Assembly: GCA_017539645.1 (NCBI GenBank)
Contig: JAFYCM010000018.1
Location: 1-37,292, forward strand
Source: Bacteroidales bacterium
GTDB taxonomy: Bacteria > Bacteroidota > Bacteroidia > Bacteroidales > Marinilabiliaceae
Direction of reading: 5' to 3'
DNA: 37,292 nt
Under the pieces are notes generated by a model that ran no database searches, was not told where the DNA came from, and saw only the letters and a list, made by a program, of their open reading frames with translations. Numbering within the stretch: the stretch's first letter is position 1; every line of letters starts with the position of its first letter. Of this stretch, positions 1-37,292 are shown piece after piece. Both the position numbers and the translations under genes were made by a program.

Positions 1-360
1 CTGTATGTTGCCATCCATATCGGTGATTACATATCCATGCATTTCTACAATGCGCTGACCAATAACAAGTTCCTTTTCGAGCGGCTCGTAATCGCCATCG
101 GTGAGGGCTTTGTTCACTTCGGGGAAGATTGTTGTCATGTCGTTTATGTACGAATCGAGCCAAGCACAATCGGTGCGGGTGCGAGTCTCGAGCGTGTGGT
201 GCATCGAAATGACTTGATTTTCAAAATAATCGCCCAAAATGTCGCCACACGAATGGTTGATGTTGATAATATGGGCAACGTTAAGTACTACCGAAAAAAT
301 GATAAAAATTGCAATGATGCGAAACAGTAAAGTCTGTCTCTTTTTTGTTTTGTTTTCCAC
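1..360 (-). CDS. N-terminal part of a transmembrane sensory protein, MCP-like (runs off the left edge)
   Basis: The minus strand is open from a GTG at 358-360 to the window edge, giving 120 residues. The reading begins VENKTKKR, then has one hydrophobic helix (about residues 11-33) and the start of a periplasmic sensor domain. It is clearly paralogous to the complete methyl-accepting protein at 20286-22127: both share LGDYFENQ just after the helix and GYVITDxxGNI about 65 residues later. No ATG is available between the upstream in-frame stop and the GTG, and the paralogue begins MEN at the same point, which supports the GTG start. The output domain lies outside the window, so calling it a chemotaxis-type receptor is inference from the paralogue; another output, such as a kinase, is possible. 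Confidence 0.7.
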   Translation of the reverse strand, partial: MENKTKKRQTLLFRIIAIFIIFSVVLNVAHIININHSCGDILGDYFENQVISMHHTLETRTRTDCAWLDSYINDMTTIFPEVNKALTDGDYEPLEKELVIGQRIVEMHGYVITDMDGNIQ

Positions 361-490
361 TGTTGTCTGGAGTTTTCTATTGTTTTTATCCGATGCGCGA
401 AATTATGCCAAATAGCCCACGCGGAGTAAGGGTTTTGTAATAATTAACGGAAGCGCGCGGGTGTGTTATTTTTCTTTATTTTCTGTGCAT

Positions 491-545
491 ATATTTGCAT
501 ATATTTGCATATATTTGCATATATTTGCATATATTTGCATATATA
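491..545. repeat. 10-bp tandem repeat with promoter-like units
   Basis: Five perfect head-to-tail copies of ATATTTGCAT occupy 491-540, with partial copies on both sides. Each junction creates TATATTTG, a match to the Bacteroidetes -7 element TAnnTTTG, and each copy also carries the TTTG seen in -33 elements. Two elements three copies apart are separated by 22 bp, slightly more than the 19-20 bp seen at other promoters in this window. The array ends about 20 bp upstream of the ATG at 566, so it probably contains the promoter of the following gene cluster. Confidence 0.85.
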
Positions 546-565
546 TAATTTACGTCTCCATAAAT

Positions 566-1411
566 ATGAAAGAATCTTTTACCCTTACATTCGATTGGCG
601 AATTGTAGCCTCTTTTGCTGCATACTTCGTTTTTCTGTATTGTCTCACATTTTTAGGCGTCGACATTGTCTATATTGTGACTCTCTTTTTCATTTCTTGT
701 GCCGTGTGGACTTTCCTAAAGTTTGATAAGAATATGTTCAAACATTTCTACCAACGCGGTTTTAGTAAACGCCGTATGTTGTTTGGCCTTATAGGGTTTG
801 TGTTTGCTATAGGTTTGTTCGTTTCGGAAAGATGGCGGCAACCTGATTTTGGAACGTTTATGTCTTGGTACTTCGCCATTTTTGCTGTGTTAATATGTAC
901 GTATGGTATAGTCGAATTCTTTTGGGGCGAGACGAAAAGGAAACTAATTCTCGACGAAGAAGGCATAAGAACGCAAACATTTACAGTGAATTGGTCGGAA
1001 GTGTCTGAGTGTAAATATGGGCGCGACTTGGCTCGAAAAGTATTCGACCGCACATTGGTGGTTACGACCAACGACAATAAAGAGTATAGCGAATTTGTGG
1101 CGTTTTACCGATTCGATAAAAATGAATTGATTGACCGAATAAATAAGCTTGCCGGTAGAGAGGTGTTTGATGTTAGAAAGTTTGTGGAGAGTGAGAAACG
1201 TAGTAACATTTCAAGACTGTTTTGGGGGTTCGTGTTGGTGATGATGATAGTTTCGGCATTTATGTTCTTTAGGTGTGGAGTAGGTTTTTATTATGATGGG
1301 GTTCGTGGACCAAATGTAATTTTGTTTTGGTGGATAGCCTTTGCGGTGTCTCTTGCTGCGATTTTCGGACATTACTATTGGCACAACATCCGTAACGTGA
1401 AGAAACAGTAA
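566..1411 (+). CDS. Membrane protein with PH-like domain, first of three tandem paralogues
   Basis: The 281-residue protein starts at the ATG at 566. An upstream in-frame extension would translate the decamer array and is unlikely. Hydrophobic segments lie near residues 10-45, 70-85 and 100-120, followed by a soluble block and two more helices near the C-terminus. The soluble block has the pattern KLILDEEGI, then VNWSEVSECKY, then LVVTTNDNKEY, a short beta-rich signature like bacterial PH or STM3941-type domains. The end (WWIAFAVSLAAIFGHYYW) matches the ends of the next two genes. All three lie on one strand with 21-27 bp gaps and probably form an operon. The function is unknown; a role in envelope stress or signalling would be a guess. 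Confidence 0.8.
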   Translation: MKESFTLTFDWRIVASFAAYFVFLYCLTFLGVDIVYIVTLFFISCAVWTFLKFDKNMFKHFYQRGFSKRRMLFGLIGFVFAIGLFVSERWRQPDFGTFMSWYFAIFAVLICTYGIVEFFWGETKRKLILDEEGIRTQTFTVNWSEVSECKYGRDLARKVFDRTLVVTTNDNKEYSEFVAFYRFDKNELIDRINKLAGREVFDVRKFVESEKRSNISRLFWGFVLVMMIVSAFMFFRCGVGFYYDGVRGPNVILFWWIAFAVSLAAIFGHYYWHNIRNVKKQ

Positions 1412-1418
1412 GAATAAA

Positions 1419-1456
1419 CCCTAAAAAATAATATAAATATGAAAGACGCTTATGTG
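1419..1456 (+). repeat. Direct repeat copy 1: leader and first codons of the second paralogue
   Basis: These 38 bp (start CCCTAAAAAA, end CTTATGTG) are identical to 2091-2128. They cover the intergenic leader and the first six codons (MKDAYV) of the second and third PH-like paralogues. The match indicates recent tandem duplication or gene conversion limited to the 5' end, because the downstream coding sequences have diverged strongly. Confidence 0.9.
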
Positions 1457-2089
1457 TTGAAGTTAGATTATAGGATAACGATTTTATTCTCAATATTAAC
1501 TATCCTTTTTTGGCTATTACCAATATTAGCAATTACTACTGATGGAAATCTTTTTGCTATAGTGATATTTACCATTCTTGGATTGTTGGGCACTATCCCT
1601 ATAATAGTTTGGTTGTCGGAAAGAAAGAAAAAGCTAATTATCGACACTAAGGGCATAACTTCTCCCAAAATAAATGTGGAATGGTCAGAGGTGGCTGAAT
1701 GTGTGCGTATGCATGATGGACGACATTATTTTTTATACATAAAGACGTATAGCGGAGAAGAACAAGAGGAACCTATATCTCGATACAAGTACGATGTATA
1801 CGAATTGGCTCACGCAATAGATAGTTATGCTGGTCGCAGTGTTTTCAATCTTGAACGTAGTCTATTGATTCGACGTCACGAAAATGTATCGATGGTGTGT
1901 ATGGTGATATCAATGCTATTGTTTATGATTTCCCTTCACATATTCGCCCTCTATTGTACGAGTGAATCCGTTCCTGAAGCACAAAATATTTTGGCTTGGT
2001 GCGTCATTGGTGCACTTATGTGTGTCGCAACGGTTGGGCATTATCGCTACATGCAAGCGTGGAATCGCCGCAATAATTACAAAGACTAA
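1439..2089 (+). CDS. Membrane protein with PH-like domain, second paralogue
   Basis: The 216-residue protein is shorter than its neighbours. It has two N-terminal helices (about 12-32 and 37-57), then KKKLIIDTKGI and VEWSEVAECVR as in the first paralogue, and two C-terminal helices ending VATVGHYRYMQ. It begins MKDAYVLKLDYR; the third copy begins MKDAYVLKCSKV. The three proteins keep the same order of helices and PH-like strands, so they are one family diverging in place. It follows the first gene by 27 bp and precedes the third by 21 bp, probably on one transcript. Function not recognised. Confidence 0.8.
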   Translation: MKDAYVLKLDYRITILFSILTILFWLLPILAITTDGNLFAIVIFTILGLLGTIPIIVWLSERKKKLIIDTKGITSPKINVEWSEVAECVRMHDGRHYFLYIKTYSGEEQEEPISRYKYDVYELAHAIDSYAGRSVFNLERSLLIRRHENVSMVCMVISMLLFMISLHIFALYCTSESVPEAQNILAWCVIGALMCVATVGHYRYMQAWNRRNNYKD

Positions 2090-2090
2090 G

Positions 2091-2128
2091 CCCTAAAAAA
2101 TAATATAAATATGAAAGACGCTTATGTG
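2091..2128 (+). repeat. Direct repeat copy 2: leader and first codons of the third paralogue
   Basis: Exact 38-bp copy of 1419-1456, spanning the leader and first codons of the third gene. The spacing between copies (672 bp) equals one gene plus its leader, as expected for a tandem duplication. Confidence 0.9.
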
Positions 2129-2818
2129 CTGAAATGTAGTAAAGTCAAATTGTTATTTTGGATCGTACTGGCACTCATTTTTGCGAGTCTGTTCGGAACA
2201 ATGTTGATATGGTTCATACAAGATGTACCTCTGGAAGGGAAAAATATATTTTTAGCAGTATTGATTTCTATATTGACTGTGTTGAGCGTTTGTTTTCCCA
2301 TCCCATTTTTGAAGGAAGCTAAGTGGATGAAAAGGCGTCTTATCATTGATAGAGAAGGAGTAAAATCTTCTGATTTTACAATTGCCTGGTCGAACGTGAA
2401 AGAATGCTTTTATTGGATGCATGATAAACCGGGAGGATTCGCCAGTAAAGAACGAATTTTAGTTATAATGACAAACGACGATGGAGAATACGATGAAAAA
2501 CTCGAAGTGTTTAGTTTAGATAGACAAGAATTGCGCGAGATGATAAATCTATATGCCGGTTGCATAAAATTCAATGAAGAAGTAAGCTCGTTAGAAGAAA
2601 CGAAAGCAAGGTTAACCAATTCCCTCGATTGGAGTTCTGTGTTTTTGTTGGCGGTGGCATTCCTTATATTCTTCATTCGTTGCCGAGATGAGTCACTACC
2701 ATTAGCCGAGAATATTTTTTGGTGGTGCGTAGTTGGCGTGTTGGCAGCGGTTGCAACGGTTGGTCATCATTACTATTTGAAGCATTGGCGCCGCAAGAAT
2801 AATTATTACCACGATTAG
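2111..2818 (+). CDS. Membrane protein with PH-like domain, third paralogue
   Basis: A 235-residue protein with the layout of its two upstream neighbours: N-terminal helices (about 14-35 and 44-66), RRLIIDREGV and IAWSNVKECFY in the PH-like block, then a C-terminal helix pair ending VATVGHHYYLKHWRRKNN. The last third is closest to the second paralogue (CVVGVLAAVATVGHHYY against CVIGALMCVATVGHYRY). It is probably the last gene of the three-gene unit. No catalytic motif is visible, and the function is unknown. Confidence 0.8.
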   Translation: MKDAYVLKCSKVKLLFWIVLALIFASLFGTMLIWFIQDVPLEGKNIFLAVLISILTVLSVCFPIPFLKEAKWMKRRLIIDREGVKSSDFTIAWSNVKECFYWMHDKPGGFASKERILVIMTNDDGEYDEKLEVFSLDRQELREMINLYAGCIKFNEEVSSLEETKARLTNSLDWSSVFLLAVAFLIFFIRCRDESLPLAENIFWWCVVGVLAAVATVGHHYYLKHWRRKNNYYHD

Positions 2819-2895
2819 CGATTGCATGACGCGCAAAAACGAATAACTTCGCGCCTTGTTTATTTATAAAAACAACCACTGAACCATTTCATACT

Positions 2896-3132
2896 ATGGA
2901 AACTATCGATTTACAAAAACCAATTTGGAAAAAACTGATTAGCGGAGAGAAAGAGATAAATCTCTGTTATTTTCCGGCGAAACTTCTTATTGCTAAATGG
3001 CGTACGCAGGTGCGCGTGCAAGGTCCTAACGTCGACCTCAATGCGGGCGCTTCGGAGCTATTCAACCTCTACTACGAGGGGCAAAATATGCCCAATGCAA
3101 GCCGCGATATTCAAAATATTCTAGCTCAGTAG
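2896..3132 (+). CDS. Small hypothetical protein (78 aa)
   Basis: The gene starts METIDLQKPIWKKL and ends in TAG at 3130-3132. The protein is soluble, with no signal peptide or membrane segment. Its composition is protein-like (NLYYEGQNMPNASRDIQNIL) and an ATG follows an AT-rich leader, so it is probably real although no family is recognised. It follows the PH-like gene cluster by 77 bp on the same strand and could share its transcript; no terminator is obvious between them. Confidence 0.55.
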   Translation: METIDLQKPIWKKLISGEKEINLCYFPAKLLIAKWRTQVRVQGPNVDLNAGASELFNLYYEGQNMPNASRDIQNILAQ

Positions 3133-3249
3133 CCTTGTGCTGTGAATATTTTTGCCGCAATTGAGACGTTCGCTTGGTTGACTATCAGAAAGTTGGACTA
3201 TGAATGTGAGGTTAATTTAGTATAATGTTGAAATTTAGCTAAGTAATGT

Positions 3250-3280
3250 TTTGACTTAATGCAAAAAAAGAATACTTTTG
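3250..3280 (+). promoter_or_regulatory. Promoter of rpmH
   Basis: TTTG at 3250-3253 (-33 element) and TACTTTTG at 3273-3280 (-7 element, TAnnTTTG) are separated by 19 bp, the usual Bacteroidetes spacing. Transcription would begin about 5-8 bp after 3280, giving a leader of about 40 nt before the rpmH ATG at 3327. Confidence 0.8.
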
Positions 3281-3326
3281 CGTCCGCATTTGGAGATAAA
3301 TAAAACAAAAAAGAAATATATAGGCG

Positions 3327-3488
3327 ATGAAAAGAACGTTTCAACCATCAAACCGCAAAAGAATAAACAAGCACGGATTCCGTCTTCGTATGTCGACCGC
3401 TAATGGCCGTCGCGTACTTTCAGCACGTCGTGCAAAAGGTCGTAAGAAACTTACCGTTAGCGACGAAGTAAAAGGTAAGGCTTACTAA
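3327..3488 (+). CDS. rpmH: 50S ribosomal protein L34
   Basis: A 53-residue, very basic protein beginning [19 protein letters not shown], followed by [21 protein letters not shown]. This is the diagnostic L34 sequence. L34 is a small protein of the large ribosomal subunit bound to 23S rRNA. The C-terminal extension ([12 protein letters not shown]) is slightly longer than in Proteobacteria. The gene has its own strong-looking promoter (3250-3280) and an intrinsic terminator just downstream (about 3516-3544), so it appears monocistronic. Confidence 0.98.
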
Positions 3489-3515
3489 GCCAAGCGTTAT
3501 TCTAACGAAAACAAA

Positions 3516-3544
3516 GAGCTCCGAAAGTTTCGGGGCTTTTTTTG
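3516..3544 (+). terminator. Intrinsic terminator of rpmH
   Basis: AGCTCCGAAA and TTTCGGGGCT form a near-perfect stem (one G-T pair) with a tight loop, followed by a run of seven or more T. It sits 28 bp after the rpmH stop. Confidence 0.88.
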
Positions 3545-3702
3545 TGGCCTATTCTGACGTATTGGCGGCCTGCAAATTCGGCGGTCGGGGGAAAGTGGGT
3601 CACATTCGGCGTTGTCTTCTAATAAATATGCGCGAAGAATAATCTTGAGTTTTATTACCTTCGCGTTTGTCTTGTATACATAGCAACGTAAATATTTACA
3701 AT

Positions 3703-4494
3703 ATGGGTTTTATCAAATCTCGTTTGTTCCTTTGGCAGATAGCATTGGCAATAGTGTTGTCGATAGTTTTGCTATTCTTGGTTTCGTGGTCGCTCACCAT
3801 CTACACTCGTAGTGGGCGAATAATTATGGTGCCTAACGTTGAAGGGCGCTTGGTAAACGAGATTGACGAAGCGCTTGCAAACGTTGAACTCAGCTACGAG
3901 ATTAACGATTCTATGTATGTAAACGACGCGCGCCCCGGCGAGATTATAGCGCAAACGCCTGCCGCTGGCAAGAAGGTGAAAAAGGGTCGCACGCTGCTAT
4001 TGACGATAAATCCTTACTCGCGCGAGATGGTGAATATGCCGCAACTCGTCGACTACTCTATACGTAACGCCCAAGTGGTGCTCGAGACTATCGGTCTGCG
4101 CCTTGGACCGGTGAAGTACAAACCAAGCGAGTTTGACGGTTTGGTGCTTGCGCAACAGGTTGATGGTAAGGATATTGCGCAGAATACGCGCATACCAAAA
4201 GGAACTCTGGTTACGCTCATCGTAGGTAGCAAAATGGGCCAGAACTACATTGCTGTGCCCAACGTCGTAGGCGAAACGCTCTTCAGTGCTCGTACGATAT
4301 TGGAGTCGTCGGGTTTCAACGTAGGCATAATTACATACGATAGCGATGAGAGCAAGAAGCATAGCAATACCGCGCAGATCTACAAGCAAGAACCAGCTGG
4401 TGGCAATGGACATTCGGCTCCTGCCGGCACGCAAATAAAGCTATATATGACCAATGATGCTGGCCTTGTGGTAAGGCAAATGGTTGAAGAATAA
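3703..4494 (+). CDS. PASTA-domain membrane-anchored protein
   Basis: A 263-residue protein starting at the ATG at 3703 (MGFIKSRLF). Extending to the upstream TTG would add 12 non-conserved residues. One N-terminal transmembrane helix (about 9-31) is followed by three PASTA repeats exposed to the periplasm, beginning near IMVPNVEG, VNMPQLVD and IAVPNVVG; each contains the xPxVxG start and a QxPxxG- or IPKGT-like turn. PASTA domains bind peptidoglycan or muropeptides in kinases and penicillin-binding proteins. Here there is no kinase or transpeptidase domain, so it is a stand-alone PASTA protein with a probable envelope role. The rluD-like gene follows 18 bp downstream, which suggests co-transcription. 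Confidence 0.9.
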   Translation: MGFIKSRLFLWQIALAIVLSIVLLFLVSWSLTIYTRSGRIIMVPNVEGRLVNEIDEALANVELSYEINDSMYVNDARPGEIIAQTPAAGKKVKKGRTLLLTINPYSREMVNMPQLVDYSIRNAQVVLETIGLRLGPVKYKPSEFDGLVLAQQVDGKDIAQNTRIPKGTLVTLIVGSKMGQNYIAVPNVVGETLFSARTILESSGFNVGIITYDSDESKKHSNTAQIYKQEPAGGNGHSAPAGTQIKLYMTNDAGLVVRQMVEE

Positions 4495-4512
4495 TTACTT
4501 TTCGCCATATAG

Positions 4513-5622
4513 ATGATAATCAACGACGACGAACTCGATGATGAATTGAGTGACGAATTGGACGACGAACAGTCCGACGCCGAAGCCGAATTTGTGTCAG
4601 AAGAGACGGCTGAGGGCGAATACGAACATTTCCATTTCACCGCCGACCCTAAGCAAGGTCTGCTCCGCCTCGATAAATTCTTGGCTGGTCGCCTTATGCG
4701 CACGTCGCGCACCAAGGTTCAGATGGCAGCCGATGCAGGTTGCATACGTGTGAACGGCAAGCCCGAGAAGTCGAGCTACCGCGTAAAGCCAGGCGACGAG
4801 GTGTCGATAGTGCTTAGCTATCCGCGTCACAATTTCGAGATTGTTCCGCAAGATATTCCGCTTGAGATTACTTACGAAGACGACGAGGTCATCGTTGTGA
4901 ATAAGAAAGCTGGCATGGTGGTTCACCCAGGACATGGCAACTTTGAGGGAACGCTCGTGAATGCATTGGCTTGGCACTTGAAGGATAATCCGCTCTTTGG
5001 CGACAAGACAAATTTCCGTCCTGGACTTGTTCACCGTATAGATAAAGACACGTCTGGATTGCTCGTAATAGCTAAGACCGAAGGCGCGAAGGTGAACCTC
5101 TCGAAGCAATTTTTCAATAAAACTACCACGCGCACATACATAGCTCTCGTTTGGGGGCAGATGGAGCAAGACGAAGGCACAATCGTTGGCAATATCGGCC
5201 GCAGCACCAAAGATCGTCTTCAGATGGATGTCTATCCAGAAGATAGCGGTATCGGCAAACACGCCGTCACACATTACCGAGTGCTTGAGCGTTTGGGCTA
5301 TGTAACTATGGTAGAATGTCGCCTCGAGACAGGTCGTACGCACCAGATTCGCGCACATTTTCGCCATATTGGCCATCCGCTTTTTAGCGATGCACGCTAT
5401 GGTGGCGATAAGATTCTCAAAGGAACTACGTTTGCCAAATACAAACAGTTTGTGCAGAACTGTTTTGAAGTTCTCCCACGACAGGCGCTGCATGCCAAGA
5501 CGCTCGGCTTCGTACATCCTACCACAAACGAATATATGCAATTCGATTCGCCCATACCTACCGACATGCAGCAATGCATAGAGCGTTGGCGCAATTATAT
5601 CTCGTCGAGAGATTCGGAATAA
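4513..5622 (+). CDS. rluD: RluD/RluA-family 23S rRNA pseudouridine synthase
   Basis: A 369-residue protein with a strongly acidic N-terminal tail (residues 1-38), an S4 RNA-binding domain (about 50-100; LRLDKFLAGRL) and the RluA-type catalytic domain. The signature HRIDKDTSG is at about 174-182, with D177 the expected catalytic aspartate. The later GRTHQIRAHF and GDKILKG segments are also typical. The family isomerises specific uridines in the large-subunit rRNA (1911/1915/1917 for RluD in E. coli). The exact target here is inferred from length and the S4 domain. It lies 18 bp after the PASTA gene and is probably in the same operon. The acidic tail is longer than in E. coli RluD. Confidence 0.93.
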   Translation: MIINDDELDDELSDELDDEQSDAEAEFVSEETAEGEYEHFHFTADPKQGLLRLDKFLAGRLMRTSRTKVQMAADAGCIRVNGKPEKSSYRVKPGDEVSIVLSYPRHNFEIVPQDIPLEITYEDDEVIVVNKKAGMVVHPGHGNFEGTLVNALAWHLKDNPLFGDKTNFRPGLVHRIDKDTSGLLVIAKTEGAKVNLSKQFFNKTTTRTYIALVWGQMEQDEGTIVGNIGRSTKDRLQMDVYPEDSGIGKHAVTHYRVLERLGYVTMVECRLETGRTHQIRAHFRHIGHPLFSDARYGGDKILKGTTFAKYKQFVQNCFEVLPRQALHAKTLGFVHPTTNEYMQFDSPIPTDMQQCIERWRNYISSRDSE

Positions 5623-5715
5623 GCAGAAAAATCAACACATATATACATAGCTATACCAAACATTAGCGATGCTAAATGCCGCCAATGTGGTATTTATGCC
5701 CGTCTGTACTCTCCA

Positions 5716-5723
5716 TAGCTTTG
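5716..5723 (+). promoter_or_regulatory. -7 element upstream of the SusC-type gene
   Basis: TAGCTTTG matches TAnnTTTG and lies 28 bp before the ATG at 5751. A -33 match is weak (TTTATG around 5693-5698). Its position makes the upstream in-frame ATG at 5676 an unlikely start. Confidence 0.5.
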
Positions 5724-5750
5724 TCATCGAAAACAAAAGACAAAAGAGTG

Positions 5751-8700
5751 ATGGAAAGAACTAAGACGTTATTATTTACCCTCGCGTTAGTTATAACCGT
5801 AGATATTTCAGCTACGCCTATTCGCGGTTGGGTTGGCGATGCTACAACGCACGAGGCTATTATAGGTGCTACTATTTATGATGCCAACGGACAAACAGGT
5901 ACTACAACCGACATCGACGGCAATTTTAGCTTAGATGTGAAACTTCCCGCTGTACTTAGAATTAGTTTTTTGGGCTACGAGGTTGAACAACTGAATGTTA
6001 CCGATGATGATTTTACATATCAGGTGTTGCTGCAAGAGGAGTCGCGTCAAGTAGATGAGGTTGTGGTGGTTGGCTATGGCACGCAGAAACGCACGCAACT
6101 CACGGGTAGTGTGACGACAGTGCATTCGGAGGTTTTTGCAAACAGTGTTTCGCCAACGCTTGATGTGGCTCTCGGCGGACAAGTGGCAGGGCTCAACGTA
6201 ACGGCGGCGAGCGGACAGCCAGGCGCAGCAAGCAGCATACGTATTCGCGGCGGCAACTCGGTGAATGCCTCCAACGAACCGCTCTATGTGGTAGATGGTT
6301 TTATCTATTTCCGCAGCGCCGACGACAATGGCACGGGCTTGGGTGCTATAGAGAGTAGTCTAAACCCGCTTGCGACTATCAATCCTAATGATATTCAGTC
6401 TATTGAAGTGCTGAAAGATGTCAGTGCAACGGCTATTTATGGTTCGCGCGGCGCTAACGGCGTCATACTTATAACTACGAAGAAGGGCAACGTAAATAAA
6501 ACTACTGCTAATTATACCTATTCTATTGGTATTGATAAAGTTAGCAAGTTGCTCGACCTAATGAACGCGCAAGAGTGGGCGGCGTTTCAAAAGAAATATT
6601 TCTTCAATAAAGGTGGCTATACCGACGAACAGATTGCTACGCTTGGCGAAGGCACGTCGTGGCAAGATGCTATGCTACGCACGGCAATTCATCAGAGTCA
6701 TGAGGTGTCGGTGAGCGGTGGAAGCGAGAAGAGTAGATTTGCGTTTTCGGGAAATTATTCCGACCAAGATGGTATAATTATCAATTCTGGACTAAAGCGC
6801 TACAATTTCCACATAAATACCGAACGCGAAGTGCGCGAAGGTTTGCGCTTTGGCATCAATGCAACGTTTGGCAAGACTACGCAAGAGGGCCTAACGACAT
6901 CGGAAGAGGTGGTGTACAACTCATCGCCTTTCTCGGCTGGCATAACTAATAGTTTTGTGTATGGCTTGCTTATGCCGCAGGTTGTAAATATTTATAACGA
7001 AGATGGCAGCTATAACTATCACAACCCGTTTGAATATGCCTATTTTGCTATTGGCGACAAGACTTCAAATGCAATATCGGATCTTGAAAATAGCGTTGCC
7101 GAAAACATAAATAATTACCTTCTTAGCAACGTTTGGGCTACCTACAACGTGCGCAATTTCACGCTAAAAGCTTCTGTAGGCTTGAACCGCGAGAAACTTA
7201 CGCAGAACTATTTCTCGCCATCGTACACGTCGCTTGGCTTGTCCAATACGGGTATGGGTGGCATTGGCAACCGTCAGACTGAGGTTTGGCAGCAGGAGTA
7301 TACTGCTACGTGGAATCCGCAATTCGAAGGCGCTCATAGCATCGATGCACTTGTGGGATTCACGCGCCAGAAGAGCACTACCAACTACAACTCTGTTATG
7401 GTGACGCACTTCACCAACGAGGAGCTAAAGCAGTACAATTTGGCTGACGGCTCTACCATCTATCCACCATTGACGGGCATTTCGGACGCCACGCTCAATA
7501 GTGTTATTGGTCGCGTAAATTACACATTGCTAAATAGATACAACCTCACGGCTACCTTTCGCGCCGACAATTCATCGCGCTTTGCCGAGAATTATCGCTG
7601 GGGCTATTTCCCATCGCTCGGCATCTCGTGGAACGTCAACGAAGAGAGCTTCTTTAGCAACGTAAATACTATAAATACGCTGAAAATCAGAGCTTCTGTT
7701 GGTACTGTAGGTAATCAGGAAATTAGCGATCATGCCTATACAACTACTTATGCTACAGGTCAGTACGATGGCTCATCGAGCTACTCGAAAAACAATAGCG
7801 CCAACGATAAACTGAAGTGGGAAACCACCTCGAGCTACAATTTTGGTGTGGATGCCGAGTTGATAAATCAGCGTGTGGGCGTAACCATTGATATTTATTA
7901 CAAAAAGACGAAAGATTTGTTGCTCGAGGTACCTATGGGTTTCTCTTCGGGTGTGATAGCGCAACTGCAAAACGTTGGTAATGTGGAGAATAAAGGCATA
8001 GAATTCGCTGTAAATGGTACAATTCTGAAAAGCGAAAATCTGTCGTGGACCGCAAGTGCAAACCTTGCTCACAATGTGAACGAAATCAGCGATATGGGCT
8101 CAGCCAAGAATATAATTATGGGTTCGAGCAATCAGCAAATTTTGCGCAAAGGCGAGGCTCTCGGCAGTTTCTATGGCTTGCGTTATGCAGGTATAGTCTC
8201 TACAAATGAGGATGTTAGTTCTTTGCCAAAGGTTAATGGCGAGACGCCTAAAGCAGGTCAACTGAAGTTTGTCGACACCAATAACGATAACAAAATTGAT
8301 GGTAACGACCGCCAGATACTCGGTTCTACGCAGCCCAAACTGACCTACGGCTTTTCTACGACGCTTTTGTGGAATGGCTTCGACGTGAGTGTGGCCTTTC
8401 AGGGTAGCTACGGCAACAAAGTCTTCAACTCGCTCGGTCGCCGCCTTGAACTAACGGGCGATAGCTACAACTTGCTATCGTCGGTGCTTGATAGCTGGAC
8501 CGAAAGCAACCAGAATGCGCGTCTGCCATACGCCTCGTACGACCGTCCGTTTTCCTATATCGATAGCCGATACGTAGAAGATGCATCGTATCTAAAATTG
8601 AGAAATTTGACTGTTGGCTACCGATTGAAATCAGAAAAACTTCCGGTTTCTGTACGTATATATGCCACAGCGCAAAATCTCTTAACCATAACTAATTATA

Positions 8701-8792
8701 CTGGCTACGACCCCGAAGTGGCGAGCGGCACCGACACTGGCGCATACCCATCGGCAAGAAACTTCACTGTTGGGGTGAATCTGACACTGTAA
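5751..8792 (+). CDS. SusC/RagA-family TonB-dependent outer-membrane receptor
   Basis: The 1013-residue protein starts at the ATG at 5751 with a signal peptide (MERTKTLLFTLALVITVDISA). An N-terminal carboxypeptidase-regulatory-like domain follows (about 25-100; GATIYDANGQTGTTTDIDGNF), then the plug with the SusC signature DEVVVVGYGTQ and LYVVDGF, SIEVLKDVSATAIYGSRGANG, and a long beta-barrel ending RNFTVGVNLTL with a terminal hydrophobic residue. Such receptors import ligands with TonB energy, normally with a SusD lipoprotein lid encoded immediately downstream. Here the next gene (38 bp away) is instead a Met/His-rich lipoprotein, and the only SusD gene is 6.1 kb further on. The substrate is not visible in the sequence; the neighbours suggest a metal complex. 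Confidence 0.95.
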   Translation: MERTKTLLFTLALVITVDISATPIRGWVGDATTHEAIIGATIYDANGQTGTTTDIDGNFSLDVKLPAVLRISFLGYEVEQLNVTDDDFTYQVLLQEESRQVDEVVVVGYGTQKRTQLTGSVTTVHSEVFANSVSPTLDVALGGQVAGLNVTAASGQPGAASSIRIRGGNSVNASNEPLYVVDGFIYFRSADDNGTGLGAIESSLNPLATINPNDIQSIEVLKDVSATAIYGSRGANGVILITTKKGNVNKTTANYTYSIGIDKVSKLLDLMNAQEWAAFQKKYFFNKGGYTDEQIATLGEGTSWQDAMLRTAIHQSHEVSVSGGSEKSRFAFSGNYSDQDGIIINSGLKRYNFHINTEREVREGLRFGINATFGKTTQEGLTTSEEVVYNSSPFSAGITNSFVYGLLMPQVVNIYNEDGSYNYHNPFEYAYFAIGDKTSNAISDLENSVAENINNYLLSNVWATYNVRNFTLKASVGLNREKLTQNYFSPSYTSLGLSNTGMGGIGNRQTEVWQQEYTATWNPQFEGAHSIDALVGFTRQKSTTNYNSVMVTHFTNEELKQYNLADGSTIYPPLTGISDATLNSVIGRVNYTLLNRYNLTATFRADNSSRFAENYRWGYFPSLGISWNVNEESFFSNVNTINTLKIRASVGTVGNQEISDHAYTTTYATGQYDGSSSYSKNNSANDKLKWETTSSYNFGVDAELINQRVGVTIDIYYKKTKDLLLEVPMGFSSGVIAQLQNVGNVENKGIEFAVNGTILKSENLSWTASANLAHNVNEISDMGSAKNIIMGSSNQQILRKGEALGSFYGLRYAGIVSTNEDVSSLPKVNGETPKAGQLKFVDTNNDNKIDGNDRQILGSTQPKLTYGFSTTLLWNGFDVSVAFQGSYGNKVFNSLGRRLELTGDSYNLLSSVLDSWTESNQNARLPYASYDRPFSYIDSRYVEDASYLKLRNLTVGYRLKSEKLPVSVRIYATAQNLLTITNYTGYDPEVASGTDTGAYPSARNFTVGVNLTL

Positions 8793-8830
8793 CTCGTAAT
8801 TGAAAACTAACTCTATAAGTAATTATCACC

Positions 8831-9784
8831 ATGAAAAAACTATTTACAGCACTAATGATGAGCGCAGCTCTTTTGTCTGCTTGCAACGAGAATGATGACA
8901 TCATCGACGATGGTTTCACGAGCGAAATAACTATAGATGGCGACGTAGATTGCTGCTCGGCTGATGAGGCGCGCATCGTATATAATTTTCTCAAGAACGT
9001 AAAGGAAGTGCCTGAACTTGCCGACACTATCGATGGTACGTATCGCCTGCACGCCTACACCTCTACGGGCAAGCTGCAAACGGGCTTCAACTATATCTAT
9101 TTTGTGGTTACGAAACTCAAAAACGCCAACTACGTCAAGGATATTACTATCGAGAATTTTGTCCCACTCATGACCATGAATATGGGCGAAAAAACAATGA
9201 AACATTCCACTCCGATTGGTGGCAATGCGAGCGTTATAGATGGCGCGCCGGCTGCCTTGAAACGTGCGTGGGTGTCGTTCATGATGCCATCGGATGGCGA
9301 GGATAAATGGGCGTTCTCATACGACTTGAACATCCTTAGCAAGGGGGCTGAAACATACGAAAAGGAGATTACTGTTAACCCATTTGCCGATGGTCAGGTA
9401 TGGCTAAAGACCTTCAAAGCCAACGATAATGTGTACGTTCTTTCGCTTGTTGAGCCAAACAAATGGCAAACTGGCACTAACGAGATTAAGGCATACGTAT
9501 CGGTAAAATCATCGCCAATGACGAATCCGTATCAGCTTGCTAATGAGCAGTTTGTTATAGAGCAAGTGCCAACGATGCCCGATATGGGTAACCACTCGTC
9601 GCCCGACAACACTGCGCTAACGTTGCAAGGCGATGGCTCATACGTAGGCTCTATCAACTTGACTATGACGGGCTTGTGGCGCATCCACCTCACCATTCGC
9701 GATGCAGCAACCAACGAAATTGTTGCTGGTGGCGACGAGGAGAGCGATGGCTTCAGCTCACTCTTTTGGGACGTTACAATATAA
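8831..9784 (+). CDS. Met/His-rich lipoprotein, FixH/YtkA- or CopC-like
   Basis: A 317-residue lipoprotein with a type II signal peptide (MKKLFTALMMSAALLSAC, lipid on C18). After an acidic linker there is a DCC motif (40-42) and two beta-sandwich-like modules. The first has VPLMTMNMGEKTMKHSTP (111-128), the second MPDMGNHSSP (249-258) followed by GSYVGSINLTMTGLWRIHLTI. This Met/His-rich loop plus GxYxGxxxLxMxGxWxI pattern is typical of YtkA-like or CopC-type periplasmic proteins, several of which bind copper. It lies between a SusC-type receptor and an OprC-like receptor. Capturing copper at the cell surface is therefore a reasonable inference but is not proven; it may also act as the lid of the SusC protein. 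Confidence 0.75.
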   Translation: MKKLFTALMMSAALLSACNENDDIIDDGFTSEITIDGDVDCCSADEARIVYNFLKNVKEVPELADTIDGTYRLHAYTSTGKLQTGFNYIYFVVTKLKNANYVKDITIENFVPLMTMNMGEKTMKHSTPIGGNASVIDGAPAALKRAWVSFMMPSDGEDKWAFSYDLNILSKGAETYEKEITVNPFADGQVWLKTFKANDNVYVLSLVEPNKWQTGTNEIKAYVSVKSSPMTNPYQLANEQFVIEQVPTMPDMGNHSSPDNTALTLQGDGSYVGSINLTMTGLWRIHLTIRDAATNEIVAGGDEESDGFSSLFWDVTI

Positions 9785-9802
9785 ATACGTTTTGAAAAAA
9801 AG

Positions 9803-9922
9803 TATCACCGAATTAATACGAAGTGAACGAAGTATTTGCCTAAAATTCGTTGAATTAGTAGAAGTTTGGTAGTTACGAATGAAACGAATTAGGTTAGTAT
9901 AAATTAGTTCAATTCGGTGATA
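9803..9922. repeat. 120-bp nested inverted repeat before the second TonB receptor
   Basis: TATCACCGAATT (9803-9814) and AATTCGGTGATA (9911-9922) are perfect 12-bp inverted copies at the ends. Inside, AATTCGTT (9844-9851) pairs with AACGAATT (9883-9890). The core also has a direct repeat (ACGAAGT at 9818-9824 and 9828-9834). The element fills the 154-bp gap between the lipoprotein gene and the receptor gene. It could be a small non-autonomous mobile element or a structured leader. Confidence 0.7.
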
Positions 9923-9938
9923 ATCAATATATAGTGAG

Positions 9939-11912
9939 ATGCTAACCCCGATTTTTCTATCCATAATAGGTTGTTTGTCTGTTGAATCTGATACCATCTT
10001 GTTGAGCCGAAACCTCGATGAGGTGGTTATCAGTTCTATCGGTACAGGCAAGAAACGTAGCGCTAAAGGGCAGGTGGCGAGCATCGACGAGCATTTGCGT
10101 GAACTGTCGCACGTGGAGCTTATCAGGCGAGGTAGTTATGCGTGGGAGCCCGTTGTGAATAATATGCAGACCGAACGTCTGTCGGTAACCATCGATGGCA
10201 TGAAGATTTTCTACGCCTGCACCGATAAGATGGACCCTGTGACATCGTATGTAGAGAGCGGCAACTTGCAGTCTATCAACCTCAATTCGGGTTTGGCTGG
10301 CAATCCGCAATCGACGGGCAACATTGGTGGCAGTCTCGACTTGCGCTTGCGTCGTGCTGGATTTGCTGGACATCCGTGGCGAACGAACATCTCTGTTGGT
10401 CACGAGTTCAACGGTCATCTGCAAGTCTATGGCGCCGACGCTTCGGTATCGACAACCAAGGCGTACACCAACTTCGGCGCATTCGTTCGCCATGCCGAAA
10501 ATTATAAAATTGGCGGTGGCGACGAACTTGAATTCTCTCAATTCCAGAAGGTTAACGCCTTTAGTAATTTTGGTTTTAGATTGTCTGAAAATCAGGTTAT
10601 TGAGGGTACTGTTATTTACGATTGTGCTACCGATGTAGGCTATCCGGCATTGGCTATGGACGTGGCAAAGGCGGAAGCTATCATCGCATCGCTTAGCTAT
10701 CGGCATACGTATGTAGATAAATTTATAAACGCATGGGAGACAAAGGTTTACGCTAATCGTCTTATTCATAATATGGACGATACTAAGCGCCCCGAAGTGC
10801 TCATACATATGGATATGCCTGGAAGCAGCAAAACGGTGGGTTTGTATAGCTTGCTGAGCGCCACAACCGAACGCCATACGTTGCGTTTCAACTACGATGT
10901 TTACTATAATCGTCTCTTTGCCGACATGACCATGTACCCCGACGAAGCCGCGCCAATGTATATGGTTACGTGGCCCGACGTTGGTTCGCTTTGCAGCGGC
11001 GTTGCTTTCGATGACGATATTCAGTTGCTGCACAATTTGTCGGTTGGCATTTCGGGCAAGGTGGCTGCGCAACATCAGAGGCTCAACAACGACGAGGGCT
11101 ACAACGCGCAAAAGGTATTCTTTCCGCACATGCAGAATAATTACAGTCAGCTAACAGGTCGTGTGGCGGCACATCTGGCGTGGTTTGCGAGCGATTGGCA
11201 AATCAACTTAGGAGGCGGGTGGGGTAGTCGTGCGCCCTCGGTTACTGAGGCTTACGGATATTATCTAAACAACACTTTCGACCGTTTCGACTACATTGGC
11301 AATCCGCATCTGCACAACGAATCGGCTATCGAAGCCAATGCGTCGGGTGCCTTCCACCATGGTGCGCTAACTCTCAATGCCGATGCTAATGCCTTCTTTT
11401 TCAGTAATTATATAATCGGTCGCGAAGAAACGCGCCTCAGTGCAATGACCATTGGCGCTGCTGGCGTTAAGGTCTATCGCAATCTTGCCAATGCTCGTAT
11501 TGTAAATACCTCATTAACTGCTCAATACGACATCATGCAAAGCCTTTCATTGCGCGCGAAACTTAGCTATGGCCTTGGTCGCGACGACGACGGCGATCCT
11601 CTGCCACTCATTGCGCCAATGGAGTACAGCACCACGTTGGCATACGTACGCAGCCACTTCAAAGCGCAACTGACGGCACTCGGAGCAGCTAAACAGGTGA
11701 ACTACGCGCCTAAGTATGCCGAAAGTCAAACGCCTGCGTATCATATTATTAACCTCAATACTGAATATACCAAAGCCTTAGGCAAGCATTCCATCACACT
11801 CATCGTTGGTATAGAAAATCTCCTCGACCGCAACTACTCAACCTATTCCGATTGGAATAACATACCCCAAAAAGGTCGCAACCTCTACGCCAATGTGAAT
11901 TGGACGTGGTGA
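9939..11912 (+). CDS. TonB-dependent receptor, OprC-like (probable copper receptor)
   Basis: A 657-residue outer-membrane receptor with a short signal peptide (MLTPIFLSIIGCLSVES), a TonB-box-like LDEVVISS, a plug domain and a beta-barrel ending LLDRNYSTYSDWNNIPQKGRN...NWTW, the usual C-terminal aromatic residue. In the plug, FYACTDKMDPVTSY has C94 and M98 in the CxxxM arrangement of Pseudomonas OprC-type copper receptors, whose corresponding segment also reads C-x3-M-DP-T-Y. A HMDM motif near residue 290 could supply the second half of a site. There is no carboxypeptidase-like domain, so it is not SusC type. It is probably transcribed with the two upstream genes unless the 120-bp inverted repeat blocks this. 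Copper as substrate is inference from motifs. Confidence 0.8.
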   Translation: MLTPIFLSIIGCLSVESDTILLSRNLDEVVISSIGTGKKRSAKGQVASIDEHLRELSHVELIRRGSYAWEPVVNNMQTERLSVTIDGMKIFYACTDKMDPVTSYVESGNLQSINLNSGLAGNPQSTGNIGGSLDLRLRRAGFAGHPWRTNISVGHEFNGHLQVYGADASVSTTKAYTNFGAFVRHAENYKIGGGDELEFSQFQKVNAFSNFGFRLSENQVIEGTVIYDCATDVGYPALAMDVAKAEAIIASLSYRHTYVDKFINAWETKVYANRLIHNMDDTKRPEVLIHMDMPGSSKTVGLYSLLSATTERHTLRFNYDVYYNRLFADMTMYPDEAAPMYMVTWPDVGSLCSGVAFDDDIQLLHNLSVGISGKVAAQHQRLNNDEGYNAQKVFFPHMQNNYSQLTGRVAAHLAWFASDWQINLGGGWGSRAPSVTEAYGYYLNNTFDRFDYIGNPHLHNESAIEANASGAFHHGALTLNADANAFFFSNYIIGREETRLSAMTIGAAGVKVYRNLANARIVNTSLTAQYDIMQSLSLRAKLSYGLGRDDDGDPLPLIAPMEYSTTLAYVRSHFKAQLTALGAAKQVNYAPKYAESQTPAYHIINLNTEYTKALGKHSITLIVGIENLLDRNYSTYSDWNNIPQKGRNLYANVNWTW

Positions 11913-11924
11913 GATGCGTAATAG

Positions 11925-12029
11925 TAGAGACGTAGCTCGCTACGTCTCTAAATTTTCGTTCGATTATTAGCATGGGTTCATACCCATGCCTGTGCCATAG
12001 CGCTCCTACGGAGCTATATTGGATGCTGC
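11925..12029. repeat. Cluster of intergenic palindromes
   Basis: Three hairpins follow each other: TAGAGACGTAGC/GCTACGTCTCTA (11925-11950, perfect 12-bp arms, 2-nt loop), GCATGGGT/ACCCATGC (about 11970-11989) and TAGCGCTCC/GGAGCTA (about 11998-12017, small bulge). The set looks like a repetitive palindromic intergenic element. The first hairpin could also terminate transcription of the receptor gene. The rest of the 353-bp gap (to about 12205) has no convincing gene. Confidence 0.65.
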
Positions 12030-12205
12030 CTTTTCCACGAGCCTGACGTATTTCGCCAGCATACCCCGATTCACGAAATACGGTTCTTTTCAACAATTGA
12101 TGAGGTTTGAGTATTGTTTGTATTTTGTGTGGATTGTACGGGTTTATAGCTCGTACACGAACAAAATAACAATACAACTATTATGTAATAAAACTTCATA
12201 AAATG

Positions 12206-12243
12206 AAACAAGCCAATTCAGTTTTACCTGAACTGGCTTGTTT
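12206..12243 (-). terminator. Terminator of the minus-strand accessory genes
   Basis: A 16-bp stem (12206-12221 with 12228-12243, one G-T pair) with a 6-nt loop lies 22 bp beyond the stop of the minus-strand lipoprotein gene. T-rich sequence follows on the minus strand. Confidence 0.82.
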
Positions 12244-12265
12244 GATAACTATTAATTAGAAAAAC

Positions 12266-12919
12266 TTAATTCTCTCCACGTTCTTTCAATTCTCTGTACT
12301 CTTTACCAGTACAAGGAATGAAGGTGAATGCATTTTCATACATTTCGTAAATTCCATCCCAATCTTCGTTTTCTTTGAGTTCCAGCATCTTTTTATAAAT
12401 ATCATATCGTTGCTGATTTGGGACATAACCGAGAGTATCTTTGTCGAAGGTGATATCTCCTATTGAATCTATTACAGGTACATATCGAACGAGGACAAAA
12501 TCCTTCCAACCAGAACTTGGATTCAGCCAAGGATCTTCATCGAAATGTCTAATACAGGCATCTAGAAATGATACTCTATTATTCACTGTATCAATACGAT
12601 GGTTTTCAAAAGAGAAGTATTCTGACGTTGTGGTGAGATGAAGTCCTGCACCAAGATCTTTTAGTGCTACTGCTTGCAGCCAAAGACTGTCAAGACAAAG
12701 AATTTCATGAACAGTAAGAGGAGCATCGATACCATAACGAAGATTCTTGAGATTTCTGTCTACACCGTGGATGTAAACAGTAGCTTCTTCATCAGGTTCG
12801 TGATGAATAATTGATGGTCCTGGGACCGGATTAATAATTTCGTCCTCTTTTTCATCACAAGAAACGAACATTGCGGCTGCCAACCCGCAGATTATAAGGC
12901 TAAAAATAAACTTTTTCAT
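12266..12919 (-). CDS. Hypothetical lipoprotein (217 aa)
   Basis: It starts MKKFIFSLIICGLAAAMFVSC, a clear lipoprotein signal with the lipid on C21, followed by an acidic Pro-rich linker (DEKEDEIINPVPGP). The mature part has no recognised domain; it includes GWKDFVLVRYVPVID and ends in a charged helical stretch (IYKKMLELKENEDW). It is the last gene of a minus-strand cluster, 12 bp after the fibre-like remnant, and ends at a strong hairpin terminator. Membrane attachment is well supported. A role is not visible. Confidence 0.8.
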   Translation of the reverse strand: MKKFIFSLIICGLAAAMFVSCDEKEDEIINPVPGPSIIHHEPDEEATVYIHGVDRNLKNLRYGIDAPLTVHEILCLDSLWLQAVALKDLGAGLHLTTTSEYFSFENHRIDTVNNRVSFLDACIRHFDEDPWLNPSSGWKDFVLVRYVPVIDSIGDITFDKDTLGYVPNQQRYDIYKKMLELKENEDWDGIYEMYENAFTFIPCTGKEYRELKERGEN

Positions 12920-12931
12920 ATTGATTAATTA

Positions 12932-13408
12932 TTAAGGTTTGTATATAAAAATATCTATATAGTCACCGGATGCGTTGAAATCTACTAATCCACCGGTTGT
13001 AATACCGTATAGATAGATAAAGCAATCGGTTCCATTGAATCGAGTTACACAGAATCGTGGTGTATAACCGGTGGAAGATGAGCCTGCTACACAATATTGT
13101 GTATGTACCATAGTGCCTGCGGCTGAGGATATATTTGATAATTTATATCTTCCTTGAGCCTCACGAGTAAAACTAATTGTACCTTGAGACACGGAACTCC
13201 ACATTGTCTATGGCGTATATTTATATCCGCTTGTATTTTCACAAAAGAGTCTAATAATCAATTTCAAAGGATTATTGAAACTACTACTAATACCCGTTAA
13301 TGCATTATCAACGTAAGTTTTGACTGCACCTGCGGTAGGAATGCTTGTAGTGTTGGAAATGGAGGTGACAATAGATCTGGTGCTACCAGAGATAGATTCA
13401 AAGAGCAT
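12932..13408 (-). pseudogene. Tail-fibre-like remnant interrupted by an in-frame TAG
   Basis: Two short readings lie in the same minus-strand frame, separated only by TAG (13208-13210) and one codon. The upstream part (13408-13208, 66 aa) has SIPTAGAVKTYVDNAL, a phrase typical of phage tail-fibre or collar proteins. The downstream part (13204-12932, 90 aa; MWSSVSQGTISFTREAQG) reads like a fibre or receptor-binding tip and ends in TAA. Together they would make about 158 residues. No long N-terminal fibre region is present: an in-frame TGA lies about 40 nt upstream of the first ATG. It is most simply a decayed prophage fragment. Two separate small genes or amber suppression cannot be excluded. 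Confidence 0.55.
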
Positions 13409-13490
13409 GGATACACTATGGTAAACTATGTGTGCAATGAAATGTAATGAGAATGTGTTTCATAATGTAAAAAGGAATGTGTTATATACA

Positions 13491-13982
13491 CTATTGTAAT
13501 GTTATTGGGAAGTCGCTTTTTCTTCCTTTCTTATAATCATCATTCCATTTCATCTTTAGGTTAATTTTGGTTATAACACTTGACGCGTGTAGCAAAAATT
13601 CCGATTTATTTTGAGGGTATAGAGTACCGATATACCACTCTTTTTGGGGAGCATTCGTTGATACGGAGGATTTATCGACATCAGTAAAATCATAATTTTT
13701 ATAGTCTAAATCATTTATTGTTTGTTGAAATCCAACATCATCAATGTCAATTATGAACTTTAGTTCAGTGGCAATGGCGTTCCCAATGTTTTGTATTGTA
13801 ACAATTTTTACGTCTTTTTGAGTGCTTTTGCATTCTACTAATACTATTCTTGCTGAATTATCGTGCTTGTTAACTCTATCCCATTGTTTGTAACCACACC
13901 AAGCAGCAATTGCGGTTCCTAAAGAGCCAATAGTTGTCCCCCAAGAGCCAATAGTGTCCCAAATACTAATACATATATTCAT
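13491..13982 (-). CDS. Small membrane-anchored hypothetical protein (163 aa)
   Basis: It starts MNICISIWDTIGSWGTTIGS, continuing into a weakly hydrophobic, Gly/Ala-rich N-terminal helix (about 8-30) that may insert in the membrane. A soluble domain follows with VKIVTIQNIGNAIATELKF, a beta-strand pattern seen in many small accessory-region proteins of Bacteroidales. It ends in TAG, with a TAA two codons later. It lies between the XRE regulator and the fibre remnant on the same strand. No function is recognised. Confidence 0.7.
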   Translation of the reverse strand: MNICISIWDTIGSWGTTIGSLGTAIAAWCGYKQWDRVNKHDNSARIVLVECKSTQKDVKIVTIQNIGNAIATELKFIIDIDDVGFQQTINDLDYKNYDFTDVDKSSVSTNAPQKEWYIGTLYPQNKSEFLLHASSVITKINLKMKWNDDYKKGRKSDFPITLQ

Positions 13983-14080
13983 AACGGTATATTTATAATC
14001 CTCGCAAATTTATCCTCCTCTCACACTCGCACTTCCAAATCTCTGTACTATAAACCGTACACTTTTGTACGATAATTAGT

Positions 14081-14311
14081 TCATTTGCAAGACGATGCGC
14101 AATCGTCGTTCTGCATGTCGGTGGAGAGAAGAATGAAGAAATCTTTGCCGAGGAGTAGCCCAATGCGCTTGAGCAAGTATGTGTCGATGCTGTTTTTTCG
14201 GAATACGTCGTATAGTGTGGCGCGGCGCATGTCAAGCTGTTGGGCAAGCCAAGTTACTGTGCGTCCTTGCTGGCGTAGCTCGGTGCGAATCTCTTTACCT
14301 ATATCTACCAT
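14081..14311 (-). CDS. XRE-type helix-turn-helix regulator (76 aa)
   Basis: The start is placed at the ATG at 14311 (MVDIGKEIRTELRQQGRTV), because the upstream in-frame extension is Cys-rich and unlike the family. The helix-turn-helix covers about residues 18-50 (VTWLAQQLDMRRATLYDVFRK), followed by IDTYLLKRIGLLLGKDFF, as in many short Bacteroidales XRE proteins. It is the first gene of the minus-strand accessory group and may control it or the SusD gene that starts divergently 586 bp away. The DNA upstream is rich in inverted repeats, which could include its operator. Confidence 0.8.
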   Translation of the reverse strand: MVDIGKEIRTELRQQGRTVTWLAQQLDMRRATLYDVFRKNSIDTYLLKRIGLLLGKDFFILLSTDMQNDDCASSCK

Positions 14312-14373
14312 AATTTCTATGTCTGTTTCGCAACAGCCATCGCAAATGCCTATTTGTCTGCTGTATATAAAGA

Positions 14374-14570
14374 AAGGTGTGAACCATCTCACTCGCATTC
14401 ACGGGAAGCCTGGAAGAAACCCGCCCCAACTCGGATTTGATTCACACCTTGCGGTATGAACATCAATCGAGTTGGAAACAGAGTTGGCTGTCCCATCATT
14501 GCGGCAGCATACGGCTTACTCAAAAAGGCTTCGAGAAAACAGTTTCCAGGCTTTTTTCTTGAATGCGAGT
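14374..14570. repeat. Hairpin-rich non-coding stretch with alternative pairings
   Basis: Perfect inverted pairs: AAGGTGTGAA 14374-14383 with 14441-14450; ACTCGCATTCA 14391-14401 with 14560-14570; AAGCCTGGAA 14406-14415 with 14544-14553; CCAACTCG 14426-14433 with 14468-14475. A second GAGTTGG occurs at 14481-14487 and CGGG/CCCG at 14402-14405/14420-14423. The second, third and fourth pairs nest into one long structure, while the first crosses them, so two folds compete. The 585-bp gap between the XRE gene and the SusD gene otherwise holds only the SusD promoter. I see no convincing gene at 14571-14820. Confidence 0.7.
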
Positions 14571-14823
14571 AATAGCTTGATGTTGCTTATGTCTTTATGT
14601 ATAAATGTCTTCGAATGTTTGCTATCGGCAAAAACGTTTTTATCGCAGCACCTTAATTGGCACTGCAAAGGCAAATTTAGTAATAATCATACGTTCATAA
14701 TGTAGATAACCTTTTACTGATAATGAAAACAACCTTTCAGTATCAATGAAAACTAATACCTCCATCTCTTCAAATCCTTGCGCATCACATAAGTTAGGTA
14801 TACGATATGCCCATTCAAGGTGA

Positions 14824-14854
14824 TTGTTGAGCCTATAGCTCGGCCATAATTTTG
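14824..14854 (+). promoter_or_regulatory. Promoter of the SusD gene
   Basis: TTG at 14824-14826 and TAATTTTG at 14847-14854 are 20 bp apart and match the Bacteroidetes -33 and -7 elements. The leader to the ATG at 14897 is about 35 nt. It indicates that the SusD gene is transcribed on its own. Confidence 0.65.
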
Positions 14855-14896
14855 TAATCGTAAACAAGAAAATACTAACAACAAATAGACTACTTT

Positions 14897-16552
14897 ATGA
14901 AGAAGCTAAACAGTAAATTATTCTCATTGGTCCTAGCATCATCGGCTATTATTGCAGGATTGTCAAGCTGCTCCGACGATTCGAAATCGACTACGGGTGT
15001 ACTTTCGCAAGTGATAACCGACGATGCTACTGCACTATCTACCGCAAATGGTGCTTATTCCCACTGGCAACCGTTGAGCTCATCTTTTTCGTTTATTATT
15101 GAACTCAATAGTAACAAACTAACATCGTTCGAGGGCGAAGAGAGCGAAGCTGGTCCTGTCAATTCGCGTTTCGAACAGCAGCCAAACACTTGGTATCAGG
15201 TGAAGATATTCAACCACCTCTTGCTCGGTGTTACTAACGACAACGAGACCATAGCCGAGTCGGTGGTAGCTCTCGCGGCAAATCAAATTTCCGAAGCAGG
15301 TTATGCAGCGGCTGTAGGTAAAGCTAAATTTTTGCGCGCATTGGCATACTTATATCTCGTGCAACTCTACGGCGAAGTGCCTCTTATTACCGAAAATGGT
15401 GGTAGCAGCACCGAGCGCGCCAGCATCGACGATATTTATACGCAAATCGTAAGCGACTTAACCGAGGCAGAACTCTTGCTAAAAGATTATTCTGGCGACC
15501 CCGTAACGCCATCGAAGCAAGCTGCCGAAGCACTTTTGGCTCGCGCTTATCTTACGTGGGGCGATAATCCTCTTAGCTATGACCAAGTTGCAGCTATTGC
15601 CGAAGGCCAAGTTGATCCGCAATTCTCTAAAAATGATGAACTGCTCGAGAAGGCTGTTCTGTATGCCGACAAGGTTATAAATAGTGGTCTGCTCGCTCTC
15701 GATCCCGACTATTCTAAGCTATTCGGTCGAGACTACGAAAGTAACAAGCGCGGCACCAATGAGCACCTCTTCACCATTAAGCACGATGGCGATGCGAACG
15801 ATGCTCAAGGCAACCACCAAACGCACTGCTCGTGGACATTCCCATTCCAGAATGGCGAAAACGGTCAAGGCTTCTCCGAGAACCACACCGAGGTGTCTGA
15901 TGACAATCTCTACGACGATTGGTATGCCGAATATCCAAACGACAAACGCCTCGCAAAGACCTATTTCACAAGTCTTACAAATCCTTCCGATAACAATACT
16001 TATAAATACTATTCGCCAGTCTACACACCAATCAATGGCAAAGGTGTCGACCAATCGTACGGCAATGCAGAAAACCTCGAAATCACCTTCAACTCTGTCG
16101 ATCGCATTGAAGTTCGCTATGCCGAAGTGCTCCTAATAAAAGCCGAAGCGCTTGTTCAGCTTGGACGCAATAGTGAAGCTGCCGAATCATTCAATAAACT
16201 CCGCGAACGCGCTGGTATTGAGACAGTTTCTGCTCCTACATTTGAGCAAATTAAGCGCGAATGGGACTATGAGTTTACTTACGAGCAGAAGACGCTGCTA
16301 AATAGCTATCGTTGGAAAGATTTGATTTCATCGGTTAAGAAGGTTGCAAACTATAAGCACTTTGACGATAGCTACGCAAATGCTGGCGAAGTAGGTGCAG
16401 ATGGCAACGAAGTGAGCTCGTTCTTCGCTAAGATTCATAAGCATCTGAAAGCTAAATACAACAACGTTAGCGGTCGTCACTATCGTCAGCCAATACCAAC
16501 TGGTTTGACGGGCGAAGATCTCGGAATTCTTCCGCAAAACCCTGGGTACTAA
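14897..16552 (+). CDS. SusD/RagB-family outer-membrane lipoprotein, orphan
   Basis: A 551-residue lipoprotein (MKKLNSKLFSLVLASSAIIAGLSSC; lipid on C25). SusD hallmarks are the helical KAKFLRALAYLYLVQLYGEVPLIT, a TPR-like AEALLARAYLTWGD, YAEVLLIKAEAL, and FNKLRERAG near the C-terminus. SusD proteins form the hinged lid that delivers ligand to a SusC barrel. No SusC gene is adjacent: upstream are non-coding hairpins and a regulator, and downstream, after a hairpin, is a symporter. The SusC gene at 5751-8792 lacks its own SusD, so the two may be a separated pair. A Glu/Asn-rich, Lys-poor ligand side gives no clue to substrate. Confidence 0.94.
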   Translation: MKKLNSKLFSLVLASSAIIAGLSSCSDDSKSTTGVLSQVITDDATALSTANGAYSHWQPLSSSFSFIIELNSNKLTSFEGEESEAGPVNSRFEQQPNTWYQVKIFNHLLLGVTNDNETIAESVVALAANQISEAGYAAAVGKAKFLRALAYLYLVQLYGEVPLITENGGSSTERASIDDIYTQIVSDLTEAELLLKDYSGDPVTPSKQAAEALLARAYLTWGDNPLSYDQVAAIAEGQVDPQFSKNDELLEKAVLYADKVINSGLLALDPDYSKLFGRDYESNKRGTNEHLFTIKHDGDANDAQGNHQTHCSWTFPFQNGENGQGFSENHTEVSDDNLYDDWYAEYPNDKRLAKTYFTSLTNPSDNNTYKYYSPVYTPINGKGVDQSYGNAENLEITFNSVDRIEVRYAEVLLIKAEALVQLGRNSEAAESFNKLRERAGIETVSAPTFEQIKREWDYEFTYEQKTLLNSYRWKDLISSVKKVANYKHFDDSYANAGEVGADGNEVSSFFAKIHKHLKAKYNNVSGRHYRQPIPTGLTGEDLGILPQNPGY

Positions 16553-16603
16553 TCTGCTTTAGGATTCCATCTACATACTCTTTTGTTTTTTATGCTTGTA
16601 GAT

Positions 16604-16640
16604 AAGAGGTTGGTGGCAACAAACTGCCAGCCTCTTTCTT
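16604..16640 (+). terminator. Probable terminator of the SusD gene
   Basis: AAGAGG (16604-16609) and CCTCTT (16631-16636), with inner GGCA/TGCC, form an imperfect stem followed by a short T-rich tail, 51 bp after the SusD stop. Confidence 0.55.
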
Positions 16641-16733
16641 TGCGTTGTAAACTGAAAATTGTAGTATTTTTCTCCAATCTTTTTAGAAGATTTTTGTGAG
16701 GCATAACTATCATATTTATAGATATTTACGATA

Positions 16734-17981
16734 ATGACAACGACAAATATTTACTCAGAAGGCAACCACAATCCATCATTGCGCCGCTCGCATAACGTGC
16801 AACTATTATTGTGGATTGGTGCGCTCATCGTTGGTACGGCAATAGGCTTATTATCAATAGAATGGCTCGATCAGTCGATGGATTTCGTTGCAACCATATT
16901 TACGCGACTTTTCCAATTCTTAGCCGTTCCGACTATAGCCCTCGCCATTGTCAATACGCTTGTGTCGATGGGCAAGCAGGCTGGTGCAGGTCGCATCTTT
17001 CGCCGTACTATATTCTACACGCTCATTACCACAACCATTGCGGCGGCCGTAGGTTTGCTCTTGTACATAATAATTAGTCCGCAACCAATTGCCATTACCG
17101 ATGGCGCTGCCTCGCTGACAGAACCCACCACTTCGTTTTACGACCACATAATATCCGTTATACCTAACAACACCGTGCAGCCATTCCTCGCAGGCAACGT
17201 ACTTAGCATACTTATAATTGCCTTTGCCCTTGGCATTGCCCTTGCGCACCTGCCCGAAACGGAGCAAAAACAGACGCTCACAAAGGTTTTTCTTGCACTT
17301 CAAGACGTGGTGTTCTATATCATAAAATGGCTCATCAAAGCTTTGCCAATAGGCATTGTGGCTTTTGCAGCTCAGCTCTCATCGCAACTCAGTTCGGGCG
17401 TAGTAGCCGATTCGCTTGGTAAATATGTAGGAGTTATATTGAGCGGAAACGTGCTGCAATTCTTCATCATTTTGCCAGCTTTCTTGCTCATCAAAGGGCT
17501 TAATCCGCTGCGAACAATGGCATCAATGTCGCCGGCAATACTTATGGCGCTTTTCACCAAGAGCAGTGCAGCCACATTGCCCGTGACCATAGAGACCATA
17601 GAAAATAGGTTGAAGGTGAATAGCCGCATTTCACGATTTGTGTTGCCCATCTGTACAACTGTAAATATGAATGGTTGTGCGGCATTCATATTAGTTACGT
17701 CGCTATTTGTGATGCAAAATGCTGGTATAGAGTTGTCTATAGGTACGATGCTTTTGTGGCTTGCCATATCGGTAATATCTGCTGTTGGCAATGCCGGCGT
17801 CCCAATGGGTTGCTACTTTCTAACCTTCTCGCTGATGTCGGGCATGAATGTACCGCTGGATATTTTGGGAATAATTTTGCCTATCTACACTATTATAGAT
17901 ATGGTAGAAACGGCCGAAAACGTATGGTCCGATAGTTGCGTCTGTGCCGCCGTAAATAGAGATTTGAACGGAGAGGTGTAG
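16734..17981 (+). CDS. Dicarboxylate/amino acid:cation symporter (DAACS family)
   Basis: A 415-residue inner-membrane transporter with the usual eight-helix plus two-hairpin layout. Family marks are the TKSSAATLPVT serine-rich hairpin, the TTVNMNGCA motif in helix 7 (NMNG, a sodium-binding segment in GltPh), SAVGNAGVPMG in the second hairpin, and IIDMVETAENVWSDSCVCA in helix 8. In the last, the Asp/Asn positions correspond to substrate-contacting residues. The family imports glutamate, aspartate, serine/threonine or C4-dicarboxylates with Na+ or H+. The exact substrate cannot be told. It appears monocistronic, and the following gene has its own -7 element. Confidence 0.93.
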   Translation: MTTTNIYSEGNHNPSLRRSHNVQLLLWIGALIVGTAIGLLSIEWLDQSMDFVATIFTRLFQFLAVPTIALAIVNTLVSMGKQAGAGRIFRRTIFYTLITTTIAAAVGLLLYIIISPQPIAITDGAASLTEPTTSFYDHIISVIPNNTVQPFLAGNVLSILIIAFALGIALAHLPETEQKQTLTKVFLALQDVVFYIIKWLIKALPIGIVAFAAQLSSQLSSGVVADSLGKYVGVILSGNVLQFFIILPAFLLIKGLNPLRTMASMSPAILMALFTKSSAATLPVTIETIENRLKVNSRISRFVLPICTTVNMNGCAAFILVTSLFVMQNAGIELSIGTMLLWLAISVISAVGNAGVPMGCYFLTFSLMSGMNVPLDILGIILPIYTIIDMVETAENVWSDSCVCAAVNRDLNGEV

Positions 17982-18003
17982 ACTTCTATGAGAAAAATAT
18001 CAA

Positions 18004-18011
18004 TACTTTTG
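18004..18011 (+). promoter_or_regulatory. -7 element of the cytidylyltransferase gene
   Basis: TACTTTTG matches TAnnTTTG and lies 26 bp before the ATG at 18037. No good -33 element is seen. Confidence 0.5.
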
Positions 18012-18036
18012 CAGCCGTAAATATCTATCCGTAGTA

Positions 18037-18438
18037 ATGAAAAAAGTACTGACTGTAGGCGTTTTTGATGTTATACATATTGGTCATTTTCGCCTTTTTG
18101 AACGTGCAAAAACGTTGGGAGACAAATTGATAGTTGCCGTTCAAGATGGCGATTTTATACTAAAATATAAGCCACAAGCCAAAATCGTCTACGACACCGT
18201 TTCGCGCTGCTATATGGTGAACTCTGTGAAATATGTTGACGAAGTTGTAGTCTATAAGGCTGTTGACGATATAGTAAAAGAGGTCGACTTCGACATTTTT
18301 GCCAAAGGTCCGGACCAATGCCATGCAGGCTTTCAAGCAGCAGTAGAGTGGTGTAAGGCTAACGGCAAAGAGGTCGTAGAGCTCCCGCGCACCGAAGGAA
18401 TATCCTCTTCGATGCTGAAACAGGAGCTGAACGTGTAA
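18037..18438 (+). CDS. Glycerol-3-phosphate-type cytidylyltransferase
   Basis: A 133-residue single-domain nucleotidyltransferase, the usual length for TagD-like enzymes. The CTP-binding HxGH motif is HIGH in GVFDVIHIGHFRLF (about 8-21). The second signature RTEGISSS (about 119-126) corresponds to RTxGISTT. The reaction would join CTP and a phospho-alcohol to make a CDP-alcohol; glycerol 3-phosphate is the best guess, with phosphocholine or phosphoethanolamine as alternatives. It is convergent with a LicD-family gene 15 bp away, whose product could use the CDP-linked donor to decorate a surface glycan. Confidence 0.88.
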   Translation: MKKVLTVGVFDVIHIGHFRLFERAKTLGDKLIVAVQDGDFILKYKPQAKIVYDTVSRCYMVNSVKYVDEVVVYKAVDDIVKEVDFDIFAKGPDQCHAGFQAAVEWCKANGKEVVELPRTEGISSSMLKQELNV

Positions 18439-18453
18439 GTATAGCCTTAATTA

Positions 18454-19359
18454 CTATTTGTGGTTTTCCAACTCTTTGCGACGGATAGCCTCATACTCGG
18501 TGTATGGCATATCAGCATCGAAGTGCTTACCGTTGTGCATAGTAGGTATTCGGCGCGGCGTCATATAGTCGTTGCCGAAATAGCAAATCAGTGCTTCGTG
18601 AGTGTCGTTAGGAGCAGGCAACTTAGTGTACTCAAAGTCCATCATCACCATTTCGTTGTAGGCTGAGCGTAGGCGCATTCGGCGGTGAGTGCTATACTTA
18701 TATGAGCAAACCGACACTCGTTTGTGCGTGTCGCAATCGATGCTGCGGAATAGCTTTTCGAATAAGCGAAATGCGCTTTTATAATCGACTACAGAGTAGA
18801 AAGCTTTCGAAATAGCGTGAGAAATTGCGTGACCTTTTTGTGCAAAAAGTCGGCGAATGCTCTTTTTTATTAGCTGGCACGCCGTTCGGTGGAAAAAACG
18901 AGAAACGGGATTCTCTATAAATCCATCGAGCACAAAAATGTCAACGAAGATGCCGCGACAATACTTCACGTAAACTTCGCCATCGTCCATTGCAGTCGTC
19001 TGGCGGTTGCGTAGTTGAGCATGGCCGGTGATATATTCTGTATCGTTATATGTAGTCTGAAATAGATACTCTCCGGTGAACTCTTTATCGGCAATAGCTA
19101 CGAGTTTGTCGTAATCCTTACGAAGCATTACGAAGTCAATGTCGTCGTCCCATGGAATAAAGCCCTTGTGCCTTACCGCGCCGAGCAACGTGCCGCTATC
19201 CATCCAACATTTCAAGCCATTGCGTTGGCATACTTCTACAAGTTTTTGCGCCAAGTCGAGCTCAACGGCCCACACTTTTTTCATCTCGGTAGAAACGGTG
19301 TAGTCGCACATTGTTGTCTCTTCGAAAAACGAAGCAGGAACGGGGTATTTCAAATTCAT
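18454..19359 (-). CDS. LicD-family phosphotransferase
   Basis: A 301-residue protein starting at the ATG at 19359 (MNLKYPVPASFF). A longer reading would overlap the divergent folate gene. The LicD signature is CWMDSGTLLGAVRHKGFIPW followed by DDDIDFVML, the DxD-type metal-binding nucleotidyltransferase-fold motif. A conserved NRQTTAMDDG and GIFVDIFVLDG follow. LicD enzymes transfer phosphocholine or similar phospho-alcohols from a CDP donor to lipopolysaccharide or teichoic acid. The convergent cytidylyltransferase gene would provide such a donor, which supports a shared pathway. It diverges from the folate gene with an 85-bp intergenic promoter region. Confidence 0.9.
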   Translation of the reverse strand: MNLKYPVPASFFEETTMCDYTVSTEMKKVWAVELDLAQKLVEVCQRNGLKCWMDSGTLLGAVRHKGFIPWDDDIDFVMLRKDYDKLVAIADKEFTGEYLFQTTYNDTEYITGHAQLRNRQTTAMDDGEVYVKYCRGIFVDIFVLDGFIENPVSRFFHRTACQLIKKSIRRLFAQKGHAISHAISKAFYSVVDYKSAFRLFEKLFRSIDCDTHKRVSVCSYKYSTHRRMRLRSAYNEMVMMDFEYTKLPAPNDTHEALICYFGNDYMTPRRIPTMHNGKHFDADMPYTEYEAIRRKELENHK

Positions 19360-19444
19360 CGTGAATAGTATTATTAGAAATATTTGCAATTGCAATTTTA
19401 CGTAATTTTCTGCTTCGAATTTTGCATAACTATAGTCCAACGCA

Positions 19445-19984
19445 ATGACAAAACAAGAGATTCGTAAATCCATCAACGCCCTGCGCCGCAGCCTCACCGA
19501 TGAAGCAAAAAACAAGGCTGCTGAATCTATTGTAGCTAAGCTCATAAATAATATGTACGTAGCCCACAGCCGAGATATACTTATATACTGGGCTTTACCC
19601 GATGAAGTGCCTACGCGGTTGATTATAAATAAGTTGGCACAGCAGCATAATATTTATCTGCCCGTAATAGTCGATAAGCAAATTGAGTTTCGCCGCTTTG
19701 AGGGTGAGAATACGTTGCAGACCGAAAGCCGCTTTGGCATTGGCGAACCTATTTGTGGCGAACTTTGGCTGGGTGACGTAGATTCATCTGTAATTGTGGT
19801 GCCCGGGGTGGCTTTCACTCGTAGCGGGCAGCGCCTTGGTCGTGGAGGCGGCTTCTACGACCGTTTTTTTGAGCGTTTCCCCAACATACATAAAATAGGT
19901 ATAGCCTTCGATTGCCAAATTGTAGAGAACCTTCCCACCGACGATTACGATATTGCTATGGATGAGGTGGTGATTGGCGCCTGA
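19445..19984 (+). CDS. 5-formyltetrahydrofolate cyclo-ligase
   Basis: A 179-residue protein of normal length for the family. It starts MTKQEIRKSINALRRSL and has the C-terminal signature VPGVAFTRSGQRLGRGGGFYDRFF, with the ATP-binding GRGGGFYD loop. It converts 5-formyl-THF to 5,10-methenyl-THF using ATP in the cytoplasm, returning folate to one-carbon metabolism. It ends in TGA at 19982-19984. No operon partner is evident, since the LicD gene runs away from it and the next gene starts 301 bp later. Confidence 0.95.
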   Translation: MTKQEIRKSINALRRSLTDEAKNKAAESIVAKLINNMYVAHSRDILIYWALPDEVPTRLIINKLAQQHNIYLPVIVDKQIEFRRFEGENTLQTESRFGIGEPICGELWLGDVDSSVIVVPGVAFTRSGQRLGRGGGFYDRFFERFPNIHKIGIAFDCQIVENLPTDDYDIAMDEVVIGA

Positions 19985-20285
19985 ATTGTAAATTTTCACA
20001 TTTAGCTAAATGAATTTCTCCTGATGCGACATTGGGGAGGCGATTGTTTGCGTTTTTTATAATTATGTGTGAATTGTGATAATTTTATGTTGTTTGTGTG
20101 TTTTATATATAATGATTGCGTCGTTCCAAATACACTTATTTACACTTTGAATGACTATAGTGAACATTCCCAAAACTTGGTTAAACATCTATAATACTGG
20201 GTTCTAAACGATTGTTTTTTCGTCTCTTTTTTTTGAGATTGCAACCAGAAAGAACGCAATAAAAACAAACACAAATAATATAATT
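19985..20285. other. Intergenic region before the methyl-accepting protein gene
   Basis: About 300 bp, AT-rich, with no convincing coding sequence. It must contain the promoter of the downstream gene, but I could not identify a TAnnTTTG element with a good partner. No strong hairpin or repeat is seen. Confidence 0.5.
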
Positions 20286-22127
20286 ATGGAAAATACGCAA
20301 TTTATCAAAAGGGTTAGAGACAAATTCAGAGTTAGTCTTTTGGCAAAAATCTCTTTGTCTATTGTCTTGTTTTTTGTGGTCATTGTCGCTTCGAACATCT
20401 TTGAAGTGTCATTCGTTTGTAAGAAAGTATTAGGTGATTATTTCGAGAATCAAATGCATGAGAAGATTGCATCGCACGAAGCTGTAACCCAGAAATCGTT
20501 GATGGAGTTAAATGCTTTCGTTGCGCAGATGCCAATCGTATTCCCTGAGCTTGGTAAAAAAATAGCCGAATCTGATTACGACTATATTGTGAATACTGCT
20601 AAGCAAACAGCATCGCTCATGAAGAACGATGGTTATGTAATCACCGATGCGATAGGCAACATCAAATACAACTCGTATCAGACCAAATGCACCAGAAAGC
20701 AGCTCACGGAGTTTGGCGACTTTGTAGATTGGCTCTGCGTACAAGAGGATTTGGTGTACAACGGCTACGTAAATTTCCTCGATCAAGGTATTTGCCTTGT
20801 TACAGCGCACGCTTTGCCCGATATGACTACAGGCGAAGTGAAGGGTACATTTATTGTTGTGCAGCAGCGCGCATTCGACAACGACTATTTGAAGGACAAT
20901 AGCGAGATGCTTCAACTTTCAGGTCAGACTATATACGAAGGCACTACACTTATGGGCTCGAGTGTGTTTGCCGGACAAGAGACTGTGCACATGGAGATTA
21001 GCGATTACAATCTTGCCGATTCGGTCTATCAGCAGAAAAAAGTTATGCTTACCGTCGAAGATTATGGTAAGGAAACCTATTTCTCTGCATATTCACCTAT
21101 TATCGGCTACACTGGCGATGTGATAGGTATATCGAATATGGCTGAAGATGTTTCAGTTATGAATAGCATTGTTAAGACTATTGGCACTACGGTGCTTTTG
21201 TTTGCGCTTCTTATAGGTGCTGTGCTCTTAAGCTTCATGATTCGTTTCTTCCGCAAGAATATTACGCAATACATAAAGCAAGTTACGCAGACCGTACGTA
21301 GCATTGCCGATGGCAACTTGACCGAAGATGTGCTTCAGCCAAATACTGGCGATGAAATAGCTCAACTCTGCAAAGGTGTGCGCGATATGCAGAAATCGCT
21401 CTCAGATACCATTTTGTCAATATCGCAAACTGCCGATTTGTTGCACTCGTCGAGCGAAGGTTTGAGCAAGTCGTCGTTTCAACTATCGGATGGTGCTACC
21501 AAGCAAGCTTCATCGCTCGAGCAGATTTCTTCATCGCTCCAACAGATGGCAAGTAATATCCACCTCAACAAAGACAACGCTTGCCTCACCGAACAGCAGA
21601 TGGCTGCAGCCGACGATGCTGTGCAACGTATTGCCGATTCTGCAAGCGATAGTATGAACGAAACGCAGCGCATTGCTACATCAATTGCCGCTATCAACGA
21701 ACTCGTGAGCCAGACTAATATATTGAGTCTCAATGCATCAGTAGAGGCTGCCCGTGCAGGTAATATGGGTAAAGGCTTCGGTGTGGTAGCTCGCGAGGTT
21801 GGCCGTTTGGCAGAGCAGACCAAGATTACGGCTTCTGATATTTCCGAAAAGGCTGGCAAATCAATCGTTGGTGCTCAGAACATAAATAGCTTGCTCGATG
21901 AGGTGTCTCCTCAATTGCACAAGGTATCGGCTCTCGTGAAAGAGATAGCTGTTTCGAGCCAAGAGCAGAGCATCGGTGCTGACCAGATAAATATTGCTGT
22001 GCTCGACCTCAACAATGTTACTCAGGAGACCGCTCTCAGTGCAAAACACATCGCAAGCAATGCCGACGAACTCTCGTTGACATCTGAAAAATTGAGGCAG
22101 ATTGTCTCAACCTTCAAGTTGGCATAA
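20286..22127 (+). CDS. Transmembrane methyl-accepting (chemotaxis-type) protein
   Basis: A 613-residue protein with a first helix at about 17-43, a periplasmic Cache-like sensor (about 44-295), a second helix (about 298-321), a HAMP segment ([21 protein letters not shown]-like, from about 322) and a long cytoplasmic coiled coil. The hairpin tip [18 protein letters not shown] then [20 protein letters not shown] (about 474-512) is the conserved CheA/CheW-binding region, so it should signal to a kinase. No cheA, cheW, cheR or motility gene is in the window. Non-flagellated Bacteroidales may use such receptors for other outputs. Its sensor is related to the truncated protein at the left edge. A strong hairpin follows the gene. 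Confidence 0.92.
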
Positions 22128-22166
22128 AACACCCACGCGTACTTCATATATACAATTACATACGTT

Positions 22167-22212
22167 CAAACAACCATTGTGGCTTCGCTGCCGCAGTGGT
22201 TGTTTGCTTTTT
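22167..22212 (+). terminator. Terminator of the methyl-accepting protein gene
   Basis: CAAACAACCATTG (22167-22179) pairs with CAGTGGTTGTTTG (22194-22206) with one G-T pair, followed by a T run. It lies 40 bp after the stop. Confidence 0.88.
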
Positions 22213-22292
22213 ATATATGATCATATTTTCAATTTTCCTGTGCCACTATTTAGCACACATTTATCTTTTCTTTGCATAAAAACTATACGATT

Positions 22293-23222
22293 ATGGCTAC
22301 AAACGACTCTGGACAAGGAATTTTGAACAAGTTGATATGGTTGGTAGATACCATCAAACGCAAGAAGAAGATCACGTTCAAGGAACTAAACAACTTGTGG
22401 TGTCAAAACGTGGAGATGAGCGGCGGCGTGTATTTGCCAAAGCGCACGTTCTACAACTGGATAACGCAAATAGCAGATATGTTTGGAATCGTCATTGCCA
22501 ACGAGCGCTGCGGCATGTATCGCTATTATATTGAAAATGAAGATTCTATTGGCCGTGATGATTTGCGCAAATGGCTTTTCGATACGTTTAGCACAAGTTG
22601 TGCGTTGTCGAATTGCTTGAGCGTGAAAGAGCGCATTATGCTCGAAAATATTCCTTCGGGGCTGCAGTTTCTAAAGCCTATTATCGATGCCATGAAGGAG
22701 AACAGAGTGCTCCGCATTACCTATCATGGCTATTGGAGGCAAGAAGAAAACACATTCGATGTGCAGCCCTATTGTGTGAAGTTGTTTCGCCAACGCTGGT
22801 ATATGGTGGCTATGAGTGCCTTCACAGATCCGCGCATCTACGCCCTCGACCGCATTGTCAATCTGTGTGCTACGGACGAGACTTTTGAGATGCCTAAAGA
22901 TTGGAGCGCAGAGGAGTTTTTCTATGGTTGCTTCGGTGTTATAGCAGATAAAGTTGATGACATTCAGACGGTAAAAATAAAGGCCTACGGCAATCAGGTT
23001 TACTACATACGCGGACTGCCGTTGCATCCATCACAGCAAGAGACGAAGCGCACCGACGAGTATAGCATCTTCACCTACCACCTCCGTCCGACATACGATT
23101 TCATTCAAGAACTCCTCTGGCATGCCAATACGATAGAAGTGCTTGAACCGCTTAGCTTGCGCGAGAAAATGATGACTACACTTGATAGTATGCGAAGTAG
23201 GTATGACGAAAGAGGAAAATGA
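22293..23222 (+). CDS. WYL-domain transcriptional regulator
   Basis: A 309-residue protein starting at the ATG at 22293 (MATNDSGQGILNKL); an upstream TTG start is less likely. The N-terminal part (about 8-80) is a winged-helix-like DNA-binding region (KKITFKELNNLW, RTFYNWITQIADMFG). The WYL domain (about 130-235) has RQRWYMVAMS with W169-Y170-M171 in place of W-Y-L, followed by RIYALDRI. A C-terminal WCX-like extension follows. WYL regulators bind nucleic-acid-derived ligands and often control phage-defence genes. It precedes the PLD-like gene by 40 bp on the same strand and probably forms a unit with it. Confidence 0.9.
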   Translation: MATNDSGQGILNKLIWLVDTIKRKKKITFKELNNLWCQNVEMSGGVYLPKRTFYNWITQIADMFGIVIANERCGMYRYYIENEDSIGRDDLRKWLFDTFSTSCALSNCLSVKERIMLENIPSGLQFLKPIIDAMKENRVLRITYHGYWRQEENTFDVQPYCVKLFRQRWYMVAMSAFTDPRIYALDRIVNLCATDETFEMPKDWSAEEFFYGCFGVIADKVDDIQTVKIKAYGNQVYYIRGLPLHPSQQETKRTDEYSIFTYHLRPTYDFIQELLWHANTIEVLEPLSLREKMMTTLDSMRSRYDERGK

Positions 23223-23262
23223 GGGATAAAACCTATATAGAAATTAATTAGTTCAAATAGCT

Positions 23263-23775
23263 ATGCTCACCTATATCTCCAATACCGACCACTACAAAGA
23301 GGTGCTTGCGCGGGTGCAATCCGTGAAGCATTTCCTTTGGATTGGCACGGCCGACATCAAAGACCTATATATTAAGAGCGGTTCGAGTACCGTGTCGTTT
23401 TTGGGCGTGCTGGCGCAACTCATCAAGCGTGGTGTGGAAGTGCGGCTCATACATGCCAAAGAACCTGGTCCGAATTTCCGCGAAGATTTTGATAAATACC
23501 CCGAGTTGTTTGGTGGATTGGAGCGCGTGCTTTGTCCGCGAGTGCACTTCAAAATGATGGTTTTCGATGGTGAAACTATATATGTAGGCAGTGCAAATCT
23601 CACGGGCGCGGGCATAGGTATGAAGGGCGCCAACAAACGCAACTTCGAGGCTGGCATCCTTACCGATATGCCCGAAATGGTTGACAGTGCCATGGCGCAG
23701 TTCGATGAGGTATGGATAGGTAAACATTGCAAATCGTGCCTCCGCCGTGACTTCTGTGCCGATCCGATAAAATAG
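23263..23775 (+). CDS. PLD-superfamily protein with a single HKD motif
   Basis: A 170-residue protein. The HKD signature is H95-F-K97 with D102 in VHFKMMVFDG, followed by GSANLTG (109-115). One motif per chain is the arrangement of Nuc- or BfiI-like PLD nucleases, which dimerise to build the active site. The C-terminus has three cysteines (C156, C159, C165 in CKSCLRRDFC), a possible metal site. It is cytoplasmic, with no signal peptide. The close upstream WYL gene and the downstream ATPase and DUF262 genes suggest a nuclease role in defence. Phospholipase activity is less likely for this size and context. Confidence 0.85.
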   Translation: MLTYISNTDHYKEVLARVQSVKHFLWIGTADIKDLYIKSGSSTVSFLGVLAQLIKRGVEVRLIHAKEPGPNFREDFDKYPELFGGLERVLCPRVHFKMMVFDGETIYVGSANLTGAGIGMKGANKRNFEAGILTDMPEMVDSAMAQFDEVWIGKHCKSCLRRDFCADPIK

Positions 23776-23802
23776 AGAAGTGTAAATCCGAGTTTTTTCA
23801 AA

Positions 23803-23851
23803 TTTTCTCCAGACCTGTGCTGCTCGTTGGCACAGGTCTGTTTTTGTTTTG
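23803..23851 (+). terminator. Intrinsic terminator, copy 1 of a 49-bp repeat
   Basis: CAGACCTGTGC and GCACAGGTCTG form a perfect 11-bp stem with a 9-nt loop, followed by TTTTTGTTTTG. It ends transcription of the WYL-PLD pair. The 49 bp match 29506-29554 except at two loop positions (CG here, TA there). Confidence 0.93.
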
Positions 23852-23878
23852 CACTATAATAACTAAAGACTATGTGTT

Positions 23879-25525
23879 ATGGCAACAACAAAGACGATGG
23901 ATTTGCTCTCGGCTATGGAGCAGATTGTGGACAAGGCTAAAGGCTCTGGACTTAGCAGCGATTTCTTTCGTAAGGCTAATACGTACATAAAATACGTATC
24001 TGAAAAGTTGGAGCTCACCAAGGAACAGAGTGTGCTGATGGCGCTATTTGTAGATAATTGTAATAACAGAAAAATCGACCTTAGCGACATCAGTAAATAT
24101 CTCGAATGCCGCAATACCAGACTTCTCAGATATATGACCGACGTTGACGAACTCGAAAAGAGAGAACTTATTAGATGCCGTCATGAGGATGAAAATACCT
24201 ACTCTGTACCCCAAGAAGTTATTGATGCATTCAAAAACAATAAAAAATATTGTCCTAAGGATTATCATGGGCTTTCGTGTCGTCAACTGTTTAGTGAACT
24301 CATTTCTCTTTTTGACTTGCGTGAAGATAAAATGCTGACCTACGAAGCTTTAGTCAGAAGAATTCACCGCCTATTCGACTGCAACAGACATTTGCTATAC
24401 GTCCAAAAAGTGAAGAGCTACGCTTTTATGGAAAGCGACGAAATGATGCTAATACTCTTTTCTCACTTATTCGTAAATAATAATGATGACAACATAGGCT
24501 TTCACGACCTCGATTTCCTTTATGATGAACACTTTCAATGGTCTGTTGCTAAGTATGGCCTTGGCGATGGTGATCATTCGCTTATGGAGGCAGGAATCAT
24601 AGAATACAACAATGCAAATGGCATGGTAGATAGAGAATCGTTCCGTATGACATTCAATGCAAAGAGAGAACTATTTGCCGAACTCAATCTCGCTTCTGCT
24701 TATCAGCGTCAGATGCGTGGCGATGTGGTGAAAGTTGAGAATATCACACCTAAAAAACTATTCTACGGCGAAAAAGTCAGCGCGCAAATTGCAGAATTGG
24801 GCAACTTGTTGAACGATGCCCAATACAAACAGATATGTGCGCGCATGAAAGAGGCAGGTTTCCGGTGCGGATTTACATGCCTGTTCTATGGTGAGCCTGG
24901 CACGGGCAAGACGGAAACCGTGCTCCAATTGGCACGGCAAACTGGGCGCAACATTCTGCAAGTAAATATTTCGCAAATAAGAAGTATGTGGGTGGGCGAG
25001 AGCGAGAAGAACATTAAGCAAGTGTTCGACACCTATCGAACGCAAGTGAACGAGTGCGAAATTGCGCCTATTCTGCTTTTCAACGAGGCCGACGCTGTTA
25101 TTAGCACCAGAAAAGAGGGCATTAACGATGCGGTTAACAAGATGGAAAACACCATTCAAAACATCATTCTTCAAGAGATGGAAACGCTCGACGGAATACT
25201 TATAGCTACAACGAACCTTGCGCAGAATATGGATGGCGCTTTCGAACGCCGATTCCTCTATAAAATCAAGTTCGAGAAACCAACTACAGAGGCTCGTATG
25301 AACATGTGGCGCGAAATGATTCCCTCGCTGGATGGCGACACGGCAACACGCTTGGCAAATAAATACGACTTCAGTGGCGGACAGATTGAAAACATTGCAC
25401 GTCACTACACCATTGGCAACATCTTGCACGGCGAGCCTCAAAACATTGCCGATAGGCTCAGCGAATATTGTGACGGTGAGCGACTTGAATCGCGCGAAAC
25501 AAGCAGAATAGGTTTCGGAAAGTAG
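23879..25525 (+). CDS. AAA+ ATPase with N-terminal winged-helix-like region
   Basis: A 548-residue cytoplasmic protein. Residues 1-270 are helical with winged-helix-like features (DLSDISKYLECRNTRLLRYMTDVDELEKRELI) and no recognised domain. The AAA+ core has Walker A GEPGTGKT (338-345), the pore-loop-like MWVGESEKN (370-378), Walker B ILLFNEADA (398-406), sensor-1 IATTN (442-446) and the arginine-finger FERRF (455-459). The Walker B aspartate is replaced by Asn (FNEAD), a variant found in a group of bacterial AAA proteins; E402 is kept, so hydrolysis is still possible. It lies 52 bp before the paired DUF262 genes and behind a terminator, so those three genes form one block. Confidence 0.9.
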   Translation: MATTKTMDLLSAMEQIVDKAKGSGLSSDFFRKANTYIKYVSEKLELTKEQSVLMALFVDNCNNRKIDLSDISKYLECRNTRLLRYMTDVDELEKRELIRCRHEDENTYSVPQEVIDAFKNNKKYCPKDYHGLSCRQLFSELISLFDLREDKMLTYEALVRRIHRLFDCNRHLLYVQKVKSYAFMESDEMMLILFSHLFVNNNDDNIGFHDLDFLYDEHFQWSVAKYGLGDGDHSLMEAGIIEYNNANGMVDRESFRMTFNAKRELFAELNLASAYQRQMRGDVVKVENITPKKLFYGEKVSAQIAELGNLLNDAQYKQICARMKEAGFRCGFTCLFYGEPGTGKTETVLQLARQTGRNILQVNISQIRSMWVGESEKNIKQVFDTYRTQVNECEIAPILLFNEADAVISTRKEGINDAVNKMENTIQNIILQEMETLDGILIATTNLAQNMDGAFERRFLYKIKFEKPTTEARMNMWREMIPSLDGDTATRLANKYDFSGGQIENIARHYTIGNILHGEPQNIADRLSEYCDGERLESRETSRIGFGK

Positions 25526-25577
25526 TATGCTTTCGCAAGAATGATATATTTGTGTTCAACTAAAACATATACGAAAT

Positions 25578-27203
25578 ATGACAGAAATACTAAAACCTGT
25601 TAGCAAGCTTCTGGGCATGAAGTTCTTTATACCATCGTATCAACGAGGATATAGATGGACAGAATCTCAAATCACTGCGTTGTTGAATGACATTTGCACT
25701 TTCGATAAATCAAAAGATGGCGAATTTTATTGTCTACAACCTTTGGTTGTGAAATATGATGATAATAAATGGCATGTAATTGATGGGCAACAACGACTTA
25801 CCACAATCTATTTGATTCTAAAAGTCCTTGGCGACAAGAATCCATTTGAACTTGAATATGAGCGAGATTCATATATCAAATGTTTAGATGTTTGTGATGG
25901 CGTATGTACAGATAATATTGAAATTTTCCATTTAACAACAGCAAGAGAAATCATCAAAGATTGGCTAGATAAGAAATTGACCGATGAACAGAAAGAGTCG
26001 TTGAAAAGCAAGTTAATGGATCAAACAAAATTCATTTTCTACAATGTTGGTGCGCTATGCGACTATGCAGAGCATGACCTTTTCAACAATCTGAACTCAG
26101 GTAAAATTGCTCTGACCAATGCGGAACTTATCAAAGCGTTATTTCTCAACAAAGTTGGAAACGAAGATGTAGTGCACAGAGAAGTCGAACAACGATTGTT
26201 AGCTGATGAATTTGACCAAATAGAAAGGACCTTGCGTCAAGACGATTTTTGGTATTTTCTGGCTGGCAATACAACCAAAACTCCTTCGTGTATAAATCTA
26301 TTGTTTGAATTGATGTTTGAAGCAGATGAAAAGGTTGACAAGAAAAAATATCCTGAATACGAGAGATTCAGAACATTTTTCTACTTCAACGACCTAATCA
26401 ATGCAAATAGAGAAAAATCATATAGTAAGTCAAAAGATTTGTGGGAAGAAGTTAGACGTGTTTTCCATGTTATGGAAGGTTGGTTCAATGATTCTGTTAT
26501 GTATAACCTTATCGGTTATCATAGGGCAGTAAATAGGAAATCGTTGGCAGATATATTCACGAAATTCAATAATTCGAAATCAAAGCATGAATTCAAAGAT
26601 TGGCTAAAGGAAGAATGTAAAGAATACATAAGCTATCCTGATGAATTTATGAATCTACGCTATGATACCAACAAATCAGAAGTGCTCAATTTGTTGCTAT
26701 TATTCAACATCGCTACACTGCTCAAGAAACCACAAGAACATGTAAAGTTCTCTTTTGCGAGCTTTCACAACTACAAGTGGGACGTAGAACACATCTCGCC
26801 TCAGAATCCCAAGGACATTGAAGCAATCAAACAGAAATTGAGAGATTGTAATTCTAACCACATATTCGATTCTTTACTGCAAAAGGATGTGGTTGACGAA
26901 GAAATGAACAAATTCTTCGCTGATGATGACGAGTTGATGGGGCTCGGCAATTTGACATTATTGACCGCACACGACAATCGAGGCATAGGTAATAAATTCT
27001 TCTTTGAGAAAAGGAATAAACTTCAAGAATATTATCAAGATGGAAGTTTCATACCAACATGTAGTTTGAATGTATTCTTGAAATTCTATACCGAAGAGCC
27101 TGACCAAATGCTGTTTTGGGATGAAAATGATAGAAAAGACTATACACAAGAGATAAAGAGTAAAATCACAGATTTTTTTGAATCAAAACCTGAACAACTA
27201 TGA
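25578..27203 (+). CDS. GmrSD-like DUF262-DUF1524 nuclease
   Basis: A 541-residue protein. The N-terminal DUF262 (ParB/Srx-like, NTP-binding) domain has FIPSYQRGYRW (17-27) and IDGQQRLTT (68-76), the DGQQR motif needed for nucleotide binding and hydrolysis. The C-terminal DUF1524 domain is of the HNH type: WDVEHISPQNP near residue 400-410 (H-I-x-P) and GLGNLTLLTAHDNRGIGNKFFFEKR near 455-480. This is the layout of fused GmrSD type IV restriction enzymes, which cut modified (for example glucosylated hydroxymethylcytosine) phage DNA. Its stop overlaps the start of the second DUF262 gene by 4 bp. Base composition is more AT-rich than the housekeeping genes nearby, consistent with transfer. Confidence 0.92.
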   Translation: MTEILKPVSKLLGMKFFIPSYQRGYRWTESQITALLNDICTFDKSKDGEFYCLQPLVVKYDDNKWHVIDGQQRLTTIYLILKVLGDKNPFELEYERDSYIKCLDVCDGVCTDNIEIFHLTTAREIIKDWLDKKLTDEQKESLKSKLMDQTKFIFYNVGALCDYAEHDLFNNLNSGKIALTNAELIKALFLNKVGNEDVVHREVEQRLLADEFDQIERTLRQDDFWYFLAGNTTKTPSCINLLFELMFEADEKVDKKKYPEYERFRTFFYFNDLINANREKSYSKSKDLWEEVRRVFHVMEGWFNDSVMYNLIGYHRAVNRKSLADIFTKFNNSKSKHEFKDWLKEECKEYISYPDEFMNLRYDTNKSEVLNLLLLFNIATLLKKPQEHVKFSFASFHNYKWDVEHISPQNPKDIEAIKQKLRDCNSNHIFDSLLQKDVVDEEMNKFFADDDELMGLGNLTLLTAHDNRGIGNKFFFEKRNKLQEYYQDGSFIPTCSLNVFLKFYTEEPDQMLFWDENDRKDYTQEIKSKITDFFESKPEQL

Positions 27204-29482
27204 GCAACGATAACACTACAAACAGCTTTGAGGAATTGACATTTCCCTCTTTGTTGAATAAATATGATAGGATTCTTGTACCCATGATTCAAAGGGATTA
27301 TGCTCAAGGCAGAACCGACAAGAAAGCACAAGAAGTTCGAACAAACATCTTGAATGACATTTTTGATAAAGAAAGTGTTCACTTCGATTTGATATTTGGG
27401 TCATGTGAAAAGAGAAATGAAAACGATGGCGAAAAATTCTGCTTTGTCCCCGTCGATGGTCAACAACGATTGACAACTCTATTCCTTTTGTTCTTATATG
27501 CCAAGAAAGTAAAAGGTTTGTGGAACGATTTGAATTTGTCAAAATTCAACTATGATACTCGCCGTGCCGCTGCCGATTTCTGTAAGAAAGTAGCAACAGA
27601 AGAATGGAATGTAAGCAATGGGAAAGTATCTGATTCAATAAAGGATTCCGTGTGGTTTATGAATTATTGGGAGAATGACCCAACTGTGGCGGGAATGCTC
27701 AATATGTTGGATGACATTCACGAAAAAGCAAAAGTAAAAGTCTTTCCTGATCTTGACAACGTAACATTCTACTTCTTTGATTTAGAGTCAAATGGTCTGA
27801 ACGAGAATCTTTACTTGAAAATGAACTCTCGTGGCAAGCCGTTGACAGCTTTTGAAAATCTAAAAGCATCTATCGAAAAAGAATTGCCTGAAGGAGAATT
27901 TGCCAAGAATTGGAAGTATAATATGGATAGAGATTGGACGAATGCTTTTTGGAATAGTGAAAAACCTGAGGAGACCGACAAAAACATAACGGCATTTATT
28001 GTGCGTTTCTTATCAGGATATTGGAATGCTTTTATGGAGAATAGAGAAGACGATAAAATCGTGGCTGACAAATTGAAAGACATAAACGGCAAGGATAACT
28101 ATGCAGATTTTATTCCATTTGAGCCAATCAAAACAGTTTTGAACTATAAAAAGAATAAGAAAAAGGATGCTTTCATAAGATTGGAGGCCGCATTTGCATC
28201 TGTTTTGAATGTAGAAAAAATTAAGCCATCATGGAAGGAGAATATTACGAGCACAAATCTATCAGAATATAAGATTATAGCAGTTGTTTTTGCTTATGTC
28301 TTGTTTGATGGGAATACACAAGCAATGCGTGTCGCTTGGAATTTAGCGGAGAATACAGTTTCGGGATATGATAATTTCATCATTTATTGTAGGCGTATTG
28401 GAGAAATTTATCGATACATAGAGATCGAAAAGATTGATATATATCATGTCTTAGAAAGCAATGAACTCAAGTTCAATAATCCTTCAGCGCAGATGACTGA
28501 AGAAATAGCCAAAGCCAAACAAATTGTAAATGGAGGTGACGAATGGGAAACGAAAATCAAAGAAGCAGAAAAGAAATATTTCTTCAAAGGTGCGATTCGC
28601 TTCTTGTTTACAAAAGAAAACGTTGGGGATGATTGGGGTAACTTTGATACAAAATGGAATAATGCAACGAAGTATTTTGATGAGAATGGTGTAAAAGAGA
28701 AAACACCATACAAGACTAATGCCTTATTGATGAAATCACTATTGGCGAATTGTGATAATTTTTTGGGAAAGATTTGGTGGCATTTTGAATTTTCAAACGA
28801 CGCGATTCGTTGGAAACGCATACTCACCTCTAACAATTGGATAGCTGCAGTTGATGCAATAATGAGAGAGGAAGTAACAAATGAAACTATAGAAAAATGC
28901 GTTAAAAGCATTACTGAACACATAAAGAATACTGTTGATGGTAGCGAAGAAATGAAAAACCTATCATACATAAAGAATATTGTTGATGATGGATTGATGG
29001 ATTACGTTTGCAATAAAATGTCAGGAGCGTGGATTCGTAGTACATATCACGGTTACCACGCAATATGGATAAGGGGGTGCCCAGCAAGCCAAGTGGTTTT
29101 AAACCCAATTTTATCAAAGTTACAATTTGAGGGTAAAATCAGTTATAGAAATACCGAAGGGCGTGATAGTACAATTCCTAATTGTAGATATTATAGGTGC
29201 TTTGACAAAAATGTGGATTTTAAGTACAAATTCAACGATAAGTATTACTATTTCAATTGGTGGGGCAACCCTAATGAAACAGAATTAGATGTTTATTTGA
29301 CCGAGGATAATTGGAATGATTACAAAAAACGTCCGAATCCCCTAAGCGACAAAGGCACTGACGAAGATAAATATTATTGTTTTCGAGTAACACCAGATAT
29401 GGTAACACCAGATATGGAAAGTAACACATCTTTATTTATTGAAGAACTCGACCGGCTTATCGATGAAGCCTCCTCAAAATAG
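27200..29482 (+). CDS. DUF262 protein without nuclease domain (partner of the preceding gene)
   Basis: A 760-residue protein starting at ATG 27200, overlapping the previous stop (ATGA), so the two are translationally coupled. It has a DUF262 domain with VPMIQRDYAQGR (27-38) and VPVDGQQRLTTLF (83-95). The DGQQR loop is intact. The remaining 600 residues show no H-I-x-P motif or other nuclease signature. A long helical middle is followed by a Trp/Tyr-rich C-terminal region (HGYHAIWIRG, KYYYFNWWGNP) that could bind nucleic acid or another partner. The coding end has an exact in-frame 15-bp duplication (29387-29401, 29402-29416). A regulatory or sensor role toward the first protein is inferred. 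Confidence 0.88.
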   Translation: MSNDNTTNSFEELTFPSLLNKYDRILVPMIQRDYAQGRTDKKAQEVRTNILNDIFDKESVHFDLIFGSCEKRNENDGEKFCFVPVDGQQRLTTLFLLFLYAKKVKGLWNDLNLSKFNYDTRRAAADFCKKVATEEWNVSNGKVSDSIKDSVWFMNYWENDPTVAGMLNMLDDIHEKAKVKVFPDLDNVTFYFFDLESNGLNENLYLKMNSRGKPLTAFENLKASIEKELPEGEFAKNWKYNMDRDWTNAFWNSEKPEETDKNITAFIVRFLSGYWNAFMENREDDKIVADKLKDINGKDNYADFIPFEPIKTVLNYKKNKKKDAFIRLEAAFASVLNVEKIKPSWKENITSTNLSEYKIIAVVFAYVLFDGNTQAMRVAWNLAENTVSGYDNFIIYCRRIGEIYRYIEIEKIDIYHVLESNELKFNNPSAQMTEEIAKAKQIVNGGDEWETKIKEAEKKYFFKGAIRFLFTKENVGDDWGNFDTKWNNATKYFDENGVKEKTPYKTNALLMKSLLANCDNFLGKIWWHFEFSNDAIRWKRILTSNNWIAAVDAIMREEVTNETIEKCVKSITEHIKNTVDGSEEMKNLSYIKNIVDDGLMDYVCNKMSGAWIRSTYHGYHAIWIRGCPASQVVLNPILSKLQFEGKISYRNTEGRDSTIPNCRYYRCFDKNVDFKYKFNDKYYYFNWWGNPNETELDVYLTEDNWNDYKKRPNPLSDKGTDEDKYYCFRVTPDMVTPDMESNTSLFIEELDRLIDEASSK

Positions 29483-29505
29483 CTAATAGCATTACTCACC
29501 ATCAT

Positions 29506-29554
29506 TTTTCTCCAGACCTGTGCTGCTTATTGGCACAGGTCTGTTTTTGTTTTG
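29506..29554 (+). terminator. Intrinsic terminator, copy 2 of a 49-bp repeat
   Basis: Same 11-bp stem, loop and T-rich tail as 23803-23851 (47 of 49 bases identical). It ends the ATPase-DUF262-DUF262 block 23 bp after the last stop. After both copies a shared ATAACTAAA occurs within about 20 bp. Confidence 0.93.
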
Positions 29555-29579
29555 TTAGCGATAACTAAATAATAATGAT

Positions 29580-30728
29580 ATGAAGAAAGAAAAGGTTGAA
29601 GACATTATTATGTCAGCAGATTTCTCTGAGTACTCCAAAGAGTTTGATGGAGATGGAAATCTTATTGGTTTGAAAGGATACGTGTGTGATGCCAACAACA
29701 GAATAACACTTGAGGAAGAATACATATTGGACATAGAGTCGAACGAGTGGATAGGAACTGATAAGTACGAGCGTACCTACGATGCCCAAGGCAACATGAC
29801 TCTTGAAATAGAATACGATTGGAATAATAAGGTAAACGCATGGTTAGAAACTTGTCGAAATAAAAGTACCTACGATGCCCGCGGCAACGAGACGCTTAGG
29901 AAAACATACGAATGGCAATATAAGAGTAACGCGTTGATAGAATTGGTAGAAGTTCGTAAGATTGAACAAACCTACGATGCCCACGACAACATGACTCTTC
30001 GGGTAGATTACGATTGGGATGATGAGAAAGGCGAGTTGGTAGAATTTTCTAAAATCGAACAAACCTACGATGCCCACGACAACATGACACTTCGGGTAGA
30101 TTACGATTGGGATGAAGAGAAAGGCGAGTTGGTAGAAGTTTCTAAAATCGAACAAACCTACGATGTCCACGACAACATGACTCTTCGGGTAGATTACGAT
30201 TGGAATGATGAGAAAGGCGAGTTGATGCAGAGTTATAAATACAAATACACCTATGATGCCAACGGCAACGAGACGCTTTGTATGAGATTCCTTTGGTCTA
30301 GAGAAGCGAATGTATGGAATGAAGTTTATAAGCTCGAACAAACCTATGATGCCTATGACAACATAACTCTTCGGGTAGATTACGATTGGGATGATGAGAG
30401 TGGCGTGTTGATGAAGAGTTATAAATGCAAAAACACCTATGACGCCCAAGGCAATATGACGCTTTGTATAAAATTCCTTTGGCTTAGAGAAGCGAATATG
30501 TGGTCAGAATGTTATAAGGTCGAACATGCATACGACACCCTCGGCAACGAGATACTTATGACAGAATACGAAGGGGTTGATAATATGACATGGATAGAAA
30601 CATGTAAGTGCGAACGTACCTACGATGCTCTCGGCAACTTGACTCGTATAAAAGAATACTACTGGGACTTAGAAGATACAAACGCATGGATTCTCTGCTC
30701 AACTACAGAATACTACTATAGAAAATAA
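29580..30728 (+). CDS. YD-type tandem-repeat protein, no signal peptide
   Basis: A 382-residue protein made almost wholly of about eleven 31-34-residue units with the pattern TYDAxxNxTLRxxYDW, then a variable acidic part. Units near 29964, 30057 and 30150 are spaced exactly 93 bp apart and nearly identical in DNA, which indicates recent expansion. The N-terminus (MKKEKVEDIIMSADFSEYSKEF) is charged, with no signal peptide or membrane helix, so it should be cytoplasmic; related YD-repeat proteins are usually exported. It starts 25 bp after the second terminator copy. The function is unknown; binding a carbohydrate, a protein or phage component are possibilities only. Confidence 0.85.
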   Translation: MKKEKVEDIIMSADFSEYSKEFDGDGNLIGLKGYVCDANNRITLEEEYILDIESNEWIGTDKYERTYDAQGNMTLEIEYDWNNKVNAWLETCRNKSTYDARGNETLRKTYEWQYKSNALIELVEVRKIEQTYDAHDNMTLRVDYDWDDEKGELVEFSKIEQTYDAHDNMTLRVDYDWDEEKGELVEVSKIEQTYDVHDNMTLRVDYDWNDEKGELMQSYKYKYTYDANGNETLCMRFLWSREANVWNEVYKLEQTYDAYDNITLRVDYDWDDESGVLMKSYKCKNTYDAQGNMTLCIKFLWLREANMWSECYKVEHAYDTLGNEILMTEYEGVDNMTWIETCKCERTYDALGNLTRIKEYYWDLEDTNAWILCSTTEYYYRK

Positions 30729-30771
30729 CTCTGTGATCTCAGTAATCTCTGAGCCTTCCTGTGTACATAAA

Positions 30772-30815
30772 CAAGAAAAGCCGCCACTATCGTATTGATA
30801 ATGACGGCTATATTA
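30772..30815 (-). terminator. Probable terminator of guaB
   Basis: AGCCG and CGGCT with partly paired CACTATC/GATAATG between form an imperfect hairpin about 20 bp beyond the guaB stop, followed on the minus strand by TTTTCTTG. Confidence 0.6.
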
Positions 30816-30833
30816 TATATGCGAATGATTGCG

Positions 30834-32312
30834 TTATCGAGAGTAGTTTGGAGCTTCCGAGGTGATTGTTACATCGTGTGGGTGGCTCTCTTGCATACCC
30901 GAAGCGGTGATGCGCACGAACTTAGCATCGTGAAGGCGTTCGATGGTAGGCGCACCGCAGTAGCCCATACCAGAGCGAATACCGCCAAGGAGCTGATAGA
31001 TAACTTCGTAGAGCGAACCTTTGTATGGCACGCGTGCGCTAATGCCTTCGGGCACGAGCTTCTTCACGTCGTCTTCGGTATCTTGGAAATAGCGGTCCTT
31101 AGAGCCTTTCTGCATAGCTTCGAGCGAACCCATACCGCGGTACGATTTGAATTTACGACCGTTGTAGATGATGGTGTCGCCGGGCGATTCCTCCACACCT
31201 GCGAAGAGCGAACCACACATCACGCTGTTTGCACCTGCAGCCAACGCTTTCACGAGGTCACCTGAGTAGCGAAGACCGCCGTCGGCAATGACAGGAATAT
31301 CGCTAAAGCCATTCTCCTTGAGGGTCTTAGCAACGTCGTAGATGGCCGAAAGTTGTGGAACGCCAACACCTGCAATGATGCGCGTAGTACATATAGAACC
31401 CGGACCGATACCAACTTTTATGGCGTCGGCACCAGCTTGAGCCAATGCAAGAGCAGCAGCACCCGTGGCAACGTTACCAACGATAATATCAATATTAGGA
31501 TATGTAGCGCGGATCTTCTTGAGCGTGTCAATAACACCCTTGCTATGTCCGTGAGCCGTATCTACAACAATTGCATCGACATTTGCTTTTACCAATGCCT
31601 CAACGCGCTCGAAAGTATTGTAGGTGATACCTACGCCTGCAGCTACGCGCAAACGGCCTTTCTCGTCTTTGCAAGCGAGTGGCTTGTCTTTAGCCTTGGT
31701 GATGTCTTTGTAAGTAACAAGACCGATGAGTTTGCCTTGCTTGTCGACAACCGGAAGCTTCTCAATTTTGTAGTGTTGGAGAATTTCGGCAGCCTTCTCA
31801 AGATTTGTTGTCTGATCTGTAGTAATAAGATCTTCTTTAGTCATCACCGAGTCAATCGTCTTGCTCAGGTCGTGCTCGAAACGCAAGTCGCGGTTTGTAA
31901 CTATGCCCACAAGCGTGTTCTCGTCGTCTACAACGGGAATACCACCGATGTGATACTCGCGCATAATTTTCAGGGCGTCTTCAACCGTTTTGTCGCGGCG
32001 GATAGAGATAGGGTCGTAAATCATACCATTTTCGGCACGTTTTACTATCTCTACTTGTTTGGCTTGCTCTTCGATGGTCATATTTTTATGTATGACACCG
32101 ATGCCGCCTTCGCGAGCAATAGCGATAGCCAATGGAGCTTCTGTAACAGTGTCCATAGCTGCCGAAACGATTGGAGAATTAAGCCTGATGTGGCGAGAAA
32201 AGTTGCTGCTTAGATCTACTTCGCGTGGAAGAACTTCGGAATAAGCTGGGATGAGAAGAACGTCGTCGAACGTCAAACCATCCATTGCAATTTTATCTTC
32301 AATAAATGACAT
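30834..32312 (-). CDS. guaB: IMP dehydrogenase
   Basis: A 492-residue protein starting at the ATG at 32312 ([20 protein letters not shown]), the normal length. Two CBS domains (about 100-205) are inserted in the TIM-barrel. The active-site loop [11 protein letters not shown] carries the catalytic C308, and the [10 protein letters not shown] and KGSKDRYF segments of the flap region are present. It oxidises IMP to XMP with NAD+, the committed step of guanine nucleotide synthesis. It diverges from the chloride transporter gene across 165 bp, with TATCTTTG (32342-32349, minus) as a likely -7 element. It forms the right border of the accessory island. Confidence 0.98.
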
Positions 32313-32341
32313 TGATATGTTGTTTAGATACGAATTGCGCG

Positions 32342-32349
32342 CAAAGATA
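32342..32349 (-). promoter_or_regulatory. -7 element of guaB
   Basis: On the minus strand this reads TATCTTTG, a TAnnTTTG match 30 bp before the ATG. No clear -33 element at the usual spacing. Confidence 0.5.
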
Positions 32350-32477
32350 TATATAGAATTAGAAATTGGAAATTTGAAGATAGAAATCCTCCGACATTTG
32401 ATAATTCTCAATTGCCGATGCTCTCGTAACATTTTTTTACTTTTCTATGCGCGGCGCAGTAGATATATTCGCGCGTT

Positions 32478-34313
32478 ATGAAATCTATTGCTGAAACTCT
32501 TTATGCTTTGATACAGAGGTCTGTTGAATGGATAAAACAACACATTGTCAAGACTTCGGGCGCACTTGGTGGTTGGAATGCCGACCATATCGGTCAGCGC
32601 AATTTTGTTATAGTTGTTAGTTTCATTGTAGGCATCTGTAGTGGACTTGCGGCGGTGATACTCAAAAACTTCATCGAGTTTGTCAAAAACTTCGTGTTCA
32701 ATACCTTTCCGCACGACAACTACAACCTGATGCTTCTCGTTACGCCTGCCGTCGGCATACTTATAACGCTCTTCTTCGTAAAATTTTTCGTGCGCGACAA
32801 CCTTGGGCACGGCATAACTAAGATACTCTACGCCATTTCGCAGCGCGGCTCCAACATAGCTAAGCACCATAGCTACTCAAATATTATTGCCAGTTCGTTC
32901 ACCATCGGCTTTGGCGGTTCGGTGGGAGCTGAGGCGCCTATTGCGCTTTCGGGTGCGAGCATCGGTTCTAATATTGGCAAGATGTTTGGTCTTGATTATA
33001 AGACTGTTACGCTACTTATGGCGTGTGGCGCTGCAGGCGGCATAGCAGGTGCATTCAAAGCGCCTATTGCGGGCATGATTTTCACGCTCGAGATACTTAT
33101 GCTCAACCTCACCATGGCGTCTATCGCGCCGTTGCTCATTTCGGCCATTTCGTCGACGGCGGTAACGTACTATTTCCTTGGTCGCGATGTGGAGTTTGTG
33201 GCGTCGAGTGTGACAGATTTCAACCTTTGGGAATTGCCATTCTACGTAGTGCTTGGACTTTTCGCTGGCATTGTGGCTTTAGCGTTTACGCGCGGCATGT
33301 GGTTCTGCGAGCGCAAAATGGGCGCTATACATAATATTTACAAGCGTTGGGCGATAGGCTGTTTGGTGTTGGGTACGCTCATATTCATCTTCCCGCCGCT
33401 CTATGGCGAAGGCTATTCAACTATTACGAGTTTGCTAAATGGTGAATATCAGAGTATTATAAAAGAGTCGCCTGTTTCGCTTCTGGGCAATAATGAAATT
33501 ACGCTGCTTGTGTTCGCCATTGGCGTACTTATGTTCAAGACCTTCGCAACGGCGTCTACTACTGGCGCTGGCGGCGTTGGCGGAACGTTCGCACCAAGCC
33601 TGTTTATAGGCGGTGTAGCGGGCTTCGTCTTTGCCTACGGACTGAATATGCTTGGCATAATTACGCTGCCTATCGAGAATTTTACGCTCGTTGGTATGGC
33701 TGGCGTAATGTCGGGCGTGATGCATGCTCCGTTGACGTCGATATTCCTTATAGCAGAAATTACAAATGGATACCAACTGCTTGTGCCACTGATGATTGCG
33801 TCGGCAGTGTCCTATATAACTATTGGCATTTTCGAGCAGCAAAGTATATATACCAAGCCGCTTGCCGATGAGGGCAAACTCCTCACTCACGAGCGCGACA
33901 AGACGGTGCTTACGCTGATGCACATCGGTAGCGTGATAGAGAAAAACTTCATTGTGCTGTCTCCCAAAGATACGCTTGGGCAACTTGTGCAAGCCGTGAC
34001 GAAGTCGCACCGCAACTTGTTCCCTGTGGTCAACCTGCGTGGCGAACTGATTGGCGTGGTGCTTCTCAACGACATCAAAGAGGTTATGTTCAACAAAGAA
34101 CTCTACGACACCATGCTAGTGCGCGAGGTCATGACTATTCCGCCGTCATTCGTCGAAGCCGATGAGCCGATGGAGAGTGTGATGAATAAATTTGAGCGCA
34201 CTGGCGCTTGGAACTTGCCTGTTCTTCAAAATCGTAAATATGTAGGCTTTGTGTCTAAGTCTAATATTTTCTCGGCTTATCGTCAGGTACTTACGCAGAT
34301 GTCGTACGAATAG
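32478..34313 (+). CDS. ClC-family chloride channel/antiporter with CBS domains
   Basis: A 611-residue inner-membrane protein. Selectivity-filter elements are GSVGAEAP (about 146-153; the GxExP glutamate is kept, suggesting H+-coupled exchange, although the preceding Arg of GREGP is Ala), AFKAPIAGMIFTLEIL, and GAGGVGGTFAPSLFIGG. A pair of CBS domains fills the C-terminal part (from about 480; VIEKNFIVLSPKDTL and MTIPPSFVEADEPM) and probably regulates it by nucleotide binding. It starts MKSIAETLYAL. It is divergent from guaB and convergent with batE. Whether it is a channel or an exchanger cannot be told from sequence alone. Confidence 0.95.
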   Translation: MKSIAETLYALIQRSVEWIKQHIVKTSGALGGWNADHIGQRNFVIVVSFIVGICSGLAAVILKNFIEFVKNFVFNTFPHDNYNLMLLVTPAVGILITLFFVKFFVRDNLGHGITKILYAISQRGSNIAKHHSYSNIIASSFTIGFGGSVGAEAPIALSGASIGSNIGKMFGLDYKTVTLLMACGAAGGIAGAFKAPIAGMIFTLEILMLNLTMASIAPLLISAISSTAVTYYFLGRDVEFVASSVTDFNLWELPFYVVLGLFAGIVALAFTRGMWFCERKMGAIHNIYKRWAIGCLVLGTLIFIFPPLYGEGYSTITSLLNGEYQSIIKESPVSLLGNNEITLLVFAIGVLMFKTFATASTTGAGGVGGTFAPSLFIGGVAGFVFAYGLNMLGIITLPIENFTLVGMAGVMSGVMHAPLTSIFLIAEITNGYQLLVPLMIASAVSYITIGIFEQQSIYTKPLADEGKLLTHERDKTVLTLMHIGSVIEKNFIVLSPKDTLGQLVQAVTKSHRNLFPVVNLRGELIGVVLLNDIKEVMFNKELYDTMLVREVMTIPPSFVEADEPMESVMNKFERTGAWNLPVLQNRKYVGFVSKSNIFSAYRQVLTQMSYE

Positions 34314-34417
34314 TGTAGGGTAGTGTAGAACGAACTCTTTAGTGAGATAGAATTACAGCGCTGAGTTGGTTTAGTGCATTTGCTAATCCACCTTTCATTA
34401 TTACCACATTCTAATAA

Positions 34418-34450
34418 CAATAAAAAAGGCCGTCCCGAAGGACAGCCTAA
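34418..34450 (-). terminator. Terminator between the ClC gene and batE
   Basis: AGGC-C-GTCC and GGAC-A-GCCT form a hairpin with a CGAA-type loop. On the minus strand it is followed by TTTTTTATTG, so it mainly serves batE; weak T content on the other side could also serve the ClC gene. Confidence 0.78.
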
Positions 34451-34496
34451 TATTTCTTGTCGGCCATGATATATGACAGCCTGACGTGTTATTTCT

Positions 34497-35261
34497 CTAT
34501 ATCACTTCAATGTCTTTGCTCTTTATCCAGCCAACATTGCCATCGTCGAGGCGAACTTGGCACCAATCGCCCAAGGTGCTGATGATGACAATGTGCGTAC
34601 CCTCGTGCAGCACAACCATTTGTGTGCCGTTTTTGTCGGGCGAGGTGCTGAGTGTCACCGACGGGCTCATAATTATGGCAGCCTTGCTATTCACCACCTC
34701 ATTGCGTTGATTTATAGATATTGACAGTGCGCCAATGGCAAGCAGCGTAAGTATGATGCCTGCAAAGAAACCAATTTTGCGCATTGGCACCGAGTTGGCA
34801 AATAGAAACAGCGCCGCACCAGCCAATACCAAAATGAAGAGCACGACGAAGATTACCGCCCATCCGTCGGAATTGAATACGTTGCGGAACGAATCCCACC
34901 AGCGGAAGATGAAGATTGGCGTGAGTTTCTGCATCTTATCGGTCATCTCGTAGGCTTGCTCAAGGTTGTAGGCGGTGTCTTCGTCCGATGGATCGAGGCG
35001 GTGAGCGCGCTCAAAGTTGAGAATTGCTGGACCGAGGTTGCCGCTTTTGTAGTGGCAGTAGCCGAGGTTGTAGTAGAGTTGCGCACTCTCGTAGCCCTCG
35101 CCAAGTATGTAGTTGTACGTGCTTATAGCCTCGGCATTCTGGCCGTCCATAGCCAATTTATTGGCGTGCTGGAGCGAGTCGGCAAGTTGTTGCTCGGTAA
35201 CCGCAAAAACCTGAGTGCCAGCGAGTATAAATAGTGCTATATATATTGCTATGCGTTTCAT
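34497..35261 (-). CDS. batE: BatE-like TPR/SH3 membrane protein
   Basis: A 254-residue protein starting at the ATG at 35261 (MKRIAIYIALFILAGTQVFA, a signal peptide). TPR repeats follow (about 25-110; AQLYYNLGYCHYKSGNLGPAILNFERAHRLDP), then two transmembrane helices (about 135-157 and 165-183) and a bacterial SH3-like domain at the C-terminus (VTLSTSPDKNGTQMVVLHEGTHIVI, ending WIKSKDIEVI). This is the BatE layout in the Bacteroides aerotolerance operon. The start is 4 bp after the batD stop, so the genes are co-transcribed. The biochemical role is not known in detail; a periplasmic complex for stress tolerance is the usual proposal. Confidence 0.9.
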   Translation of the reverse strand: MKRIAIYIALFILAGTQVFAVTEQQLADSLQHANKLAMDGQNAEAISTYNYILGEGYESAQLYYNLGYCHYKSGNLGPAILNFERAHRLDPSDEDTAYNLEQAYEMTDKMQKLTPIFIFRWWDSFRNVFNSDGWAVIFVVLFILVLAGAALFLFANSVPMRKIGFFAGIILTLLAIGALSISINQRNEVVNSKAAIIMSPSVTLSTSPDKNGTQMVVLHEGTHIVIISTLGDWCQVRLDDGNVGWIKSKDIEVI

Positions 35262-35265
35262 TTCT

Positions 35266-37119
35266 TTATTTTTTGATGCGTTCCATTTTACCAATAACAT
35301 TCTCGGCACGACCATAGATATCGTCCATGCTATCCGACACTTCTGCGGGTGCGTAGCGAGCAAATTCGCAAGCATCGAGTATCGCCATAAACTCGTCGGC
35401 TGCGGCATCGTCGATGTTGTGCTGCTTCATCTCCTCGCGGGCGTTGTCCTTGGTGAGTTCGCTAAGCGGCAGTGTCAACTTGTCGCTGAGGTAGCCCCAG
35501 AGTGCGCGCATCACCTCGTCGAAGAAGGCTTCGCGTTTCTGTGCTTTTATGTACTTAGCGGCTTGTTTCAGTCGGCGGCGAGCCACCTTGTTTGCCTTGC
35601 GCATCTTCACGCGGCCAAGGTCGGCGTTGTCTTTGATGTGCTTCCTATATATGATGAAGAAGACAATGAATATGGCGAGCGGACAGAGCAGACACGCGAA
35701 GAAGAGCGCCGAACCAAGGAAGAATTCGTTAGCGCGGCTGAGTTCGGTGCCGTTGTGTAGATAACGTAGGTCGCGACCGATGTATTCAACTTTGTCGCGT
35801 GAACCGCCTTGGAACGATACCACGCCGCTGTTGTTGCCACTATTAGCGCCCTTGCTGACGTTGATGGTGAACGGACCTTGCGTAAGTGTTACGTACTTAT
35901 CTTTTTGCGGATCGAAATAGGTGAAGTTGAGCGCAGGAATTTCGAACTGACCCTCGCGACGCGGAATAATCAAATATTCAGCCGATGTTGTGCCATGATA
36001 ACCTTGCGCGGTATTCTTCAAATCGTTATTCGTGTTGGGGTCGAATGTGTCGAAATCGCTATGTATTTGCGGTTTAGGTAATGTGAGCAATTTCAAGTTG
36101 CCATCGCCCGAAACGCTAACTTTCACTTGCACGCTGTTGTCGGTTTCGACCTCTGTAGGCGAAACGCTGACGTTGAATTTGAAGTTACCTACGCCACCAC
36201 TGAAGTTCGACGGACGACCATTGGCGGGAAGCGGTTTAACATTCACTGTGAGCGTATTCGACTTAACCGAACGGCGAACGAGCTGAACGTCGTCAAAGAA
36301 AGCGTCGAAGAACGACGAGCCGCGGCGCGAACGCTGTTTTACAACGAACTCGTATGTAATTGGTTCAATCTGAATTTTACCACTCTTCTGAGCAATAATT
36401 ATTTGCTTAGAGAGTACTGCAGCTTGATAAAGCTTTCCGTTGTATTGCTCTTGATGGAATTGAATGCCCTGATTATCAACGTCGAGTTTTACGAACTCAG
36501 TGAGTTTAGGTGGTGTGACGTCGGAAATTTGAGTGAGGCTTGCTGTGGTGTATACTTTCGTAACCAATTCGGCAGCTTCGCCCTCGTAGAGTGTTGAACG
36601 GTTGAGCTGTTGAACGATGATAATATCGTCGCTTTTGCCGCTTTGGGCTTGCTGCGGCATATTCTGACCAGCGTTGCCTTGCTGCTGAGCACCGCCGTTG
36701 TTTTGATTGGTATTCTGACCAGCTTCGACAACTTTCACGGTGATGGCGTTCGACTGCATTTTCTTGCCGCCTACCGTCACCGATGCAGGTTCGATGGTGA
36801 ACTCGCCAACCTTTTGCGCTTTCAGTACATACGTATAAGTAGTTGAGCGCGAAGTAGATATTTGACCATTTATTATCTGCGTACTCATCGACGTTGATGT
36901 CGACGGGCCCATAAGTATGGCAAACGCATCGTTGTCTGCCATGTGCATGTCGCTACCGCTGGCATTGACGCTGTATGTAACTCTAAAATTTTCACCAACT
37001 TGCACTACCGAAGGCATTGCTGAGCCTTGAAATGTAACATCGTCTGCCCAGATTTGGTGCGACAATGCTACGCTTAGTAGCGTAAGTAATATCCTAAATC
37101 TATTCATACGTATTTTCAT
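35266..37119 (-). CDS. batD: BatD aerotolerance protein
   Basis: A 617-residue protein with start assigned to ATG 37119 (MKIRMNRFRILLTLLSVALSHQIWA); ATG 37107 (MNRF) is an alternative. A signal peptide is followed by beta-rich periplasmic domains of the BatD (oxygen tolerance) family: DDVTFQGSAMPSVVQVGENFRVTY, then YTYVLKAQKVGEFTIEPASV, and GRPSNFSGGVGNFKF. A Gln/Asn-rich linker lies near 140-165. A C-terminal transmembrane helix (about 470-495) is followed by a basic cytoplasmic tail with a helical segment. It lies between a batC-like gene and batE on the minus strand. A TACTTTTG on the minus strand (37133-37126), just before the ATG, could be an internal -7 element. Confidence 0.93.
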   Translation of the reverse strand: MKIRMNRFRILLTLLSVALSHQIWADDVTFQGSAMPSVVQVGENFRVTYSVNASGSDMHMADNDAFAILMGPSTSTSMSTQIINGQISTSRSTTYTYVLKAQKVGEFTIEPASVTVGGKKMQSNAITVKVVEAGQNTNQNNGGAQQQGNAGQNMPQQAQSGKSDDIIIVQQLNRSTLYEGEAAELVTKVYTTASLTQISDVTPPKLTEFVKLDVDNQGIQFHQEQYNGKLYQAAVLSKQIIIAQKSGKIQIEPITYEFVVKQRSRRGSSFFDAFFDDVQLVRRSVKSNTLTVNVKPLPANGRPSNFSGGVGNFKFNVSVSPTEVETDNSVQVKVSVSGDGNLKLLTLPKPQIHSDFDTFDPNTNNDLKNTAQGYHGTTSAEYLIIPRREGQFEIPALNFTYFDPQKDKYVTLTQGPFTINVSKGANSGNNSGVVSFQGGSRDKVEYIGRDLRYLHNGTELSRANEFFLGSALFFACLLCPLAIFIVFFIIYRKHIKDNADLGRVKMRKANKVARRRLKQAAKYIKAQKREAFFDEVMRALWGYLSDKLTLPLSELTKDNAREEMKQHNIDDAAADEFMAILDACEFARYAPAEVSDSMDDIYGRAENVIGKMERIKK

Positions 37120-37144
37120 AACTCGCAAAAGTAAGTATTATGAG

Positions 37145-37292
37145 TTACCAATTCTTTTCAATTGCACCCGATTTAGCAGCTTTTGCCTTTTTGCGTTCCT
37201 CTTGTAGCTGATTTTCGTCGGCTTGAACGGCATTCAGCAAGCGTTGAGCCTCTTCGCGCGACATTTCAGATTGTTGCTGCTGTTGCTGTTGC
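37145..37292 (-). CDS. batC: C-terminal end of a BatC-like TPR protein (runs off the right edge)
   Basis: The last 48 residues are visible: a Gln-rich run, then SEMSREEAQRLLNAVQADENQ and a basic end KKAKAAKSGAIEKNW before TAA at 37145. The EEAQRLLNAVQADE helix and the charged tail are typical of the C-terminus of BatC, which in Bacteroidales precedes batD. It ends 25 bp before the batD start. The TPR part lies outside the window, so the assignment rests on the tail and position. Confidence 0.75.
   Translation of the reverse strand, partial: QQQQQQQSEMSREEAQRLLNAVQADENQLQEERKKAKAAKSGAIEKNW

Follow-up and report, generated by a model that had tools for sequence, protein, structure and literature searches.

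Two near-identical 49-bp repeats flank a block of three genes, encoding an AAA ATPase and two DUF262 proteins, in the window (the whole 37,292-nucleotide stretch of Bacteroidales DNA analysed here). We suggest, with a probability of about 0.7, that these repeats are joints, WYL-operator/promoter elements of which some double as terminators, and that such joints head modules and serve as recombination boundaries. Specifically, each joint would contain a palindrome bound as an operator by a regulator of the WYL family, with the product of 22293-23222 as the likeliest candidate. The operator would cover the -33 region and keep a constant distance to a -7 box, from which transcription of the following module would begin ~20 nt 5' of the start codon; the regulator might activate, as DriD does, or repress, as BrxR does. 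At some tail-to-head positions, both window joints included, the palindrome is lengthened and its RNA would also be a terminator insulating the module before it. Since adjacent modules start with joints that are nearly the same, homologous recombination between these could add or remove whole modules, and the survivors would keep their own regulated promoter. The relevant features, compared with those of a congener (G001), are:

21390-23790 (no strand): tract mostly 95-100% identical to G001 (upstream identity 69-90%); its edge, inside an MCP gene, has the appearance of an edge of inter-species exchange
22239-22275 (+): predicted operator/promoter site of the WYL gene, not terminator-like
22239-22257 (+): TGTGC-N9-GCACA of the WYL-gene site, read from the sequence
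22267-22274 (+): -7-like box TTTCTTTG of the WYL-gene site, likewise read from the sequence
22293-23222 (+): WYL-WCX regulator gene (Pfam WYL and WCX), with an alternative in-frame TTG at 22272
23263-23775 (+): short PLD-family protein, 170 aa (Pfam PLDc_2), 100% aa identity in G001
23803-23851 (+): joint 1, heading the AAA gene; hairpin 23810-23840, operator 23816-23834, -7-like box 23844-23851
23879-25525 (+): AAA ATPase, 548 aa, with an IetA-like ATPase domain (Pfam AAA, PADLOC IetA), 92% aa identity in G001
25578-27203 (+): DUF262-DUF1524 (GmrSD N+C) protein, 541 aa (Pfam), 31% aa identity to its G001 counterpart
27200-29482 (+): DUF262 (GmrSD_N) protein, 760 aa (Pfam); the gene's final stretch is still shared with G001
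29506-29554 (+): joint 2, heading the DUF3836-type gene; hairpin 29513-29543, operator 29519-29537, -7-like box 29547-29554
29580-30728 (+): repeat protein with DUF3836/RHS-like matches; the match to G001 is confined to roughly the first 50 codons, which there lie behind a third joint

Both DUF262 proteins show a DGQQR motif. The 541-aa protein has GmrSD_N and GmrSD_C domains like the GmrSD/BrxU/SspE-type DUF262-DUF1524 proteins in the excerpt of PMC10952713, but in the window its gene has those of another DUF262 protein and an AAA ATPase for company. No integrase, such as an integron cassette array would have next to it, was among the Pfam matches of the 17 window proteins scanned.

The two repeats are identical at 47 of 49 positions, with both mismatches in the hairpin loop, reproducing exactly the coordinates and identity given in a preliminary description of this DNA; the shared sequence that it placed after the repeat was also recovered, as ATAACTAAA lies 3' of both window copies with an offset of one base and 3' of two of the three G001 copies. 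Allowing up to 3 mismatches, these are the only two copies in the window genome (an assembly of 3.44 Mb in 101 contigs, 97% complete), and the 49-bp sequence is carried by 2/71 family genomes and 2/393 order genomes, the same two each time. A generic terminator with scattered copies, which the preliminary description had considered, is ruled out by this restriction to 2/393 genomes. As a control, terminator-like hairpins in 303 kb were paired within loci; among the 84 pairs, identities above 70% occurred only between joint copies of the window and of G001, the next-best pair being 68% identical. A degenerate third member (22226-22274, 63% of the 49 bp) precedes the WYL gene. A search for a plasmid or phage source of the repeat gave no match, with 0 exact matches in viral contigs, and an assembly artefact was provisionally set aside, the longest exact run shared by the window copies being 25 bp and that shared by G001 copies 1 and 2 being 33 bp. 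At one position both window copies have a base that no G001 copy has, a hint of concerted evolution that is too little to claim it.

G001 carries three 49-bp copies in the same island. Its order is PLD gene, joint, 7.5-kb cassette, joint, AAA-DUF262-DUF262, joint, compared with PLD gene, joint, AAA-DUF262-DUF262, joint in the window. The cassette holds five genes (an LPD1 protein, a Strawberry-notch-type helicase, two unknowns and an AAA-ATPase_like/PD-(D/E)XK protein), and window joint 1 matches G001 joint 1 on its left side and G001 joint 2 on its right. Because this cassette sits exactly between two joints where the window has one, the comparison supports that the repeats are module boundaries. 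The comparison covers one genome per species, and G001 is a MAG. The difference may represent loss in the window lineage or gain in G001. Cassette boundaries had been proposed in the preliminary description and are supported by the 7.5-kb cassette of G001; its other proposal, entry of the 5.7-kb block itself at a terminator, is not supported. The DUF262 pair has been replaced between the window and G001, with edges near 25474 and at 29227-29430, away from the repeats. Carriage of the block by viruses was also considered and rejected: neither the two DUF262 proteins nor the G001 helicase had a confirmed relative in viral contigs.

The repeats belong to a wider family, TGTGC-N9-GCACA-N9-TNNNTTTGC, in which the spacing between a palindrome and a Bacteroidetes -7 box is fixed. 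Searching with the N13-spaced form TGTGC-N9-GCACA-N13-TTTGC at up to 2 mismatches in 16 loci taken for AAA or PLD homology (315 kb), we found 23 sites, a count that depends partly on its own definition, the pattern having been fixed after the motif was first noticed in the window, G001, G011:C47 and the WYL upstream regions of G008, G009 and G010. Sixty letter-shuffled motifs with gaps kept gave a mean of 0.52 and a maximum of 4 sites in the same loci. Of these 23 sites, 20 lie within 100 bp 5' of a same-strand start (background 4.3%; ORFs were called mechanically, ATG only, at least 60 aa, overlaps removed), as do 14/14 when the window and G001 are left out. The matches in L023, L024 and G011:C25, the other G010 sites, the order-wide matches and the motif-only clusters were found after the pattern had been fixed. 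Sites in related islands point at genes on both strands, and at divergent gene pairs in G010 and G009 they point outward. The listing of sites admitted 2 mismatches at most, or 3 where a start lay within ~120 bp; in a set of 52, for which a start within 120 bp was a matter of selection and is thus no test of placement, a T outside the search pattern is kept in 50/52, completing TWnnTTTG. The -7 box has TA in 27/52 sites and TT in the window copies. In the commonest geometry, core arms of 5 bp are separated by 9 bp, and left/right half-site covariation outside the core is weak.

A WYL gene is present in 6/9 clusters chosen order-wide by the motif alone. Moreover, WYL genes in ten loci (window, G001, G011, G010, G009, G008, L023, G184, G189 and G004:C55) have a site 17-27 bp ahead of them, those in G189 and G004:C55 carrying 3 mismatches. 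Against this, only 6/23 WYL homologs in the genus have a site just upstream at up to 2 mismatches, or 7/23 counting one with 3. In its 316-aa reading the window WYL protein matches Pfam WYL (133-198) and WCX (232-307) in one chain of about the size (~300 residues) of a DriD-like homodimeric activator; its N-terminal part, where such a regulator would have a wHTH and a three-helix bundle, has no Pfam match and the best PDB matches cover 133-297 only, the nearest solved relatives including 7tzv, the entry that PMC12340889 names as DriD. As excerpted from PMC12340889, DriD is a Caulobacter WYL activator in the DNA-damage response, and its site, ATACGAC-N7-GTCGTAT, overlaps -35 at a constant distance from -10 at several promoters, one of them upstream of its own gene. 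The window shares with this account a WYL-WCX protein, a ~20-bp pseudopalindrome of equal half-site spacing (TACGA-N9-TCGTA in DriD) and, judged by layout, a candidate site over the -35 region at a fixed distance from -10/-7. The half-site letters differ from those of DriD, and here the predicted sites stand at the start of defence-type modules of Bacteroidales, some of them also being hairpins and module boundaries. The repressor BrxR, in the excerpt of PMC9122601, has two boxes in its island (R-BOX1 and R-BOX2), inverted repeats before its own gene and the next operon; the defence island of the window likewise encodes a WYL regulator and has inverted repeats preceding the regulator gene and other modules, but the repeats of BrxR are 11 bp long with a spacer of 5 bp, in contrast to the 9 bp between core arms here, and that excerpt describes no module-boundary role. 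RptR, a defence-island repressor (PMC12255303, in excerpt), resembles our candidate dedicated regulator in having repeated sites; however, its TAGCTA palindromes form direct repeats within one promoter, whereas here there is one site per module.

We also considered that the joints are the operator/promoter of another regulator, or that an unusual sigma factor recognises the palindrome, and that WYL genes are mere co-residents of defence islands. The 3/9 motif-only clusters lacking a WYL gene, the stretches G011:C25, G009:C3 and G009:C67, which bear sites and no WYL gene in the part examined, and the finding of TTTG 15-25 bases 5' of the -7 box, the expected -33 position, in 0/52 sites would all fit this explanation. 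We nevertheless regard it as unlikely, given the sites before WYL genes in ten loci, the WYL genes in most motif-only clusters and a geometry equal to that excerpted for DriD.

Both window copies combine a stable hairpin with a following T-run, as expected of intrinsic terminators: RNA folding gave 12-bp stems of -21.8 and -22.7 kcal/mol (z -3.9 and -4.7). A hairpin at least as stable as -15 kcal/mol was found in 12/29 tail-to-head sites versus 0/20 divergent sites (Fisher p = 0.0006; 0.011 without the five 49-bp copies), a strong hairpin being missing in 17/29 tail-to-head sites, and the T-run-bearing form is absent from most of the wider family. The label of terminator in the preliminary description is incomplete: the element looks mainly like the 5' operator/promoter of the following gene and has this in common with sites that are not terminators. 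That the joints are plain intrinsic terminators, insulating ends of mobile modules whose palindrome has no protein partner, would account for this strong structure and for both G001 modules ending with one. It is quite improbable, however, since members of the family also precede WYL genes or separate divergent ones, in many cases with weak hairpins, its sites keep a fixed distance to the -7 box, and the 24-37 bp between the 49-bp copies and the next start codon leave little room for another promoter downstream.

A one-time insertion of the block that duplicated its target, as proposed earlier, would explain the flanking direct repeat as a scar, yet this is very improbable: three G001 copies bound two modules, the repeat has relatives before other genes, both species carry the block, and no block-less site with a single copy was found among 15 genus genomes. 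Finally, an attenuator, a hairpin in the next gene's leader that is conditionally read through, would suit the short distance from hairpin to start codon but is hardly credible, the conserved part being the palindrome and the -7 box, which persist at sites without a stable hairpin.

The operator/promoter joints that we favour may extend beyond the genus. Across 393 Bacteroidales genomes the motif gave 103 matches versus 7 for a reversed control; at 1 mismatch the family gave 50 versus 8, and its members outside the genus and G069 gave 14 versus 7, while at 2 mismatches the genus-wide count was 125 versus 45, so that about a third of such matches are due to chance. Beyond the first loci a smaller share of sites is placed upstream of a start, at 14/22 sites in the nine order-wide clusters (background 4.3%; 5/8 misplaced sites fall inside called ORFs), 3/6 in G069 and 21/30 in 20 further stretches, a picked subset of the genus-wide match list.

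More tentatively, the joints could amount to a Bacteroidales-wide plug-in standard, in which defence modules each start with a WYL operator/-7 joint, a resident WYL protein, possibly sensing ssDNA as DriD does, controls newcomers at once, and the joint is the recombination tract for trading. We recognised no description of WYL operators as module boundaries in Bacteroidales among the open-licence PMC papers searched, and how newly gained modules are controlled in defence islands is poorly understood. If true, a one-operator-per-module code would make WYL regulons in Bacteroidales predictable from sequence, and joints could reveal unknown defence modules and offer a concrete route for module exchange. 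A second duplicated joint was found in G003, where a 187-bp repeat (94.7% identity) with hairpin, operator and gene start is present in copies 1.3 kb apart, the second of which stands ahead of genes homologous to the first two in the G001 cassette.

A near-identical terminator was claimed in the preliminary description to stand both 5' of the AAA ATPase gene and 3' of the second DUF262 gene, and this is the case (23803-23851 and 29506-29554; 47 of 49 bases identical); by RNA folding, both copies form a 12-bp stem followed by a T-run. The genes of the island concerned are listed here with their matches in PADLOC.

22293-23222, WYL-WCX regulator
23263-23775, PLD protein
23879-25525, AAA protein (IetA-like matches)
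25578-27203, DUF262-DUF1524 protein, the first DUF262 gene (Orf5, HEC-06 and SspE-like matches)
27200-29482, second DUF262 protein
29580-30728, DUF3836-like repeat protein

At up to 3 mismatches, the window's own genome (3,435,893 bases in 101 contigs) holds only the two window copies. The repeat was found in two of 71 family genomes and two of 393 order genomes, namely the window's genome and the congener G001, and had no matches in plasmids, phages or viral contigs. When terminator-like hairpins were paired within loci (84 pairs, 303 kb), identity exceeded 70% only between copies of the 49-bp repeat. Each of the five copies in the window and G001 starts 23-39 bp past a stop codon, and the next start follows 24-37 bp after its end, leaving scant space for a promoter downstream of the terminator.

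The island of G001 reads, in order, MCP, WYL and PLD genes, a first repeat copy (T1), five genes encoding proteins of 447, 910, 286, 542 and 145 aa, a second copy (T2), the AAA gene and two DUF262 genes, a third copy (T3) and the opening 50 codons or so of the DUF3836 gene, after which comes a SusC-type polysaccharide-utilisation region. The five-gene cassette encodes an LPD1 protein, a Strawberry-notch-type helicase, an AAA-ATPase_like/PD-(D/E)XK protein and two unknowns; PADLOC returned zero matches on it. Because the first window copy matches T1 in its left flank and T2 in its right flank, this copy is the single-copy site for the cassette, which was either lost through recombination between T1 and T2 or gained at a joint. 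The AAA proteins of the two islands are 92% identical, while the DUF262 proteins share only 31% and 35% identity. DNA similarity ends at ~25474 and resumes over 29227-29430, and from these edges we infer that the DUF262 pair was swapped separately, away from the repeats. A further edge falls at about 21390, inside the MCP gene: upstream of it the DNA is 69-90% identical to G001, downstream mostly 95-100%; this sharp step, from about 77% to about 98%, is the border of a recent inter-species exchange. The window island (20094-30728) lies 3' of the utilisation locus and 5' of the IMP dehydrogenase gene, whereas that of G001 (compared on G001:C17 and G001:C18) lies 5' of the utilisation locus with the IMP dehydrogenase gene on a separate contig; the island has thus moved.

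A degenerate third repeat copy 5' of the WYL gene in the window is not a terminator and yet keeps the palindrome TGTGC-N9-GCACA and its distance to TTTGC, and another island, in G011, has the identical geometry 5' of its WYL gene and of another gene. In 16 loci selected by AAA or PLD homology, 23 sites have this geometry at up to 2 mismatches (shuffled motifs, n=60: mean 0.52, maximum 4). For 20 of these, a start on the same strand follows within 100 bp (background 4.3%); the other three are two reverse palindrome readings and the G001 site ahead of the truncated gene. With the window and G001 excluded, all 14 sites are upstream. Beyond these loci, upstream placement is weaker yet far over background: 20 stretches chosen out of the genus hit list have 21 of 30 sites so placed (two reverse readings excluded), the family genome G069 three of six, and nine order-wide clusters 14 of 22. 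The seven sites of G010 belong to genes on either strand, and divergent intergenic regions there carry sites facing outward, as they also do in G009. A T four bases 5' of TTTG, a position outside the search pattern, is present in 50 of 52 sites and completes TWnnTTTG, near the Bacteroides -7 box TAnnTTTG described, together with a -33 element and a most frequent 5' UTR length of 23 nt, in PMC7366714; TA opens the box in 27 of 52 sites. A second TTTG 15-25 bases 5' of the -7-like box was found in 0 of 52.

The site lies 17-27 bp 5' of a WYL gene in ten loci, in two of them at 3 mismatches. For a test independent of WYL genes, 393 order genomes were searched at up to 1 mismatch for the motif extended by the extra T; this gave 103 matches, spread over 67 genomes from 53 of the 206 genera, versus 7 with the reversed pattern. 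Besides the window's genome and G001, nine genomes hold at least two sites inside 10 kb. Six of these nine clusters have a WYL gene within the fetched stretch (E values of at most 2e-23 against a small database), where 23 WYL homologs across 15 genus genomes (about 43 Mb), counted by a less sensitive search, give an expectation of ~0.01 per stretch; in the other three none was in view. PLD homologs (54-73% identity) occur in three of the nine. Against this link, as do the three clusters lacking a WYL gene in view, speak several further counts. Only six of the 23 genus WYL homologs have a good site directly upstream. Motif and control matches number 125 versus 45 in the genus at 2 mismatches and 50 versus 8 in the family at 1 mismatch, the latter falling to just 14 versus 7 in the family minus the genus and G069.

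The proposal of terminator-bounded cassettes holds in part: the repeats do mark module boundaries, but chiefly because every module has its own predicted operator-promoter joint. Hairpins of -15 kcal/mol or better accompany 12 of 29 tail-to-head and 0 of 20 divergent sites, with contexts set by mechanical ORF calls (p 0.0006; p 0.011 without the five 49-bp copies), which fits an operator extended into a terminator where the upstream module needs insulation. A second duplicated joint, in G003, is a 187-bp repeat (94.7%) containing hairpin, operator and gene start; its copies are 1.3 kb apart, and the second precedes homologs (72% and 81%) of genes 1 and 2 of the G001 cassette. WYL regulators with operators inside defence islands are already known; as far as our literature searches show, the multiplication of predicted operators to form module joints at which a cassette difference ends is a new variation.

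Activation and repression by the predicted WYL regulator have about equal odds. The DriD structure 7tzv (PMC12340889) is among the closest solved relatives of the window WYL protein. According to that paper, the DriD consensus ATACGAC-N7-GTCGTAT, whose half-site spacing equals that of TGTGC-N9-GCACA, lies over the -35 at constant distance from the -10 in promoters with poor -35 elements; by analogy, the shared spacing and layout make a DriD-like activator appealing. A BrxR-like repressor may apply instead, although the BrxR repeats (PMC9122601) have a 5-bp spacer as opposed to N9. The island at L144 (G004:C43) has three copies of a variant site, TGTACC-N7-GGTACA, close to another WYL gene; this suggests that operator letters change with the regulator.

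We also observed a second AAA paralog (52%) in the window's genome (G000:C37:6536-8170), without DUF262 partners and near genes that resemble groES/groEL, as judged by eye. In G010 (contig C75), a unit of DUF262 pair, AAA gene and HAD-like gene (the last named by eye) is tandemly duplicated; the copies are alike in DNA for AAA (about 87%) and HAD (98%), the DUF262 genes are mostly divergent and one AAA copy is truncated. In the window, the DUF3836/RHS-like gene contains ten tandem units (29748-30665) spaced mostly 93 bp apart, the 10-bp unit TGCATATATT forms a tandem run at 476-554, and two adjacent genes open with near-identical 52-bp stretches (94%; 1410-1461 and 2082-2133).
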